Positions 1 through 64,000 of a stretch of 64,000 nucleotides of DNA are shown here, piece after piece (within the stretch, counting starts at the first letter, position 1; each line of letters opens with the position of its first letter). The position numbers and the translations under genes were made by a program. The notes under the pieces are model-generated. The model was not told where the DNA came from and searched no databases. It was given only the letters and a program-made list of their open reading frames with translations. The stretch comes from Candidatus Binatia bacterium (GTDB lineage: Bacteria; Desulfobacterota; Binatia; UBA9968; JAJDTQ01): positions 1,875,042 through 1,939,041 of the forward strand of contig OX638375.1 in assembly GCA_951813575.1 (NCBI GenBank), written 5' to 3'.

Positions 1-83
1 CGTCAATCGAATCGCTCCGCGAGGACTGCCCGGGCCGGATCGACGGCACGCCCGTCGCCCTGCAAACAAACCGCCAACTGTAA
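1..83 (+). CDS. 3' end of an unidentified gene (partial)
   Basis: The third forward frame is open from the window edge to a TAA at 81-83 and shows strong G/C preference at third codon positions, as in the genuine genes of this window. It would be the last 26 or so codons of a gene running toward xerC, which is on the opposite strand. The fragment is too short to identify a family, and chance openness in high-GC DNA is a real alternative. Confidence 0.3.
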   Translation, partial: SIESLREDCPGRIDGTPVALQTNRQL

Positions 84-111
84 CACGAAAACGCGGACTT
101 CGCAGGCCCTC

Positions 112-140
112 GCCGCCCGGAAACCGGATTCGGGGGCGGC
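112..140. terminator. GC-rich stem-loop between convergent ends
   Basis: GCCGCCC at 112-118 can pair with GGGCGGC at 134-140 around a 15-base loop. It lies between the end of the partial plus-strand frame and the stop of xerC, where a bidirectional terminator is expected. There is no clear T-run on either side, so the terminator call rests on position and stem only. Confidence 0.3.
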
Positions 141-173
141 CCGGACGTCATGTGCGGGCCTCGTGGCGGGCCT

Positions 174-1091
174 TCAGGCCCGGGGATGGGCGCGGTCGTA
201 GACGGCAGTGAGCTGGTCGAGGTTGACGTGGGTGTAGCGCTGGGTGGTGGACAGGCTCACGTGGCCCAGCAGTTCCTGGATCGAGCGCAGGTCCGCGCCC
301 GCGTTCAGCAGGTGGGTGGCGAAGGTGTGCCGCAGGCCGTGGGGCCCCATGCGCACGGGAATTCCGGCGAGGCGCAGATACTTCTCCACGATCCGGGCGA
401 CGCTGCGGGTGGTGATCCGGTTGCCGAGGTGGTTCAGGAACACCGGCTCCTCGCCCCGCGCCGCCCGACTCCACCGGCTCCGCTGGTGGTCCGCGTAGTC
501 CCGCAGCGCGGCCAGCGCAACCTCTCCCACGGGCACGATACGCTCCTTGGACCCCTTGCCGAGGACCCTGAGCACGCCCAGGGAGAAGTCCACGTCGCGC
601 CAGTCGAGGCCAACGAGCTCGCTGACCCGGACGCCGGACGAATAAAGCACCTCCATGACGGCCCGATCGCGGGCCGGAAGAATACCGTCTCCCGGCAGGC
701 AACCCAGCACCCGGAACGCCTCATCGACCGAAAGGAAGGTCACAAGCGGGGATTCCTGCTTCGGCGTCGAGAAACCCACCAGCGGATCCCGGTGGATGAC
801 GCCTTCCCGCAGAAGATAGCGGAAGAACCCCTTCAGGGCGGCCAGCTTCCGGCCGATGGTGCTCTTCTTGCGGCTGTCGTGGAGCGTCTTGAGGTAGCCC
901 CGGATCCACTGCGTGTCCACGGCTTGCAGCGCGGACGTTCCGGGGCTGCCCAGGTCGAGCCCGTTCTCCTCCAGATACCGGCGCAACCCCTCCACGTCGG
1001 TGAGGTAACCCTTGACCGAATGGGGAGAGAACCGCGCCTGATCCCGCAGGTAGTCGCCGAAGCCGTCGATGTGCCGTGCGAATTCGTCCAT
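174..1091 (-). CDS. xerC: Tyrosine recombinase XerC
   Basis: This is a 305-residue site-specific recombinase of the XerC/XerD type, which resolves chromosome dimers at dif with FtsK. An N-terminal SAM-like core-binding domain (about 1-105) precedes the catalytic domain. All catalytic residues are visible: Arg155 (SSGVRVSEL), Lys179 (GKGSKER), His251 and Arg254 (HGLRHTFATH), His277 (LLGHVSLSTTQRY) and nucleophile Tyr286. The length is normal for the family. No mobile-element features surround it, so a housekeeping Xer protein is more likely than a phage integrase. The XerC rather than XerD assignment is by overall resemblance and is less certain. It lies 99 bp downstream of the cysteine hydrolase, with a paired-hairpin repeat between them. 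Confidence 0.88.
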   Translation of the reverse strand: MDEFARHIDGFGDYLRDQARFSPHSVKGYLTDVEGLRRYLEENGLDLGSPGTSALQAVDTQWIRGYLKTLHDSRKKSTIGRKLAALKGFFRYLLREGVIHRDPLVGFSTPKQESPLVTFLSVDEAFRVLGCLPGDGILPARDRAVMEVLYSSGVRVSELVGLDWRDVDFSLGVLRVLGKGSKERIVPVGEVALAALRDYADHQRSRWSRAARGEEPVFLNHLGNRITTRSVARIVEKYLRLAGIPVRMGPHGLRHTFATHLLNAGADLRSIQELLGHVSLSTTQRYTHVNLDQLTAVYDRAHPRA

Positions 1092-1107
1092 CGGATACGG
1101 TGGCGCG

Positions 1108-1152
1108 CCCCGCCCGCTTGAAGCGGGCGGGGCGGGTTCGAAACCCGCCCCT
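1108..1152. repeat. Two adjacent GC-rich hairpins (GGGCGGGTT/AACCCGCCC repeat)
   Basis: The first palindrome (about 1108-1132) is CCCCGCCCGCTT, a central G, then AAGCGGGCGGGG. The second (about 1129-1152) is GGGGCGGGTT-CGA-AACCCGCCCC followed by CTAC. They share GC-rich bases. A close copy of the second hairpin, again followed by CCTAC, occurs at 57827-57851. It sits between the cysteine hydrolase stop and the xerC start, so it could also shape the read-through transcript. This looks like a dispersed intergenic palindromic repeat. Confidence 0.7.
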
Positions 1153-1190
1153 ACACCCGGGTGCCGGTGCCGGCCATGGTTGCCGCCGGC

Positions 1191-1910
1191 CTACAGCGCC
1201 GGGGCGTACAGGTTGTCCGCCAGGCCCCGGATGTAGTCGACGGTCTCCTCCAGCGACACCACGTCCGCGTACTTCATGTTCATGTCGAAGAGGTTGATCT
1301 TGTGGGACGACTGGCCGCGGTCGAAGGTGCACTCCTCCACCACGCTGACGCCGTAGTTGTACGAGAACGCGTCGATGACCGAGGCCCGGACGCAGCCGCT
1401 GGTGGTGGTGCCGGCCACCAGCAGGGAGTCCGCGTGGACTTCGTTCAGCATGCTGGTGAGCGGGGTGCCGAAGAAGGCGCTCGGCTTCTGCTTGCGCACC
1501 ACCACCTCGCCTTTTTGAGGCGCGATCTCGGCAACGATCTCGTTGCCCTTCTTCGCCAGCTCTTCGAAGTCCTCGGTGCCGCGGGAGTTCTTGCCGTGCC
1601 AGCGGCCGAAGGCGACGGACTGCTCCTCCCCGTGGCCGGTGGTGTAGAAGATCGGCAGGTGCTTCTTCCGGGCTTCCTCCAGCAGCGTGACGATGTGGTC
1701 CACGCCGACCCACCCCTCCTCGCCGCAACTGTTGCGGAAACGCTTCACGGACTCCAGGATGGGCTCCCGCCGGTCGCCGACGAAGTTGTAGTTCACGTCG
1801 ATGATGAGCACGGCCGGCCTTTGGCCGAACCCCGCCTTGGCGCCGTAGCCCGACAGTGCGAACACTTCCTTGTCACGATCGGTCAGAATATCGTCCCAGG
1901 TATTGCCCAT
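1191..1910 (-). CDS. Isochorismatase-like cysteine hydrolase
   Basis: A 239-residue cysteine hydrolase with the isochorismatase fold, a family that includes N-carbamoylsarcosine amidohydrolase and nicotinamidase. The expected catalytic triad can be placed: Asp38 (VLIIDVNYNF), Lys142 (RKQKPSAFFGT) and nucleophile Cys173 in the AGTTTSGCVR turn, preceded by the usual non-proline cis-peptide region. The longer N-terminus and the NYNF sequence after the Asp resemble N-carbamoylsarcosine amidase-type members more than isochorismatases, but the substrate cannot be read from sequence. The start has a GGAG six bases upstream. It is transcribed toward xerC and is divergent from the Uma2 gene. Confidence 0.8.
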   Translation of the reverse strand: MGNTWDDILTDRDKEVFALSGYGAKAGFGQRPAVLIIDVNYNFVGDRREPILESVKRFRNSCGEEGWVGVDHIVTLLEEARKKHLPIFYTTGHGEEQSVAFGRWHGKNSRGTEDFEELAKKGNEIVAEIAPQKGEVVVRKQKPSAFFGTPLTSMLNEVHADSLLVAGTTTSGCVRASVIDAFSYNYGVSVVEECTFDRGQSSHKINLFDMNMKYADVVSLEETVDYIRGLADNLYAPAL

Positions 1911-1992
1911 GAGTGACTCCTTCTCTGAATGAGTGCCTGCCGGGCAACTGCCCTGGCAGCCCCGACGCAGGCACGGATCTTGCGATTATTCC

Positions 1993-2015
1993 CCTTGACG
2001 GCGCGTCCGTCAAGG
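1993..2015. promoter_or_regulatory. Inverted repeat in divergent intergenic region
   Basis: CCTTGACG (1993-2000) and CGTCAAGG (2008-2015) form an exact 8-bp inverted repeat around GCGCGTC. It lies in the 241-bp gap between the divergent cysteine hydrolase and Uma2 genes, so an operator is more plausible than a terminator. No convincing -35/-10 pair was seen next to it. Confidence 0.4.
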
Positions 2016-2151
2016 CACGGTCATCGGGTGAGTTTCCAGGGACACCTGCCGGTCGGCAAAGGAACGAGCGACACCGTTCCGGTCGCCGTTCGCGTTGTTT
2101 CGCCGTCCGGGGTCTTGTAGAATTTCCCGGAAGCGAACGGAGGACGCGATC

Positions 2152-2877
2152 ATGGTGATCTCGCACACGCCCGCGAGAGGAAACGACACGAACCCGACTC
2201 TTGGGACGGGTCCGCGTGAAACGCCGCCGCCCCCGCTCGAGAACGGTGACCGGTTGACCCGGGACGAGTTCGAGAAGCGATATGACGCGATGCCTGATTT
2301 GAAGAAGGCGGAGCTCATCAAAGGAGTGGTGTACGTGGGTTCACCCGTTCGCTTCGGGAAACACGGCGAGCCGCACGCAAGGTTGCTGACATGGCTGGGA
2401 ACCTACGCCGCCTTCACGGAGGGAGTTCGGCATGGCGGCAACGCGACCGTCCGTCTGGATTGGGACACGGAGCCGCAGCCGGACGCCTTGTTGCGCCTGG
2501 ACCCCGAGGACCGCGCCGGCTCGCGGGTCAGCGCCGACGACTACGTGGAAGGTGCGCCCGAGCTTGTGGCCGAGGTTTCCTCAAGCACGGTCTCCTACGA
2601 TTTGCACGACAAGATGGACGCATACCGTACCGCGGGCGTGAAGGAATACTTGGTCTGGCGCGTGGAGGACCAGGAGTTCGACTGGTTTCTGCTGCGCGAC
2701 GGCGAATACGTCCGAATCTCACCCGGTCCCGATGGTGTGTACGAAAGCAGCACCTTTCCGGGATTGCGGCTGGCGGTTGCGGCGTTGTTGGCCGGCGACA
2801 TGGCCCGAGTCATGGGCGAACTTCAAAAAGGTCTGGACGCCGCCGAACACGCCGAGTTCGTTGCGTCGCTGGCATAA
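2152..2877 (+). CDS. Uma2-family (DUF820) putative endonuclease
   Basis: A 241-residue Uma2/DUF820 protein with a restriction-endonuclease-like (PD-(D/E)XK) fold. The core is visible: a Glu in LVAEVSSST at the end of the second core strand, then the family-typical segment with D, K and Y (DLHDKMDAYRTAGVKEYLVW). The ATG at 2152 is chosen over an upstream in-frame start because GGAGGA precedes it by 7 bases. The N-terminal 40 residues are low complexity and Pro-rich. These genes are abundant in cyanobacteria, actinobacteria and soil or marine deltaproteobacteria; their biological role is not established. It stands alone here, 103 bp before moaA. Confidence 0.8.
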   Translation: MVISHTPARGNDTNPTLGTGPRETPPPPLENGDRLTRDEFEKRYDAMPDLKKAELIKGVVYVGSPVRFGKHGEPHARLLTWLGTYAAFTEGVRHGGNATVRLDWDTEPQPDALLRLDPEDRAGSRVSADDYVEGAPELVAEVSSSTVSYDLHDKMDAYRTAGVKEYLVWRVEDQEFDWFLLRDGEYVRISPGPDGVYESSTFPGLRLAVAALLAGDMARVMGELQKGLDAAEHAEFVASLA

Positions 2878-2980
2878 TCTCGACTCCATCCGTCACGCTC
2901 TTGTCGTGTTGCACGGCCCCTGTTTCGTGCGGCCGGCAGTTCCTTGACTTGGGAAGTCCCAGATTCCATATTGACACATC

Positions 2981-3994
2981 GTGTTGACGGACCAATTGAA
3001 TCGCCCGCTGCGTGACCTGCGGATATCCGTGACGGACCGGTGCAACTTCCGCTGCACCTATTGCATGCCCTTCGACCACTACGACTGGATCGACAAGCGG
3101 GAGATCCTGACCTACGAGGAAATCGGCCGGGTGGTGCGGCTAGCCGTGCCCCTGGGAGTGCGGAAGATCCGGCTGACGGGGGGCGAGCCCTTGCTGCGGC
3201 GCGACCTGCCGGACCTGGTACGGCAGCTCGCGGGCATCCCGGGCATCGACGACGTCGCCCTCACCACCAACGGCACGCGCCTGGGCGAGATGGCCGCGGC
3301 GCTGCGGTCGGCCGGGCTGGGACGCATCAACGTGAGCATCGACAGCCTCGACCCGGAACGGTTCCGGCGCGTCACCAAGCGGGGGGACCTGGACGACGTC
3401 CTGAAGGGGCTGTTCGCCGCCCGGGAGGCCGGACTGGACCCCATCAAGATCAACGCGGTCATCGAACGCGGCGTCAACGAGGAAGACATCCTCCCGCTGG
3501 TGGAATTCGGACGGACCCACGGTTTCGTGGTGCGGTTCATCGAATACATGGACGTGGGGACGGCCAACGCATGGCGGCTGGAGCGGACCGTGCCGAAGGC
3601 GGAGATCGTGCAGCGGATCGGCGCGCGCTACCCGCTGGATCCGGTGGGCAGGGCCGACGGTAACGCCCCGGCCGTGGACTACGCCTTCCGCGACGGCAAG
3701 GGTACCGTGGGCGTCGTGGCGTCCGTCACCGAGCCGTTCTGTGGCACCTGCAGCCGCGGCCGCCTCACGGCGGACGGCCGCCTGGTCACCTGTCTCTTCT
3801 CCCGCACCGGGCACGACCTCAAGGCCCGGCTCCGGAGCGGCGCCGGTGACGACGAGATCCGGCAGTGGCTGGAAGCGATCTGGACCGGCCGCACCGACCG
3901 CTTTTCGGCCGAGCGGCTCGAAGCCATCCACTCTCCCGACGGCTACGACCCCGGACAACACGACAAGATCGAGATGATTACGCTGGGAGGCTGA
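2981..3994 (+). CDS. moaA: GTP 3',8-cyclase MoaA
   Basis: A 337-residue radical-SAM enzyme for the first step of molybdenum cofactor synthesis: GTP to 3',8-cyclo-H2GTP, the substrate of MoaC. The N-terminal [4Fe-4S] motif CNFRCTYC uses Cys21, Cys25 and Cys28. The C-terminal cluster Cys triad lies around 254-271 (FCGTCSRGRL...LVTC). The protein ends in the catalytically important Gly-Gly. The start is GTG and gives the usual 'LTDQ...RPLRDLRISVTDRC' beginning. No other moa genes adjoin it, but a molybdopterin-binding protein lies 1.3 kb downstream and a molybdenum hydroxylase is encoded at 30-34 kb. Confidence 0.93.
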   Translation: MLTDQLNRPLRDLRISVTDRCNFRCTYCMPFDHYDWIDKREILTYEEIGRVVRLAVPLGVRKIRLTGGEPLLRRDLPDLVRQLAGIPGIDDVALTTNGTRLGEMAAALRSAGLGRINVSIDSLDPERFRRVTKRGDLDDVLKGLFAAREAGLDPIKINAVIERGVNEEDILPLVEFGRTHGFVVRFIEYMDVGTANAWRLERTVPKAEIVQRIGARYPLDPVGRADGNAPAVDYAFRDGKGTVGVVASVTEPFCGTCSRGRLTADGRLVTCLFSRTGHDLKARLRSGAGDDEIRQWLEAIWTGRTDRFSAERLEAIHSPDGYDPGQHDKIEMITLGG

Positions 3995-4090
3995 CGCGCG
4001 TCGCCGCCGGTCAAGGCGCCGGCGAGCTCGTGCCTCCGTTCGTCCCCGGTTCAACCCCTCTTCTCAGCAATACTCTGTTCAGGAATACCT

Positions 4091-5176
4091 ATGCTGCTCA
4101 TCAACAATGAAACCGTCGACGAAATCCTCGACATGAAGGGGTGCATCGACGCCCTGGAAACCGGCTACCGGGACCTGCTGGCGCAACGGGCGGTCTACCG
4201 GCCCCGCATCGACCTCTACGTGCCGCAGGAAGAACCCGAACGCATGTACCGCTGGGGGACCATGGAAGGAGCGTCGCGTTCCTTCGGGGTCTTCGCCATC
4301 CGCATGAAGTCGGACATGCTGGAGTGGCCGGAAGGCCGCACCGTCGAGAAGTACTGCATGGAGCCCGGCACCTACTGCGGGCTGGTGCTGGTGTTCTCGG
4401 CGCGGAACGCCGAGCCCCTGGCGATCATCAACGACGGCATCATCCAGCACATGCGGGTGGGCGCCTGCGCCGGCCTGGCGGCCCGGTACCTGGCCCGGGA
4501 CGACGCGGCGACGGTGGGCATGCTCGGCTCCGGCGGCATGGCGGAGACCTACCTGCGGGCCTTCGCGGAAGTGCGGAAACTGCGGGAGGTCAAGGTCTAC
4601 AGCCCCACCGCGGCCAACCGCGAGGCCTACGCGCGCAAGATGAGCGAGATGCTGGGCGTGCCGGTGACCGCCCGGGAGGGCGTGGAAGAGGTGGTCCGGG
4701 GCTCGGACATGGTGGCCACCTGCACCGACTCGGTCCGGGTGGTGGTGGAAAATTCCGGCTGGGTGGAGGACGGCGCCTTCGTCACCTGCGTCCGCAGCAA
4801 CGAATGGGAACCCGGCATCCTCGACCGCTGCGACGTCATCGTGAAGCTCGGGCGCGGCACCATCGGCACACTGGACGAGGGCATGCGGCGCATCGCCGGA
4901 TATGCCTCCTACGTAGCCGGCACCGACGACGAGACGGAGCGCATCGTCTCGCCGGGAGTCGATCTCTTCGCCGGACAACACCCCTTGCTTACGGATCTCA
5001 TGGGCGGCACGGCCGAGGGGCGGACGAAGGACTCGGACGTAACGCTTTTCCTCAACGACGGCACCCAGGGGCTCCAGTTTGCATCCGTGGCCGGGTACGT
5101 GGTGCGGAAGGCGCGGGAGCTGGGCGCCGGCCGGGAGATCCCCAGGGAGTGGTTCACCCAGGATATTCGGGACTAG
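4091..5176 (+). CDS. Ornithine cyclodeaminase/mu-crystallin family protein (copy 1)
   Basis: A 361-residue member of the OCD/mu-crystallin family, NAD(P)-dependent proteins that include ornithine cyclodeaminase, alanine dehydrogenases and ketimine reductases. The Rossmann nucleotide loop is GMLGSGGMAE at about residues 140-149. A Lys in FAIRMKSDM is at the position of the substrate-carboxylate-binding Lys in ornithine cyclodeaminases, and the Arg of MRVGACAGLAA is also present. The true substrate cannot be told from sequence. A paralogue lies at 12657-13712 and lacks this Lys. It is followed after 90 bp by the molybdopterin-binding protein gene, with a dRS3-like palindrome in the gap. Confidence 0.8.
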   Translation: MLLINNETVDEILDMKGCIDALETGYRDLLAQRAVYRPRIDLYVPQEEPERMYRWGTMEGASRSFGVFAIRMKSDMLEWPEGRTVEKYCMEPGTYCGLVLVFSARNAEPLAIINDGIIQHMRVGACAGLAARYLARDDAATVGMLGSGGMAETYLRAFAEVRKLREVKVYSPTAANREAYARKMSEMLGVPVTAREGVEEVVRGSDMVATCTDSVRVVVENSGWVEDGAFVTCVRSNEWEPGILDRCDVIVKLGRGTIGTLDEGMRRIAGYASYVAGTDDETERIVSPGVDLFAGQHPLLTDLMGGTAEGRTKDSDVTLFLNDGTQGLQFASVAGYVVRKARELGAGREIPREWFTQDIRD

Positions 5177-5193
5177 CCCCCACGCCACCCCGC

Positions 5194-5220
5194 CTGGATT
5201 CCCGCCTTCGCGGGAAAGAC
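5194..5220. repeat. dRS3-like palindrome (degenerate copy)
   Basis: ATTCCC (5198-5203), eight bases, then GGGAAA (5212-5217) differs by one base from the ATTCCC-N8-GGGAAT pattern known from Neisseria dRS3 and similar dispersed bacterial repeats. The flanking TGG on the left and GACGG on the right match the exact copy at 61482-61510. It lies in the 90-bp gap between two plus-strand genes. Confidence 0.6.
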
Positions 5221-5266
5221 GGATTCGGGTCGCGCGTGGAAACGCGGCTTCAGGGAGAGATTGCCA

Positions 5267-6262
5267 ATGCTCAAGGTCATTCCGGTTGAAGAGGCGGTGG
5301 GACTCCGCTTGGCTCACGACATCACCGAGATCATACCCGGCGGGCACAAGGGCCCCCGGTTCAAGCGCGGGCACCTCATCGCCGAGGAGGACGTGCCGCG
5401 GCTGCTGGACGTGGGCAAGGCCCACATCTACATCATGGAGCTTGGGACGGACGACCTGCACGAAGAAGATGCCGCCGAACGGCTGGCGCGGGCCGCGGCC
5501 GGAAACGGCCTGACGCTCACCGACCCGAGCGAGGGCCGGGTCAACCTGGTGGCGGCAAGAGACGGCATGCTGGAAGTGGACGATGAGCTGCTGTTCCGGT
5601 TCAACGAGCTGGGAGACCTCATCCTCGCCACCCTTCCCTCCGGCGGGTTCGTCCGGGAAGGCACGGTGGTAGGCGGCACCCGCACCATCCCGATCGTGGT
5701 GAAGGAGGAGCTGGTGGCGCAGGCGGAAGCCTTGTGCAAGAACGCCTCCATCGTATCGGTGAGGGGCATGCCCGCGAAGAAGGTCTACCTGCTGGTGACC
5801 GGCAGCGAGGTCTTCACCGGCCGGATCACGGACGGCTTCGAGCCGCGGGTGCGGGAGAAGGTGGAGGGCATGGGCTCGACCCTGGAGCCGGCCACCCTGG
5901 CCCCGGACGATCCCGACGTCATCGCCGGCCACATCAAGGACTTCGCCGCCAAGGGCGCGGAGATCATCCTGGTGAGCGGCGGCATGTCCGTGGATCCGGA
6001 CGACCTCACTCCCGAAGGCATCCGCCGCAGCGGCGCCGACGTCGTCTCACACGGCTTCCCGGTGCTCCCTGGTTCCATGTTCCTCATGAGCTACCTGGGA
6101 GAAATCCCGGTCCTCGGCCTGTCCGGGTGTGTCCTCCACGACCCGGTCACCGCCTTCGATTTCATGCTGCCCAAGCTCCTGGCGGGAACCCGGGTCACCC
6201 GGGAAGACATCCTGCGCATGGGGCACGGCGGGCTGCAGAAGAAGCACTCGCACCATCACTGA
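5267..6262 (+). CDS. Molybdopterin-binding (MoeA/MogA-like domain) protein
   Basis: A 331-residue protein whose C-terminal half is a MoCF/MogA-type molybdopterin-binding domain. The phosphate-contact loop reads ILVSGGMSVDPDD (about residues 233-245), matching the SGG(x)S motif of MogA, MoeA and CinA. The N-terminal half (about 1-160) is not one I recognise beyond similarity to uncharacterised molybdopterin-binding proteins. It ends in a His-rich tail (KKHSHHH), which may bind metal. ATG 5267 is preferred over TTG 5261 because GGGAGAG lies about nine bases upstream. The role is probably in molybdenum cofactor handling; moaA lies upstream in the same direction. Confidence 0.7.
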   Translation: MLKVIPVEEAVGLRLAHDITEIIPGGHKGPRFKRGHLIAEEDVPRLLDVGKAHIYIMELGTDDLHEEDAAERLARAAAGNGLTLTDPSEGRVNLVAARDGMLEVDDELLFRFNELGDLILATLPSGGFVREGTVVGGTRTIPIVVKEELVAQAEALCKNASIVSVRGMPAKKVYLLVTGSEVFTGRITDGFEPRVREKVEGMGSTLEPATLAPDDPDVIAGHIKDFAAKGAEIILVSGGMSVDPDDLTPEGIRRSGADVVSHGFPVLPGSMFLMSYLGEIPVLGLSGCVLHDPVTAFDFMLPKLLAGTRVTREDILRMGHGGLQKKHSHHH

Positions 6263-6304
6263 AGTACCAAGGGCCGAAACGGCCAATCCGCCGCCCCGGC
6301 CCCT

Positions 6305-6541
6305 CCTGGACCCCGGGTCAAGCCCGGGGTGACGGGTGGGGTGCGCCGGGGTGACGGGTGCGGTGCGCCGGCGTGACAGTGGGGTGCGGGGAAAGCCAGG
6401 GCCCTGGACCCGCCTCCACGTCACCTCCGGGCTTGACCCGGACGTCACCCCGGGCTTGACCCGGACGTCACCCCGGGTTTGACCCGGACGTCACCCCGGG
6501 CTTGACCCGGACGTCACCCCGGGCTTGACCCGGGGTCCAGG
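6305..6541. repeat. 30-bp inverted repeat pair flanking the intergenic patch
   Basis: The 30 bases at 6305-6334 are the exact reverse complement of 6512-6541. Each arm is itself a near-palindrome of the form CCCCGGGTCAAGCCCGGGG. The patch fills the space between the convergent molybdopterin-binding protein and metallophosphoesterase genes. The material between the arms is degenerate repeats of the same kind plus the tandem array described separately. Similar GTGACCCCGGG-type palindromes are familiar as dispersed intergenic repeats in GC-rich proteobacteria. A terminator function for both flanking genes is possible. Confidence 0.8.
6419..6534. repeat. Tandem array of five 23-bp units
   Basis: Five head-to-tail units start at 6419, 6443, 6466, 6489 and 6512. 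Each runs CGTCACCCCGGGCTTGACCC plus three bases. The first unit has one extra base and the third has a C-to-T change. The last unit merges with the right arm of the 30-bp inverted repeat. There are no spacers, so this is not CRISPR. It looks like slippage amplification of one arm of a palindromic intergenic repeat. Confidence 0.85.
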
Positions 6542-6610
6542 GGGTGGAGGGTGGGCCCAGGGCAACACCGGGCAGCCCTCACGTCTGAATGACGGATGAG
6601 TGGGGTCCGG

Positions 6611-7321
6611 TCACACCGGGATCTGGGTTACCACGACGCGGCCGTCGTTGTGGAGCCGGATGGCGTTGACGGTGCCGGCGTAGCTGGGGGAGCCGGAGTA
6701 GTAGGCGGGGATCTGTCGGTCGCCCACCTGGACGGCGCGGTTCCAGTGGCCCAGGGCCACGTAGTCGGCGCCGCTGGTGGTGAGGTTTTCCTGGCGGATC
6801 AGCCACGAGCCCAGCAGCACCGTCGACTCGGGCTCGGCTTCCACGTAGTGGCCGTGGGCCACCGCCAACTGCCAGCGGGTGCGCCGCTCCGGGGGCTCGG
6901 GCAACGGCATCATGTCCAGGTAGTCCACATGCGGGCGGCCCCATACCTCCAGGTCCAGCTCCGGGAAGTCGCCACGTTCCGTGGTCAGGCCCAGCACGTG
7001 TACGTTGCCGGCGTCGCCGAACTCGGCCCTGCGGTAGACCGAATCCGGGGTCAACGGGTCGTGGTTGCCCGGCAGGATGACGATGGGAAGCCCGGCGTCC
7101 GCCATGACACCCGAAACCTCCTCCAGGAACGTGCCGCCCTGGCGGTTGTGGTCGAAGGTATCTCCCGCGAGAATGACGAGGTCGGCCTGCTGGTCGCGGG
7201 CCGTGGAAAGGACCTGCTGGAGCACCGGCACGTTGCCGGATACATCGTCCGTCAGGATGCTGTCGGCGCCCAGATGCAGGTCGGACGTGTGGAGGATCAG
7301 GACTTCGCTGGCTTCGCTCAT
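6611..7321 (-). CDS. Calcineurin-like metallophosphoesterase (SbcD/Mre11-like)
   Basis: A 236-residue phosphoesterase with all five metal-binding blocks of the calcineurin-like fold in order: DLHLG (13-17), GDTFDH (about 53-58), GNHDP (about 85-89), HGH (about 155-157) and GHW (about 192-194). The layout resembles the nuclease core of SbcD/Mre11, but the C-terminal capping domain of SbcD is absent and no SbcC partner adjoins it, so the substrate is unknown. It is 23 bp downstream of the oxidoreductase beta subunit gene and probably shares its transcript. Confidence 0.8.
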   Translation of the reverse strand: MSEASEVLILHTSDLHLGADSILTDDVSGNVPVLQQVLSTARDQQADLVILAGDTFDHNRQGGTFLEEVSGVMADAGLPIVILPGNHDPLTPDSVYRRAEFGDAGNVHVLGLTTERGDFPELDLEVWGRPHVDYLDMMPLPEPPERRTRWQLAVAHGHYVEAEPESTVLLGSWLIRQENLTTSGADYVALGHWNRAVQVGDRQIPAYYSGSPSYAGTVNAIRLHNDGRVVVTQIPV

Positions 7322-7344
7322 CTTCTCGTGGCCCGCGAACCGGG

Positions 7345-8367
7345 CTACTTCATGAGCTCGGCGTTGATGTCATCCAGCCAGTTCGCCGGCGGCTGCACCG
7401 CGTCCTGGTCCAGAAACGCCAGCGGCGTGTCGCAGAGGTTGAGGTCCTCGATGAACTCCGCCCGTTCTTCGTTGAGATAGATGAGGCCGGTCAGGAACTT
7501 GTGCTCGGCCACCGCGCCGTGAAGCGCGGTCACCGCCTGCATCCGGCTGGTGGGATCGTAGTTGTGCCCGAGCTTGTGCAGCGTGATCCGCGAGCCGTCG
7601 TGCATGGTCACCTCCTGATCGGTCCCCTCCTCGTAGTCCACCTCGATGTTCTCGTAGGGCGGAATGAAGTCGATGTCATGGAGCGGGTCCAGGTGCTCCC
7701 GGATGTACTTGAGGCTCTTGGTGGAGCCGGAGTGGTCGTTGAAAGTGACGCAGGGGCTCAGCACGTCCAGGATGGCGGTCCCCTTGTGGGCCACGGCGCC
7801 CTGGATCAGCGGCGCGAGCTGCTTCCGGTCGCCGGAAAAGCTCCGGCCCACGTAGGTGGCGCCCAGGGTGATGGCCAGCTCGCATAGGTCGATGGCGGGC
7901 ATGTCGTTGATCTTGCCGCCCTTCATCACCGTGCCCTCGTCGGCGGTGGCGGAGAACTGCCCCTTGGTGAGCCCGTACACGCCGTTGTTCTCGATGACGT
8001 AGGTGATGTTCACGTTGCGGCGCATCATGTGGCAGAAGTTGCCGAGCCCGATGGCCGAGGTGTCGCCGTCCCCGGAAATGCCTAGGGGAATCAACTGGTG
8101 GTTGCCGACGTTGGCGCCTGTGGCCACCGACGCCATCCGGCCGTGCACCGCGTTGATGCCGAAGGCCTGGTTCATGAAGTAGTTGGGGGTCTTGGAGGAG
8201 CAGCCGATGCCGCTCAACTTGATGACCTTGCGCGGGTCCACGCTGCTGGCGAAGAACGCACGCATGATGGACGCCGAGATCGCGTCATGGCCGCAGCCGC
8301 GGCACATGGTGGAGTCCGCCCCCTTGTAGTCTTTTTCCGTTAGATCGACGCGATTTGCTTTTGCCAT
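7345..8367 (-). CDS. korB: 2-oxoacid:ferredoxin oxidoreductase, beta subunit
   Basis: The 340-residue thiamine-diphosphate-binding subunit of a 2-oxoacid (probably 2-oxoglutarate) ferredoxin oxidoreductase. It starts with the Cys-rich CRGCGHDAIS segment (about 22-31) and carries the ThDP/Mg motif GDGDTSAIG through ENNGVYGLTKGQ (about 100-140). It overlaps the alpha subunit gene by 28 bp, so translation is probably coupled. The two-subunit architecture with a fused gamma-alpha chain is typical of KorAB. In the cell it couples oxidative decarboxylation of a 2-oxoacid to ferredoxin reduction, or the reverse in reductive carbon fixation. Substrate choice between 2-oxoglutarate and pyruvate is not decided by what I can see. 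Confidence 0.87.
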   Translation of the reverse strand: MAKANRVDLTEKDYKGADSTMCRGCGHDAISASIMRAFFASSVDPRKVIKLSGIGCSSKTPNYFMNQAFGINAVHGRMASVATGANVGNHQLIPLGISGDGDTSAIGLGNFCHMMRRNVNITYVIENNGVYGLTKGQFSATADEGTVMKGGKINDMPAIDLCELAITLGATYVGRSFSGDRKQLAPLIQGAVAHKGTAILDVLSPCVTFNDHSGSTKSLKYIREHLDPLHDIDFIPPYENIEVDYEEGTDQEVTMHDGSRITLHKLGHNYDPTSRMQAVTALHGAVAEHKFLTGLIYLNEERAEFIEDLNLCDTPLAFLDQDAVQPPANWLDDINAELMK

Positions 8368-10202
8368 GATTCATCCACCTTCGTTTCGATTCCGTTGGCG
8401 ACGGCTTCGCGATGCTGCTCGACCTGCCGCACGATCTCGCCCGCGGTGGCGGGGAGCCCGTCGTAAATGAGGATGCTGACGATCCTGGTGGCAAACTCGG
8501 GATACGCCTCCTTGAAGATCGCCGCCATCTGCCCGTCCCGGTTCTGCTCCATCAGGTAGACCACCTCGTGGGAGGCCACGAACTCCCGGACCTCATGGGT
8601 CAGGGGCAGCGCTCTCAGCAGCAGGTGGTCGGTCTCCACGCCCGCGGCCCGGAGGCGGTCCCGGGCCTCCCGCACCGCCTCGTAGCTCGACCCGAAGCAG
8701 ATCACGCCGGTGTTCACCTCCGGCTGGGACTCGACCAAAGGCTTGGGGACATACGATCGTGCGGTGTCGTGCTTGCGCCGCAACCGGTCCAGCGTCTCCT
8801 TGTAGTCATTCTCGTCCTCGGAGTAACGCGCCTGGTCGTCGTGGCCCGAGCCTCGGGCGAAGTACGCGGCCATGGGATGCATGGTGCCCGGCAGGGTCCG
8901 CTGCGGCACCCCGTCGCCGTCCACGTCGCGGTAACGCGCGAAGCCTCCCTGCTTTTCGAGGTCATCGGCGTTGAGAACCTTGCCCCGATCGAACGGCTCC
9001 TGAACCAGCTCCAGCGGGTCCGAGCCCCAGAGGTTCATGCCGAGGTCGAGATCCATCATGACGAAGACCGGGGTCTGGAACCGGTCGGCCATGTCGAAGC
9101 TCTTGCGCCCCAGGTCGAAGCAGGACTTCATGTCATGGGGGATCAGGATGATGTGTCGGGTATCGCCATGGGAGGCCACGTGCATGAGCTGGATGTCGGC
9201 CTGCTGGGTGCGGGTCGGGAGCCCGGTGGAAGGGCCGCCGCGCTGGATGATGAAGTAGACGCCGGGAATCTCCGCGAAGTACTGGAGGCCGAGGGTCTCG
9301 TTCATGAGCGACAGTCCCGGTCCCGAGGTCGACGTCATGGCCCGGGCGCCCATCCATCCCGCGCCCGCCACCATGTTGGTGGCGGCGATCTCGTCCTCGG
9401 CCTGGATCACGGCGTAGGTGTTCTTGCCGTCCTTGTCCTTGCGCAACCGCGGCAGGTAGCGCTCCAGGGCCTCGGCCAGGGAGCTTGACGGGGTGATGGG
9501 ATACCAGGCGCAGAACGTGACTCCGCCGTAGATGGCGCCCAACGCACAGGCGGTGTTGCCCTCGGTGACGATCTTGCCGTCGTTGCCGCCGGGGATCTTT
9601 TCCAGCATGGAGATGGACTGGCTCAGGCCGTTGTCCCGCATATGGTTGTAGCCGAGCTCGATACAGAGCAGGTTGGACTCGATGACCGCGGGCTTGTTGC
9701 CGAAGGTGTCGCTCAGCACCTCGCGAATCGTGTCCATGTCGATGCCGAACAGATAGGCCAGGGCGCCGACATACAGCATGTTGCGCTGCTTGGCGCGCAA
9801 CGGGCCGGCTTCGACGTGTTTCTGGACCAGAGCGTTGGCCGGAACGCCGAGATACTGGACTCCGTCGCGTTTCAGGTGGTCCGGCAACGGCTTGGTGTCG
9901 TCGTAGAGGATCAGGCCGCCGTCCCGGACCCGGTAGATGTCCTTGTCCGCGGTATCGTCGTTGAACATCACCATGACGTCGATGACGTCCTTCCGTCCCA
10001 GGTAGCCGTCGCCGTTGGCCCGGATCTGGTACCAGGTCGGCAACCCCTGGATGTTGGACGGAAACATGTTCTTGGAGGAGCAGGGAATGCCCATCTTGAA
10101 GATGGACTTGAACAGGATATTGTTGGAAGACGCACTTCCTGAACCGTTGGCAGTAGCGACGCTAATGCTGAGATCGTTGACAACGGGCATGTCGTTCTCC
10201 AT
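8340..10202 (-). CDS. korA: 2-oxoacid:ferredoxin oxidoreductase, fused gamma-alpha subunit
   Basis: A 620-residue chain with an N-terminal gamma domain (about 1-195; SIFKMGIPCSSKNMFPSNIQ near the start) followed by the alpha pyrimidine-binding domain from about 215 (EGNTACALGAIYGGVTFCAW). It contains the family segment MTSTSGPGLSLMNE (about 287-300) and a transketolase-like C-terminal domain. It is the first gene of a korA-korB-phosphoesterase run. A second in-frame ATG lies four codons later (10190). A plausible promoter sits 30 bp upstream. The gamma-alpha fusion plus a separate beta subunit is the KorAB arrangement. Confidence 0.88.
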   Translation of the reverse strand: MENDMPVVNDLSISVATANGSGSASSNNILFKSIFKMGIPCSSKNMFPSNIQGLPTWYQIRANGDGYLGRKDVIDVMVMFNDDTADKDIYRVRDGGLILYDDTKPLPDHLKRDGVQYLGVPANALVQKHVEAGPLRAKQRNMLYVGALAYLFGIDMDTIREVLSDTFGNKPAVIESNLLCIELGYNHMRDNGLSQSISMLEKIPGGNDGKIVTEGNTACALGAIYGGVTFCAWYPITPSSSLAEALERYLPRLRKDKDGKNTYAVIQAEDEIAATNMVAGAGWMGARAMTSTSGPGLSLMNETLGLQYFAEIPGVYFIIQRGGPSTGLPTRTQQADIQLMHVASHGDTRHIILIPHDMKSCFDLGRKSFDMADRFQTPVFVMMDLDLGMNLWGSDPLELVQEPFDRGKVLNADDLEKQGGFARYRDVDGDGVPQRTLPGTMHPMAAYFARGSGHDDQARYSEDENDYKETLDRLRRKHDTARSYVPKPLVESQPEVNTGVICFGSSYEAVREARDRLRAAGVETDHLLLRALPLTHEVREFVASHEVVYLMEQNRDGQMAAIFKEAYPEFATRIVSILIYDGLPATAGEIVRQVEQHREAVANGIETKVDESWQKQIASI

Positions 10203-10231
10203 TGTTGTGGGGCGAAGTGTGTTGGCTGGCT

Positions 10232-10260
10232 AGTGTACCAACAGAACGTAACCGAAACAA
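10232..10260 (-). promoter_or_regulatory. Candidate sigma-70 promoter for korA
   Basis: Reading the minus strand, TTGTTT (10260-10255) is followed after 17 bp by TACACT (10237-10232). The -10 matches four of six consensus bases and the -35 three of six. Position, spacing and the 30-bp distance to the korA ATG are right, but the match is moderate. Confidence 0.4.
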
Positions 10261-10319
10261 GGACTTAACCCCTTTTTGACATTGAATTCCGCACGATGGC
10301 GGCCGTTTTCCGCCCGGCT

Positions 10320-11180
10320 CTACCCCGGCGTGTAGTTCTCTTCCGATTCCCAGAACTCCTCGATCTCCTTCCAGGCCTTGCGTACGACGTCGTCGATGTC
10401 GAGGGCCTGGGCGTATTGCAGCACGTCTCCCACCGAGACGATGCCCGCCAGCTCGTCGCCGTCGCCGGCCACGGGCATGTGACGAAACCCGTTGTCGCGC
10501 ATGGTCGCCAACACGTCCTGGACCGGCGTCGATCCGCTGGTGACCACGGGATCGGGAGTCATGACCTCGGACACCGGGACTTGGCCCATGTCCCGGTCTT
10601 CCAGGGCGATCCGCGTCAGCACGTCCCGCTCGGTGAAGATGCCGCCGGTATCGTCATCGACGGAAACCATGACGCAGCCCGTCTGCTCCCGCACCATCTT
10701 GTCGATGACCTGGGTCACCGGCATGGCGCCATCCACGGTGGGGACGCCGCCGGAGACGACCTCCCCCACGGCTCGCGAGTCCCGCAGGTTCGCGCCCAGC
10801 TCCACCACCAGGTTGAGGATCCGCCGCATGGAGACAAGGCCGACCATGCGCCGGTTGTCGCCGTAGACCACCAGGTGGCGGTAACGCCCCTTGTACATCC
10901 GCCCCAGCACCTCGACGATGGAGGTCCCCTCGGGAACTCCCTGGACCGGGGTGGTCATGACCCGGCGTATGGACGTCTTGTGCACGTCCAGTACACGGTT
11001 CATGACCCGCCTCAGGATGTCGGTCTCGGTGAAGATACCGGCCGGGGCGTCGTTCTCGGTGATGACCACCCGGCCCACCCGGCGATCCACCATGAGCCGG
11101 GTGACATCCCGGATGGTGCTTGACGGCTCGGCCGTGATGACAGCGGTCGTCATGATCTCGCTTACCTTGTTGGACAGCAT
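10320..11180 (-). CDS. Protein with four CBS domains
   Basis: A 286-residue protein made almost entirely of two Bateman modules, that is four CBS domains at about 8-60, 72-127, 146-205 and 210-268. Each shows the recurrent pattern of V-x-x-(I/V/M)-M-T...D-V-x-x-M/L followed by V-(V/I)...G-(I/L)-(V/I/F)-(T/S). No catalytic domain is fused, so it is likely an adenosine-nucleotide-sensing regulator, as CBS proteins generally bind AMP/ATP or SAM. It lies upstream of the kor genes in the same direction and divergent from the Ste24-like gene, separated by a strong inverted repeat. The target is unknown. Confidence 0.82.
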   Translation of the reverse strand: MLSNKVSEIMTTAVITAEPSSTIRDVTRLMVDRRVGRVVITENDAPAGIFTETDILRRVMNRVLDVHKTSIRRVMTTPVQGVPEGTSIVEVLGRMYKGRYRHLVVYGDNRRMVGLVSMRRILNLVVELGANLRDSRAVGEVVSGGVPTVDGAMPVTQVIDKMVREQTGCVMVSVDDDTGGIFTERDVLTRIALEDRDMGQVPVSEVMTPDPVVTSGSTPVQDVLATMRDNGFRHMPVAGDGDELAGIVSVGDVLQYAQALDIDDVVRKAWKEIEEFWESEENYTPG

Positions 11181-11238
11181 GGGACACCTCCAGAACGCGG
11201 GGCAAGGCGGAACAAACCGTTGCCTCGGCTACAAATCA

Positions 11239-11290
11239 GATTAGTGTCCTGACGGGTCGGTCGGCGAATTGACCCGACAGGACACTAATC
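11239..11290. promoter_or_regulatory. 20-bp-arm inverted repeat in a divergent promoter region
   Basis: Bases 11239-11258 and 11271-11290 are inverted copies with 19 of 20 positions matching, around a 12-base loop (core GATTAGTGTCCTG). It lies between the divergently transcribed CBS and Ste24-like genes, where a terminator has no obvious use. The right arm covers the -35 and spacer of a good sigma-70 promoter, so an operator or a cruciform is likely. A remnant of a small palindromic element is the alternative. Confidence 0.65.
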
Positions 11291-11297
11291 CTAAACT
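11269..11297 (+). promoter_or_regulatory. Candidate sigma-70 promoter for the Ste24-like protease gene
   Basis: TTGACC (11269-11274) and TAAACT (11292-11297) are 17 bp apart and match consensus at five and four of six positions. The right arm of the adjacent inverted repeat (11271-11290) overlaps the -35 and the spacer, so a protein bound there would block the promoter. The start codon is 35 bp downstream. Confidence 0.55.
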
Positions 11298-11332
11298 AGG
11301 ATAGCCACAACGCTCGTCTTACGCAATTTCTC

Positions 11333-12637
11333 ATGGAAATGGTCATCGCCTGCTTGTTCCTGGGCTTCCTGTCCGCGGAGCTGATCGTCGAATCCCTGCT
11401 CAACGAAGCCAACATGCGGCATCTGGAGCGGCAGTGGCGGCAGGGCCGGCTGCCGGACGGGTTCGCCGCCGGCATCAGCCCCGAAACCCACGAGAAGTCG
11501 GTACGTTATGCCCTGGCCCGGGGCCGTTTCGCGCGCTGGTCGGGGTTGTACGGTACCGGGCTGACGCTGCTGGTGCTGTTCGGCGGCGTGCTGCCGTGGG
11601 TGGACGGACTCGCCCGCGGGCTCGGCGCCTTCCTGCCCGTGCCGGAGGCCGCCGGCATCCTGTTCTGTCTCGCCGTCGGCGGGGTCTTCACCGTCATGTC
11701 CCTGCCCCTCCGGGTCTACTCCACCTTCGTGCTCGAGGAACGCTTCGGCTTCAACAAGACGGACGCGCGGACCTTCGTCATGGACCGGCTCAAGGGGACG
11801 GTCCTGGCGGTCGTGATCGGGTCGCCGTTCCTCTACGGCGTGCTGTGGCTCATGAAGGCCACCGGCGCCTGGTGGTGGGTGTACGTCTTCGGTTTCGTGT
11901 TGGCGTTCCAGGGCCTGATGCTGGTCATCTATCCCACCCTGATCGCGCCGCTGTTCAACCGGTTCTCGCCGGTGGCGGACGACTCGCTGCGGGACGCCAT
12001 CGCGGAGCTGGCGCAACGGGTGGGGCTCCGGACCAGCGGCATCTACACCATGGACGGCTCCAAGCGGTCCGGCCATTCCAACGCCTACTTCACCGGCTTG
12101 GGCAAGGCCAAGCGCATCGTCCTGTTCGACACGCTGCTGCGGCAACTGGACCGCCCGCAACTCCTCTCCGTGCTGGCTCACGAGATGGGACACTACAAGA
12201 TGCGCCACGTGCTCAAGGGCCTCGCGCTGAGCGCCGTCTTCACCCTGGCCGGGCTTTGGGTGCTGAGCCTGCTGCTGGACTATCCGCCTCTGTTCCGCGC
12301 CTTCGGACTGGACGGGCCGGCTCACCACACGGCGCTGGTCATCTTCTCACAGATCTCCGGGCCGTTTACATTCTGGCTGTCGCCGTTTATGAACCAGATT
12401 TCGCGGCGGCACGAGTACGAGGCCGACGGCTTCGCGGTTCGGCTGCTGGAGGACGGCAAGCCCCTGGAAGAGGCCCTGGTGGCCCTGACCGTCAACAACC
12501 TGAGCAATCCGACGCCCCATCCGTGGTACTCCGCCTACCATGACTCGCATCCGGCCACGGCCGAGCGGATCCGGGCCATCCGGGCCGCGGTCGCGGGACC
12601 GGGCAGGGACGCGGCAACGGCGGGCGCCGCCGGATGA
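11333..12637 (+). CDS. M48 family metallopeptidase (Ste24/CAAX prenyl protease 1-like)
   Basis: A 434-residue membrane zinc protease. The zinc-binding helix is AHEMGHYKMRH (HExxH at about residues 283-287) and the third ligand Glu lies in YEADGFAV (about 362-369). Hydrophobic segments are visible at the N-terminus and at about 65-85, 102-122, 152-175, 180-205, 294-315 and 327-355, consistent with the multi-helix Ste24 barrel. The Arg-Ile/Val YxxFxLEERFGFN-type segment before the core is present (YSTFVLEERFGFNKTDA). Its bacterial role is probably membrane protein quality control, since prenylated substrates are not expected. The short C-terminal tail is Ala-rich. Confidence 0.88.
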   Translation: MEMVIACLFLGFLSAELIVESLLNEANMRHLERQWRQGRLPDGFAAGISPETHEKSVRYALARGRFARWSGLYGTGLTLLVLFGGVLPWVDGLARGLGAFLPVPEAAGILFCLAVGGVFTVMSLPLRVYSTFVLEERFGFNKTDARTFVMDRLKGTVLAVVIGSPFLYGVLWLMKATGAWWWVYVFGFVLAFQGLMLVIYPTLIAPLFNRFSPVADDSLRDAIAELAQRVGLRTSGIYTMDGSKRSGHSNAYFTGLGKAKRIVLFDTLLRQLDRPQLLSVLAHEMGHYKMRHVLKGLALSAVFTLAGLWVLSLLLDYPPLFRAFGLDGPAHHTALVIFSQISGPFTFWLSPFMNQISRRHEYEADGFAVRLLEDGKPLEEALVALTVNNLSNPTPHPWYSAYHDSHPATAERIRAIRAAVAGPGRDAATAGAAG

Positions 12638-12656
12638 TGCTCTCACAAGGAACCCC

Positions 12657-13712
12657 ATGACACGGATACTGAACAACGACGACGTGCGTCAGGCCATGAA
12701 CATCGACGAGTGCCTGGAGGCCATGGCCACCGCGTACCGGGACCTCCCGGACGGGCGGTCGGTGAACCGCCCCACCACCCACATCTACACGCACCACTCC
12801 ATGGCCGACGCGTCCTACAGCTTCAAGTCCGTGGAAGGCGCGGTGGAGCGGTTCGGCACCCTGGCCCTGCGGGTGACCTCCGACGTGGTCCAGGAGCAGA
12901 CCTACAACGGCGCGGTACGGCTGGAAAAGCTCCCTTTGGCCGGCAAGGGGCTGTTCCTGGGACTCGTCCAGTTGTACAGCCTGGAGAACGGCGAGCTGAT
13001 GGGTATCCTGCCGGACGGCGTCATCCAGCAGACACGGGTGGCCATCACCAGCGCCCTGGGCGCCCAGGCGCTGTGCCGGCCGGAGGCCGCCCGGCTGGGC
13101 CTCATCGGCACCGGCGGGCAGGCCCGCGCCCACTTCCGCCTGCTGACCCACGTGCTGCCCATCAAGACGGTCAAGGTGTACAGTCCCCGGCCCGAGCACC
13201 GGCAGGCATTCGCCGAGGAGATGGGATCCGACGGCATCGAGGTGGAGCCCACGGGCAGCGTCGCCGCGGCCATCGCCGGATGCGACATCATCTGCACCGC
13301 CACCAGCACCTCGTCCCCCATCATCACCGGCGACATGCTGGAGCCCGGCGTGCACTACAACGCCATCCGCGAGTTCGAGCACGACGACACCGTCTTCGCC
13401 AAGGCGGACATCACCGGCATCCACACCCAGATGGGCGGTATCCGGCACCATCTGCCCCCCGGCATCGACCACCTGCCGGGAATCCGCCAGGAGAAGCCGA
13501 GGGACTGGAGCGTCTACCCGGAGATCTCGGACTTCCTGTCCGGCCGCGCCACCGGGCGCACCGGCGCCGGCCAGATCACCTTCTTCCTCAACAACATCGG
13601 CATCGGCGTCCAGTTCGCCGCCATGGGGCACTGCATCCTCAAGGCCGCCGAGAAGATGGGGTTGGGCAAGGAAGTGGCAAGCGACTGGTTCCTGCAGGAC
13701 ATCAAGCCTTGA
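12657..13712 (+). CDS. Ornithine cyclodeaminase/mu-crystallin family protein (copy 2)
   Basis: A 351-residue paralogue of the gene at 4091-5176. The ATG at 12657 is preferred because AAGGAA lies just upstream; longer in-frame starts would run into the preceding gene. The Rossmann loop is LIGTGGQARAHF (about 143-154). The equivalent of the substrate-binding Lys of ornithine cyclodeaminase is a Thr (LALRVTSDV), unlike copy 1, so ornithine cyclisation is unlikely. A ketimine- or imine-reducing dehydrogenase or an unknown function is more plausible. It overlaps hemW by two bases of its stop codon if the TTG start is used. Confidence 0.78.
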   Translation: MTRILNNDDVRQAMNIDECLEAMATAYRDLPDGRSVNRPTTHIYTHHSMADASYSFKSVEGAVERFGTLALRVTSDVVQEQTYNGAVRLEKLPLAGKGLFLGLVQLYSLENGELMGILPDGVIQQTRVAITSALGAQALCRPEAARLGLIGTGGQARAHFRLLTHVLPIKTVKVYSPRPEHRQAFAEEMGSDGIEVEPTGSVAAAIAGCDIICTATSTSSPIITGDMLEPGVHYNAIREFEHDDTVFAKADITGIHTQMGGIRHHLPPGIDHLPGIRQEKPRDWSVYPEISDFLSGRATGRTGAGQITFFLNNIGIGVQFAAMGHCILKAAEKMGLGKEVASDWFLQDIKP

Positions 13713-14914
13713 TTCCTTACGGCCCGACGCAGCACACGAAGCACGACTCAAACCCACACGCGGGGGCTTTCTCCCTCTACGTCCACATCCCCTACTGCGT
13801 CAGCAAGTGCCCCTACTGCGACTTCAACTCGCACGTGGCCGCCCGTATACCCGAGGAGGAGTATACCCGGGCGCTCCTCCGGGAACTTCGCCACCATTCC
13901 GAGCGGGAGGCCTGGACGGGCCGTTCCATCAAGACCGTCTTCTTCGGCGGCGGCACCCCGTCGACCTTCCAGGGAGCCAGCATCGGCGCCGTACTCGACG
14001 AAGCCGCCAGGCTTTTCGGCTTCGACGAGGGAATGGAAATCACCCTGGAGGCGAACCCCGGCGTGGTGGATGCCGGCCGCTTCCGCGACTACCGGAGTTG
14101 CGGCGTCAACCGCATCAGCATCGGAGCGCAGAGCTTCAACCCCAAGCTGTTGCAGTTCCTGGGCCGGGTCCACAGTGCCGAGGAAACCCGCCAGGCCCTC
14201 AAGAGCGCCCGGAAGGCCGGCTTCGACAACTTCAGCCTCGACCTGATCTACGGCATTCCCGGACAGACCGTGGAGGGCGTGGGCCACGACCTTTCACAGG
14301 CCCTGAAAAACGAGCCGCCGCACCTTTCCGCCTACAACCTCACCATCGAGGAAGGCACGCCCTTCCACGCCCGCTACCGCCAGGGCCTGCTGAAACCCCT
14401 GGACGAAGAGTTGGAGATCGAGATGGCCGCCCGCGTCCAGCACACCCTGGCCGACGCCGGCCTGGAGCGCTACGAGATCTCCAACTACGCCCGCCCCGGC
14501 CTCCAGTCCCGCCACAACGTCAACTACTGGGAAGGCGGCGACTACCTCGGCATCGGCGCCGGCGCCCACAGCTACCACCGGAGACCGGACGACCCGTTAG
14601 GGGAGCGTTGGCAGAACGAGCGGTTACCGACAGGCTACATGCGCATCGCGAGCGAGGCTGGCCACGCCGTCACCGAGCGCGAGCGCCCTGAGTTGCGGCA
14701 GGCCATGGCGGAGTGCCTGTTCACCGGGTTGCGGATGGTCGACGGGGTTTCGGTGCCGGGGTTTGAGCAGCGTTTCGAGACCAGACCAGAGAACGTTTTC
14801 CTCGAAATCGCGGAATGGCTCTCAGAAGGGTTACTGGTAGAAGAAAACCGACGCCTGCGGTTTGCGCCACGGGGACTTCTGCTCGCCAATGAACTCTTCG
14901 TCCGGCTTATGTAA
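13709..14914 (+). CDS. hemW: Heme chaperone HemW (HemN-like radical SAM protein)
   Basis: A 401-residue radical-SAM protein of the HemW type, often annotated as oxygen-independent coproporphyrinogen III oxidase. The cluster motif is CVSKCPYCDFNS (CxxxCxxC, about residues 31-38). It is followed by the family segments FFGGGTPS, SIGAQSF, DLIYGIPGQT and the HNVNYW of HemW. HemW proteins bind heme and deliver it to respiratory enzymes. The start is uncertain: TTG at 13709 overlaps the upstream stop (TTGA) and gives a normal length, while no ATG lies before the SAM motif. Codon use in the last 100 codons is slightly less GC-rich, next to the toxin-antitoxin island. Confidence 0.85.
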   Translation: MIPYGPTQHTKHDSNPHAGAFSLYVHIPYCVSKCPYCDFNSHVAARIPEEEYTRALLRELRHHSEREAWTGRSIKTVFFGGGTPSTFQGASIGAVLDEAARLFGFDEGMEITLEANPGVVDAGRFRDYRSCGVNRISIGAQSFNPKLLQFLGRVHSAEETRQALKSARKAGFDNFSLDLIYGIPGQTVEGVGHDLSQALKNEPPHLSAYNLTIEEGTPFHARYRQGLLKPLDEELEIEMAARVQHTLADAGLERYEISNYARPGLQSRHNVNYWEGGDYLGIGAGAHSYHRRPDDPLGERWQNERLPTGYMRIASEAGHAVTERERPELRQAMAECLFTGLRMVDGVSVPGFEQRFETRPENVFLEIAEWLSEGLLVEENRRLRFAPRGLLLANELFVRLM

Positions 14915-14957
14915 TCGGCTTCACTGACCGACACGTACCTCAAAGGGTAAGTGGGCC

Positions 14958-15296
14958 TTGAAGCCTACCCCATTGGGGTATATAGCGCAGACCGTAGCCG
15001 AGACTCCGACATTCACGCGGCAGTCCGACAAACTCTTCAGGGAGGATGAAATCCAGTCCCTTAACGAAGCACTGGCCCATGCAAAACGTAGAGGTCCCGG
15101 CGTCGTGCACGCTCCAGCGACCCCCCGTGAGATCCGCAGGCAGGCTAAGCTTACCCAAGCACAGATGGCGCCGTTGATGGGAATGAGCCTCTCCGGCTAC
15201 CGGAAGTGGGAACAGGGTACCCGCCGCGTGAACGGGCCAGCCGCCACCCTCTTGCGTGTGATCGAAAAGGAACCGGAGGCGGTAAAACGCGCATGA
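14958..15296 (+). pseudogene. HigB/RelE-toxin N-terminus fused to HigA-type antitoxin (deletion remnant)
   Basis: The open frame of 112 codons reads first like the beginning of a RelE/HigB-type toxin (QTVAETPTFTRQSDKLFRED, about residues 11-30). From about residue 34 it reads like the body of its partner antitoxin: SLNEALAHAKRR, then a Cro/C1-type helix-turn-helix (IRRQAKLTQAQMAPLMGMS, SGYRKWEQGTRRVNGPA). In such loci the toxin gene precedes the antitoxin gene, so one in-frame deletion would produce this fusion. The only start available is TTG at 14958, and where the toxin's ATG would be the sequence reads ATA-GCG. The toxin catalytic region is gone. It may still be a DNA-binding protein if expressed; I regard it as a remnant. 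Confidence 0.6.
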
Positions 15297-15449
15297 CTCG
15301 TCTCCTGAAAGGGCCGGTCGCAGTTGTGAAATGCTGCCACTCAGCGAGCCTGTCTTCGAGTTCGGGATGCCCGAGATCGACAGTGGGCCAGAACTCTTCG
15401 AGAGCGGTTCGTCGCACCCTTTCAACGCAGCCCGGGCGGGTTTCCTGTA

Positions 15450-15469
15450 ATACCAGTTCTTGGTATAAT
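15450..15469 (+). promoter_or_regulatory. Palindromic operator overlapping the parDE -10 box
   Basis: A perfect TATAAT lies at 15464-15469. The palindrome ATACCA-GTTCT-TGGTAT (15450-15466) overlaps its first three bases. The ParD start codon follows at 15490. Ribbon-helix-helix antitoxins repress their own operon by binding such repeats, so this is the probable autoregulatory site. The -35 region is poor (TTTCCT). Confidence 0.65.
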
Positions 15470-15489
15470 GCATTGAAAGAGGTGTATTC

Positions 15490-15726
15490 ATGCCGCGCAA
15501 TACGTCGGTTTCGCTTGGCGACCACTTTATAGGTTTCATCGACGAGCGTGTTGAATCCGGTCGATACAGTTCAGCCAGCGACGTAGTGCGTGCCGGGCTG
15601 AGGTTGCTGGAAGAGCACGAAGCCAAGGTGGAAGCGCTGAGGGAAGCTCTTATAGAAGGCGAGCAATCTGGCCCGGCCACCCCGCTTGACTTTGATGGGT
15701 TCATCGCCCGCAGGAAGTCCACCTAA
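15490..15726 (+). CDS. parD: ParD-family ribbon-helix-helix antitoxin
   Basis: A 78-residue type II antitoxin. The N-terminal ribbon-helix-helix DNA-binding domain ([18 protein letters not shown]...[21 protein letters not shown], about 3-45) is typical of ParD/CopG proteins. The acidic and flexible C-terminus (about 46-78) is where the toxin binds. A good ribosome site (AGAGGTG) and a TATAAT precede it. It neutralises the ParE-like product encoded five bases downstream and probably represses the pair's promoter. Confidence 0.87.
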
Positions 15727-15731
15727 ACGGC

Positions 15732-16022
15732 ATGTCGGGATATGCGCTCTCCCCGGCTGCCCAAGCTGATCTCGAAAGCATCTGGGACTATACCGTCACG
15801 CACTGGGGCGAGACGAAAGCCGAGGAATACACGCGAAATATCCAGGCGGCGTGCGAGGCGTTGAGCAGAGGTAAGCTGGTCGGTCGATCGGCTGACGACA
15901 TCCGCGAAGGATACCGCAAGGTCTCGGTCGGATCGCACGTCATGTTTTTCCGGATACAATCCGGCGTTGTGGAGATCATCCGTATTCTGCACCAGAGCAT
16001 GGATGTAGGACGGCATCTATAG
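15732..16022 (+). CDS. parE: ParE-family toxin
   Basis: A 96-residue RelE/ParE-superfamily toxin. The family pattern is clear: YALSPAAQADLESIWDYTVTHWG at the start, the central GRSADDIREGYRKVSVGSH and the C-terminal VVEIIRILHQSMDVGRHL. ParE toxins inhibit DNA gyrase, though some relatives act on other targets. It is five bases downstream of its antitoxin gene and intact in length. This is the only complete toxin-antitoxin pair in the island; a fused HigB/HigA remnant lies upstream and a HicB remnant downstream. Confidence 0.88.
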   Translation: MSGYALSPAAQADLESIWDYTVTHWGETKAEEYTRNIQAACEALSRGKLVGRSADDIREGYRKVSVGSHVMFFRIQSGVVEIIRILHQSMDVGRHL

Positions 16023-16102
16023 GGTGGGGCTTCCGGAATTCGTTGCGGAAGGGATAGCCGCTGGCAGGAAGGCGACTTCCGGCCAGCGCAGGCCACATAC
16101 CC

Positions 16103-16204
16103 ATGCGCACTTACACCGCCGTTGTGGAACGTTGCCCGGATACACGCCTCTATGCCCGCGATATCGGCTTGACCGCCGAAGAGTTCGTCGGGCAACACCC
16201 TTAG
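16103..16204 (+). pseudogene. HicB antitoxin remnant
   Basis: The 33-codon frame begins MRTYTAVVERCPDTRLY, which matches the start of HicB-family antitoxins (typically ...VVERCPDTGLYVGYVPG). It then jumps to LTAEEFVGQHP, reminiscent of the C-terminal EFVGTQ region of the same family, and stops. An internal deletion of the partially folded RNase-like domain is the simplest reading. No HicA toxin is visible upstream. Confidence 0.5.
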
Positions 16205-16232
16205 TCGCGGCTGGAATGCCTGAGAAGTCTCC

Positions 16233-17549
<1,317 letters not shown>

Positions 17550-17583
17550 TCACCACCGGAAGGGTTGCAGATGTGGGTTTGTT

Positions 17584-18768
17584 CTAGCCTTCGAGTCCGC
17601 TGCTCAGGCTCGCAGCCCGATCGGTCCTCTCCCAGGTGAAGAGACCGTTCTCCGGCTTGCGGCCGAAATGACCGTAGGCGGCGGATTTCTCGTAGATGGG
17701 CGCCCGCAGGTCCAGGGCGTCGATGATTCCCTTGGGAGTGAGATCGAAGTTCTTTCGCACCAGCTTCACGATCTCCGCATCCGGCAACTTGCCGGTGCCG
17801 AAGGTATCGACGGCGATGGAGACCGGCTCCGCGACGCCGATGACGTAGGCGAGCTGTATCTCGCAACGCCGGGCCAGCCCCGCGGCCACGATGTTCTTGG
17901 CCACGTAGCGGGCCATGTACGCCCCGCTCCGGTCCACCTTGGAGGGGTCCTTGCCGGAGAACGCCCCGCCGCCGTGACGCCCCATGCCGCCGTAGGTGTC
18001 CACGATGATCTTGCGGCCGGTGAGGCCGGCGTCGGCCTGGGGGCCTCCGATCTCGAAGCTGCCGGTGGGATTGACGAGAAACTCCGTGTCGCCGTCGAGG
18101 TACCGGGACGGCACGACCTCCCTGATGACACTGTTGATGATGTCCCTCTTGAGATCGTCATGCGCGACATCGGAGTTGTGCTGGGTCGAAACCACCACGT
18201 TGCTGACCCTGTGCGGCCGGCCATCCCGGTACTGGACGCTGACCTGGGACTTCGAATCGGGGCGAAGGAACCCGGAGAGCGGAACCTTCCCGGATTTCCT
18301 GATGTCGGCCAGATCGGACACGAGATCATTGGCGAGCTTGATGGGCAGCGGCATGAGTTCGTCGGTCTCGTCGCACGCGTAGCCGAACATCATCCCCTGG
18401 TCGCCCGCGCCCTGTTCCTTGTGGAGGCCCTGGCCTTCAGTGACCCCTTGCGAAATGTTCGGCGACTGGCTCACCAGTTTCACGAAGACTCCGCAGGTGT
18501 TGCCGTCGAAGCCCTTGTCCGGATGGTCGTAACCGATGTCGAGGGCCACCCGGCGCGCCACGCCCACGTAATCCACTTTGCCCTTGCTCGTGATCTCGCC
18601 CGCGATCACGATCAGATCGTTCTTGACCAGAGTCTCGCACGCGACGCGGCTGTCCGGGTCCAGCGCCAGATGGGCGTCGAGCACCGCGTCCGAGATCTGG
18701 TCGCACATCTTGTCGGGATGTCCCTCCGAGACCGACTCCGAGGTGAAAACAAAGTCTTTGTTCGTCAT
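17584..18768 (-). CDS. metK: S-adenosylmethionine synthetase
   Basis: A 394-residue methionine adenosyltransferase that makes SAM from methionine and ATP. Signature segments are present: [17 protein letters not shown] near the N-terminus, [16 protein letters not shown] (about 117-132), the [19 protein letters not shown] phosphate-binding region and the [10 protein letters not shown] loop (about 265-274). The length is normal. It lies between ptsH and ahcY with short gaps, so it is expected to be cotranscribed. No SAM riboswitch-like leader is apparent in the 20 bp upstream. Confidence 0.95.
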
Positions 18769-18788
18769 GGATGATTCCTGTTCTTTCT

Positions 18789-19064
18789 TTAGTCGCTCTC
18801 GCGGAACTTGTCCTCGATGAGTTCCTCGATGGCAAGCATCGCTTCCTGGGCGTCCTCCCCCTTGGTTTCGACGCGGATCTTGCTCCCCTTGGCCGCCCCC
18901 AGCGTCAGGACGCCCATGATGCTTCGCGCGTTCACGACGTTGTCGTCCTTGGAGATCTTCACCTCCGAGGAGAACTGATTGACGGTCTGGACCAGCAACG
19001 CGGAGGCGCGGGCGTGCATCCCGAGCCGGTTCCTTATCTCGATCTTCTTCCTAACGCGGTGCAT
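18789..19064 (-). CDS. ptsH: HPr-like phosphocarrier protein
   Basis: A 91-residue HPr. The phosphorylatable His is His17 ([10 protein letters not shown]), and the Ser site used by HPr kinase in some lineages is conserved as Ser48 ([11 protein letters not shown]). No sugar-specific PTS permease is nearby. Together with ptsN and rapZ next to it, this indicates the nitrogen-type regulatory PTS (NPr-like role) rather than sugar uptake. No EI (ptsP/ptsI) lies in the window. Confidence 0.9.
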
Positions 19065-19067
19065 GGA

Positions 19068-19943
19068 TCATCTGTCAATGTCCCGGTGCCGCAACTGGAT
19101 GCGCCACGGAGTCCCCTCCAGGCGCCTCGCGAACTCGGCGGCCAGAACCACCGACCGGTGCCTGCCGCCGGTACAACCGAAGGCCACGGTCAGGTTGCTC
19201 TTGCCCTCACGTTCATAGTTGGGCAGCGTGAATTCCAGCAACGCGCTCATCCGCTCCACGAATGCGCGGGTTTCCGTCCGGCTGAGCACGAATTCGCGAA
19301 CTTCCGGAGCCAATCCGCTCTTGGCCTCCAACCCACTAACAAAAAATGGATTGGGAAGGAACCTCACGTCGATAACCATGTCCGCTTCCGTGGGAAGACC
19401 GTACCTGTAGCCGAAGGACACGAAGAATACCGACATCTGGCGCTTGCCCAGCGCCCGGACACACGACTCCTCGACCACCTGCTTGAGATCGTGGACGTTC
19501 AGATGGGTGGTATCGATGACGCGGTCCGCGGAATCCCGCATCCCGGTCAACGCCGTCCGCTCCCGCGCGATCCCTTCCTGGACCGACCCGCCGCCCTGCA
19601 ACGGATGCGGCCGGCGGGTCTCGTTGAACCGGCGCAACAGCAGCTCGTCGCTTGCATCCAGGAAGACCACCTCCACGCGGTGGCCGGCGGCGCGGGTGTC
19701 CTCCAGCACCTCGTGCCAGCCCTCCATGAACCGCGCGCCGCGCAGGTCGATGCCGAAGGCGACCCGTTCGATTCCCTCACGGTAGCCCTGGCACAGGTCG
19801 ATGAACCTGGGGATCAGCAGCACCGGCAGGTTGTCGATGCAGAAGAAGCTGTTGTCCTCGAGGACCCGCATGGCGGCGTTCTTGCCGGAACCCGACATGC
19901 CGGTGATGACGACGATGTCAAGCTGACCACGCATGCGCTTCAC
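19068..19943 (-). CDS. rapZ: RNase adapter protein RapZ (P-loop nucleotide-binding)
   Basis: A 291-residue RapZ/YvcJ-family protein with Walker A GMSGSGKNAAM (15-25), the conserved FFCIDNLPVLL (about 36-46) and the C-terminal GCTGGRHRSVV signature (about 262-272). In enterobacteria RapZ controls glucosamine-6-phosphate synthase through small RNAs and RNase E; in other lineages it is an NTPase of unclear function. Its place between ptsN and ptsH is the conserved proteobacterial order. A second in-frame ATG lies three codons in (19934). Confidence 0.92.
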   Translation of the reverse strand: MKRMRGQLDIVVITGMSGSGKNAAMRVLEDNSFFCIDNLPVLLIPRFIDLCQGYREGIERVAFGIDLRGARFMEGWHEVLEDTRAAGHRVEVVFLDASDELLLRRFNETRRPHPLQGGGSVQEGIARERTALTGMRDSADRVIDTTHLNVHDLKQVVEESCVRALGKRQMSVFFVSFGYRYGLPTEADMVIDVRFLPNPFFVSGLEAKSGLAPEVREFVLSRTETRAFVERMSALLEFTLPNYEREGKSNLTVAFGCTGGRHRSVVLAAEFARRLEGTPWRIQLRHRDIDR

Positions 19944-19959
19944 GCGGACACATCACGAT

Positions 19960-20421
19960 TCAGAGGTCCCTCTCCTTCTCCTCGATCAGACTCACCACCT
20001 CTTCGGGAGTCTGGACTTGCATGAGGTGCTCCCTCAGCGAGGCGTCCTTCACCAGCCGGGACACGCGGGCCAGCGCGCTCAGATGCTCGGAGGTGGAGCC
20101 CTCCGGCGCCACCAGGAGGAAGAAGAGATGCGTGGGCGTGCCGTCCTGGGCGTCGAAATCGACACCCTCCCGGCTGCGGGCGAAGGCGATGCACACCCGC
20201 TTCAGCCCGGGCAGCTTGCCGTGGGGGATGGCGACGCCCTCGCCGATGGCGGTGCTGCATATCCGCTCCCGGGCGTGGACCACCTCCAGCAGACGCCGCG
20301 AATCCTCCAAGCCGAAGTGGCTCGATACACGCGTCACGATCTCCTCGAGGACGGCGAACTTCTCCCGTGCCTCAAGGCTCGGGATGACCGCTTCAGGATC
20401 CAGAACGTCCGTGATTCGCAA
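19960..20421 (-). CDS. ptsN: PTS IIA-Ntr component (PtsN)
   Basis: A 153-residue EIIA of the nitrogen PTS. The phosphorylation site is His67 in TAIGEGVAIPHGKLPGLKR. The N-terminal ITDVLDPEAVIPSLEAREKF and C-terminal ...EEVVSLIEEKERDL fit the family. In proteobacteria PtsN regulates potassium and nitrogen physiology rather than carrying phosphate to a sugar. It starts three bases after the rpoN stop, so it is probably translationally linked. The hibernation factor gene hpf, usual between rpoN and ptsN, is missing here. Confidence 0.92.
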   Translation of the reverse strand: MRITDVLDPEAVIPSLEAREKFAVLEEIVTRVSSHFGLEDSRRLLEVVHARERICSTAIGEGVAIPHGKLPGLKRVCIAFARSREGVDFDAQDGTPTHLFFLLVAPEGSTSEHLSALARVSRLVKDASLREHLMQVQTPEEVVSLIEEKERDL

Positions 20422-20424
20422 CCC

Positions 20425-21930
20425 CTACCCCCTTTGTGGACGGCTACCCGCGGCAGCCCGGGTTCCCATGTCCGCGCCGCCCGACACCTCACTCCGAGCG
20501 GCGTGATATTGGGCGAACGGCTCCCGTCGCCGGGACGACGGGAGAATGCCGAGCTGCTCCCGGTACTTCGCGACCGTCCGGCGCGCGATGTCGATGCCCA
20601 GGCCCTGCAGCTCACCCGCGATCTCCTGATCGCTCAGCGGCTTTCCGGGATTCTCGGTTTCCACCAGCTTCCGTATCCTGTCCCGCACCGACTCCGAAGA
20701 CATCACCATGGCGCTGTCGTTGCGGGGAATCCCGCTCTGAAAGAAGAACTTCAGCTCGAAGACACCCTGCGGCGTATGGGCGTACTTGTTGGACGTGGCC
20801 CGGCTCACCGTGGAGGGGTGCATGCCGATTTCCGCCGCCACCTCGCGCAGCACCAGGGGCTTCAGCCGGGTGACGCCGTGCTCCAGGAACTCCCGCTGAA
20901 AGCTGAAGATGCTCTGGCTGACCCTATAGAGGGTCTGCTGCCGCCAGTGGATGCTCTTGATCAACCAGGTGGCGGCCCGGACCTTGGTCTCCAGGTACTC
21001 CCTCGCCTTGCGGACCTCTTCTCCCCCCTCGCCGGCCAGACGCCGCACCAGCCCGCTCACCCGCAGGGGCGGGACGCCGTCGTCGTTCAGGACGATGGCG
21101 TACTCCCCAGCCACCTTCTGCACCACCACGTCCGGGACGATGGTGCGGACCTCGTCGTCGTCGAAGCCGCGGGCCGGCTTGGGCTCCAGGCAGGCAATGA
21201 GATGGGCCGCTTCGAGGATCTCCGCAAGGCTGGCGTTCAAGCTCTGGGCGATCCTGTCATACTGCTTGTACTCCAGTTCGTGGAGGTGATGGGCCACCAT
21301 GCCGGCGGCGACGCTGTCCTCCAGTCCGGCATTCTGAAGCTGCACCAGCAGGCACTCGCGCAGGTCCCGCGCGGCGATGCCCACGGGATCGAAGAGCTGG
21401 ATGAGGGTCAGGACCTCCTCCACCGCGTCGGGCGGGGCATGGGCCAGCGCCCCGACCTCCTCCAGGGACATCTCCAGGTAGCCGCGTTCGTCGAGGTTGC
21501 CGATGATGACCGTCCCGATGTCCTCGGCGGATGGATCGAGGCCGGCCATGCGGAGCTGCCACAGCAGGTGCTCCTGGAGCGTCTCCCGGCGGGTCACCGT
21601 GTTCTCCAGGGAGGGAAAATCCTCCTCCTCCCGCACCACTTCGGGACTCGCCATGTCATGACGGGAGTTGGTGCCCATATAGTCCTGCCACTCCGCCATG
21701 CGGTCGGCCACCAGCATTTCCCGAGCCGCTTCGGGCTCCCGGACCGTCTCCGCGCCGCCGTCGTCCTCGTCGCGCGCCTCCTCCAGGGCGGGGTTCTCCT
21801 CCAACTCCTGGGCGACCCGTTCCTGGAGATCGAGATGGGACAACTGGAGGAGCTTGATGGCTTGCTGCAACTGGGGCGTCATCACCAGTTGCGGCATGAG
21901 TTTCTGGGAGAGCTTGATTTCGAGTGCCAT
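20425..21930 (-). CDS. rpoN: RNA polymerase sigma-54 factor
   Basis: A 501-residue sigma-54. Region I is recognisable at the N-terminus (LSQKLMPQLVMTPQLQQAIKLLQLSHLDL), where it contacts AAA+ activators. This is followed by an acidic region II, the core-binding domain, the HTH (HPSTVSRATSNKYAHTPQG) and the RpoN box RRTVAKYREQLGI near residue 470. It directs transcription from GG/GC (-24/-12) promoters. The gene sits between lptB and ptsN, the classic lptB-rpoN order, which links envelope export with nitrogen-type PTS regulation. Confidence 0.95.
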   Translation of the reverse strand: MALEIKLSQKLMPQLVMTPQLQQAIKLLQLSHLDLQERVAQELEENPALEEARDEDDGGAETVREPEAAREMLVADRMAEWQDYMGTNSRHDMASPEVVREEEDFPSLENTVTRRETLQEHLLWQLRMAGLDPSAEDIGTVIIGNLDERGYLEMSLEEVGALAHAPPDAVEEVLTLIQLFDPVGIAARDLRECLLVQLQNAGLEDSVAAGMVAHHLHELEYKQYDRIAQSLNASLAEILEAAHLIACLEPKPARGFDDDEVRTIVPDVVVQKVAGEYAIVLNDDGVPPLRVSGLVRRLAGEGGEEVRKAREYLETKVRAATWLIKSIHWRQQTLYRVSQSIFSFQREFLEHGVTRLKPLVLREVAAEIGMHPSTVSRATSNKYAHTPQGVFELKFFFQSGIPRNDSAMVMSSESVRDRIRKLVETENPGKPLSDQEIAGELQGLGIDIARRTVAKYREQLGILPSSRRREPFAQYHAARSEVSGGADMGTRAAAGSRPQRG

Positions 21931-21962
21931 CGGGGCGTCCTGCCTGGCCTGAGGCTGGTGTC

Positions 21963-22685
21963 CTACAGTCTGAAACCCTCGCCCAGGTAGACCTCGCGCG
22001 CCTTGTCGCTGGCGGCGATATCGCCCGGCGTTCCCTCCGCCAGCACCACCCCCTGGCTCAGGATGTAGGCGCGGGTGCAGATCTCCAGGGTCTCCCTGAC
22101 GTTGTGGTCGGTTATCAACACCCCGATTCCGACCTTGGTCAGCCGCTGAATGACCGTCTTGATTTCCCCCAGGGCGATGGGGTCGACGCCGGTGAAGGGT
22201 TCGTCGAGCAGCACGAATAAAGGCGACAGGATCAGCGCGCGGGCGATCTCCACGCGCCGCCGTTCGCCTCCGGAGAGCGTATACGCCTTCTGCCCGGCCA
22301 GATGGACGAGGCCGAACATCTGCATGAGCCGTCGGCTCCTCTCCTCCTCCTCGTCCCTGCCGATCCCCAGGGTCTCGAGGATGGCCAGCAGATTCTGCTT
22401 CACGGTCAGCCCCCGGAACACCGAGGACTCCTGTGGGAGGTAGCTGATCCCCGCCCGCGCCCGCCGGTAGATGGGAGCGGCGGTAAGGTCCGCACCGTTG
22501 AGCGCGACCGTCCCGCCGTCGGCCCGCACCAGACCGATGAGGATGTGAAACAGGGTCGTCTTGCCCGCTCCGTTGGGACCCAGGAGACCCACCACCTCTC
22601 CGCCACGGACTTCCAGCGAAACCTGGTCAACGACACGACGGCCCTGGTAGGCCTTTACGATTCCGTCCGCGTTGAGCAGGCTCAT
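21963..22685 (-). CDS. lptB: LPS export ABC transporter ATPase LptB
   Basis: A 240-residue ABC ATPase that powers lipopolysaccharide extraction by the LptB2FGC complex at the inner membrane. Walker A is GPNGAGKTT (about 36-44), the Q-loop is in YLPQESSVFRGLTV, the ABC signature is LSGGERRRVEIARAL and Walker B is LFVLLDEPFTGVDP. The His switch is in ITDHNVRET. It starts 12 bp after the lptA stop. The membrane partners lptF and lptG are not in this window. Confidence 0.94.
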   Translation of the reverse strand: MSLLNADGIVKAYQGRRVVDQVSLEVRGGEVVGLLGPNGAGKTTLFHILIGLVRADGGTVALNGADLTAAPIYRRARAGISYLPQESSVFRGLTVKQNLLAILETLGIGRDEEEERSRRLMQMFGLVHLAGQKAYTLSGGERRRVEIARALILSPLFVLLDEPFTGVDPIALGEIKTVIQRLTKVGIGVLITDHNVRETLEICTRAYILSQGVVLAEGTPGDIAASDKAREVYLGEGFRL

Positions 22686-22697
22686 CCGACACGCGGC

Positions 22698-23258
22698 CTA
22701 TTCGGTTGGACGCTTCAGTTGTTCCGGGAAGATCACCGCCTTGACGCGTCCCCCGGTGTTCTCCACCACGCTGCGGTCCTCGTTGATGTAGATCGTGATG
22801 CGGTCGCCCGAGATGCTGTTCTTCCCCTCGCGCACGATGGTGTTGCCGGACACGGTGATGGTCTCCTTCAGACCGTCGAACACGGCCTTGTCGCCGGTCA
22901 TCTCCCGTCCCGAGTGGCTCACCCGCACCTTCCCCTCGGCGACGACGTTCTTGACCACCCCCTCCTCGGGATCGTACCGCGCCGACAGGACGTCGCTGGC
23001 GATCCTCACGTCCTCCCGCTCCACCAGGACGTTGCCCCGGTACACGATGATGTTCTGCCTGCGCTGGAGCTCCATGGTGTCCGCGGTGATGACCAGCGGC
23101 GTGTCCTTGTCCGCGAAAAGACCGCCGGCGCCCTGCTTCCCGTCTTCGGCCGCTCGGACCACGGAGACCGTCCCTTGCAGCGGCAACGATGCCGCAAGGC
23201 ACAGCCACACCGCCCAGTGAAGTCCCCATGTCCCGCCCCGGGCAATGTCTCGTCTCAT
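22698..23258 (-). CDS. lptA: LPS transport periplasmic protein LptA
   Basis: A 186-residue OstA/LptA-like protein. A signal peptide is visible (about 1-36, hydrophobic WAVWLCLAASLPLQG, ending near VRAAEDG). The mature part shows the OstA-N repeats of short beta strands: LVITADTMELQRRQNIIVYRG, VRIASDVLSA, GREMTGDKAVFD and NSISGDRITIY. LptA forms the periplasmic bridge carrying LPS to LptDE. The ATG at 23258 is chosen because it begins the signal peptide; the frame stays open further upstream only as GC-rich background. It is followed by lptB and preceded by lptC with a 20-bp gap. Confidence 0.88.
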   Translation of the reverse strand: MRRDIARGGTWGLHWAVWLCLAASLPLQGTVSVVRAAEDGKQGAGGLFADKDTPLVITADTMELQRRQNIIVYRGNVLVEREDVRIASDVLSARYDPEEGVVKNVVAEGKVRVSHSGREMTGDKAVFDGLKETITVSGNTIVREGKNSISGDRITIYINEDRSVVENTGGRVKAVIFPEQLKRPTE

Positions 23259-23278
23259 GGGCTCGCGTCCGTCTCGGT

Positions 23279-23869
23279 TCACCCGGAGGCCTTGGCGCGC
23301 CCCAGGCTCCCCGGATGAAGCGTGGTCTTCACGGCGCCGCGAAGCTTCACCGTTTCGTGGGTCAGCGAATAGGTCATGTTCTCGCCCTCGAACTCGGCGC
23401 CGTCCACCACTCCCCAGACCCTCCCGGGGCACACCACCCGGTTCTCGGCATGGAGGTAGATGAGCTTGTCGGTGCGGAACCGCCCCGCCTGATAGGTCAT
23501 CTCCACCGGGCCTTCCAGGACCGCCCGTTGGAGCTGGCCGCCGGGCAGAAAGACGTTCCCTTCCCGGCTCGTGGCTTCCAGCGTCCCGCCGTCTTCCCGG
23601 TGGAAGATCAGGCGCGGCCGCCGTATGACGGCCCTTTCCTCGCCCTTGAAGTAGGTGGCCTCGGCTCCCTTCAGTTCCCAAGTCTTCCGGCCGTCCTCGA
23701 TCATGCTCCGGTGAAAGTTCTTGACCTGAACCGCCGCGCCCGGGGTGAGCCGCAACAGCGCTCCCGGGGCCCGGAGAGCCTGCTCCCGCAGGTGTTGCAC
23801 GACCTCGTACCCCACGAAGACCACTCCCGCGACCATAACCAGCAAAATCAGTGACCGTTTGGACCGCAT
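23279..23869 (-). CDS. lptC: LPS export protein LptC
   Basis: A 196-residue LptC-family protein. A single N-terminal membrane anchor (LILLVMVAGVVFVGYEVV, about 7-24) is followed by a periplasmic beta-jellyroll domain with OstA-like strands (WELKGAEATYFKGEERAVIRRP, GTLEATSREGNVFLPGG, FEGENMTYSLTHETVKLRG). LptC receives LPS from LptB2FG and passes it to LptA. It is in the conserved kdsC-lptC-lptA-lptB order; a gap of 105 bp separates it from kdsC. Confidence 0.85.
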   Translation of the reverse strand: MRSKRSLILLVMVAGVVFVGYEVVQHLREQALRAPGALLRLTPGAAVQVKNFHRSMIEDGRKTWELKGAEATYFKGEERAVIRRPRLIFHREDGGTLEATSREGNVFLPGGQLQRAVLEGPVEMTYQAGRFRTDKLIYLHAENRVVCPGRVWGVVDGAEFEGENMTYSLTHETVKLRGAVKTTLHPGSLGRAKASG

Positions 23870-23974
23870 GAATACCTATTCTGGGGATAACAAGTCCGTC
23901 TTTGGGTGTAAAGCAACGGGCATGAATTTTGCGTGACGCCCGGTTCATCCGCGGCCCTCGCCGGCACGTTCGCG

Positions 23975-24547
23975 TCAACGGTCGTATTCCTTCAACAGCG
24001 CGTCCCACCTGCCGGTAAGCCGCAGCAGAAGCTCGGCCACCTCCCGCACCGCGCCGTACCCGCCTCGATGGGTCGTGACGTAGTCCGCGTGCGCCTTCAA
24101 GCCGCCCCAGGCGTTGTTCACCGCCACGGCGAACGCCACCCTGCGAATCACGGGCAGATCCTGCATGTCGTCGCCGACGTAGGCGATCTCGGCGTCGGTC
24201 AGTCCGGCCTCCGCCTTGACCTTTTCGTAGCCGCGCAGCTTATCCGCCACGTTCTGGTAGACCATGCCGATGGCCAGGCGCTCGGCGCGCACCGCCACCG
24301 CCCGCGAGGCCCTTCCGGTCAGCAGCCCGACCTGGATGCCCGCCTGTTGGAGCAGCTTGATGCCGTGTCCGTCCTGAACGTCGAAACGGGTGACTTCCTC
24401 GCCCCGTTCGTCGATGACGATGCCGCCGTCGGTCAGCACGCCGTCGACGTCCAGCAGCAACAGCCTGACGGCCTGGACTTTCCGCCGGAGCTCTTCGGCC
24501 GCCGGTTGCGCGGCAGGCTCAGACGATGCCGGCTTTGAGCAGGTCAT
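23975..24547 (-). CDS. kdsC: 3-deoxy-D-manno-octulosonate 8-phosphate phosphatase KdsC
   Basis: A 190-residue HAD-superfamily phosphatase of the C0 subclass (no cap domain). The nucleophile and acid/base aspartates are Asp33 and Asp35 (LLLLDVDGVLTDGG); Thr/Ser motif II is in VGLLTGRAS; the metal-binding acidic loop is AYVGDDMQDLPVI. It hydrolyses Kdo-8-phosphate to Kdo. Its start overlaps the end of kdsD by 29 bp. The first 25 residues are Ala/Glu-rich and not part of the domain, so an internal start cannot be excluded. Confidence 0.9.
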   Translation of the reverse strand: MTCSKPASSEPAAQPAAEELRRKVQAVRLLLLDVDGVLTDGGIVIDERGEEVTRFDVQDGHGIKLLQQAGIQVGLLTGRASRAVAVRAERLAIGMVYQNVADKLRGYEKVKAEAGLTDAEIAYVGDDMQDLPVIRRVAFAVAVNNAWGGLKAHADYVTTHRGGYGAVREVAELLLRLTGRWDALLKEYDR

Positions 24548-25505
24548 GGAGGTGGATGATCCCCTGGGGCCGCTCCGAGTCCCCAGCCTTGATGAAGAGG
24601 GAGGTAATCGAGAACCGTTCCATCAGCGCCACCGCTTCCGCGGCCAGCGAATCGCCCCCGATGGTCTTGGGATCGCGGGTCATGATGTCGGCGGCGCGGC
24701 GATCCAGGATGTCCGCCTTGCCGTGGCTCCGGGCCAGACAGCGCCGCAGGTCTCCGTCGGTGATGATGCCGACCAGCGCGGACTCCCCATCGACCACGCC
24801 GGTCACGCCGAGCCGCTTCGAAGTGATCTCCAGGAGGACGTCCTTGAGCGGCGTGTCCTCGGACACCAGCGGGATCTCCTCGCCGCGATGCATCAGGTCG
24901 CCGGTGCGGACCAGCAGCCTCCGGCCCAGCGCACCGCCGGGATGCCGGAGCAGGAAGTCCTCGGTCTTGAATCCCCGCCGCTCCAGCAGCACCACGGCGA
25001 TGGCGTCCCCCATGGCCAGCGCGGCCGTGGTGCTCGCCGTGGGCGACAGGCCCAGGGGACAGGCTTCCGCCGGCACTCCGACGTCGAGGATCACGTCCGC
25101 GGAGAGGCCCAGGGCGGATTGCGGATTCCCGGTCATGGCGATGAGCCTGAGTCCCCAGCGCTTGATGAGGGGAAGCATCTTCAGCACCTCTTCGGACTCG
25201 CCGCTGTTGGACACCGCCAGGACCACGTCGTCCCGCATGATCATGCCGAGGTCGCCGTGGCTCGCTTCCGCCGCGTGGAGGAAGAACGAGGGCGTGCCGG
25301 TGCTGGCCAGCGTGGCCGCAATCTTGTGACAGATGAGGCCGGACTTGCCGACGCCGGTGACGATGACCTTGCCGGTGCAGTCATGAAGGATGTCCACGGC
25401 GCGGACGAATGCGTCGCCCACGCGGTCCCTGGCCGCGACGATCCCGCTGACCTCGATGTCCAGCACTTCCTGCGCCTTGCGAATGGCGTCCGCCGCCCCG
25501 CCCAT
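24519..25505 (-). CDS. kdsD: Arabinose-5-phosphate isomerase KdsD
   Basis: A 328-residue KdsD/KpsF-type isomerase converting D-ribulose-5-phosphate to D-arabinose-5-phosphate for Kdo synthesis. The N-terminal SIS domain (about 38-175) has VIVTGVGKSGLICHKIAATL, the conserved HAAEASHGDLGMI and SNSGESEE. Two CBS domains follow (about 205-262 and 272-328). The length is exactly that of the family. It lies directly downstream of kdsA (one base between the kdsA stop and this start). Confidence 0.93.
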   Translation of the reverse strand: MGGAADAIRKAQEVLDIEVSGIVAARDRVGDAFVRAVDILHDCTGKVIVTGVGKSGLICHKIAATLASTGTPSFFLHAAEASHGDLGMIMRDDVVLAVSNSGESEEVLKMLPLIKRWGLRLIAMTGNPQSALGLSADVILDVGVPAEACPLGLSPTASTTAALAMGDAIAVVLLERRGFKTEDFLLRHPGGALGRRLLVRTGDLMHRGEEIPLVSEDTPLKDVLLEITSKRLGVTGVVDGESALVGIITDGDLRRCLARSHGKADILDRRAADIMTRDPKTIGGDSLAAEAVALMERFSITSLFIKAGDSERPQGIIHLHDLLKAGIV

Positions 25506-25506
25506 G

Positions 25507-26343
25507 TCATCCGCCTCCGTGGTCCTTGACCCGGTCGTCGATGTCCTTGACCGTACGCAGCAGCCCGCCCAAGGCGTCCAGGGGGAAGGAGGTGGGCCCG
25601 TCGCTCAGGGCCCGGTCCGGGTCCTCGTGGACTTCCATGAACAGGCCGTCCACGCCCACCGCCGCGCCGGCGCGCGCCAGCGGCGCGATGTATTGGCGGT
25701 CGCCGCCCGACGCCTGCCCCAGTCCGCCGGGAAGCTGCAGGCTGTGGGTCGCATCGAAGACCACCGGGAACCCGGTCTCCCGCATGATGACGAGGGAGCG
25801 CATGTCCGACACCAGGTTGTTGTAGCCGAAAGAGACCCCGCGTTCGGTGAGCAGCAGGTTGCTGTTGCCCGCGGCCACCACCTTGGCCGCGACGTTGCGG
25901 ATGTCCCAGGGGGCGAGAAACTGGCCCTTCTTCACGTTCACCACCTTGGCCGCCCGGGCCACTGCCGTGACGAAATCCGTTTGCCGGCAGAGGAAGGCCG
26001 GAATCTGGGCCACGTCCACGACCTCGCACGCCGGCGCGATCTGCTCCGGCTCGTGCACGTCGGTCAGCACCGGAACGCCGATCTCCCGCTTCACGTCCTC
26101 CAGAATGCGCAGCCCCTCGTCGAGCCCCGGACCCCGAAAGGATTCGACGGACGTGCGGTTGGCCTTGTCGTAGGATGACTTGTAGACGAACGGGATGCCG
26201 AGGCGCCGGGTCAGGTCCTGCAGGTACCCGGCATGCCGGAGCGCCGAGTCGCGATTCTCGATGACGCACGAACCGGCGATCAGGGCCAGCGGCCGGCCGC
26301 CCCCGACGCGGATGCTGCCGATAGGAACCTCGCTGGCGGTCAT
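25507..26343 (-). CDS. kdsA: Kdo-8-phosphate synthase KdsA
   Basis: A 278-residue 2-dehydro-3-deoxyphosphooctonate aldolase that condenses phosphoenolpyruvate with arabinose-5-phosphate. Family marks are [59 protein letters not shown], the [12 protein letters not shown] loop, [11 protein letters not shown] and FMEVHEDPD. The NKANRTS-type segment here reads DKANRTS. The ATG at 26343 overlaps the pyrG stop by four bases (ATGA), indicating translational coupling. Confidence 0.94.
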
Positions 26344-27998
26344 GGCCTCGACGAGTCCGCGACGATGCGCATGCGCGGGACTTCCTTGACGGACGACCGC
26401 CGCTGCAAGGCGGCCCGGATGAAACCCTTGAACAGCGGGTGGCAATCCGTCGGACGCGACTTGAACTCCGGGTGGAACTGGCAGCCCACGAACCAGGGGT
26501 GATCTCTCAACTCGACGACCTCCACCAGGTTGCCGTCGGGAGAGAGGCCGCTGATCCTCAGTCCCTTCTCCTGCATCAGCTCCCGGTAGCGGTTGTTGAA
26601 CTCGTAGCGATGCCGGTGGCGCTCCGAGATCCGCTTCTTCCGGTACATCCTGGCCGACAGCGAATCGGAAGCCAGCACGCATGGATAGGCCCCCAGGCGC
26701 ATGGTGCCGCCCATCCGGTCCAGGTCCTTCTGCTCGTCCATCAAGTGGATCACCGGGTGCTTCGTCCCGGGGTCGAACTCCACCGAATTGGCGCCCTTCA
26801 GCGAGCAGACGTTGCGGCCGAACTCGGCCACCGCGATCTGCATTCCGAGACAGATCCCGAAGAAGGGCACCTTGTTCTCGCGCGCGTAGCGCACCGCGCG
26901 GACCTTGCCCTCGGTGCCGCGGTCTCCGAACCCGCCGGGTATCAGGATGCCCTGGACGCCCCCCAGGAGCTTCTGGACGTCCTGCTTCTCCATCTTCTCC
27001 GCGTCGATGCAATCGAGCTCCACGTGCACGCCGTTGGCGATGCCGCCGTGGATCAGGGCCTCCAGCAGGCTCTTGTACGACTCCTTGAGCTCCATGTACT
27101 TACCCACCACCGCGATCCGAACCGACTCCCCGGCGGTCTTCAGGGTATGCACCGTCTTCTGCCACTTGCGCAGGTTGGGGGCGCCCGTCCACATCTGCAG
27201 CCGCTCGACGATCCGGTCGTCGAGGCCCTCCTGGTGGAGCACCAGGGGCACCTCGTAGATCCACTCCACGTCCTTGGCGGTGATCACCGAATTCTCGTCC
27301 ACGTTGCAGAAGCTGGCGATCTTGGACTTGAGGCTCCGGCTGAGCAGGCGGTCGGTACGGCACAGCAGGAAATCGGGCTGGATGCCCAGGCCGGTGAGCT
27401 CTTTCACGCTATGCTGGGTGGGCTTGGTCTTGAGCTCGCCCCCCGGCGCGATGTACGGCACGTAGGTGAGGTGCACGTAGATCACGTTCTCCCGGCCGCA
27501 GTCGCGGCCGAACTGCCGAATGGCCTCCAGGAAGGGAAGCCCCTCGATGTCGCCGACGGTGCCGCCCACCTCGCAGATGGCGATGTCGTAGTCCTCGGCC
27601 GCGGCCACGATCCGGCGCTTGATCTCGTCGGTGATGTGGGGGATGACCTGGACCGTGCCGCCCAGGTAGTCGCCGCGGCGTTCCTTGGTGATGACGGTGT
27701 CGTACACCTGGCCGGTGGTGAAGTTGTTGGCCCGTCCCGTGGTGGAGGACACGTAGCGCTCGTAGTGTCCCAGGTCCAGGTCCGTTTCCGCGCCGTCGTC
27801 GGTGACGAACACCTCGCCATGCTGATACGGGCTCATGGTGCCCGGGTCGACGTTGATGTAGGGGTCCATCTTCAGCAGCGTCACCTTGAGGCCGCGGCTC
27901 TCCAGCAGGGCGCCGATGGACGCCGCCGCCAGCCCCTTGCCGAGGGACGACATGACTCCGCCGGTGACGAAAATGAACTTCTGCCGCAAGTTAGCCAT
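26340..27998 (-). CDS. pyrG: CTP synthase
   Basis: A 552-residue enzyme making CTP from UTP, ATP and glutamine. CTP is also needed to activate Kdo, which explains its place between kdsB and kdsA. The synthetase domain starts with [18 protein letters not shown] (P-loop) and the glutamine amidotransferase domain (from about 290) has [12 protein letters not shown] with the nucleophile Cys and GCQFHPEF with the catalytic His and Glu. It overlaps kdsB by eight bases. The C-terminus extends about 15 residues past the usual end. Confidence 0.96.
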
Positions 27999-28746
27999 AG
28001 CGTTCCCTCGGCTGGAGCCGGTTCCAGTACGCCTCCGCCCTCTTCAGGTCCTCCGGCGTGTCCACTTCCACCCCCGTTTCCGCCACGTCGGCGACCCGGA
28101 TACGGAAACCGTGGTGCAGCGCCCGCAACTGCTCCAGTCCCTCGGCGAGCTCCAACGCCACGGCGGGCATGGCGGCGATGCGCAGCAGGAAGTCCCGCCG
28201 GTACACGTAGATGCCCAGGTGGCGATGACCCCACTGTACCGGCGCCGCGGCCGGCTCACGGTGAAACGGTATGGGCGCGCGCGAGAAGTAGCAGGCGAAG
28301 CCCTGCCGGTCCGTCACCACCTTCACCACGTTCGGGTTGAGGAACTCTTCCTCCGACGCGATGGGGGTGCGCGCCGTGGCCATGGGAACGGCCGGGTCCC
28401 GCATCAGGCAGTCGACGCTCGCGCGGATGGTCTCGGTCCGGATGAACGGCAAATCCCCCTGGACGTTGACGATCCATTGGGCATCGAGGCCGCCGGCCAC
28501 CTCGGCCAGCCGGTCCGTGCCGCTCAGGTGATCCCCGGAGGTCATCACCGCCTCGCCGCCGAAGGCCCGCACCGCATCCAGGATACGCGGGTCGTCGGTG
28601 GCCACCACCGTCCGGCGCACGAGATCCGCCGTGGCGGTGCTCTCGTAGACGTGCTGGATCATCGGCTTCGTACCGATCCTGGCCAGCGGCTTCCCGGGAA
28701 ACCGTGTGGATCCGTAACGCGCCGGTATAATGGCCACAACCGACAT
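27991..28746 (-). CDS. kdsB: CMP-Kdo synthetase KdsB
   Basis: A 251-residue 3-deoxy-manno-octulosonate cytidylyltransferase that activates Kdo with CTP for transfer to lipid A. The nucleotide loop [14 protein letters not shown] (8-21), the motif [12 protein letters not shown] (about 93-104) with the metal-binding Asp, and [13 protein letters not shown] (about 183-195) are all typical. It is the first gene of the long minus-strand series that runs to ahcY. Its upstream neighbour is divergent, so the promoter of the series should lie in the 263-bp gap before 29010. Confidence 0.94.
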
Positions 28747-28877
28747 GAGATTGGATGCGATATACGCAACGGAGGGGACGCCTCACACGACGGCGGTCGG
28801 TACCGAGGAGCCCGGACTCATCATATCCCCGGCCCGTCGAGGCTGTCAAATCAAAGTCGGCGGCAACCCTTATAAAC

Positions 28878-28904
28878 TTGCTTTCCAGGCCGATTTTCTA
28901 TAAT
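28878..28904 (+). promoter_or_regulatory. Candidate promoter for the zinc-ribbon gene
   Basis: A perfect TATAAT (28899-28904) lies 15 bp after TTGCTT (28878-28883), in a locally AT-rich stretch of otherwise GC-rich DNA. The spacing is short for sigma-70, so the -35 assignment is weak. The start codon is 105 bp further on. Confidence 0.4.
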
Positions 28905-29009
28905 GTGCGGCGCAACCTTCGACTGGCCGGGTCGCGGCCGGAAACAGGCGGGCAGGCGGCTTCGGCGCGGACCTGCATGACCGTTTCCCGCTGCAAAGGA
29001 GGAGTGGAG

Positions 29010-29192
29010 ATGGAGTTGCCGAAATGTCAGAAATGCGACAATGGCACGTTGATCCCGCTGTCGGATTACGGTCAGGACGGTGCTTCGGTCATGTACAAGG
29101 CATGGGTCTGCACCAACCCTGAGTGCGGATTCTCCCTCAGGATAGACAAGGGCGAGGTCAGCTACGGCCGCAGGATAGACCTCAAGCGCTGA
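29010..29192 (+). CDS. Small zinc-ribbon protein
   Basis: A 60-residue protein with two metal-binding pairs: CQKC (6-9 region) and the later CTNPEC. Between and after them are short aromatic and basic strands (MYKAWVCTN, GFSLRIDKGEVSYGRRIDLKR), as in zinc ribbons. AAAGGAGGAG upstream is a strong ribosome site that fixes the ATG at 29010. It is a stand-alone gene between kdsB (divergent) and the crotonase (convergent). Function is unknown; zinc ribbons of this size bind nucleic acid or protein partners. Confidence 0.7.
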   Translation: MELPKCQKCDNGTLIPLSDYGQDGASVMYKAWVCTNPECGFSLRIDKGEVSYGRRIDLKR

Positions 29193-29195
29193 CCT

Positions 29196-29918
29196 CTACT
29201 TCCCGTCCCGGCTCGCCAGGAAGTTCGCCAACCGGGTGACCCCGTACTGCGCCGCCGCGTCGGTGGACCACTCGGCGGTGTCCCTGAAAAACGCCTTGGT
29301 CGCCTGCAGCCCCTCCAGGTCCCGGGCCGCCAGCGCCTCCAGCCAGCGCTTCTTCTCGTCCGCCAGCCGGTCCGGCGGCACCACCCGGTTCACCAGACCC
29401 TGCCGCTCCGCCTCCACCGCGCTGAGCTCGCCTCCGGTCATGACCAGCTCCAGGGCCTTCTTCCGGTGGATCCACCGGCTCAGGTAGGACATCACGATGG
29501 TTGGCGGAAACCCGGCGTTGATCTCCGGGAACGCGAACCTTGCGTCCTCGGCGGCCAGGGTCACGTCGCTCTGGACCGCCAGTCCGCAGCCGAAGCCGAA
29601 GGCCTTTCCCCGGACCACGGCGAGGCTGATCCCGGGAAATGACTGCAGCAGCGTGTTGACCCGGACGATGCGGCCGAGGGCCTGAGCGAACCGGGCGGCG
29701 TTCTCGGGCCTGGGGACGTCGGGCTGGCGCCCGGAGCAGAAGTGGTCGCCCCTGCCCTCGATGACCAGCACCCGGAGATCCTTGCCGGCCGCGGCCTCCT
29801 CCAGCCGCTCGGTCAACGCCAGCATCAGCTCGAGGTCCACCGCATTCCCTTCCTCCGGGCGGTTCAGGGTCAGCGTGGCGGTGTCGCCCGTCTTTTCCAG
29901 AAGGACCTTGTCGGACAT
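29196..29918 (-). CDS. Enoyl-CoA hydratase/isomerase (crotonase) family protein
   Basis: A 240-residue crotonase-fold protein. The oxyanion-hole segments are DHFCSGRQPDV (about 60-70) and VVRGKAFGFGCGLAVQSDVTLA (about 105-126). The position of the hydratase catalytic Glu is occupied by Glu in FAFPEINAGFPPT. Residues vary enough in this superfamily that hydratase, isomerase or hydrolase cannot be distinguished. The start is 16 bp after the end of the molybdenum hydroxylase large subunit gene, so it belongs to that operon and probably processes a CoA ester derived from the same substrate. Confidence 0.8.
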   Translation of the reverse strand: MSDKVLLEKTGDTATLTLNRPEEGNAVDLELMLALTERLEEAAAGKDLRVLVIEGRGDHFCSGRQPDVPRPENAARFAQALGRIVRVNTLLQSFPGISLAVVRGKAFGFGCGLAVQSDVTLAAEDARFAFPEINAGFPPTIVMSYLSRWIHRKKALELVMTGGELSAVEAERQGLVNRVVPPDRLADEKKRWLEALAARDLEGLQATKAFFRDTAEWSTDAAAQYGVTRLANFLASRDGK

Positions 29919-29934
29919 GGGGCGTTTTCCTTTC

Positions 29935-32355
29935 CTACGACCGGCTTCTCCTGGCCTCCTGGATGAGCGACCACAGATAGTTGGGCGTCAGCGGCAGCCG
30001 CCGGATGGCGATGCCCAGGGGCTTGAGCGCATCCTCCACCGCGTTGGCCAGCACCGCCGGCGGCCCCACGGTGCCGGTCTCGCCGGCGCCCTTGAAGCCG
30101 CCGGGGGTGAACGGGTTGGGGGTCTCGATGTGCTCCAGCACCATCTCGGGCATTTCCATGGCCGTGGGCAGGAAATAGTCCTTGAAGGTCGCCGCCATGG
30201 GCTGGCCTTCCTCCGAGTAGGGCAGCTCTTCGTAGAGGGCTCCGCCGAAGCCGTGGGCCAGGGCGCCCACGTGCTGGCCCCTGACGATGAGCGGGTTGAG
30301 CATGTTGCCGCAGTCGTGCACCGAGACGAACTTGAGGATCCTGAGCAGGCCCGTGTCCGCCTCCACCTCCACCACCGCCGCCTCGGCGTCGTAGGGAAAG
30401 CTGCTGAACATGGCCACGCGGCCGCGCTCGTCCGCCTCGAACTCGATGTTGGGATCGCGGAAGTGGTACAGCAACTCCAGCCCCGGGTCCATGCCCTCGG
30501 GTAGCTGGAACGGATAGAAGTACGCCACCCGCGCGACCTCCGAGACGGATACCGCCTGCTCCGGCCGCCCTTCCACCGATACCTTGCCGTCGGCGTACTC
30601 GAGGCCGCCGGGAGGGTGCCGCAACATCACCGACGCGATCTGGGTCAGCTTCTCTCGGAGCGCCCGTGCCGCCATGGTCACGGCGGTGGTGCCCACCACC
30701 GAGAAGCGGCTGGAGTAGGAGCCCGAGCCGTAGGGGCAGGCGAGGCTGTCCCCTTCCACCACCATGACGTCGTCGAACGACACCTGCAGCTCGTCGCCCA
30801 CGAGCTGGGAGATGGAGGTGGCGTGGCCCTGGCCCTCGTCGCTGCCGCCGGGAAACACGTAGACCTTGCCGTTGGGGTCCATGCGCATGCGCACGCTGTA
30901 GTAGCCGGCGTTGTAGGAACCCATGCGCGTGGAGCTGGACGGCTCGATGACAAGGCAGGTGCCGATGCCAAGGTAGCGCCCCTCGGCCGCCGCCTCCTTT
31001 TTCACGTTGCGCCAATGGTCCCGGTCCAGCAGCTCCAGCGCCTTGTCCAGCGCCTCTCCGTACCGGCCGCTGTCGTACCGCGGCCCGGTGACGGAGCGGT
31101 AAGGGAAGGCGTCCGGCGGGATGAAGTTGCGCCGCCGCACGTCCACGGGGTCCAGGTCGAGGTTCGCGGCGATCCGATCCACCATCCGCTCGATGACGAA
31201 GCAGGCTTCCGACTTCCCGAAGCCCCGGTGGGCGCCGTAGGGAGTCTTGTTGGTCACCACCCCCTGCACCTGCCCCTCGTAGTTGGCGATCTGGTAGGCG
31301 CCGGGCACGAACATGCCGGTGGTGACGATGGACGCCAGCCCGCCGGTGGGATAGGCCGCCCCGATGTTGGCCACGATGCGGTCCCTGACGCCCAGGATGG
31401 TGCCGTCCCGGCGCACCGCCGCCTCGATGTGATGGGTCTGCTCGCGGGCGTGGATGGTGCCGGTCATGTGCTCGCGCCGGGTCTCCACCCACTTCATGGG
31501 ACGGTGGGTGAGGATGGAGAGCAGCGGCACCAGGATCTCTTCCGGATAGAAGGCCCACTTCTGCCCGTAGCCGCCGCCGATGCGCCGGAAATTCACGTGG
31601 ACCTTCAGGCCCGGGAGCCCGATGGTGTTCTCGACCAGCGTGCCGATGGCGTGGCCGATCTGCGTCGTGGTCCACAAGCTCAGCGTCTTCACGCTGGCGT
31701 CGTAGTCGGCCACCACTGCCCGGGTCTCGATGGGGGTGCCGGTGAACCGGCCGCTGTGGATGGTTTCCTTGACGACCACGTCCGCCTCATCAAAAGCGGC
31801 ATCGACGTCGCCGCCGGACACCCGGAACGTCAGCATGACGTTGTCGTCCCAGTCCTCGTAGAGGCGCTCGGAGCCGGGCTCCAGGGCCGCTGCGGAGTCC
31901 ACCACCGGCGGCAGCGGATCGAGCTCCACCTCCACAAGGTCCAAAGCGTCCTCGGCGATGTACCGGTCCGTGGCCACCACCGCGGCCACGGGCTCGCCCA
32001 CGAACCGGACCTTGTCGTACGCAAGGCAGTAGTGGTCGAAGAACTTGATGGTGGGGTTACCGCGCTTGAACGGGTCCCGGCTCTGGAACGGGAACGGCGA
32101 CAGCGGGTTGACGTAGCCGAGCTGCCGCACCTGCTCGCCGGTCAAGCCGGCCACCACGCCGGGCAGCTCCAGCGCCCTGGAAAGGTCCACCTTCCGGATC
32201 CGTGCGTGGGCCGCCGGACTCCGGTACACCGCCACGTGCAACATGTCCGGCAGGTCGATGTCGAAGGTGTAGCGCGCCTGGCCCCGGAGAATGTCCGGGT
32301 CTTCCTTGCGCATGACCGGGGTGCCCACCAAGGGCGGGCGCGGGGCCGCGCTCAT
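29935..32355 (-). CDS. Molybdenum hydroxylase, molybdopterin-binding large subunit (CoxL/XdhB-like)
   Basis: An 806-residue large subunit of the xanthine dehydrogenase/aldehyde oxidase family. The N-terminal aldehyde-oxidase a/b hammerhead domain begins with RKEDPDILRGQARYTFDIDLP. The molybdopterin domain has the active-site Glu in GGFKGAGETGTVGPPA near the C-terminus. The position of the CO-dehydrogenase motif AYxCSFR reads YGAHRGFGKSEA, so this is not a form I CO dehydrogenase. It hydroxylates an unknown aldehyde, purine or aromatic substrate. The ATG at 32355 overlaps the small subunit stop (ATGA). The operon order is FAD subunit, 2Fe-2S subunit, this gene, crotonase. Confidence 0.88.
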   Translation of the reverse strand: MSAAPRPPLVGTPVMRKEDPDILRGQARYTFDIDLPDMLHVAVYRSPAAHARIRKVDLSRALELPGVVAGLTGEQVRQLGYVNPLSPFPFQSRDPFKRGNPTIKFFDHYCLAYDKVRFVGEPVAAVVATDRYIAEDALDLVEVELDPLPPVVDSAAALEPGSERLYEDWDDNVMLTFRVSGGDVDAAFDEADVVVKETIHSGRFTGTPIETRAVVADYDASVKTLSLWTTTQIGHAIGTLVENTIGLPGLKVHVNFRRIGGGYGQKWAFYPEEILVPLLSILTHRPMKWVETRREHMTGTIHAREQTHHIEAAVRRDGTILGVRDRIVANIGAAYPTGGLASIVTTGMFVPGAYQIANYEGQVQGVVTNKTPYGAHRGFGKSEACFVIERMVDRIAANLDLDPVDVRRRNFIPPDAFPYRSVTGPRYDSGRYGEALDKALELLDRDHWRNVKKEAAAEGRYLGIGTCLVIEPSSSTRMGSYNAGYYSVRMRMDPNGKVYVFPGGSDEGQGHATSISQLVGDELQVSFDDVMVVEGDSLACPYGSGSYSSRFSVVGTTAVTMAARALREKLTQIASVMLRHPPGGLEYADGKVSVEGRPEQAVSVSEVARVAYFYPFQLPEGMDPGLELLYHFRDPNIEFEADERGRVAMFSSFPYDAEAAVVEVEADTGLLRILKFVSVHDCGNMLNPLIVRGQHVGALAHGFGGALYEELPYSEEGQPMAATFKDYFLPTAMEMPEMVLEHIETPNPFTPGGFKGAGETGTVGPPAVLANAVEDALKPLGIAIRRLPLTPNYLWSLIQEARRSRS

Positions 32356-32843
32356 GGGTTGCCTCCCTTGGGATCCAGCCGCCGTGCCGCCAACTGCACG
32401 GCCTCGATCACGGGCACGTAGCCGGTGCAGCGGCACAGGTTGCCGATGATTCCCTCCCTGATTTCGTCGGGAGAGGGGTCGGAGTTCTGCGAAAGCAGCG
32501 CATGGGCGGACATGACCATGCCCGAGGTGCAAAAGCCGCACTGGAGCGCGTGGGCCTCCTGGAAGGCCGCCTGCAAGGGGTGCAACTCGCTCCCTTCGGC
32601 GAGGCCCTCGATGGTGGTGAGCTCGCGTCCGTGGGCCTGCACCGCCAGAAAGGTGCAGGACTTGGCGCTCTTGCCGTCCATGACGATGGTGCACGAGCCG
32701 CAGTTGCTGGTGTCGCACCCGTAACGCGTGCCCTTGAGGCCCACCACGTCGCGGATGTAGTCCACCAGCAGCATGCGCGCGGGCGCCTCGCCCTCGTGCG
32801 GCGCGCCGTTGATGGTGATGCCGATCTTCACTCTATCGGACAT
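32352..32843 (-). CDS. Molybdenum hydroxylase, 2Fe-2S small subunit (CoxS-like)
   Basis: A 163-residue iron-sulfur subunit with two [2Fe-2S] clusters. The N-terminal plant-ferredoxin-type cluster uses YGCDTSNCGSCTIVMDG with a fourth Cys in SAKSC. The C-terminal helical domain has CGFCTSGMV and GNLCRCTGY. It passes electrons from the molybdenum site to the FAD subunit. It overlaps both neighbours: 11 bp with the FAD subunit gene and 4 bp with the large subunit gene. Confidence 0.93.
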   Translation of the reverse strand: MSDRVKIGITINGAPHEGEAPARMLLVDYIRDVVGLKGTRYGCDTSNCGSCTIVMDGKSAKSCTFLAVQAHGRELTTIEGLAEGSELHPLQAAFQEAHALQCGFCTSGMVMSAHALLSQNSDPSPDEIREGIIGNLCRCTGYVPVIEAVQLAARRLDPKGGNP

Positions 32844-33735
32844 GGCCGCCTCTCACGTCTTCACCCCGATGGCGCCGCAGCGCGATGTCCACGGCCTTCC
32901 GGAACAATGCTCCGCAGACCGCGCGCTTGTAGTCGCTCGACCCGCGCACGTCGGCCAGCGGGTTCGCCGCCTCCACCACCTGCCCGGCGGCGGCATCCAC
33001 CACATCCGGAGTGACCTCCTGACCGGCGAGGGTCTCCTCGGCCGCAAGCACCTTGATGGGCGTGAGCCCGGCCGCCCCCAGGGCCACGCCCGCCTTCGTG
33101 CAACTCCCCGCGCCGTCCAGCTCGAGCTGCACCGCCACGCTGGCCACCGCAAAATCCCCGGCCCGGCGCTCCATCTTGAGGTAGGCCCCCGCGCTGCCCG
33201 GCGGCGGCAAGGGCACCCGGACCTCGGTGATGACCTCGTCGTCCGCCAGCACCGTCGTGTAAGCGTCGACGAAGAACGACGCCGCATCCACTACCCGGAC
33301 ACCCGCCGGCCCGGTGCACTCCACCCTCCCCTCCAGCGCCTGCACCACCGGACCCCAGTCCCCGGCCGGGTCCGCCTCGGCCAGCGCCCCGCCGAGGGTG
33401 CCCCAACCCCGCACCTGGGCATCGCCGATGACGCCGGCGGCTTCGGTCATCAGCGCCAGCTTGTCGCGGACCACGGAGGAGACACCCATCTGCGCGTGGG
33501 TGGCGAGAGCGCCGATGCGGAGGATGCCCGCCGCTTCGTCCTCCAGCACGTCGGAAAGCCCGGGAAGGCGCCCGATGTCGATGACGTGCGCCGGCTGGAC
33601 CAGACGCAGCTTCAGGAGCGGCACCAGGCTCTGTCCGCCGGACAGGAGCTTGGCACCCTCTCCCGAACGCTGGAGAAGGTCGATGGCGTGATCCAGAGAT
33701 TCCGCGACGGTGTAGTCAAAGGCAGCAGGGTACAT
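32833..33735 (-). CDS. Molybdenum hydroxylase, FAD-binding subunit (CoxM-like)
   Basis: A 300-residue FAD subunit of the CoxM/XdhA-like family. The FAD-binding loop is AKLLSGGQSLVPLLKLRL (about 28-45) and the second is WGTLGGALAEADPAGDWGP (about 107-125), the TIGG-type motif. The C-terminal domain ends with SSDYKRAVCGALFRKAV, as in CoxM proteins. It is the first gene of the operon. A 369-bp non-coding stretch lies upstream. Confidence 0.9.
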   Translation of the reverse strand: MYPAAFDYTVAESLDHAIDLLQRSGEGAKLLSGGQSLVPLLKLRLVQPAHVIDIGRLPGLSDVLEDEAAGILRIGALATHAQMGVSSVVRDKLALMTEAAGVIGDAQVRGWGTLGGALAEADPAGDWGPVVQALEGRVECTGPAGVRVVDAASFFVDAYTTVLADDEVITEVRVPLPPPGSAGAYLKMERRAGDFAVASVAVQLELDGAGSCTKAGVALGAAGLTPIKVLAAEETLAGQEVTPDVVDAAAGQVVEAANPLADVRGSSDYKRAVCGALFRKAVDIALRRHRGEDVRGGHVR

Positions 33736-34104
33736 GGCGTGGTGAGTTCGAGACGCTCGTTGCTAGTTGGAGCCGGGGCTCGTCGCCGCTGATGGAGTCT
33801 CGGCCGGGCGATACTCGGCGTTGATAACGTAACCCTGCTGTTGAGTCAAACCTCGTCAGCTTACCGCGAACAAATCCTTCGAGCGGCGCTAAAGGTGCGT
33901 CCGAAACGGCCGATTATGTTTCAAGAGTCCGGTGGCAAAGGCGCCTCGACTACGGCTGCAGCATGATCCAACGAAAACCGTGGCGGCTTGAAACTCGCTA
34001 TAGGGAGCCATATGATGTCCGATGATGGTGCCGCTTCGTTACGTCGGTGCGTGTTTCGGACGTAACTTTCATTACTCCGAGCGGAAGAGTTGAGGAGCCC
34101 GCGA
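33736..34104. other. 369-bp stretch without a recognisable gene
   Basis: Between the CoxM-like gene and the YgiT-like gene I see only short unrelated frames on both strands, none with a ribosome site or family resemblance. The stretch is less GC-rich than its surroundings. It must hold the promoters of both divergent neighbours, but no clear -35/-10 pair or operator stands out. It marks the left edge of an accessory region that extends to about 39.5 kb. Confidence 0.5.
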
Positions 34105-34398
34105 ATGGAATCGCAACGCTCGGCGACACCGTCAGAGCCACCCCGGTCGAAGTGCCCGCTATGTGGCGGCGACAACGTCACCACAATGATTCACCCCCAC
34201 AAGTTCACCCATGGAACCGGGGAATCCACCATCGAACTGCCCGTAACCCTGCCGGTGCGCCGGTGTGACCCCTGCGACTTCGAGTATCCCGATGAAGTGG
34301 GCGAGGAATTGCTGGCCTTGCCCGGGATGATGCAGCACCTGAAAGAGCTCGTGGAGAGGGGGCCGTGCCCGGTCTCTTCGAACCCGACTACCTCCTGA
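34105..34398 (+). CDS. YgiT-type zinc-finger protein (possible antitoxin)
   Basis: A 97-residue protein with a YgiT/MqsA-type zinc finger: CPLCGG (about 17-22) and RRCDPCDFEY (about 52-61) form two CxxC pairs separated by about 35 residues. The C-terminal helix-turn-helix of full MqsA is absent, so it is the short form often paired with a DUF4258-type toxin. I could not find such a toxin next to it. GAGGAG precedes the ATG at a slightly long distance. Function as an orphan antitoxin is an inference from the family. Confidence 0.6.
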   Translation: MESQRSATPSEPPRSKCPLCGGDNVTTMIHPHKFTHGTGESTIELPVTLPVRRCDPCDFEYPDEVGEELLALPGMMQHLKELVERGPCPVSSNPTTS

Positions 34399-34524
34399 TA
34401 CAGAGAACTGGGTCCGAGAGATCTCGGACACAACGGAGTCGACCGCGACCAGACGGTGAGGTAGATAGACCCGGCTATCCGTTGCGCGCCAACTTCGGAT
34501 TCGCATGACAGGACGCAGGCACGC

Positions 34525-35187
34525 ATGATCGACATTCGGTCACTTTCCATCACGGGCATGCAGTGGCACGCGGGGCGCCTGTGGCTCGCGGCGGCCAGCG
34601 AGTCCGTCGTGGTAAAATACGATCCCGTCGGCGAATCGTGTGATGAGGTTCTGTCGCTGCCCGGCGTCCGGCACGCCTGTCCGTCCGACGAAGGAGTATG
34701 GCTCATCACCGGCGGCGGTCGGCTCGGACAGCAACTGGTGCTCTGGTCGCCCGAAACCAACCGCGTAATTCGGCGTTTCGACTGTCCCGACGGCGCCGCC
34801 TCCGGCGCCACCGTCTTGAAAGACAAGCTCTGGTTGAGCCACCGGCGCAACCGCAAGCTCTTCTGCATGGACCCAGAGAAGGGCCGGAACTTGTGGACTA
34901 TCCGCATGGAGCACCAAGTCTTTAGCCCAACTTCTTACAGGGACGAACTCTGGTGCGTCGAGTGTGATCCCGGCCCCCTCGGTGATTGGAGCGACGAGCG
35001 CCAAGCGGACTACGCCTTCCTCCGCTACGACCCGGTGCGCGAGCAGGTGGTCGAACGGATTCCCCTGCCTTTTCGACCGGCCTGCCTTGCTTTGGATAGC
35101 GAACACTTCTGGTATGCCGTACAGGACGAAACCGGCGTCCGCTTGCATAGGAGGGGGACCGCTGTCCCTTGGAAAGTCTGCCCCTGA
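34525..35187 (+). CDS. Hypothetical beta-propeller-like protein
   Basis: A 220-residue protein I cannot assign to a named family. It contains repeated short strands with Trp/Leu-rich turns (MQWHAGRLWLAAASESVVVKYDP, GVWLITGGGRLGQQLVLWSPE, DKLWLSHRRNRKLFCMDPE, DELWCVECDP, HFWYAVQDE), spaced about 40 residues apart, as in propeller blades of SMP-30 or YncE-like proteins. Five blades are too few for a closed propeller, so it may be part of a larger assembly or truncated. There is no signal peptide. It lies 126 bp downstream of the YgiT-like gene. Confidence 0.5.
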   Translation: MIDIRSLSITGMQWHAGRLWLAAASESVVVKYDPVGESCDEVLSLPGVRHACPSDEGVWLITGGGRLGQQLVLWSPETNRVIRRFDCPDGAASGATVLKDKLWLSHRRNRKLFCMDPEKGRNLWTIRMEHQVFSPTSYRDELWCVECDPGPLGDWSDERQADYAFLRYDPVREQVVERIPLPFRPACLALDSEHFWYAVQDETGVRLHRRGTAVPWKVCP

Positions 35188-35208
35188 CCGAACTACAGGC
35201 GATGGCTA

Positions 35209-36149
35209 CTACCATTGCCGACACATGAACACGGTGTATCCAGGAGCCAGTGCCGCCGCCTCCCGGTCACGGCCCATGCGTTGAAGGCACTCGTGGTAGC
35301 CGTGAAGGCTCCAGACGTTCTCGCGGTTCTGGAGGCACCGCCTGACGGTATCGTCGAGGCCCAGGTCCGCCCGGTAGACCTGCTCGGCCTCCTCCAGTCG
35401 TCCCTGCTCCAGCACCAGGGCGCCGAGGGCGTGGCGGGGCGGACGCATCCAGGGCCAGGACTCGCTGTAGCGCAGACGGTCGTTCAGACAGACAGCCTCC
35501 CGCAGGTGGGCAAAGCCGGCCTCGTGGTCGCCCCGGTGGTAGGCCATCTCTCCGTAAAGCATTGCCCGGGCCACGGCCATGACGTTGAGCACCGTATCGT
35601 TGGCGTAGATCCGGTCCTCCGGCAGGGCGGCGCAGCCGGCATCGAAGCGTGAACGTTCCCGGTCGGCCGCCTCGAAGTTGCCGAGGGCGGCTTGCGCCAC
35701 CCCCTTGGCGTAGTGGGCCATGAGGGTCGTGGTCACCGCCTCCACCGCGGCCACGTCCTGGAACCGGGGGGCGGCATTGCAGCCCCCGTCCGAGTGCATG
35801 CAGTAGGCGGCGGTACAGGCGACGTCGGCGGCGGTGAACGGGGTACCGTCGGACCACGTCACGCCCTTCCGGAGCTTCCAGGTGACCGACTTGCGGTCGG
35901 CCGCGACCCCGCCGTTCTCCACGGTGGGGATCTCCGCAGCGAGCGCCGGGACCATGTTGGCGCTGTCGTCCTAGCGCGCCAGCGGCTCGATGACGAACGC
36001 CGCGGCGTGGATGTCCTTGGTTCCCCGGAGAGGAACGGGTTCAGGACCGACGGCGCCTGCCAGTAGAGCATCCTGAGCTCGCCGTCAGCGCCGCGTTGCG
36101 CGTACGCCGCGGTGGCGAACAGGACCAGGACAACCGTTGTCAGCATCAA
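35209..36149 (-). pseudogene. Broken chimera: peptide-transporter substrate-binding protein joined to a TPR protein
   Basis: The 5' part (36149 down to about 35735) encodes a secreted ABC-type solute-binding protein of the oligopeptide family. It has a signal peptide (LTTVVLVLFATAAYAQRG), LRMLYWQAPSVLNPFLSG, then VTWKLRKGVTWSDGTPFTAADV. It is damaged twice: a one-base deletion near 36021-36026 shifts the frame after FLSG, and an in-frame TAG at 35973-35971 replaces the residue after PLAR. After RFQDVAAVEAV the reading continues, in frame, into the C-terminal third of an unrelated TPR protein (LMAHYAKGVAQAALGNFEAAD..., MLYGEMAYHRGDHEAGFAHL, HALGALVLEQGRLEEAEQVY). A deletion joining two genes plus point lesions explains it. 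Confidence 0.75.
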
Positions 36150-36444
36150 ACCACGGAGTTTCTACATCACACGTACCTCCTCGCCTGAATGCACCCGTTG
36201 GGATTGTAGAGAATCGATTTTGACATGAGTAGAGACGAACCGGCACGAAGAGTTACCCGTTGACCCATTCCCGACCCTAAGTTGAATTTGCCAGTACCTG
36301 CAAGAACGGACAAGCTACCGGAACACCGGGACACGCCCCACCCACCAATTGGCGCCGCCGCGGGCACCTTCAAGCTTGCCGGGCCATGCCATCCAGGCTA
36401 CTATCTACCGCATCCAAACGCCATTGAACCGAAGGGAGAATGCC

Positions 36445-37557
36445 ATGACGCAACCACGCATTATCGACGCCGACGGACACGTGATGGAGCTCGACGACGA
36501 GCTTCGCGACTACATCGGGGGAGCCTACGCCGGACTGGAGTGGCATCGGTCCTACGGTTTCTGGCCCGGGCTCACGATGGACGGCTACCTTCGCTCGCTG
36601 AGGCAGCCCGGCGGCTGGGTCGGCGCCGGCACCGGACCCAACGCTCAGCATTGGCTCGACTTCCTGGACAAGAACGGCATCGAGCTGACGGTGCTGTACC
36701 CGACCCAGGGGCTGACCCACGCGGCCATCCGGGACCACGAATGGGCCATCACCATGGCCCGGGCGTACAACGACTGGCTGCACGACCGCTTCATGCGCGT
36801 GAGCCCGCGCCTGGTGGGGGTGGCGCTGCTGCCCATCCAGGACATCGACGAGGCGGTCAAGGAGCTTCGCCGCAGCGTCGAGGAGCTAGGGATGGTGGGC
36901 GCGGTGCTGCCTTCCGCCACCCCGGGAGGCAAGCTCTTCAGCGGACCCGATTTCCACCCGTTGTGGGAGGAGGCGCAGAGGCTGGACGTGCCGGTGTCGC
37001 CCCACGGCGGCATGAGCTTTCCGGACCTGGGCATCGACGACACCCGGAACTTCATGGTGGCCCACACGCTGGAGCATCCGTTCGCGCAGTTCCGGCAAAT
37101 CGTGGCGATGATCTGTGAAGGCGTGTTCGAGCTGTTCCCCACGCTGCGGTTCGGCGTGCTGGAATGCGGCGCGGGCTGGGTCCCCTACCTGATGGACCGC
37201 CTGGACGAGGAGTACGAACGGAAGGGACAGTACTCGCCCAACTGCAAGCGCAAGCCCAGCGAGTATTTCCGGGAAGGCAACATCTACTTCGCCGCGGAGG
37301 TGGAGGAGACGCTGCTGCCCGAGACCGCCCGGCTGGTGCCGGAACATACCCTCCTCTGGGCCTCGGACTATCCCCACGAACGGGACCAAAGGGACTTCAG
37401 CGAGGACATCCCGCACCTCATGGGCCGCGAGGACATGAGCGACGAGCTGAAGCATAAGATCCTGTTCGAGAACCCCTTGCGGTTCTACCCGCGGCTGCGG
37501 GCGCGACTGGATGCCACCGCGGTGGCGTCGACGGAGGCGGCCCGGGCTCAAGCGTAG
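36445..37557 (+). CDS. Amidohydrolase-family metal-dependent hydrolase (ACMSD-like)
   Basis: A 370-residue TIM-barrel hydrolase of the amidohydrolase-2/ACMSD group. It starts with the metal-site strand IIDADGHVMEL (about 5-15, D-x-H rather than the classical HxH). A His lies in PVSPHGGMSF (about 188-197), a further one in VAHTLEHPF and the conserved Asp in LWASDYPHERD (about 309-319). Members include decarboxylases and hydrolases of aromatic or lactone substrates; the reaction here is unknown. GAAGGGAGA upstream supports the ATG at 36445. The gene is GC-rich and looks resident, between two accessory stretches. Confidence 0.8.
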   Translation: MTQPRIIDADGHVMELDDELRDYIGGAYAGLEWHRSYGFWPGLTMDGYLRSLRQPGGWVGAGTGPNAQHWLDFLDKNGIELTVLYPTQGLTHAAIRDHEWAITMARAYNDWLHDRFMRVSPRLVGVALLPIQDIDEAVKELRRSVEELGMVGAVLPSATPGGKLFSGPDFHPLWEEAQRLDVPVSPHGGMSFPDLGIDDTRNFMVAHTLEHPFAQFRQIVAMICEGVFELFPTLRFGVLECGAGWVPYLMDRLDEEYERKGQYSPNCKRKPSEYFREGNIYFAAEVEETLLPETARLVPEHTLLWASDYPHERDQRDFSEDIPHLMGREDMSDELKHKILFENPLRFYPRLRARLDATAVASTEAARAQA

Positions 37558-37644
37558 GGGGTGGGTTGGATATTACAGGGCCTGACGGGCGAGTTGACCG
37601 GGAACCTACCGAGACATCTCCAACCCGGAAACGGTCGGAGAGAG

Positions 37645-39231
37645 TCACAACTGTCTCCAGGCACCGATCTGTTCTCGCAGTTCCACCATGAACTCATCAA
37701 CTCTTCCGTCTTCCGCTTCCTTCTGTCCGACGATCCGGGCCACATCCGGCAAAGTCCTGTTCAGCGTGGCGGCAAACGCTCCTAAAGCGGACTTGGCCTC
37801 ATCCCGACCGTGTACGGCGCCCCCCGCCAGTTGGGCAAACTCTTGCATGGTTCGTTCGATATCCGATACGGAGAGACCGAGTCTGGTCGCATATTCGTCG
37901 GGCCGACTCTGGAGAGCCTCCCAGATCCACGGCTCGGGTGGAGTTTCTCCTGGGAGAAACAAGGGCAGCACCCTGTGTCCGAACTGTTCTGCAATCGCTT
38001 GGAGACGACCCTTATGGTCACGGGAGTCTCCATCCAGCACAAAAATAAAGTCCTTGAGCTTACCAAACTTACCGAGAGTACGGATATGGCTGGAGAACTC
38101 ATCCCTTCCTGTGTTTCTGCCAATCACGACATCTTCATGACGCAAGCCCATCTCGACGTTGAGCACGTCTAGCACCCCTCGAATCAATCCCTCTGCCACT
38201 TCGTCTTCGCACAAGACAGAAAGCTGGTCGCGAGACTGCCCGTAAAGTGCCTTTTGGAAAATATCCCTGTAGAGGGGCATTCGAACGACATTACCTGTAG
38301 TCTCCTCCCGATCGAGAAAAATCCGCGCCTCTGGTGGTACAGCGTCGAGAACGACCGGGCTGTGTGACGCGACAATGATCTGCAGACCTCTTCGCAATGC
38401 GCTGCGTTGCAATTCCAGCATCGCCTGTTGCTGTGTGTAGGGGTGAAGCCCGGTATCGACCTCGTCAATCAGCACCAACGCATTCTCAAGGTGAGAGATA
38501 TCCTTTGAAATCCGCAATATAGTCCGTTCTCCGGAAGACATATGAAACTCGGAGTAACTCGTCTCGTTAACACCACCAATCTCGGCAAAAAGCAGGTCGT
38601 TGGCAGACTTTGCGCTGATTACCGAAAGGTTGCGGTATCGCCAAGGGAGTATCCTGTGGGCGAAGATCAGAAGATTCGGCTCGACAGTCTCCGTGTGAAA
38701 CTGCTTGCGGCCAAGCTGGAGGACGCTACGGACCTCAGACGGATTGGTAAGATTGGCGAGGGTGCGGAGATAGACACCTCTTTGCGGCTGGCTTCCTCCT
38801 TTTCGCCCCATGTAGCTGCGGCTCCATGACTTTCCGCGCCGCCACACCATGGAGAGACGCTCACCGCCGTGGAGGTAGTGGAACTCCAGTTCAGTCTCGT
38901 CGAGAGCGTCGGACAGAGTGCCTTGCCGGCTAGCCGCAAACAGCGTGCCTTGCTGGCTAGCAGTAAAATTGGGAAACAAGCTGCTGGGAGCCAACTCTTT
39001 CGGGTTACGGTTCGGATCTCGATAGGCGCACGCGCAGGCCAAAAGCACCGTCGACTTGCCACAACCGTTTGGACCTGCCAACACTGAGACCGGGTACTCA
39101 ATGGGCACTCGAAGATCTTGGATGCCTCTCAATCGCTTGACACGAACTTCTGACAGGCTATCGTCGCGGCTACGGTTGTTGGCCCTAAGTGCGTCCCATA
39201 CCTCTCTTAGCTCGTTGGCGATTAACGACAT
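37645..39231 (-). CDS. OLD-family-like ATPase with TOPRIM-type nuclease domain
   Basis: A 528-residue protein with an ABC/SMC-like ATPase split by a long insertion: Walker A LAGPNGCGKST (51-61), signature MSSGERTIL (231-239), Walker B ALVLIDEVDTGLHP (251-264) and a switch His in IIVASHSPVVLDA (His290). The C-terminal part shows TOPRIM-like acidic motifs, VLCEDEVAEGLI (about 339-350) and FIFVLDGDSRD (Asp400, Asp402). This is the layout of overcoming-lysogenization-defect nucleases such as GajA, but no UvrD-like GajB or other partner is adjacent. It has lower GC and less biased codon use than neighbours, indicating acquisition. GAGG before the ATG at 39231 supports this start over one 25 codons upstream. 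Confidence 0.7.
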   Translation of the reverse strand: MSLIANELREVWDALRANNRSRDDSLSEVRVKRLRGIQDLRVPIEYPVSVLAGPNGCGKSTVLLACACAYRDPNRNPKELAPSSLFPNFTASQQGTLFAASRQGTLSDALDETELEFHYLHGGERLSMVWRRGKSWSRSYMGRKGGSQPQRGVYLRTLANLTNPSEVRSVLQLGRKQFHTETVEPNLLIFAHRILPWRYRNLSVISAKSANDLLFAEIGGVNETSYSEFHMSSGERTILRISKDISHLENALVLIDEVDTGLHPYTQQQAMLELQRSALRRGLQIIVASHSPVVLDAVPPEARIFLDREETTGNVVRMPLYRDIFQKALYGQSRDQLSVLCEDEVAEGLIRGVLDVLNVEMGLRHEDVVIGRNTGRDEFSSHIRTLGKFGKLKDFIFVLDGDSRDHKGRLQAIAEQFGHRVLPLFLPGETPPEPWIWEALQSRPDEYATRLGLSVSDIERTMQEFAQLAGGAVHGRDEAKSALGAFAATLNRTLPDVARIVGQKEAEDGRVDEFMVELREQIGAWRQL

Positions 39232-39493
39232 TTCATGCCTCGCGTAGAAAAAGTTGCACCGTCCCCAATACCCGACTACGAGCGGCGCTTCCAAAATTGG
39301 AACCATGCGCTGGATCGCTGATGATTAAGGAAGCTTCCCAACAACTCCTTTGTTTCAGGCTACGCCGCCAGCGAGTGGCCGTCAAACATCTTCAGACGGA
39401 TGCGTGCGTTCCGATCCGGGCGGAATAGAGTCAGCAGAAAACCTCATCTCCCGCAACCTCGTATTAAGCCTGCGGAATGTGTCGCCTACCTGT

Positions 39494-40357
39494 TTAGCTG
39501 AACATGACCTTAGCCATCTCCGACCGGAACCGGTCGGCCAACTCGCTGCGTCCCAGGACCTCGAAGATCTGCACCATGGCCTTGCGGGCGCCGTCATCCT
39601 CGAAGGCGCGGTCCTGTTTCAGCACCGCCAGGAACTCCTCGAGGGCGGCCTCGTAGCGCTCTTCCGCCGCCAGCGCCTGCGCCAACCGGAACCGCACGTC
39701 GATGCGGTCCGGGGCCGACTCGAGCTCCCGCCGCAACGACTCCACGTCGGCGCCGTCGCCCTCGCTCAGCTTGTGACGGGCGATCAGCCGGTCGGCTTCG
39801 TTTCGTTCCGGCCCGCCGGGAGGGACCCTCTCCAGAAAGGACAGAGCGCGCTCCGCTTCCGTATCCAGCAGCCCCCGCCCCAGTCCCAGGAGCGCCCCCG
39901 GGTGATGCGGCGATTCCTCCACGACCTGCCCGTAGATCTCCAGCGCCTTCCCGGTGTCGCCCGCGGACCACAACCGGTCCGCCTCGACCACCAACTCGTC
40001 CTCGCGTGAGGGCACGACCTGGGCGAGCGCCTCGCGCACGGCGGGCTCGGGAAGCGCGCCGGTGAATTCCGTGGCCAGGGCGCCGTCCTTGAACACCTTG
40101 ACCGCCGGGATCCCCTGGATGCCGAAGCCGGCCGCCAGCTCCTGGTTCTCGTCCACGTTGACCTTGGCCAGCAGCAGCTTGCCGCCGTACTCCTCCGTCA
40201 CCCGTTCCAGCACCGGCCCCAGGACCCGGCACGGTCCGCACCACGGCGCCCAGAAATCCACCACCACCGGCGTTTCCCTGGAGCGCTCCAGCACCCGCGC
40301 CTCGAACTCGGCCTGGTCGACGTCGAAGACCAGCGATTCCGTTTCTCCCGCGCTCAC
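39494..40357 (-). CDS. Thioredoxin-TPR protein (CnoX/YbbN-like)
   Basis: A 287-residue protein with an N-terminal thioredoxin domain and a C-terminal tetratricopeptide region, the layout of the chaperedoxin CnoX (YbbN). The redox motif is WAPWCGPC with Cys40 and Cys43 both present, unlike E. coli CnoX (SxxC), so it can act as a thioredoxin. The TPR part (about 120-287) includes helices such as [28 protein letters not shown], and the last TPR domain matches the TPR_20-like tail of the family. The start is GTG at 40357, with AGAGGA upstream. It lies five bases after the end of the OsmC-like selenoprotein gene and probably shares its transcript. Confidence 0.88.
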
Positions 40358-40362
40358 CGCGT

Positions 40363-40854
40363 CTATTCCTCTTTCCGGCTCGTGTCGAAGTCGGCCCCGT
40401 TGAGCGTCACCCGTGTCTCCACCGGCGTCGGCTTCATGACCGTCTGCATGATGTAGCAACCCTGCTCCGAGTTGCGGATCACCGCGGCCACGCGCTCCGG
40501 CGGCTCGTCGGACTCCACCTCGAGCTTCGTTTCGACGCCGACGCCCTCGGCCTGCACCGTTCCCCGCAACACCGAGCCCTCGTTCCTGAAGCGCGCGGTC
40601 ACGTGCACACGCGCCTTGTCGATCTTCACCTTCATCATTTCCCCGTACCGGGAAAGCTGGGTGAGCAGTCAGAATCCGATGGAAAGCGCAAAATACGCCA
40701 TGGGCGGAGGCGCCGTGTTGTCGCCGCCGATGCGCCCCCCCTCGTCGCACATCACCGTGAAGCCCCGGGCCTCGCCACGCTTCTGCTGCCGCTCCAGCAT
40801 CTCGGCGTCGGCCTCCATGACGACTTCGCGTTTGACGATCATGTCGTCCGCCAT
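40363..40854 (-). CDS. OsmC-like selenoprotein (in-frame TGA, probable selenocysteine)
   Basis: A 163-codon OsmC/Ohr-family gene whose codon 62 is TGA (40671-40669). Both sides are in the same frame and both belong to one OsmC domain: [19 protein letters not shown] before it and [19 protein letters not shown] after it. In OsmC relatives the position after ...GF is the reactive Cys (GFC-x-x-TQL). The second conserved Cys is kept as Cys133 ([10 protein letters not shown]). A two-tier hairpin follows the TGA. OsmC-like proteins are among the known bacterial selenoprotein families; they reduce organic or lipid peroxides using a thiol or selenol. GGAGG seven bases before ATG 40854 supports the start. 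If TGA is a true stop, this is a pseudogene, but the preserved downstream half and hairpin argue against that. Confidence 0.75.
40626..40664 (-). promoter_or_regulatory. Candidate bacterial SECIS hairpin
   Basis: On the mRNA, counting from the base after UGA, bases 14-19 (UUUCCC) pair with 26-31 (GGGAAA) around the six-base loop GGUACG. Bases 5-9 (UCACC) pair with 39-43 (GGUGA) as an outer stem. The loop starts 19 bases after the UGA and has G in its first two positions. Bacterial SECIS elements are stem-loops directly 3' of UGA with a small apical loop containing a G early in the loop, read by SelB. The geometry fits; it also lies in coding sequence, as in other bacterial selenoprotein genes. 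Confidence 0.65.
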
Positions 40855-40884
40855 ATATCAACCTCCAGGATGTTTGTGACGCGA

Positions 40885-40913
40885 AGGGTAGCCCATCGAC
40901 CCGACACCGTCAA
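40885..40913 (-). promoter_or_regulatory. Candidate promoter for the OsmC-like/thioredoxin-TPR genes
   Basis: Reading the minus strand, TTGACG (40913-40908) is followed after 17 bp by TACCCT (40890-40885). The -35 matches five of six consensus bases, the -10 only three of six. The OsmC-like start is 30 bp downstream, and the divergent hemerythrin gene starts at 40929. Confidence 0.4.
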
Positions 40914-40928
40914 TTTGCGCAGGTCTCC

Positions 40929-41426
40929 ATGGCCAAACGACACCCCTCTCTGATACCGCTGTCCCACGACCACCACCACGGGCTGGCGCTGGCATTGCGC
41001 TGCCGCAAGCACGCCCTCGGGCAGCTCAATCCGGGCGACCCCGCCGCCCTCGAAGCCTGCGCGGCGGAAGTGTCGCGCTTCTTCAACAAGAACCTGACGC
41101 CGCACTTCGAGGCCGAAGAGACGGTCCTCTTTCCGCTGATGGCGGCCTACGAGGAATGCCGGGAGCTGGTGGCGCAACTCGAACGCGAGCACCGGGAATT
41201 TCACAGGCTGGCGGCCCGGCTGGGGGAGCCCGGAGGACTGCGGAAGTCGCTGTTCGACTTCGGAGACCTCCTGGAGCAGCACATCCGGAGCGAGGAGCGC
41301 CGGCTCTTCGCCGCCTTCGAGATGTTCGTGCCGGCGCCCGACGCCGAACGCGCCGGCCAGGAAATCAAACGACTACTGGAGCAAGGTCAGGCCGCCAGGG
41401 CCGGCGCCGGAACCGTCACGCCATGA
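40929..41426 (+). CDS. Hemerythrin-domain protein
   Basis: A 165-residue four-helix protein with a hemerythrin-type di-iron site. Candidate ligands appear in order: His in PLSHDHHHGL (helix A), the H-x-x-x-E of PHFEAEETVLF (helix B), EHREFHRL (helix C) and EQHIRSEERRLF (helix D). Members sense or store oxygen, NO or iron. It is divergent from the OsmC-like gene and overlaps the following HMA-like gene by four bases (ATGA), so the two proteins are probably made together. Confidence 0.82.
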   Translation: MAKRHPSLIPLSHDHHHGLALALRCRKHALGQLNPGDPAALEACAAEVSRFFNKNLTPHFEAEETVLFPLMAAYEECRELVAQLEREHREFHRLAARLGEPGGLRKSLFDFGDLLEQHIRSEERRLFAAFEMFVPAPDAERAGQEIKRLLEQGQAARAGAGTVTP

Positions 41427-41632
41427 ACACCAAGACCGCCATCATCTCCATCGAAGACCTGACCGACACCGCCGTACCGGAGCTGACCGAAGCATTCAAC
41501 AGTTCTCCCGGCGTCACCGAGGTGGATTTCTCGGTGGAGCGAAAGGTCGCCGTCATCGAGTTCGACCCCGAGGTCACCAGCGTCGACGCGCTGATGCGGG
41601 TGGTGCTGGGCAAGGGGTACAAGGTCCTCTAA
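41423..41632 (+). CDS. Small HMA-fold-like protein without the metal-binding CxxC
   Basis: A 69-residue protein with the beta-alpha-beta-beta-alpha-beta pattern of heavy-metal-associated domains: TAIISIEDLTDTAVPELTEAFNSSPGVTEVDFSVERKVAVIEFDPEVTSVDALMRVVLGKGYKV. The middle strand reads like an HMA domain (GVTEVDFSVERKVAVIEFDP), but the loop that carries CxxC in copper chaperones has no Cys at all. It therefore probably does not bind copper in the usual way. It is translationally coupled to the hemerythrin gene. The fold call is by pattern and moderate. Confidence 0.6.
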   Translation: MNTKTAIISIEDLTDTAVPELTEAFNSSPGVTEVDFSVERKVAVIEFDPEVTSVDALMRVVLGKGYKVL

Positions 41633-41658
41633 GGGACGTACGATCCGACAAGCGACAC

Positions 41659-42276
41659 GTGACGGACTCTACCGCGGCAGGGGACGACTCCCGCACCCTC
41701 CAACGCCTCTACAACTGGACGCTGCGCAGCGCCGGGACGCGACATGCGGTCTGGGCGCTGGCCGGGGTGTGCTTTCTGCAGAGTATCGTCCTGCCGGTGC
41801 CGCCGGATCTGCTTCTCATCCCGATGGTGCTGGCCCGGCGGGCCAAGGCGCTGCTGTTCGCGAGCATCTCCACCCTGTCCTCCACGGCGGGAGGCCTGGC
41901 GGGATACGCCATCGGGTACTTTCTCTACGAAGCGGTGGGCGAGCCTTTGCTCGGCCTGTGGGGATACGAAGGGAAGATCGAGGTATTCGAGGCTTACCGG
42001 CGGGAGTGGGGTGCCTGGATCGTGGTTGCCGGCGCCCTGACCCCGCTTCCCTACAAGCTCGTGGCCGTCGCGTACGGCGCCGCCCGACTCGACGTCGGCC
42101 TCTTCATTCTGGCGTCCCTCCTCTCACGCGGCTTCCGGTTCTACGTCGAAGCCGCGCTGCTGTGGTATTTCGGACCTCCGATCCGCGCGCTCATCGAACG
42201 CCACCTGAGCGCGGCCACCGTGGCCGGACTGGTGCTTGTCGCCGGCGTCTTCCTGCTGCTCCGCTTGATCGCATAG
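41659..42276 (+). CDS. YqaA-family membrane protein (VTT/DedA-like)
   Basis: A 205-residue inner-membrane protein of the YqaA branch of the SNARE-associated/VTT (DedA) superfamily. Hydrophobic helices occur at about 30-50, 57-90, 110-140, 143-165 and 185-205. The family segment SIVLPVPPDLLLIPMVLA (about 42-59) and the re-entrant motif GALTPLPYKLVAVAYGAARL (about 124-143) are clear. DedA relatives move lipid carriers such as undecaprenyl phosphate; the YqaA substrate is unknown. The start is GTG at 41659. It follows the HMA-like gene by 26 bp. Confidence 0.82.
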   Translation: MTDSTAAGDDSRTLQRLYNWTLRSAGTRHAVWALAGVCFLQSIVLPVPPDLLLIPMVLARRAKALLFASISTLSSTAGGLAGYAIGYFLYEAVGEPLLGLWGYEGKIEVFEAYRREWGAWIVVAGALTPLPYKLVAVAYGAARLDVGLFILASLLSRGFRFYVEAALLWYFGPPIRALIERHLSAATVAGLVLVAGVFLLLRLIA

Positions 42277-42316
42277 GGGCCCAGATTGTCCAGGCTCCGT
42301 AACACTTCGAAAACGA

Positions 42317-42357
42317 ATCGTGTCGATTCGATGATCGGATCATCAAGGTGACACGAT
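42317..42357. terminator. Nested palindrome between convergent genes
   Basis: The outer arms ATCGTGTC (42317-42324) and GACACGAT (42350-42357) enclose a perfect inner palindrome GATGATC-G-GATCATC (42330-42344). It lies between the convergent stops of the YqaA gene (42276) and the metallohydrolase-like gene (42377). A structure shared by both transcripts would serve as a bidirectional terminator, although no T-run follows. Confidence 0.5.
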
Positions 42358-42376
42358 CGGTCTTGCCATGGCTCCG

Positions 42377-43074
42377 CTACCCGATTGTACTGCCGAATGC
42401 CCTGTCCACCGCACGCCTTACACCCGTCTTGGCCCCGGACGGGAGGTAGGTGCCGTGGGCGGCGATGAGGGCGTCGAAATCCAGTTCCAGGAGCCGTTGG
42501 AATTCGCCACGCAACGAAACACCGTGGGAGGTCATCATCTTGAGCCAGAAGGGGCCCAGGACCGTGGTCTTGGGGAAGCCGATGAAGGGCATGGCCAGAC
42601 GCGCCATGAGGTTGTTGTGGGAGTAGTCGCCGTAGTGCTGGACGGCATCGCAGGTCAGGAGGCGGCTTCCGGTTGCCGGGTGCCGTTGAAGCAGAACAGC
42701 TCCGCATCCGGGAACGGCAACTCGGTGTCCGGTTCCAACGGCCGGTCCGGAGGCGGTTCGGGATAGGCCGTTCCACCCGGCTGACACCAGAGCTCGGCGC
42801 CGAAGCGGTGCCGGTACCAGGGGTCGTCGATGCCGTGAAGCGCCCCGAGCCGGAGGATGCGCTTAACCGTACCGAGATCCCGCAACTCGCGCTCGCCCGC
42901 GGCGCTGAGCCGTATGGGGTTGACGACGGTAAGCTCGGCGCCGTGCCGGACGATGACCATGTTGCGGCTGAGGCGCAGGACGGGATTCATGCGCACGGCG
43001 CCACGGACGACATACAGGCGGTCGGTCAGGGCCTGGATGGGATCATGGGTTTGAGGCGGTGGGTAGGTCGTCAC
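42377..43074 (-). pseudogene. Metallo-hydrolase-like (DUF4336-like) gene with a frameshift
   Basis: Two frames together make one protein of about 230 residues. The first half (43074 down) begins with LTDRLYVVRGAVRMNPVLRLSRNMVIVRHGAELTVVNPI and ends at PEAAS-stop at 42655. The second half continues in another frame from LLTCDAVQHYGDYSHNNLMARLAMPFIGF to the stop at 42377. The break lies at about 42655-42662, where one missing base after GAAGCCGC accounts for it. The whole resembles DUF4336/MBL-like proteins with a C-terminal AHG(T) metal-site-like segment. A sequencing or assembly error is an alternative. The TGA at the break is not a selenocysteine candidate, because the two halves are in different frames. 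Confidence 0.65.
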
Positions 43075-43120
43075 GGTATTGCGGGGGCGCGCCCGGGATG
43101 GCGGACCGGTTGGCGGCCTG

Positions 43121-44476
43121 CTACTCCCCCGCCACCGTCATGCGCGAGATCTTGACCGTGGGGGCGGCCACCGGACTCTGCGGGCGGAGGTCGTTGCCGA
43201 CCATCTCGACCTGGTTGAGCATGTCGTTCAGGTTGCCGGCGATGGTCAGTTCGGCCACGGGATAGGCCAGCTCGCCCTTCTCGATCCAGAGCCCGGACGC
43301 GCCCCTCGAATAGTCGCCGGTCACGAGGTTGACGCCGAAACCCATCAGCTCGGTGACGTAGAAGCCGTCCTCCACCGAACCGACGATGTCCCCGGGGCTG
43401 TCCTCGCCGGGGATGAGATAGAGGTTCATGGGCGAGACTCCGGAGGCCCGGCCCACGCCCCGGCTCGCGTTGCCGGTGGACTTTGCGCCGAGCTTGCGCG
43501 CGCTGTAGGCGTCCAGCAGGTAACTCTTCAGGACGCCCGCCCCGACCACGTCTTTGGGCCGGACGCCGACACCCTCTGAATCGAAGGGCCGGGACCCCAG
43601 GGCCGCGGGAATCGTGCCGTCGTCGACGATGCGGACGAGATCGGAAGCCACCCGTTGTCCGAGCCGGTCGCACAGGAACGACGCGCGCTGGTAGAGGGCG
43701 TAACCGGAAACGGCCTGGGCCAGGTGCCGGACCAGGGTGCCGGCAATGGCCGCATCGAAGACCACCGGCACCTCCCGGGTCCGCACCTTGCGGGCGCCCA
43801 GCCGGCGGATGACGCGGCGGCCGGCCTCGCGTCCCACCGCTTCCGGAGCATCCAGCGCGTCATGGCGGCGCGCCGCCGAGAACCAATGGGCGCGCTCCAT
43901 GGAACCGTTGGACGTAGCCACCGGGGCCACCGACAGATGGAAGGCGGAGGTGGCATACTCCCCGGCAAAGCCCTCCGAATTGGCATGGATGACCCGGTTG
44001 AAAGAGTTGCCGAATTCCGCGCCCTCGGAGTTGGTAATCCGCGCATCGTATTGCAGCGCGTGCTCCTCCGCCACGCGGGCGGCATCGATGCCCTGCTCGA
44101 CGGGCAGGCCCCGGGCCTCCTCGTCCAGCAGGTCCAGCTCGGGCACCTCGGCGGCCAGCTCCCCGGGTTCGGGCAGGCCGCCGAACTCATCCTTGGCCGT
44201 GGCCTGGGCCATGGCGCAGGTCTGGTCCAGCAATCGGTCCAGGGAAGCCCTCGACAAGTCGGAGGTGGACGTGGCGGCCGAGCTCCGGCCGAAGAACAGC
44301 CGCAGCCCAAGCCGGGTCTCGTGGGCCTGGCTGACGGTTTCCACTTTCCCGAGGCGCACCTTCACCCCGACGCCCTCGTGCTCCACCACGGTCACGTCTC
44401 CCTGGGAGGCGCCCTTCTCCTTGGCCCGGGCCAGCAGGCCGGCGGCGAGTTCCCTATCCGGCGTCAATCGCTCCAT
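43121..44476 (-). CDS. pmbA: Metalloprotease-like protein PmbA (TldE)
   Basis: A 451-residue TldE/PmbA, the non-catalytic partner of TldD in a heterodimeric zinc protease that processes peptides such as microcin B17 and degrades CcdA in E. coli. It shows the family course: KEKGASQGDVTVVEHEG at the start, NSEGAEFGNSF, and the C-terminal GVRPKDVVGAGVLKSYLLD...LIPGEDSPGDIVGSVEDGFYVTELMGFGVNLVTGDYSRGASGLWIEKGE. It starts seven bases after the tldD stop, so the two are cotranscribed and made in step. Confidence 0.92.
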   Translation of the reverse strand: MERLTPDRELAAGLLARAKEKGASQGDVTVVEHEGVGVKVRLGKVETVSQAHETRLGLRLFFGRSSAATSTSDLSRASLDRLLDQTCAMAQATAKDEFGGLPEPGELAAEVPELDLLDEEARGLPVEQGIDAARVAEEHALQYDARITNSEGAEFGNSFNRVIHANSEGFAGEYATSAFHLSVAPVATSNGSMERAHWFSAARRHDALDAPEAVGREAGRRVIRRLGARKVRTREVPVVFDAAIAGTLVRHLAQAVSGYALYQRASFLCDRLGQRVASDLVRIVDDGTIPAALGSRPFDSEGVGVRPKDVVGAGVLKSYLLDAYSARKLGAKSTGNASRGVGRASGVSPMNLYLIPGEDSPGDIVGSVEDGFYVTELMGFGVNLVTGDYSRGASGLWIEKGELAYPVAELTIAGNLNDMLNQVEMVGNDLRPQSPVAAPTVKISRMTVAGE

Positions 44477-44483
44477 CGCCGCC

Positions 44484-45971
44484 TCAACCCTGGAAAGAAC
44501 CGGGGCCGCGCACGCTGGTGCCGCCCACCACGAGCTGGTCCACCCGGATGGTGGGCAGTCCGACCCCCACGGGCACGCCCTGGCCGTCCTTCCCGCAGGT
44601 GCCGATGCCGTCGTCCAGCGCCAGGTCCGCGCCCACCCGGCTGACCCGCGTGAGCACGTCGGGGCCGTTGCCGATGAGGGTGGCGTCCCGCACCGGATGC
44701 GTGACCCGGCCGCCCTCGATCCGGTACGCCTCGTTGGCGGAGAAAACGAACTTGCCGCTGGTGATGTCCACCTGTCCGCCGCCGAAGGAAACTGCGTAGA
44801 GGCCGTCCTTCACGGAGCGGATGATGTCCTGAGGGTCCTCGTTCCCGGCCAGCATGAAGGTGTTGGTCATGCGCGGCATGGGCACGTGGGCGTAGCTCTC
44901 GCGGCGGCCGTTGCCGGTGAGCTCCATGCCCAGGAGCGAGGCATTCAGCCGGTCGTGCATGTAGCCGCGCAGGATGCCGTTTTCGATCAGCACCGTGCGC
45001 TGGGTGGGCGTGCCCTCGTCGTCCACGTTGAGGGAGCCTCGCCGCCAGGGAATGGTGCCGTCGTCCACCACCGTGCACAGCTCCGTGGCCACTCGCTCGC
45101 CGATGCGGTCCGAAAAGGCCGAGGTCCTGCGGCGGTTGAAGTCGGCTTCGAGCCCGTGCCCGATAGCCTCGTGGAGGAGGATGCCGGGCCAGCCCGGCCC
45201 AAGGACCACGTCCATGGGACCCGCCGGCGCCGCCGCCGCCTCGAGGTTCACCAGCGCCCGGCGCACCGCCTCCCGGGCATGGGCCTCGCACCGCTCGGCA
45301 TCGGTGCAGTCGTCGAGGGTCATGCGGCCGCCCCATCCGAAGTAGCCGGCCTGCCGCTTGCCCCCATCCTCGACGATGCAGCGGACGTTGCAACGGACCA
45401 GGGGCTGGAAGTCCCCGAGCGCCCAGCCCTGGGACGACGCGATGAGGACGATCTTGTTCTCCAGCAACAGGGAGGCGAACACCCCCTTGACCCGGGGGTC
45501 GGCCTTTCTTGCGAACCGGTCCAGGTCCTGCAACAGGGCGATCTTGCGTTCCAGGGGGAGGTCGGGGAAGGACCCGGACACCGGATAGAGGTCGTGCCGG
45601 GGGCCGGCCGGGGTGGGAACCCGCGCCGGCAGGTCCGAACCCCGGTCGCTGGCGATGACGTTGGCGGTGCGCACCGCCGAGTCCAGGTTCTTGATGGTCA
45701 CGTCGTCGGTGAACGCGTATCCGGTCTTGTCCTCGGACAGCACCCGCGCGCCCACGCCGTTGGCGGTGGATACCGACGCGTGCTTCACGAGACCCTCTTC
45801 GAGGTGCACCTGGTCGTTGGTCCGGTACTCGAAATAGAGGTCGGCATAGTCCGCCCGCGCGGCCATGGCGCGGCCCAGGACCCGGTCCAGATCCCGTGCG
45901 GTGACGCCGAACCGCTCGTCGAAGAACGCCGCCGCCGAGAACGCGGGCCGGTCGGCAAGGCTCTTGTCCAA
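44484..45971 (-). CDS. tldD: Metalloprotease TldD
   Basis: A 495-residue TldD, the zinc-bearing subunit of the TldD/TldE protease. The zinc motif is HEAIGHGLEAD (HExxxH, about 262-272), and the third ligand Cys lies in the C-terminal region (GTCGKDGQGVPVGVG). FGGGQVDITSGKFVFSANEAYRIEGG is also typical. The start is TTG at 45971 after an AGGGGGG ribosome site. It is the first gene of tldD-pmbA-metallohydrolase-like. Confidence 0.94.
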   Translation of the reverse strand: MDKSLADRPAFSAAAFFDERFGVTARDLDRVLGRAMAARADYADLYFEYRTNDQVHLEEGLVKHASVSTANGVGARVLSEDKTGYAFTDDVTIKNLDSAVRTANVIASDRGSDLPARVPTPAGPRHDLYPVSGSFPDLPLERKIALLQDLDRFARKADPRVKGVFASLLLENKIVLIASSQGWALGDFQPLVRCNVRCIVEDGGKRQAGYFGWGGRMTLDDCTDAERCEAHAREAVRRALVNLEAAAAPAGPMDVVLGPGWPGILLHEAIGHGLEADFNRRRTSAFSDRIGERVATELCTVVDDGTIPWRRGSLNVDDEGTPTQRTVLIENGILRGYMHDRLNASLLGMELTGNGRRESYAHVPMPRMTNTFMLAGNEDPQDIIRSVKDGLYAVSFGGGQVDITSGKFVFSANEAYRIEGGRVTHPVRDATLIGNGPDVLTRVSRVGADLALDDGIGTCGKDGQGVPVGVGLPTIRVDQLVVGGTSVRGPGSFQG

Positions 45972-46132
45972 AACGCCCCCCTTTCCTTACATGAGGCCGG
46001 TTTGTATGCTATGAAGAAAGACCCTTCAGGCGGCTGCTCCTGCCATGGCCACACGACCAGTGTACCACTCCAAGTCAAACATGGAAGGACGTGTCACGAT
46101 GCCGCCGGCGGCAGCTTCGAGGAGTTGAACCG

Positions 46133-47200
46133 ATGGACCAGAAGATCGTTCACGTTGTCGGTACGGGGACCATAGGCGAGCCGCTCATCGGCATCCTGGC
46201 GAGCTTCCGGGAAGCCTTCGGCATCGACGAGGTGACGTTCAACAAGCAGACCCCCCGGGTCACGGACCGCTCCAAGATTACCGCGCTTCAGGGCAAGGGC
46301 GCCCGACTGAGCGTCGAGAAGGACCACTGGGAGGAGTTCGCCAAGCTCGGCATGAACCCGTGCTTCGATTCGGCAGCCGCCATCGAGAGGGCCTCCGTGG
46401 TCATCGACTGCACCCCCGTCGGCAACAAGAACAAGGAAAAGCACTACCAGCACTACGCCGGGAAGAACGGCAAGGGGTTCATCGCCCAGGGCAGCGAGTT
46501 CGGATTCGGCAAGATGTATGCCCGGGGCATCAACGACGCGGCGCTCCGAAGGGAGGAGGACCGCTTCATCCAGGTGGTGAGCTGCAACACCCACAACCTG
46601 GCGGTGCTCATCGACACCCTCGCCCTGGGTCCGGAGAAGGAAGACAACCTCGAGGCCGGGCGGTTCGTCTGCATGCGGCGGGCCAATGACATCAGCCAGG
46701 AAGGCGATTTCATTCCGGCGCCCGAGGTGGGACGGCACGACGACGAACGGTTCGGCACCCACCAGGGACGCGACGCCTACTACCTGTTCCAGTCCCTGGG
46801 GTTGGACCTGGACATCTACTCGTCCGCTCTCAAGATCAACACCCAGTACATGCACACCATCCACTTCAACCTGATCCTGAAGCGCGCCATCGCCATGGAG
46901 CAGCTCATGCAGCGGATCCGGGCGAACCGCCGCATCGCCGTGACCAACAAGAAGTCCTCGGCATCGGTGTTCTCGTTCGGGCGGGACCACGGCCTGTTCG
47001 GGCGCATCCTGAACCACACCGCCATCGTCACCCAAAGCCTGGCGCTGCGGGGAGACCGCGAGGTGGTGGGCATGTGCTTCACGTCCCAGGACGGCAACTC
47101 GCTGCTGAGCAGCATCGCGGCCACCCTCTGGCTGCTCAATCCGGATACCTACGAGGAGCGCCTGCAGCCCATCCGGCCCTACTTCTTCAGGGAGATCTGA
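46133..47200 (+). CDS. Type II (archaeal-type) glyceraldehyde-3-phosphate dehydrogenase-like protein
   Basis: A 355-residue protein resembling archaeal type II GAPDH. An N-terminal Rossmann loop VVGTGTIGEPLIGIL (6-20) is followed by VVIDCTPVGNKNKEKHY, FIAQGSEFGFG and the catalytic-Cys segment VVSCNTHNLAVLIDTL, close to the SCNTTGL of archaeal enzymes. It is about 15-20 residues longer than those enzymes and has TH in place of TT after the Cys-Asn. A different oxidoreductase role is possible. GGAG upstream fixes the ATG at 46133. It stands alone, and its end overlaps the convergent DUF192 gene by 14 bp. Confidence 0.6.
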   Translation: MDQKIVHVVGTGTIGEPLIGILASFREAFGIDEVTFNKQTPRVTDRSKITALQGKGARLSVEKDHWEEFAKLGMNPCFDSAAAIERASVVIDCTPVGNKNKEKHYQHYAGKNGKGFIAQGSEFGFGKMYARGINDAALRREEDRFIQVVSCNTHNLAVLIDTLALGPEKEDNLEAGRFVCMRRANDISQEGDFIPAPEVGRHDDERFGTHQGRDAYYLFQSLGLDLDIYSSALKINTQYMHTIHFNLILKRAIAMEQLMQRIRANRRIAVTNKKSSASVFSFGRDHGLFGRILNHTAIVTQSLALRGDREVVGMCFTSQDGNSLLSSIAATLWLLNPDTYEERLQPIRPYFFREI

Positions 47201-47636
47201 CGCCCTCGAAGCGGGCAACGTCGCCCGCGACGATGCGGTTTCGGCGTGCCAGCCCGGCCCGGACCTCCAGCACGTATTGACTTGGAACGCCGACGCTCAC
47301 GGAACGGGTGGAGAACGGCACGGTGTCGTGGATGATCCCCACCACCCGCCGGCGCGCGTCCATGAAGATGATGTCCAGGGACAGCGGGGTGTTCTTCATC
47401 CAGAACGACTGATTCCTCTCTTTCGGGAACACGAACAGCATCCCCTCGTCCGTCCGCAGATCGTTCCGATACATCAACCCCAGGCGCCGCTTCTCGGCGG
47501 TGTCCGCCACCTCCACCCGGAAGCCGGCCTTGATTCCGCCGGGGCCTTCGAAAACCACGCGTGGTGAACTGTTGCAGCCGGCCTGAGCCGCGAGCAGGAA
47601 CGCACCGACCAACAACCCGATCCGGGGTGCTCTCAT
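47187..47636 (-). CDS. DUF192 family secreted protein
   Basis: A 149-residue DUF192 protein. A hydrophobic signal segment (IGLLVGAFLLAAQAGC, about 6-21) precedes the domain; the lipobox is imperfect (Gln at -3), so lipoprotein anchoring is uncertain. The domain signature is visible: VEVADTAEKRRLGLMYRNDLRTDEGMLFVF, QSFWMKNTPLSLDIIFMD and the C-terminal YVLEVRAGLARRNRIVAGD. The function of DUF192 is unknown; the fold is a small beta barrel. It is convergent with and overlaps the GAPDH-like gene, and follows the DUF4143 ATPase gene by 11 bp. Confidence 0.85.
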   Translation of the reverse strand: MRAPRIGLLVGAFLLAAQAGCNSSPRVVFEGPGGIKAGFRVEVADTAEKRRLGLMYRNDLRTDEGMLFVFPKERNQSFWMKNTPLSLDIIFMDARRRVVGIIHDTVPFSTRSVSVGVPSQYVLEVRAGLARRNRIVAGDVARFEGVRSP

Positions 47637-47647
47637 CCGGCAGGCTT

Positions 47648-48808
47648 TCAGGAGGTCGGCCACACACCCTCCCACAGCCGGGTAAGGAACTCGCGCCACG
47701 GGAGGATATCGATGCCGTCCACCCGACGGGCCATCGGTTCCAGAGACACGAGCACAAAGTGTGACAGGAGATTCTCTTCACGCAGCGCCAGCAATCCCCT
47801 CAGATCACGACTGGACACTGCCCTTTTGGCCTTTACCTCGACGGCGAGTCGGCCGACAACGAAGTCCACTTCAAGCTGTGACTTCGAACGCCAGTACCTG
47901 GGGGGCTCGAGCAGGTGATAGTCGCAGAATGCCTTGATCTCCTGCAACACGAAGCTCTCGAATGCCTCGCCATACTCGGCCGTCCCCAAGGGCAGACCGC
48001 GGCGTCCCTGAAGGTGCCGCGCCAGGCCGACGTCGAACAGGTAGTACTTGGATGTCGAGATCGCCTTGCGTTTGCGGGTTTCGGTATAGGACGCGATCTC
48101 GTGGGCGATGAACGTGTCCTTGAGAATTCCGTAGTACTCTCGCACGGTAGACGCGGGCACCTGGGCATCGCTCGCGATCCGCCCGAAGTTGATCATCTGT
48201 CCGTGTGACAGGGCTGCCACTTCGAGAAACCGGCTGAATGCGCCGATGTTCCGGACCAGGGCCTCGGCCGCGACTTCCTCCTTGAGGTAGTCTCCCGAAT
48301 AGGCGGCCAAGTCTTCGGCCGGGGAGTCGGAGAAATAAATGGACGGCAACAACCCGAATTCGAGCGCTCTTTCCAAACGGAAGCGATCGCCGAGCTCGGC
48401 ACTGACGAACGGGTGCAGCGCGCGGGAACGCGCCCTGCCGCCGAGCAGATTGACGCCCTTGCGTCGTAGCGTACGCGCGCTCGACCCCGTCAGGAAGAAG
48501 CGAATGCCATGCTCTTCAATCATGAGCTGGACCTCGTTCAACAGGGCCGGCATCTTTTGAATCTCGTCGATGACAATGACCCGCGTCTCGGGTGTGAGCT
48601 GCTCTCTGATGAGCGCCGGATTTCTGGAGAGACGGATGAACAGAGTCTGATCGAGCAGGCTGTAGGTACGGACGTCCGCCAGTTGTTGGCGGATCAAGGT
48701 GGATTTTCCCGTCTGCCGCGCGCCAAAGAGGAAACAGGACCTCTGCTTCAAGAGCTCTCGTGCATCGAGATACCGTGGGATGATTGGCGAAGACATTTTA
48801 ACAACCAA
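47648..48808 (-). CDS. AAA ATPase of the DUF4143 family
   Basis: A 386-residue archaeal-type STAND-like ATPase. Walker A is FLFGARQTGKSTLI (about 27-40), Walker B is RVIVIDEIQKMP (about 76-87) and sensor-like RFFLTGSSARTL follows. The C-terminal DUF4143 part includes a PD-(D/E)XK-like segment: WRSKSQLEVDFVVGRLAVEVKAKRAV with D, E-x-K. Such proteins are widespread accessory genes with unproven function. A second ATG lies four codons in. GC is lower than in the flanks, and a palindromic operator covers its -10, suggesting self-regulated acquired DNA. Confidence 0.83.
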   Translation of the reverse strand: MVVKMSSPIIPRYLDARELLKQRSCFLFGARQTGKSTLIRQQLADVRTYSLLDQTLFIRLSRNPALIREQLTPETRVIVIDEIQKMPALLNEVQLMIEEHGIRFFLTGSSARTLRRKGVNLLGGRARSRALHPFVSAELGDRFRLERALEFGLLPSIYFSDSPAEDLAAYSGDYLKEEVAAEALVRNIGAFSRFLEVAALSHGQMINFGRIASDAQVPASTVREYYGILKDTFIAHEIASYTETRKRKAISTSKYYLFDVGLARHLQGRRGLPLGTAEYGEAFESFVLQEIKAFCDYHLLEPPRYWRSKSQLEVDFVVGRLAVEVKAKRAVSSRDLRGLLALREENLLSHFVLVSLEPMARRVDGIDILPWREFLTRLWEGVWPTS

Positions 48809-48820
48809 CGATGGTCTTGC

Positions 48821-48854
48821 TGATTATCATGACAATCAACGGTAGACTTGTCAA
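48821..48854 (-). promoter_or_regulatory. Promoter with overlapping palindrome for the DUF4143 ATPase
   Basis: Reading the minus strand, a perfect TTGACA (48854-48849) is followed after 17 bp by CATGAT (48831-48826). The 18-bp near-palindrome 48821-48838 (TGATT-x-TCATGA-x-AATCA) overlaps the -10, so a dimeric repressor could bind there. The start codon lies 17 bp beyond the -10. Confidence 0.6.
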
Positions 48855-48988
48855 TTAGGCCCTGCCGCGCTCCTGTCCCGGCGGTTACGGCTCGGCACAT
48901 TCGCGCTAAGGACCCATTTCGGCTAGAATATCCTGGCAGGAGTTGAACCTGTTTCCTTAGGCACCCAACACCCACCAAGACACCGTCG

Positions 48989-50479
48989 ATGATCCAACCT
49001 TCGTACCGCGAGTTCGTGGAGCTCGCCAGACAGGGGAACGTGGTTCCGGTCTACGAGGAGATCCTCATGGACCTGGAGACCCCGGTGTCCTTCTACAGCC
49101 GCCTCAAGAAGAGCCGCCACTCTTTTCTGCTGGAAAGCGTGGAAGGCAGCGAGCGCTGGGCGCGCTATTCGTTCCTGGGCACCGCGCCGGAGCTGGTCTT
49201 CAAGGCCTGGGGCCGCGAGGTCGAGATCACCCGGGGGCGGAAGAAGGAGTCCCGGAGCTGCGACGACCCGTTGGCCGCGCTGACGGAGATCCTCGACGGG
49301 TACCGGCCGGCCACCATCGTGCCGGATCTCCCCTTCACCGGCGGCGCCCTGGGCTACGTGGCGTACGACGCGGTGGAGATGCTGCACGACGTTGCCAACC
49401 CGGCCGAGCGGGCCAGCCGTTTCCCGGACATCTATTTCCTGCTGGTGCGCACGCTGGTGAGCTTCGACAACCTCAAGCACACCATCACGATCATCGACAA
49501 CGTCCCCATCGCGAACGGCGCACGCTTGCGCGTGCTCTACGGCGACGCGGTCTCCCGCATCGAGAACCTGCGGTCGTCCCTGCGGAAATCGCCCAAGACC
49601 CTGGAGGCCCGGAGCCTCACCGGTTCCGGCTCGAGCGTCAAGTACAAGTCCAACGTCTCGCCGCAGAAATTCCACGCCATGGTACGCAAGGGCAAGGAGT
49701 ACATCGCCGCGGGCGACGTCATCCAGGTGGTGCTGTCCCAGCGGCTGGAGGCCCGCACGCGGGTCGAGCCGTTGGAGATCTACCGCGCCCTGCGATTCAC
49801 CAATCCGTCGCCCTACATGTTCTTCCTGGAGCTGGACGATCTGAAGATCATCGGCTCGTCCCCGGAGATTCTCGTCCGCCTCACCGGGCGGAACATCGAG
49901 CTTCGCCCCATCGCCGGCACCCGGCCCCGGGGCCGGGACGCGCGGGAAGAACGGGACCTGGAGGAGGATCTCCTGGCCGACCCGAAGGAGCGGGCCGAGC
50001 ACATCATGCTGGTGGATCTCGGCCGCAACGACGTGGGGCGGGTGGCGGAGGTGGGCTCGGTGGAAGTGGACCAGCTCATGACCGTCGAGCGCTATTCCCA
50101 CGTCATGCACATCGTCTCCAACATCAAGGCCGAGCTGGCCCGGGGAAAGACCCCGCTGGACCTGTTCGGCTCATGCTTCCCCGCGGGGACGGTATCCGGG
50201 GCGCCCAAGGTCCGGGCCATGCAGATCATCAGCGAGCTGGAGCCGCAGAGGCGGGGGCTGTACGCCGGCGCGGTGGGCTACCTGAGCTTCAGCAACAACC
50301 TGGACACCTGCATCGCCATCCGCACCATCACCGTCCACAACGGCACCGCGGTCATTCAGGTGGGCGCCGGCATCGTGGCGGACTCCGATCCCGCCACGGA
50401 GTACGAAGAGACCCTCAACAAGGCCCGCGGCATGCTCAAGGCCATCGAACTGGCGGAGTCCTGGAGAAAAGAGCGGTAG
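48989..50479 (+). CDS. trpE: Anthranilate synthase component I
   Basis: A 496-residue chorismate-using TrpE. The C-terminal catalytic domain has the hallmarks: SPYMFFLELDDLKIIGSSPEILVR, LRPIAGTRPRGRD, EERAEHIMLVDLGRNDVGRV (as KERAEHIMLVDLGRND) and GTVSGAPKVRAMQII. The N-terminal feedback-binding domain contains the LLES-type motif (LLESVEGSERWARYSF). It is adjacent to trpG with two bases between stop and start. No leader peptide with Trp codons is visible upstream. Confidence 0.94.
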   Translation: MIQPSYREFVELARQGNVVPVYEEILMDLETPVSFYSRLKKSRHSFLLESVEGSERWARYSFLGTAPELVFKAWGREVEITRGRKKESRSCDDPLAALTEILDGYRPATIVPDLPFTGGALGYVAYDAVEMLHDVANPAERASRFPDIYFLLVRTLVSFDNLKHTITIIDNVPIANGARLRVLYGDAVSRIENLRSSLRKSPKTLEARSLTGSGSSVKYKSNVSPQKFHAMVRKGKEYIAAGDVIQVVLSQRLEARTRVEPLEIYRALRFTNPSPYMFFLELDDLKIIGSSPEILVRLTGRNIELRPIAGTRPRGRDAREERDLEEDLLADPKERAEHIMLVDLGRNDVGRVAEVGSVEVDQLMTVERYSHVMHIVSNIKAELARGKTPLDLFGSCFPAGTVSGAPKVRAMQIISELEPQRRGLYAGAVGYLSFSNNLDTCIAIRTITVHNGTAVIQVGAGIVADSDPATEYEETLNKARGMLKAIELAESWRKER

Positions 50480-50480
50480 C

Positions 50481-51050
<570 letters not shown>

Positions 51051-51056
51051 ACGGCA

Positions 51057-51420
51057 TGCCCGACCGGCGCGGGAACGGTTGCGAGTTACTGCTCCGACAC
51101 GGATCGTGGCGACGCCAAAGCGTTGCTCCACGCAGGCGTCTTCCAGTGGGCGCAACCGCTCGGTCAACTCCCGGAACGAAAGCCCGGGCTTCAGAAGCGC
51201 CCTTTCGTGCTGGATCTGCGCGTAGGCGTCGGCGTAGAGGCGTCGTTCGGGGACGTAGACGTAGCGCACCTCGTTGTGCGTGCTCCAGATTTGCATGTTG
51301 GTGCCGTCGGTCGCATAACGCGTGTTCACTTGATCATAGAGGACGATGCCGGCGAGATCATGCTCGGAGAGCACCCGGCGAACCCGCCCGAGCCGATAGC
51401 GGCGCAGCTCGTCGAGGCTT
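51057..51420 (-). pseudogene. Remnant of an M24-type (Xaa-Pro peptidase-like) gene
   Basis: A minus-strand stretch reads LSEHDLAGIVLYDQVNTRYATDGTNMQIWSTHNEVRYVYVP, which matches the N-terminal creatinase-like domain of M24 peptidases. It then jumps to ALLKPGLSFRELTERL from the catalytic domain and runs out without any metal-binding residues. An internal deletion and loss of both ends explain it. It lies between trpG and the PP0621-like gene. Its upstream end meets a GGGCGGGTTTCAAG sequence similar to the dispersed repeat. Confidence 0.6.
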
Positions 51421-51431
51421 GAAACCCGCCC

Positions 51432-51665
51432 TTAGACCTGCTGTGCCGCGTAGGCCTGGGCGCACTCTTCGCTGCAGAAATAGTGGCCGTGGGACTGGTA
51501 GGCTTCGTTCTTGGGGACGTAGCTCTTGCAGTGGGGGTCGAGCACCATGGATTCGCCCTGGGACGGGTCGGTGGCACTCCCCTTGCCCTTGCGCTTGATG
51601 CTCGAATAGATCAGCACCAGGAACAGATAGGCCAGCAGGCCCAGTATCATAAACCTGAGGAACAT
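51432..51665 (-). CDS. Small membrane protein with a Cys-rich C-terminus (PP0621-like)
   Basis: A 77-residue protein with one N-terminal membrane helix (FMILGLLAYLFLVLIYSSI, about 5-23), a basic linker, and a small metal-binding tail: DPHCKSYVPKNEA and YFCSEECAQAY. The C-x(n)-C-x3-C arrangement resembles the TRASH or MYM-type zinc knuckle of PP0621-family proteins. The function is unknown. It lies 39 bp downstream of folK in the same direction. Confidence 0.72.
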   Translation of the reverse strand: MFLRFMILGLLAYLFLVLIYSSIKRKGKGSATDPSQGESMVLDPHCKSYVPKNEAYQSHGHYFCSEECAQAYAAQQV

Positions 51666-51704
51666 GGCAGTGGCACCGTCAATGACACTCGCGGTCGACT
51701 CGCC

Positions 51705-52202
51705 TCACGGGGAGGCCATTTCCCGGACCCGGCCGTTGTCTTCCACCTGGTCGAGCATTTCCCGGACGCCGCTGCCCAGGAGCGGATGCCTCAGGTCCGG
51801 CGCGATCTCGCACAGCGGAGCCAGCACGAACCGGCGACGGTGAAGCTCCGGGTGCGGAATGATCAACTCGGGTCCTTCCAAGACCATATCATCGAAGAAC
51901 AGGATGTCCAGATCAATGACCCGGTCCGCCCAGCGTACCGGGCTGGGGCGGCGGCCCATTTCTCGTTCGACGTCCTGACAGTGCTTCAGGAGGATCCCGG
52001 GGTCCAGGCCGGTTTCAACCTCCGCGACTCCGTTGACGTACCATTCCGTGCTGGCCGCGCCCCACGGTTCGGTGACGAACCAGGCAGAGACCTGCCGCAC
52101 CCGGGTCCGCGGCATCCGCCCGACCTCCCTGACGGCCCGGCGGCAGTTCTCCTCCTTGTTCCCCTGGTTCGAGCCCACCCCGATGTAGGCGCGGTGCCGC
52201 AC
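51705..52202 (-). CDS. folK: 2-amino-4-hydroxy-6-hydroxymethyldihydropteridine pyrophosphokinase
   Basis: A 165-residue HPPK that pyrophosphorylates the pterin in folate synthesis. It starts with AYIGVGSNQGNKEENC and has the family signature RWADRVIDLDILFFDD (about 90-105) with the two Mg-binding Asp residues, followed by LIIPHPELHRRRFVLAPL. It is seven bases downstream of dapL. Confidence 0.94.
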   Translation of the reverse strand: MRHRAYIGVGSNQGNKEENCRRAVREVGRMPRTRVRQVSAWFVTEPWGAASTEWYVNGVAEVETGLDPGILLKHCQDVEREMGRRPSPVRWADRVIDLDILFFDDMVLEGPELIIPHPELHRRRFVLAPLCEIAPDLRHPLLGSGVREMLDQVEDNGRVREMASP

Positions 52203-52209
52203 GGTCCCG

Positions 52210-53373
52210 CTACAGGCTGACCTTCCCGAGCCGCTCCACGGCTTCCTTGAGACGGTCGGCCGGAGAGCACAAGGTCAGCCGGATGAAACCCTCGCCGGGG
52301 TCGCCGAAACCGTTGCCGGGAGTGGTGACGATGCCGGCCTCGTCCAGCAGCCGGGCGGTGAAGTCCGCGGAGGTCCACCCCCCGGGCACGGGCAGCCAGA
52401 CGTAGAAGGTGGCCTGCGGCGCGGGCAGCTCGAAGCCGGCGCCGCGGAGGCCGTCCACCACCGTGTCACGCCTTTCCTGGTACACTTCACGGATGGGCTC
52501 CAGAAATTCCTCCGCATGCTCCAGGGCGAGGGTGGCCGCTTCCTGCACCGGCTGGAAGACCCCCGAGTCGACGTTGGACTTCACCTGCCCCAGGGTTCCC
52601 ACCAGCTCCGCGCTGCCCACGGCCATGCCGATGCGCCAGCCGGTCATGTTGAAGGTCTTGGACAGCGAATGGAACTCGATGGCGACTTCCCTGGCTCCGT
52701 CCACCTGCAGGATGCTCGGCGCCCTGTAGCCGTCGAAGCCGAGCTCCGTGTAGGCGGCGTCGTGGCACAGGATGATGCCGTGCCGGTGAGCGAACTCCAC
52801 CGCCTCCTTGAAGAAGCTCTCGTCCGCCACCGCGCCCGTGGGGTTGTTGGGGTAGTTGATCCAGAGCATCTTGGCCCGCTCGAGTACGTCCGCGGGTATG
52901 CTGGAGAGGTCGGGCAGGAAACCGTTCTCGCGCGTCAAGGGAAGGAAATGGACGTCGCCGCCGTTGAAGCGAGTCCCGATGGCGTACACCGGATAGGCGG
53001 GGGTGGGCACCAGCACCACGTCGCCGGGGTCCACGTAGGCCACCGCCATGTTGGCCACGCCTTCCTTGGAGCCGATGAGCGAAACCACCTCGGTGGCCGC
53101 ATCCAGCGTCACGCCGAAGCGCCGTCCGTACCAGTCGGCCACCGCCTGGCGGAACGCCATCATGCCGGAGCTGCTGGGATAGCGGTGGTTGGCAGGTTTG
53201 GTCGCGGTCTCGGTCAGTCTCTCTATGATCCTTCCGGGCGTGGGAATGTCGGGATCCCCGATGCCCAGGTCGATCAGGTCCACGCCCTTGGCCTGCGCGG
53301 CCCGTTTCTTCCGGTCGATCTCCGCGAACAGATACGGCGGCAACTCCTGGATGCGTTGAGCCTTGTTGAACAT
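52210..53373 (-). CDS. dapL: LL-diaminopimelate aminotransferase
   Basis: A 387-residue class I/II PLP aminotransferase. The N-terminal segment (RIQELPPYLFAEIDRKKRAAQAKGVDLIDLGIGDPDIPTP) and the PLP-Lys motif SLSKTFNMTGWRIGMAVG (about 230-247) are characteristic of DapL, which converts tetrahydrodipicolinate directly to LL-diaminopimelate. It supplies cell wall and lysine synthesis. DapL occurs in a limited set of bacteria, including many deltaproteobacteria. Closely related aminotransferases exist, so the exact substrate is a strong inference. Confidence 0.83.
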   Translation of the reverse strand: MFNKAQRIQELPPYLFAEIDRKKRAAQAKGVDLIDLGIGDPDIPTPGRIIERLTETATKPANHRYPSSSGMMAFRQAVADWYGRRFGVTLDAATEVVSLIGSKEGVANMAVAYVDPGDVVLVPTPAYPVYAIGTRFNGGDVHFLPLTRENGFLPDLSSIPADVLERAKMLWINYPNNPTGAVADESFFKEAVEFAHRHGIILCHDAAYTELGFDGYRAPSILQVDGAREVAIEFHSLSKTFNMTGWRIGMAVGSAELVGTLGQVKSNVDSGVFQPVQEAATLALEHAEEFLEPIREVYQERRDTVVDGLRGAGFELPAPQATFYVWLPVPGGWTSADFTARLLDEAGIVTTPGNGFGDPGEGFIRLTLCSPADRLKEAVERLGKVSL

Positions 53374-53634
53374 TGCTGCTGACTCGCTTTCTACTTTGCG
53401 GGGTCGGCGGTTCGGGCCTGCCGGCGGTTCCTCCGCGTGGGCCCCGAGCCGGGACAGTGTTGGTAGAAGCGAGCTTACAACATTTCCCTAGGGCGAGTGA
53501 AATCCCCCGGCTCCGGGGACCACGGGAGAAACCTGCGGTTTGTCCACGTCTGGCGGAATCCCCTGGTTCGCGCCGGTTGGCGGAAACCGTTATATTCCGG
53601 GATTCTACGTCCAACTCTTACGGAGATTCCATCC

Positions 53635-54150
53635 ATGCCGTTCCATATCGTGGTCGACGGCTACAACGTCATCGGCAGTGAACAGGGCCTGCGCGGCGAC
53701 CTGGAGCAGAAACGGGCCGGCCTCGTCAAGGAGGTCACGGCCTACCAGGAACGCACGGGCCATTCGCTGACCACCGTCTTCGACGGGTGGCGGAACGGCC
53801 GGACCGACGAGACACGGCAGCAGGTGGGGGAGGTGACGGTGGTGTTCTCCCGTCACGGCGAGAAAGCCGATGCGGTCATCGAACGGCTGGCGCGGGAGAT
53901 CGGCGCCACCTGCATCGTGGTGACCTCCGACCGGGACCTGCGCCGCAGCGTGGAGAGCAGCGGAGCCGTGGCCGTGTACGTCGGCGAGTTCCTCGCGAAG
54001 ATGCGGACGGAGCCGGTCGGGCCGGACGTCGTCGAGGATGACGACGGTTTCGAGGCTCCCCCGCGCGGCCCGACCAACCGGAAGAAAGGCAACCCGCGGC
54101 GGCTTTCAAAGGCCGAGCGGGTGCGGCGCGAACGTCTCGCCAAGCTCTGA
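53635..54150 (+). CDS. NYN-domain protein (YacP/Rae1-like)
   Basis: A 171-residue protein with a PIN-like NYN domain: HIVVDGYNVIGSE (about 3-15, the first catalytic Asp), TTVFDGWRNGR, VVFSRHGEKADAVIERLA and CIVVTSDRDLRRSV (about 94-107), giving the four acidic positions of the nuclease site. The relative YacP (Rae1) in Bacillus is a ribosome-associated mRNA endonuclease. The C-terminus is basic (RKKGNPRRLSKAERVRRERLAKL), suited for RNA binding. It is monocistronic and divergent from dapL. Confidence 0.83.
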   Translation: MPFHIVVDGYNVIGSEQGLRGDLEQKRAGLVKEVTAYQERTGHSLTTVFDGWRNGRTDETRQQVGEVTVVFSRHGEKADAVIERLAREIGATCIVVTSDRDLRRSVESSGAVAVYVGEFLAKMRTEPVGPDVVEDDDGFEAPPRGPTNRKKGNPRRLSKAERVRRERLAKL

Positions 54151-54186
54151 CGCTTCGCCTCGCCCCACCTGGATTCGGCATACCCC

Positions 54187-55257
54187 TCACCGGTCGAGCC
54201 GTCCGGCGATCTCCGGCGAGTCGGCGCCGTAGCGGTAGGCGCGGAAGACGTAGTTGCCTCCCTTGTAGCTCGGATGGTCTTCGGAGAAGTAAGGCGAAAT
54301 GTACTCCCAGACGATCTCGCCTGCCGGGGTTACCTCGAAGAAGCGGCCCCAGACACCCTCGCAAATCAACGTGTTGCCCGACTCGAGCCGCTGCGCGCCG
54401 CTGATGAACCAGCTGAAGAACGTCCCCGGCGGAGAACCTCGATATTCCCAGACGATCTCCTTCGTCCGGGGGTCCAGCTCGATCACGCGCGACCCCGCGC
54501 CCGGGCCGCCGTAGAGCACGTCGGCGCCGTTGGCGAAGAACAGCAGGTTGCCGTTGTCGAGCATGTGCACGTTGTGCTGCTGGCCGAAGGACCAGTCACA
54601 GAATTCCCATTTGAACGCCCTGGTCTCCCGGTCGATGATGGCCATCAGGTGGTTGTACCGGAAGTTCACCAGCAGGTCGCCGTTGTCCAGCGGCCAGACC
54701 GAGTTGGCGTGGCTGAACTCCACGCGCGCGACGATGGGGTTGAGAGGGTAACGGTACATCTCCTCGGATGAAGCGGCCTGCCATTCCCATACCGGGTTGC
54801 CTTCCCGGTCGATCTCGCGGAGCACATCGCCGTAGATGCCGTCGGCGTGCTCGGTGCCCTCGCGCCCGCCCTCCACCCGCCGTGCCTGTTCGCCGGACAG
54901 CAGCTTCCAGGAAGCATAGACGGTATTGCCGTTGGCGCAACGGCGCTGGTCATGGTGGTGGCAGGGGTCCACGTGCTCCCAAACCGTGTTGCCGTCCCAG
55001 TCGAGCTCCAGGATGTGGCCGCCCTTGCCGCGCATGTTGCGCGGACCGTCGGTGGTCTGAACCGCCGCCAACAGATTGCCGTTGGGCAGAAGGTGGGCAT
55101 AGATTCCCGCAAAGCCCGGCAGACGCCATTCGTGCACGACCCGGCCGTGCATGTCGATCAAATGGGTGGCTTTCCGGCCAAGCGGGCTGAAGATCGTATA
55201 GCCCGGCGTCGCCCGAGCTTCGTCGAAGATCGTGAGTCCGGTCCGGAGGTGCCGCAT
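54187..55257 (-). CDS. Arylsulfotransferase (ASST) family protein
   Basis: A 356-residue beta-propeller protein of the arylsulfotransferase family. Repeated blade strands end in G-N-T-V-W/I-V-W-E (WDGNTVWEHV, EGNPVWEWQ, TKEIVWEYRGS, AGEIVWEYIS) and H-x-x-x-x-x-x-G-N (YAHLLPNGNLLAA, NVHMLDNGNLLFF). The His in QHNVHMLDNGN is a candidate for the active-site His. There is no signal peptide, unlike periplasmic AssT of enterobacteria, so a cytoplasmic or non-sulfotransferase role is possible. It follows the dienelactone hydrolase gene by 28 bp and probably shares its transcript. Confidence 0.75.
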   Translation of the reverse strand: MRHLRTGLTIFDEARATPGYTIFSPLGRKATHLIDMHGRVVHEWRLPGFAGIYAHLLPNGNLLAAVQTTDGPRNMRGKGGHILELDWDGNTVWEHVDPCHHHDQRRCANGNTVYASWKLLSGEQARRVEGGREGTEHADGIYGDVLREIDREGNPVWEWQAASSEEMYRYPLNPIVARVEFSHANSVWPLDNGDLLVNFRYNHLMAIIDRETRAFKWEFCDWSFGQQHNVHMLDNGNLLFFANGADVLYGGPGAGSRVIELDPRTKEIVWEYRGSPPGTFFSWFISGAQRLESGNTLICEGVWGRFFEVTPAGEIVWEYISPYFSEDHPSYKGGNYVFRAYRYGADSPEIAGRLDR

Positions 55258-55285
55258 GGCCGTTGGGAAGCAGGGAGCCCGAGGT

Positions 55286-56038
55286 TCAGTTCTCGGAGAA
55301 CGTCAGCCCTTCGCGCTCGTTGTCGAGCTCCCGATCCATGAAGTCCACCACCAGCGGCCAGGCAAGCTTGGCCGTGTGCGGATGATAGCCCTCGGTGCCG
55401 GGGTCCACGAAGCCGTGGCCGCCGAAGGGAAAGAAATGCCATTCCAGCGGCTGCCCGTTGGCGAGGAAGCTCTCCCACACCTTTTGCTGGATGGGCACGG
55501 TGGAGATGCGGTCGTCGACGCCGTACAGGATGATGGACGGACACTGGATCTTGCGGGCGGCGTCGTACGGGTGGACCGGGCGGATTTCGGTGGTGGGCTC
55601 TTCGCGGACCGTGGGGTAATAGCCGACGAAGGCCCGGACCTCGGGAGTGGCGGCGACGAAGTGGATGGCGATGCGCCCGCCCATGCAGTAGCCGGACACG
55701 GCAACCCGGCCGGCGTCCACGTCGTTCCGGGAAGTGAGGTAGTCCCAGCCCTGCCGGATGACCCGCACGAAATCCCCATCCTTGGTGCGCGCCTGGATCT
55801 GCCGGCCGGTGTGGATATGGGTGACGTCGGGATAGCCGAGCAGCGAGTACAACTCGGGCACCACCACGGTGTATCCGAGATGGGCGAACTTCAGCGCCTC
55901 GACCTTGAGGTAGTCGGTGAGCCCGGTGTTCTGATGGGTCATGAGCAGGGCCGGACCCGGCTTGTCACGCTCCGGAGCGGCCAGATAACCGTAGATGCCG
56001 TCCCGTTCGGGAGTGAGCATGCGTTCGTGTACCCTCAT
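55286..56038 (-). CDS. Dienelactone hydrolase family protein
   Basis: A 250-residue alpha/beta-hydrolase of the DLH group. The nucleophile is Cys in VSGYCMGGRIA (about 120-130), typical of dienelactone hydrolases. The acid is Asp in LYGVDDRIS, and the His in FPFGGHGFVD. The family is used in chloroaromatic degradation, but many members act on other esters. The ATG at 56038 is chosen because it begins the domain; it sits inside a perfect 21-bp palindrome. Confidence 0.82.
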   Translation of the reverse strand: MRVHERMLTPERDGIYGYLAAPERDKPGPALLMTHQNTGLTDYLKVEALKFAHLGYTVVVPELYSLLGYPDVTHIHTGRQIQARTKDGDFVRVIRQGWDYLTSRNDVDAGRVAVSGYCMGGRIAIHFVAATPEVRAFVGYYPTVREEPTTEIRPVHPYDAARKIQCPSIILYGVDDRISTVPIQQKVWESFLANGQPLEWHFFPFGGHGFVDPGTEGYHPHTAKLAWPLVVDFMDRELDNEREGLTFSEN

Positions 56039-56050
56039 GGCATGAGGGTA
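56030..56050. promoter_or_regulatory. Perfect palindrome over the dienelactone hydrolase start codon
   Basis: TACCCTCAT-GGC-ATGAGGGTA (56030-56050) is a perfect 9-bp inverted repeat with a three-base centre. On the minus-strand mRNA it contains the AUG of the hydrolase gene in one arm, so it would form a hairpin hiding the start. It could alternatively bind a dimeric repressor. Confidence 0.5.
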
Positions 56051-56178
56051 GACGACGGGAGCCATGGTCGTCAACCGGCGGTCGACGCCACCCGGGCCTT
56101 TGGAAATTCGGTCACAATGGGGGCGAGCTACGGCGCCCGGGGTCGCGTGTGTCATGCAAACCAGGCGGGGGAGGAGCC

Positions 56179-56568
56179 TTGACGCAGTCCGACGACCTGA
56201 AGCGGGAGAACGAGGCGCTGCGCGCGCGCAGCGCTACCCTCAACGCAGCCATTCTGCGGATCAACGCGAGCCTCGACCTCGACACCGTGCTTAGCGACGT
56301 GGTCGAGAGCGCCCGCGGGCTCACCGGCGCCCGCTACGGCTTCATCGTCACCCTCGACGAGGCGGGCGCGACCGTGGTTTTCGTCTTCTCTGGCCTCACT
56401 GCCGAAGAACAGCAGGAGCTGCTCGCCTGGCCCTGCAATGCTCGAGATGGCGCCGGGCACACCGGAGCATGCCGTGCCGAGGTGGACATCACCGATGACG
56501 AGAATGGAAGCGCTTTAGCTCATTTGGCTTACCCGACGAGTCGTCGGCGCTGGAGAAGCATCAACTGA
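56179..56568 (+). pseudogene. GAF-domain sensor remnant
   Basis: The frame begins at TTG 56179 after GAGGAG. It reads LKRENEALRARSATLNAAILRINASLDLDTVLSDVVESARGLTGARYGFIVTLDEAGATVVFVFSGLTAEEQQELLAW, which is the N-terminal coiled coil and start of a GAF domain as found in bacterial sensor kinases. After about residue 85 the similarity ends abruptly and the frame runs into unrelated sequence to a stop at 56568. The GAF domain is incomplete and no kinase or output domain follows, so it is the truncated end of a lost gene. Confidence 0.65.
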
Positions 56569-56593
56569 GGAACACGGGCTCTGGGGAGTTGCG

Positions 56594-56670
56594 TGGTTGC
56601 GGGGGGTGGATTTGAACCACCGACCTCAAGGTTATGAGCCTTGCGAGCTACCGGGCTGCTCCACCCCGCA
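56594..56670 (-). tRNA. tRNA-Met, initiator (CAT anticodon)
   Basis: A 77-base tRNA with encoded CCA (56596-56594). It folds with acceptor TGCGGGG/CCCCGCA, D stem GAGC/GCTC, anticodon stem CAAGG/CCTTG around CTCATAA (anticodon CAT) and T stem GGTGG/CCACC. The D arm (AGCAGCCCGGTAGCTCG) and overall sequence are those of initiator tRNA. Two initiator identity features differ from E. coli: base pair 1:72 is a T-A match instead of a mismatch, and the three consecutive G-C pairs of the anticodon stem are only two (AGG/CCT). It lies downstream of coaD on the same strand. Confidence 0.93.
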
Positions 56671-56727
56671 GGATGGTTGTAGCCCGTCGGTGTGGCGCTG
56701 TCAACCGGAGCCGGGAAACGGGGCGTG

Positions 56728-57222
56728 TTACGGCCGGGGGAACTTCTCCCGAAGCTGTTCGAGCACGACTTCCGGGACGAACGCGGCCACGTCGCCGCCC
56801 AGCCCGCACACCTCCTTCACCAGCCTCGAGCTGATGTAGAAGGACGACTCGCTGGTCATCATGAAGAAGGTCTCGATATTCGGCTTGAGCCGGCGGTTCA
56901 TGGTCGCCATCTGGAACTCGTACTCGAAATCCGACACCGCCCGCAGCCCCCGGATCACCACCTTGGCCGACACGGCCTCCGCATAGTCCACCAGCAGGCC
57001 CTGGAAACTGTCCACGCGCACCCGCTCCTCAGACTCGAAGACCTTGCGCACCGTGGCCATGCGTTCTTCCACCGAGAAGAGGGAGCCTCCCTTCTCCTGG
57101 TTGTACGCAATGGCGATGATCACCTGGTCGAAGATGCGGAGCGTCCTTTGCACCAGATCCACGTGGCCGTTGGTGATGGGGTCGAAGGACCCTGGATAGA
57201 CCGCAATGCTGACTTCCGCCAT
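56728..57222 (-). CDS. coaD: Phosphopantetheine adenylyltransferase
   Basis: A 164-residue CoaD, which makes dephospho-CoA from ATP and 4'-phosphopantetheine. The nucleotidyltransferase motif is VYPGSFDPITNGHVDLV (8-24). The family pieces VVIRGLRAVSDFEYEFQMATMNRRL and TFFMMTSESSFYISSRLVKEV follow. It starts 12 bp after the end of rsmD; the rsmD-coaD order is widely conserved. Confidence 0.95.
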   Translation of the reverse strand: MAEVSIAVYPGSFDPITNGHVDLVQRTLRIFDQVIIAIAYNQEKGGSLFSVEERMATVRKVFESEERVRVDSFQGLLVDYAEAVSAKVVIRGLRAVSDFEYEFQMATMNRRLKPNIETFFMMTSESSFYISSRLVKEVCGLGGDVAAFVPEVVLEQLREKFPRP

Positions 57223-57234
57223 GTAAAGACCGCC

Positions 57235-57789
57235 TCAGTTGCTCAATTCGAAGAAGGAGAGCACCGTGCCGCCGTACCTCCGGCAATCACGGCGCACCAG
57301 CCTGCCGTATTCCTCGTCGACTCTTTCCCGCGCGCTGTGCTCCGCCACGGCGGCGCCTCCCGCATTGAGTATTCCCGCCCTGGAAATCATGGACATCGTC
57401 CTGTTCACCCAGCCGCCATCGTAGGGAGGATCCAGAAATATCGCGTCATACGCCGCGCCCTCCTCCGCCAGCCGGCTCAGGGCCTTGCCCACGGGTGTCG
57501 ACCAGATCCGCGCCCGGTCCATGAAGCCGAGCGTTTCGAGGTTCCCGCGAATCAGGCCCGCCGCCTCCGTCGATTGGTCCACCAGCAGCGCCGACGCCGC
57601 CCCACGGCTCAGGGCCTCAAGCGACAGGCTCCCGGTGCCGGCGAAGAGGTCCAGCACTTGCCTGCCGGAGAAATCCCGGGGGAGGATGTTGAACAAGGCC
57701 TCCCGGACCCGGTCGGCCGTCGGCCGGATGGTGCTCCCCTTGGGTGCCTTGATGCGTCTTCCCCGCGCTGTCCCTCCGATGATGCGCAT
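57235..57789 (-). CDS. rsmD: 16S rRNA (guanine966-N2)-methyltransferase
   Basis: A 184-residue RsmD. MRIIGGTARGRRIKAPKGSTIRPTADRVREALFNIL is the typical N-terminus. The SAM loop is VLDLFAGTGSLSLEAL (about 45-60), and the N6/N2-type catalytic motif is IFLDPPYDGG. It methylates G966 of 16S rRNA in the 30S head. The frame stays open upstream but the domain begins at this ATG; GGAGG lies about 13 bases upstream, a long spacing. Confidence 0.92.
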   Translation of the reverse strand: MRIIGGTARGRRIKAPKGSTIRPTADRVREALFNILPRDFSGRQVLDLFAGTGSLSLEALSRGAASALLVDQSTEAAGLIRGNLETLGFMDRARIWSTPVGKALSRLAEEGAAYDAIFLDPPYDGGWVNRTMSMISRAGILNAGGAAVAEHSARERVDEEYGRLVRRDCRRYGGTVLSFFELSN

Positions 57790-57826
57790 GCCGCGGGTGG
57801 TTCCTCCGGGCGTGGCGCCGCCACGC

Positions 57827-57851
57827 GGGCGGGTTGGAAACCCGCCCCTAC
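57827..57851. repeat. GGGCGGGTT/AACCCGCCC hairpin (second copy)
   Basis: GGGCGGGTT-GGA-AACCCGCCC followed by CCTAC matches the hairpin at about 1130-1154. It lies in the 107-bp gap between the alcohol dehydrogenase stop and the rsmD start, and no gene uses it. The centre differs (GGA here, CGA there). Confidence 0.7.
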
Positions 57852-57896
57852 AACTCGTTGCGCCTCGCCGGCTGCAAAGGACCCTCCGCCGACGAT

Positions 57897-58931
57897 TCAG
57901 CCCGGGACCAGGGTGATCTTGCCGAACTGCTGCCCGGTCTCCAGCCTGGTCTGGGCCGCGGCCGCCTCGGCCAGCGGAAAGCTCTTGTCGAGCACCGGCC
58001 GGACCCCCGCCGTCTCCACGAACCGCAACACTTGCTCGAACTCCTCCCGGCTGCCCAGGGTCGACCCGAAGATGCTGAGGTGGTTCCAGAAGATCCGCCG
58101 GATGTCCGTCGGCGGCGTGGCGCCGGTGGTGGCGCCGCAGGTGACGAGCCGCCCGCCCTTCACCAGCGCCGCGAGGCTCTTGGCCCAGCTCTCGCCCCCC
58201 ACGCAGTCCACCACCACGTCCACCCCCCGCTTGCCGGTGACGTTGCGTATCTCCCGGGTGAAGTCGCACTCCCGGTAGTTCAACCCGTGGTCGGCGCCCA
58301 GCTCCCGTGCGCGGTCGAGCTTTTCGCCGCTGCTCGAGGTCACCGCCACCCAGGCGTTCATGGCCTTGGCGATCTGCAGCGCCGCCATGGCCACGCCGCC
58401 GCCGATGCCCAGGATGAGCACCGTCTCCCCGGGCGCGAGCCTCGCGTTGGTCACCAGCATGCGCCAGACCGTGATGAACACCAGCGGAAACGCCGCCGCC
58501 TCCTCGAAACCGTAACCCCCGGGGATGGCGAAGCAGTTGGCGGCGGGAATCGCCACGTACTCGGCGTACGACCCTTTCATGCCCTCGCCCAGGACCCGCA
58601 GCCGGACGCACATGTAGTCGCGGCTGGTGCGGCAGAACTCGCAGGCGCCGCAGCCCACCGGCGGATAGAGGCAGACCGCGTCGCCCTTCTTCAAGTGGGT
58701 CACCTCGCTTCCCACCTCCTCCACCACGCCCGCGCCGTCGGCGCCCAGGATGTGCGGGAACTCCACCTTCATGCCGGTGAGCCCCTTGCGGTTCCACAGA
58801 TCGATGTGATTCAGGGACGCCGCCTCGAGGCGCACGATCACGTCTCCCGGCGAACGCAGGACCGGGTCGGGAGCCTCCTCGTAGCGGAGCTTGTCGGCCC
58901 CGCCGTGCTCGTAAATCTGGACCGCTTTCAA
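57897..58931 (-). CDS. Zinc-dependent alcohol dehydrogenase/quinone oxidoreductase family protein
   Basis: A 344-residue medium-chain dehydrogenase/reductase. The structural zinc lobe is present (CGACEFCRTSRDYMC with four Cys, about 93-107). The catalytic Cys of classical alcohol dehydrogenases is not at the usual place: SLNHIDLWNRKG resembles quinone oxidoreductase-type members. The nucleotide loop is VLILGIGGGVAMAALQIAKAM. The reaction is therefore an NAD(P)H-linked reduction or oxidation of unknown substrate. It lies 52 bp downstream of the IscA-like gene. Confidence 0.82.
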   Translation of the reverse strand: MKAVQIYEHGGADKLRYEEAPDPVLRSPGDVIVRLEAASLNHIDLWNRKGLTGMKVEFPHILGADGAGVVEEVGSEVTHLKKGDAVCLYPPVGCGACEFCRTSRDYMCVRLRVLGEGMKGSYAEYVAIPAANCFAIPGGYGFEEAAAFPLVFITVWRMLVTNARLAPGETVLILGIGGGVAMAALQIAKAMNAWVAVTSSSGEKLDRARELGADHGLNYRECDFTREIRNVTGKRGVDVVVDCVGGESWAKSLAALVKGGRLVTCGATTGATPPTDIRRIFWNHLSIFGSTLGSREEFEQVLRFVETAGVRPVLDKSFPLAEAAAAQTRLETGQQFGKITLVPG

Positions 58932-58983
58932 GACAACGACCTCGGAGATGGGTTGGTTCGGTTAAAGGGGATGCGGCCGGCCG

Positions 58984-59343
58984 TCAGGCCGAAAAGGAGG
59001 TGCCGCACCCGCAGGTGCCCGTGGCATTGGGGTTGGAAAAGCGAAAGCTGGCACCCTGGAGCTCGCTCACGTAGTCGATGACCGTCCCATCGAGCTGCTG
59101 CAGGATGGCCGTCTCCACGTAGACCTGCAGGCCTCCCATGTCGAGCACCACGTCCTCAGCCTTGGGGCCGTCGTCGAAATCCAGCTTGTAGGAGTAGCCG
59201 GAACATCCTCCCGGCATCACGGACACCCGCAGTCCCCGGCCGGCGAGCTTCTCCCGTTCGCGGATCTTCTTGACGTGGGCGATGGCGGCATCGGTCAGGC
59301 GAAGTTTGTTGATGTCACTTTCCACAACCTGGAGTCTAGTCAA
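58984..59343 (-). CDS. A-type iron-sulfur carrier (ErpA/IscA-like)
   Basis: A 119-residue A-type carrier with the three conserved Cys: one in PGGCSGYSYKL (about 45-54) and the pair in GTCGCGTSF near the C-terminus. These bind and deliver iron-sulfur clusters to apo-proteins. The start is TTG at 59343; a GTG six codons later (59325) is an alternative, and neither has a good ribosome site. It lies 14 bp downstream of mpl on the same strand. Confidence 0.87.
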   Translation of the reverse strand: MTRLQVVESDINKLRLTDAAIAHVKKIREREKLAGRGLRVSVMPGGCSGYSYKLDFDDGPKAEDVVLDMGGLQVYVETAILQQLDGTVIDYVSELQGASFRFSNPNATGTCGCGTSFSA

Positions 59344-59357
59344 CGGCTACGGGCAAG

Positions 59358-60788
59358 TCAAGATTCCCGCCGCCCGAGTCCGGCCACGATCTTGTGCGGC
59401 AGGTCGCCGAAGCTGCCGTTGGACATTACCAGGACCACGTCCCCCTCCACCGCATCCCGGACCACCACCGCGGCGATTTCGTCCACCCCGGCGAGATGGC
59501 ACGCGGCCCGGTCCCCCCGGTGCCGGTTGATGCAGTGCACCAGTTCCGCGGGGGCGAGGCGCTCCTCCTCGGGGATCTTCTCCGGGTGGTAGAGGTCGGG
59601 GAGGACGACACGATCGGCCCGCGCCAGCGCCCGGGTAAACTCCGTGAGGAAGACCCGCCGGCGGCTGGTCTGGCTGCGGGGCTCGAAGACGGCCCAGAGC
59701 CGCCGCCCGGGCCAGGCCTCCCGCACCGCGGCGATGGTGTCCGCCACCGCGGTGGGGTGGTGGGCGAAGTCGTCGATGATGAGGACGCCGGCCGCCTCGC
59801 CGACGGTCTCCTGCCGCCGCCGCACGCCGCGGAAGCTCGCCATGGCCGAGCGGACCACGGACGGGCTCAAGCCGATCTCCCTGGCGGTGGCGTAGACCGC
59901 CAGCGCGTTCCTGGCGTTGTGGCGGCCGATCAACGGCACCTCCACCGCGCCTTCGGCGGCGCCGTTGTAGCAAGGAGTGAAGGTCATCCGGCCTCCGGCG
60001 GCCCGGACGTCCATGGCCCGCCAGTCGGCCGACTCGCCGACGCCGTAGGACAGCACCGGACAGGTGGCGCCGTCCAGGAGATCCCGGGCATGGACGGCCT
60101 CGTCGCACACCAGCAGGCCGCCGCCGGGCGCGATGATCTCCACCAGGCGCCGGAAGGCGTCCTTCACGTGTTCCAGGTCCCGGTAGATGTCGGCGTGGTC
60201 GAACTCCAGGCTCGTGAGGATGACCCGCTCCGGCTGGTAGTGCAGGAACTTCGGCCCCTTGTCGAAGAAGGCGCTGTCGTATTCGTCGCCCTCCATGACC
60301 ACCCACGCGCCCCCGCCGGAGCGGAACCCGCTGCCGAAGTTCACCGGGATGCCGCCGATGAAGAAGCTCGGGTCCAGCCCGGCGGCCACCAGCACCCAGG
60401 ACATCAGCGACGTGGTGGTGGTCTTGCCGTGGGTGCCGGCCACCACCACCGAGTGCTTGCCGTCGATGAGGAACCGGCCCAGGGCCTGGGGCAGCGACAC
60501 GTAGGGGATGCCGCGCCGCAGCACCGCCTCCGCCTCCGGGTTCCCCCGGGACACGGCATTGCCGATGACCACCAGGTCCGGCCCCTCGCCGAGGTGGGCC
60601 TCGCTGAAACCGGGCAGGATGTCGATGCCGATTTCTGCCAGGAAGGTGCTCATGGGCGGGTAGACGTTCTCGTCCGAGCCGGTGACCCGGTACCCCTGTT
60701 GCCGCAGCAGGCCGGCCAGGGAACCCGTGCCGACGCCGCAGACGGCGACGAAATGGACGTGGGCGCCGGGTCTCAGGTCCGGGATCAT
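59358..60788 (-). CDS. mpl: UDP-N-acetylmuramate:L-alanyl-gamma-D-glutamyl-meso-diaminopimelate ligase
   Basis: A 476-residue Mur-ligase-type enzyme that recycles murein tripeptide by joining it to UDP-MurNAc. It begins with the Mpl form VHFVAVCGVGTGSLAGLL (11-28), in place of the MurC opening; the ATP loop is VAGTHGKTTTTSLM (about 117-130), and the metal/carbamate region is VVMEGDEYDSAFFDKGPKFLHY, typical of Mpl. Its start overlaps the serine hydrolase stop by four bases (ATGA). MurC would be the main alternative, but the EGDEYDSAFFDK segment favours Mpl. Confidence 0.88.
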   Translation of the reverse strand: MIPDLRPGAHVHFVAVCGVGTGSLAGLLRQQGYRVTGSDENVYPPMSTFLAEIGIDILPGFSEAHLGEGPDLVVIGNAVSRGNPEAEAVLRRGIPYVSLPQALGRFLIDGKHSVVVAGTHGKTTTTSLMSWVLVAAGLDPSFFIGGIPVNFGSGFRSGGGAWVVMEGDEYDSAFFDKGPKFLHYQPERVILTSLEFDHADIYRDLEHVKDAFRRLVEIIAPGGGLLVCDEAVHARDLLDGATCPVLSYGVGESADWRAMDVRAAGGRMTFTPCYNGAAEGAVEVPLIGRHNARNALAVYATAREIGLSPSVVRSAMASFRGVRRRQETVGEAAGVLIIDDFAHHPTAVADTIAAVREAWPGRRLWAVFEPRSQTSRRRVFLTEFTRALARADRVVLPDLYHPEKIPEEERLAPAELVHCINRHRGDRAACHLAGVDEIAAVVVRDAVEGDVVLVMSNGSFGDLPHKIVAGLGRRES

Positions 60789-62065
60789 GAAGACAGGCCC
60801 TCCATCACCGCGTCGTGCACCAGCGGGCGGAACTCCCGGATGGCCCCGCTGTCCCGGGACGGGTGCACGCGGTTGGTGAGGAAGACGACGTGGAGGTCCC
60901 GCTCCAGGTCCCACCAGATGGAGGTGCCGGTGAAGCCCAGGTGGCCTACGGTGCGGGCGGAGAAGTGCCGGCCGCTGGACGACCCCGCGGGCGAAGGCGT
61001 GTCCCAGCCCAGCACATGGGTCTGTCCGGGCAGCGTCCGTTCCGCCTCCAGGAAATCGCGCACCACCGGGGCGGGGAGGAACCCGGGCTCCGCGCCGTGG
61101 CGGCAACGTCCGAGGAAGCGGATGAAACGGTGAAGGTCCGGCGCCGACGAGAACACGCCGGCATGCCCGGCGACCCCGCCCATGGCGTGGGCGTTGTCGT
61201 CGTGGACCTCGCCGCGGAGGATCTTGCCGCGCCGCGGGCAGTCCTCGGTGGCGGCGATGGCCTCGACCGGAACCGGCCGAGGAGCCCGGGAACACCGGCT
61301 CAGGTCCGCGAAGAACGTGGACGACAGCCCCATCGGCTCGAAGATCTCGTCGTGGGAGAACTCGTCCAGCCGTCTCCCGCTCAGTCTCTCTACGGCCTCG
61401 CCCAAGAGGATGAAACCCAAGTCGCTGTAGACGGCCTTCTCGCCTGGCGGCGCCTCCAGCTCTTCGTCATGAATCCGCTGCTGGATTCCCGCTTTCGCGG
61501 GAATGACGGGGGGAGAAGCGGGAATGACGGGGGGAGAGGTGGCAGTGACGGGGGGAGAGGTGGCAGTGACGGGAGGAGAGGCGGCAGTGACGGGAGGAGA
61601 GGCGGCAGTGACGGGGAAAGAAGTGGGAGAAACGGTTGTGGGGTGTCTTGGCGCCCTTGTACCAGGGGGCGGTTCCGGTGCGGCCTGTGTCACGGGAGAA
61701 ACGGTCTGGTAGTAGGGCTTCCAGGCCGGAAGGCCGGAGGTGTGGTTCAGAAGCTGGCGGAACGTGACCGCGGCCCGAGCCCCGCGGCCGAACTCGGGAA
61801 TGACCGTGCACACCGCGTCATCCAACTCCAGGCGCCCGTCCCGCACCAGCAGCATCATGGCGGTGGTGGTGGCCATGGGCTTGGTGAGGGAGCTCATGTC
61901 GAACACGGTGTCGGGCGTCATGGGAAGCCGTCCGGGCGCCAGCGCCCGGTGGCCGTAGGCGCGATGCAAGAGGACGCCCTCGCTGTCGCCCGCCAGCACC
62001 ACGGCGCCGGGAAAAGCCCCTTCGGCAACGCCGCGGCGGCAGGTCTCGTCGAGGGCGCGCCACAT
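60785..62065 (-). CDS. Serine hydrolase (class C beta-lactamase/DD-peptidase-like) with repeat insertion
   Basis: A 426-residue penicillin-binding-protein-like serine hydrolase. The active-site SxxK is Ser59-Leu-Thr-Lys62 (DMSSLTKPMA); the second motif is YSD at about 213-215 (YSDLGFILLG); the third is HLGFTGTS near residue 370, in place of HxGxTG. No signal peptide is present. An insertion of about 80 residues (about 122-203, DNA 61457-61702) separates the first two motifs. It contains heptapeptide repeats (SPPVTAA/T) and VIPAKAGIQ, which come from the tandem repeat and dRS3-like palindrome described separately. Its start overlaps the ldcA stop by one base and its stop overlaps mpl, placing it in murein recycling. 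Confidence 0.83.
   Translation of the reverse strand: MWRALDETCRRGVAEGAFPGAVVLAGDSEGVLLHRAYGHRALAPGRLPMTPDTVFDMSSLTKPMATTTAMMLLVRDGRLELDDAVCTVIPEFGRGARAAVTFRQLLNHTSGLPAWKPYYQTVSPVTQAAPEPPPGTRAPRHPTTVSPTSFPVTAASPPVTAASPPVTATSPPVTATSPPVIPASPPVIPAKAGIQQRIHDEELEAPPGEKAVYSDLGFILLGEAVERLSGRRLDEFSHDEIFEPMGLSSTFFADLSRCSRAPRPVPVEAIAATEDCPRRGKILRGEVHDDNAHAMGGVAGHAGVFSSAPDLHRFIRFLGRCRHGAEPGFLPAPVVRDFLEAERTLPGQTHVLGWDTPSPAGSSSGRHFSARTVGHLGFTGTSIWWDLERDLHVVFLTNRVHPSRDSGAIREFRPLVHDAVMEGLSS
61482..61510. repeat. dRS3-like palindrome (exact consensus) inside a coding gene
   Basis: ATTCCC (61485-61490), eight bases GCTTTCGC, then GGGAAT (61499-61504) is an exact ATTCCC-N8-GGGAAT element, with TGG before and GACGG after. 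Read on the minus strand it encodes VIPAKAGIQ, a peptide often seen where such repeats insert into genes. A degenerate copy lies at 5194-5220. Confidence 0.8.
61501..61626. repeat. Six tandem 21-bp units in the serine hydrolase gene
   Basis: Six units of 21 bp start at 61501, 61522, 61543, 61564, 61585 and 61606, of the form GAATGACGGGGGGAGA plus five bases, with drift to CAGTGACGGGAGGAGAG. Because 21 is a multiple of three the gene stays open and encodes seven-residue repeats (SPPVTAA and variants). The first unit overlaps the right side of the dRS3-like palindrome, from which the array evidently grew. Confidence 0.85.
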
Positions 62066-62988
62066 CAGCACGCCGCCCGGGTGGCCGGCTCCACCAGCAT
62101 CAGCACGCCGTTGCGCCCGTCCAACTCGGCGTTGAGCCCGATGGGAAGCAGGGTGTTCGGGGTGGCGTGGCCGCAGGGCAGTCCGGTCACCACCGGATAG
62201 GGCGCGTCGGCAAAGACGTCGGCCAGGACCTCCGTGACGTCCCGCTCGGCGCCGGTCTCGCAGTCGTTGAAGGCGCCGGTCACCACGCCGGCGACGTCGT
62301 CCAGTTTCCCCGCCATGCGCAGATGGGTCAGCATCCGTTCGATGCGGTAGGGGCGCTCGCCCACGTCCTCCAGAAAGACGATCTTTCCCGCGGTGTCGAT
62401 CTCGTAAGGGGTCCCGAGGGTGGTGACCAGCACCGACAGGCAACCGCCGGCCAACGCTCCACGGACGGAGGCGCCGCCGCGGAGCACGCTGGAGCCGTTG
62501 ATCTGCCAGAGCCGGCGCTTGCCCGTGAGGGCGTCCCAGAAACCGCTGCTCACGCCGCCTTCGAGCTCCCCGGCGAACTCCACCGCGACCATGGGGCCGT
62601 GGAAGGCCACGACTCCGCAACGCTGCGACATCCAGTTGAGCAGGGCGGTGACGTCGCTGAAGCCGACGAAGATCTTGGGATGGGCGCGGATGAGCTCGGG
62701 GTCGAGGGCGGGCAGGAGCTGTATCGAGCCGAAACCGCCGCGGGCACAGAAGATGGCGGCGATGTCGTCCCGCAGGAAGAAACGCTCAAGCGTTTCCGCG
62801 CGCTGCTGCTCACTGCCGGCCAGGTACCCCTTGCGCGCGAGGATTCCCTCGGCCAGCACCACGCGGAACCCGCGCGCCTCCAGGGCACGGACGCCCTTGG
62901 CCAGGAGGTCCTCGTACACGGCTCCGGCCGGGGCGATGACCCCGATGGTGTCTCCAGGCCTCAAGGGCGGCGGTTTGAGGAGGTTCAT
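62065..62988 (-). CDS. ldcA: LD-carboxypeptidase (LdcA)
   Basis: A 307-residue S66 family peptidase that removes the terminal D-Ala from murein tetrapeptide, giving the tripeptide that Mpl uses. The nucleophile Ser is in KIFVGFSDVTALLN (about 106-119), the Glu in KIVFLEDVGERPYRIERML and the His in LPCGHATPNTLLPIG. The start at 62988 begins MNLLKPPPLRPGDTIGVIAPAG, the normal family opening; a start 12 codons upstream is possible. ldcA, the serine hydrolase and mpl overlap end to start, a murein-recycling operon. Confidence 0.9.
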   Translation of the reverse strand: MNLLKPPPLRPGDTIGVIAPAGAVYEDLLAKGVRALEARGFRVVLAEGILARKGYLAGSEQQRAETLERFFLRDDIAAIFCARGGFGSIQLLPALDPELIRAHPKIFVGFSDVTALLNWMSQRCGVVAFHGPMVAVEFAGELEGGVSSGFWDALTGKRRLWQINGSSVLRGGASVRGALAGGCLSVLVTTLGTPYEIDTAGKIVFLEDVGERPYRIERMLTHLRMAGKLDDVAGVVTGAFNDCETGAERDVTEVLADVFADAPYPVVTGLPCGHATPNTLLPIGLNAELDGRNGVLMLVEPATRAAC

Positions 62989-63117
62989 CACGTGTTTACA
63001 GGGTGTTAGCCGCCATTCTGTCAAGATTTCGGTGACACGGCAAACGTTGAGGGCAGGTTCTGCACGTTACCGGCCCGGTCCCGCCGGCAGATTTCCGACA
63101 AAAGTTGTCCACACCCC

Positions 63118-63145
63118 TTGACAGTGCCGGGACCGTGCTTAGATT
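63118..63145 (+). promoter_or_regulatory. Candidate promoter for groES-groEL
   Basis: A perfect TTGACA (63118-63123) is followed after 16 bp by TAGATT (63140-63145), which matches four of six -10 bases. It lies 81 bp upstream of the groES start. No CIRCE inverted repeat (TTAGCACTC-N9-GAGTGCTAA) and no clear sigma-32 -10 box is seen nearby, so the heat-shock control is not visible here. Confidence 0.55.
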
Positions 63146-63225
63146 TACCGCCACACCTCATAGTGCACGTCTATCGGTCTAACCGAAATACGTTTTACGG
63201 CGAACTTGGAAAAGGAGGAGAGAAC

Positions 63226-63516
63226 ATGAACATCAGGCCCTTACAGGACCGGGTCATCGTCAAGCGGATCGAGGAAGAGGAGAAGACCGCGGGCGGGATC
63301 ATCATCCCCGATACCGCCAAGGAGAAGCCCCAGGAGGGCGAGGTCGTCGCGGTGGGCAAGGGCAAGGCCAACGACGACGGCAAGGTCACTCCGCTGGACG
63401 TGAAAGTCAAGGACCGGGTGTTGTTCGGCAAGTACGCCGGCTCCGAGATCACCCTGGACGGCGAAGAGCACATCATCATGCGCGAGGACGACATCCTCGG
63501 CATCGTCGAAAAATAA
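63226..63516 (+). CDS. groES: Co-chaperonin GroES
   Basis: A 96-residue GroES that caps the GroEL ring. It has the family opening [29 protein letters not shown], with the mobile-loop segment [10 protein letters not shown] that contacts GroEL, and ends [26 protein letters not shown] seven bases upstream gives a strong ribosome site. It is followed after 27 bp by groEL. Confidence 0.96.

Positions 63517-64000
<484 letters not shown>

Follow-up and report, generated by a model that had tools for sequence, protein, structure and literature searches.

The window, a stretch of DNA of 64,000 nucleotides, carries on its minus strand an OsmC-family gene that is very probably a real selenoprotein gene (probability about 0.96), with the in-frame TGA of codon 62 (40669-40671) read as selenocysteine. 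The gene extends over positions 40363 to 40854 and comprises 163 codons and a stop codon (40365-40363). Its 163-residue translation contains one in-frame TGA and a putative redox pair, U62/Cys133. A sequence-only reading had proposed a probable selenoprotein at exactly these coordinates, without naming the strand. The translation agrees with its description: the TGA is codon 62 of one uninterrupted frame, preceded by ALSIGF and followed by LLTQLSRYG, Cys133 is in place, 101 codons follow the TGA and the good ribosome-binding site is a GGAGG (40862-40866, minus strand) located 7 nt ahead of the ATG. The proposal is now supported by the pairing of TGA with Cys, the selenocysteine (Sec) machinery, the SECIS hairpin and the selection on the 3' part of the gene. 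The complete Sec machinery, the covariation of the SECIS stem and the selection past the TGA are, like the frame, the family and the TGA/Cys pairing, established at the level of the DNA, and from them we infer the decoding of UGA62 inside the cell.

The read-through protein matches the Pfam OsmC domain across the TGA (residues 44-147, 57.2 bits, cut-off 27.5) and the NCBIfam family NF041052, 'OsmC-related (seleno)protein' or OsmC_like_Se (185.7 bits, cut-off 95). The GC3 values are similar on either side of the TGA (0.87 before, 0.91 after). That the 101 codons past the TGA stay open (P = 0.045 by base shuffle) would by itself be weak evidence, and it is the homology that decides. Gene finders that treat every TGA as a stop retain the 3' part of the gene only as an ORF of 91 aa (40363-40638), which makes this gene a further example of those lost by such programs. 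The divergent neighbours on the plus strand (40929-42276) resemble, by eye, HHE hemerythrin-type, small HMA-type metal-binding and DedA-like membrane proteins, and similar genes adjoin the OsmC gene at the orthologous locus L054.

A scan of public genomes gave five orthologues (94-97% identity), whose MAGs bear the label Deltaproteobacteria or Candidatus Binatia, together with one relative at 62% identity in a Candidatus Tectomicrobia MAG. All six loci have the TGA at the same codon. A class-wide search of 148 genomes gave more than 50 matches with one in-frame TGA, and some of the scan MAGs are probably genomes of this search, because their proteins are identical. After further loci were fetched, the assembled set comprised some 61 distinct Sec proteins plus 19 with Cys. 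The sequence-only reading placed U62 at the reactive Cys of the family, and the alignment bears this out: the only invariant columns among 48 aligned sequences are 62, which is Sec, or Cys in the Cys homologues, and 133, which is Cys. The UxxT motif of the window protein is U-L-L-T.

It is highly improbable that the gene is a pseudogene or a sequence error, in which the TGA would be a nonsense mutation or an assembly error within a Cys-type OsmC gene. A single base separates TGA from the Cys codons TGC and TGT, and two relatives carry an extra TAG. On the other hand, many separate assemblies have the TGA at this very codon, in relatives with as little as 62% identity and also in paralogues below 35%. 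Downstream of the TGA, the comparison of the window with the five orthologues yields dN of 0.018-0.032 and dS of 0.19-0.33; on either side of the TGA, dN is much smaller than dS, and selection continues past the codon. A decayed 3' half in sister genomes had been named as an observation that would tell against the claim; in these genomes the TGA is retained and the 3' half is intact and under selection, which refutes the nonsense mutation and excludes a sequencing error. The two relatives with one TAG besides the TGA, L073 (G514:C189) and L096 (G506:C90), are perhaps decaying copies or assembly errors.

A conserved and covarying SECIS-like hairpin, for which the sequence-only reading had suggested a search, is placed 3' of the UGA. 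Its core of six pairs (40639-40655, minus strand) encloses the loop GGUAC (40649-40645), which begins 19 nt after the UGA. The loop starts at this same distance in almost every Sec gene, with GGUAC, AGUUG, AGUGU, GGUUC, UGUAC and other sequences. Standard pairs occupy 94% of the cells of the six-pair core (54 distinct rows), whereas 1000 trials with redealt 3' letters give a mean of 72% and a maximum of 78%. With a seventh, outer pair included, 85% are standard, and the other registers in these genes reach no more than 64%; this outer pair (positions 13/31 after the UGA) is unsupported and was dropped from the hairpin. Compensatory variants of the stem include UUUCCC/GGGGAA, UGACGC/GCGUCA, UUGCCC/GGGCAC and UUGCGC/GCGCAC. 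It is the proportion of standard pairs that singles out the hairpin register, which the count of double-change pairs fails to do (4 versus up to 6 elsewhere). The hairpin in the window has an unremarkable folding energy (z -0.69). Kinship inflates the pairing counts; the many differing stems at one fixed distance would nevertheless be hard to explain otherwise.

The constraints on bacterial SECIS elements given in PMC13188914 are a small apical loop, a G in the first two loop positions and a distance of 16-37 nt from the UGA. The window element, with its loop GGUAC(G) and covarying stem, agrees with them. Synonymous changes after the TGA affect 1 of 18 codons, compared with 49 of 144 (p = 0.013; p = 0.06 for a narrower stretch), a lull that is only suggestive. 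In the proposed mechanism, the hairpin just after UGA62 would recruit SelB and Sec-tRNA-Sec during translation; UGA62 would therefore become selenocysteine and a 163-aa protein with the OsmC fold would be made.

The host genome, a single contig of 4.21 Mb, contains the four components that were to be looked for, selA, selB, selC and selD. The tRNA-Sec (selC) scores 73.1 bits, above the Rfam cut-off, and has a tca anticodon, and selA, selB and selD are clustered at 2675632-2679699 (locus L061, C1:2674800-2681000). The SelD frame likewise contains a TGA, close to the N-terminal end and within the motif GUAAK; SelD is a selenoprotein that helps to make selenoproteins, of a known kind. Across the order, SelA matches above the cut-off are found in 33 of 35 genomes (a few of them weak) and tRNA-Sec above the cut-off in 25 of 35, and the missing matches are consistent with incomplete assemblies. 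Among the genomes whose OsmC gene bears the TGA, one has no SelA match (G519) and two have only weak ones (G198, G507), most likely as a result of fragmented assemblies.

A genome-wide reassignment of TGA to a sense codon, as in code 4 or 25, has the in-frame TGA of this gene as its sole point in favour and is extremely unlikely, given the full Sec machinery and the homologues with Cys, rather than Trp or Gly, at the TGA position; TGA is moreover the commonest stop in the window, where it ends 23 of 40 long ORFs (a rough choice), so the code as a whole is unaltered and a general reassignment is ruled out.

The family to which this selenoprotein would belong is established, as had been claimed. 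OsmC-like selenoproteins are known since the 2005 Sargasso Sea survey (PMC1088965), are represented by NF041052 and are listed with a UxxT motif in later reviews, PMC13188914 being among the literature on SECIS and UxxT. They share with the window gene the OsmC domain, the Sec at the reactive position, the UxxT motif and a bacterial SECIS, and the window gene does not differ from them in kind. The present analysis adds a well-supported member to a family for which no biochemistry was found in the literature consulted. The further additions are small, namely the paralogous lineages within one order and the thioredoxin-TPR neighbour, of which the same literature gave no description. Literature searches combining selenoproteins with Binatota found no paper, and those combining selenoproteins with sponge symbionts found no title or abstract on the selenoproteins of such bacteria.

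The AlphaFold model, with Cys in place of Sec, has a confident OsmC fold (mean pLDDT 93.3), and its best matches among solved structures are OsmC/Ohr proteins (Z about 11). The closest solved relative by sequence is a Jannaschia sp. OsmC-like protein (PDB 3cje, E 8e-11), which has the APPPLA motif in common with the window protein and is a Cys form, with Cys at both redox positions. According to PMC5962072, the Ohr of Xylella fastidiosa holds its peroxidatic Cys together with Arg19 and Glu51, a second Cys resolves and lipoylated proteins act as reductants. The window protein shares with the Ohr/OsmC peroxidases the fold and the peroxidatic and resolving residues (U62 and C133, both invariant), spaced by 71 positions rather than the 64 of XfOhr (Cys61/Cys125). 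In contrast to Ohr, it has Sec for the reactive Cys and lacks the catalytic Glu, and the Arg is not conserved: judged by alignment, all 61 Sec proteins have Leu or Met where Ohr carries this Glu, ten positions ahead of the reactive residue, and they share no conserved Arg column. The protein thus departs from the Ohr-type peroxidases in one defining trait. Because a selenol is acidic without help, it may nevertheless act in an Ohr-like manner.

The selenoprotein gene also differs from Ohr in its neighbour. The next gene downstream (39494-40357, minus strand; the start codon is an assumption and would lie 5 nt past the OsmC stop) encodes a thioredoxin domain with TPR repeats, in a CnoX/YbbN-like layout. 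In 23 other genomes, which represent three families of the order, a close relative of this gene likewise follows the Sec-OsmC gene in the same orientation, mostly at a distance of no more than 0.6 kb. One Sec-OsmC lineage has the thioredoxin-TPR gene behind it, and some Sec-OsmC loci have no thioredoxin gene in the surrounding stretch. This recurrence favours a thioredoxin-type recycling and provides a concrete candidate partner for the function of the Sec protein. Gene order suggests, at about even odds, that Sec62 attacks a substrate and is resolved by Cys133 with formation of a selenenylsulphide, which the thioredoxin-TPR protein then reduces again; gene order is no proof of the partnership. 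The putative substrate may be an organic hydroperoxide, a disulphide or another electrophile.

Somewhat less probable is a selenoprotein with no peroxidase activity, which could for example reduce disulphides or electrophiles or serve as a redox switch. This would suit the absent catalytic Glu and the unconserved Arg, and YhfA-type proteins, whose activity is unknown, also belong to the Ohr/OsmC family (PMC5962072); the conserved Sec/Cys pair rather suits a turnover with a resolving step, and nothing direct speaks against such a protein. It appears unlikely that the selenoprotein is an organic hydroperoxidase of the classical Ohr type, with lipoylated proteins instead of thioredoxin as its reductants. 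The common fold, the two-residue redox pair and the reduction of the Xylella enzyme by lipoylated proteins (PMC5962072) agree with this reading, whereas the Leu or Met at the Glu position, the lack of a conserved Arg column and the thioredoxin-TPR nature of the conserved neighbour do not.

In one mostly uncultured order, the Sec-OsmC family is widespread, present in multiple copies and linked to the thioredoxin-TPR gene. The host genome contains a second NF041052 gene (C1:632158-632580; L022:1495-1929), which is about 29% identical, likewise has a TGA in frame and is followed up by a SECIS-like hairpin of its own with the loop AGUUG. A tree of 81 rows, built on few columns and with rough support, shows several paralogous Sec-OsmC lineages, and the two genes of the host genome are placed in different ones. 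Within a Sec lineage, a clade of six Cys members (L116-L120, L127) stands on a long branch, which suggests that a Sec-to-Cys switch with faster change probably occurred; most genomes of the order in which this clade appears keep the Sec machinery. As a tentative extension of thioredoxin-type recycling, the Sec-OsmC and the chaperedoxin-like thioredoxin-TPR protein might form a dedicated redox pair in the order, in which the acidic selenol would replace the Arg and Glu of Ohr and the paralogous lineages would divide the work. Some genomes of the order have four or more Sec-OsmC copies, and at L092 (G511:C205) and L091 (G500:C581) a pair of adjacent Sec-OsmC genes on the same strand comes from different lineages.
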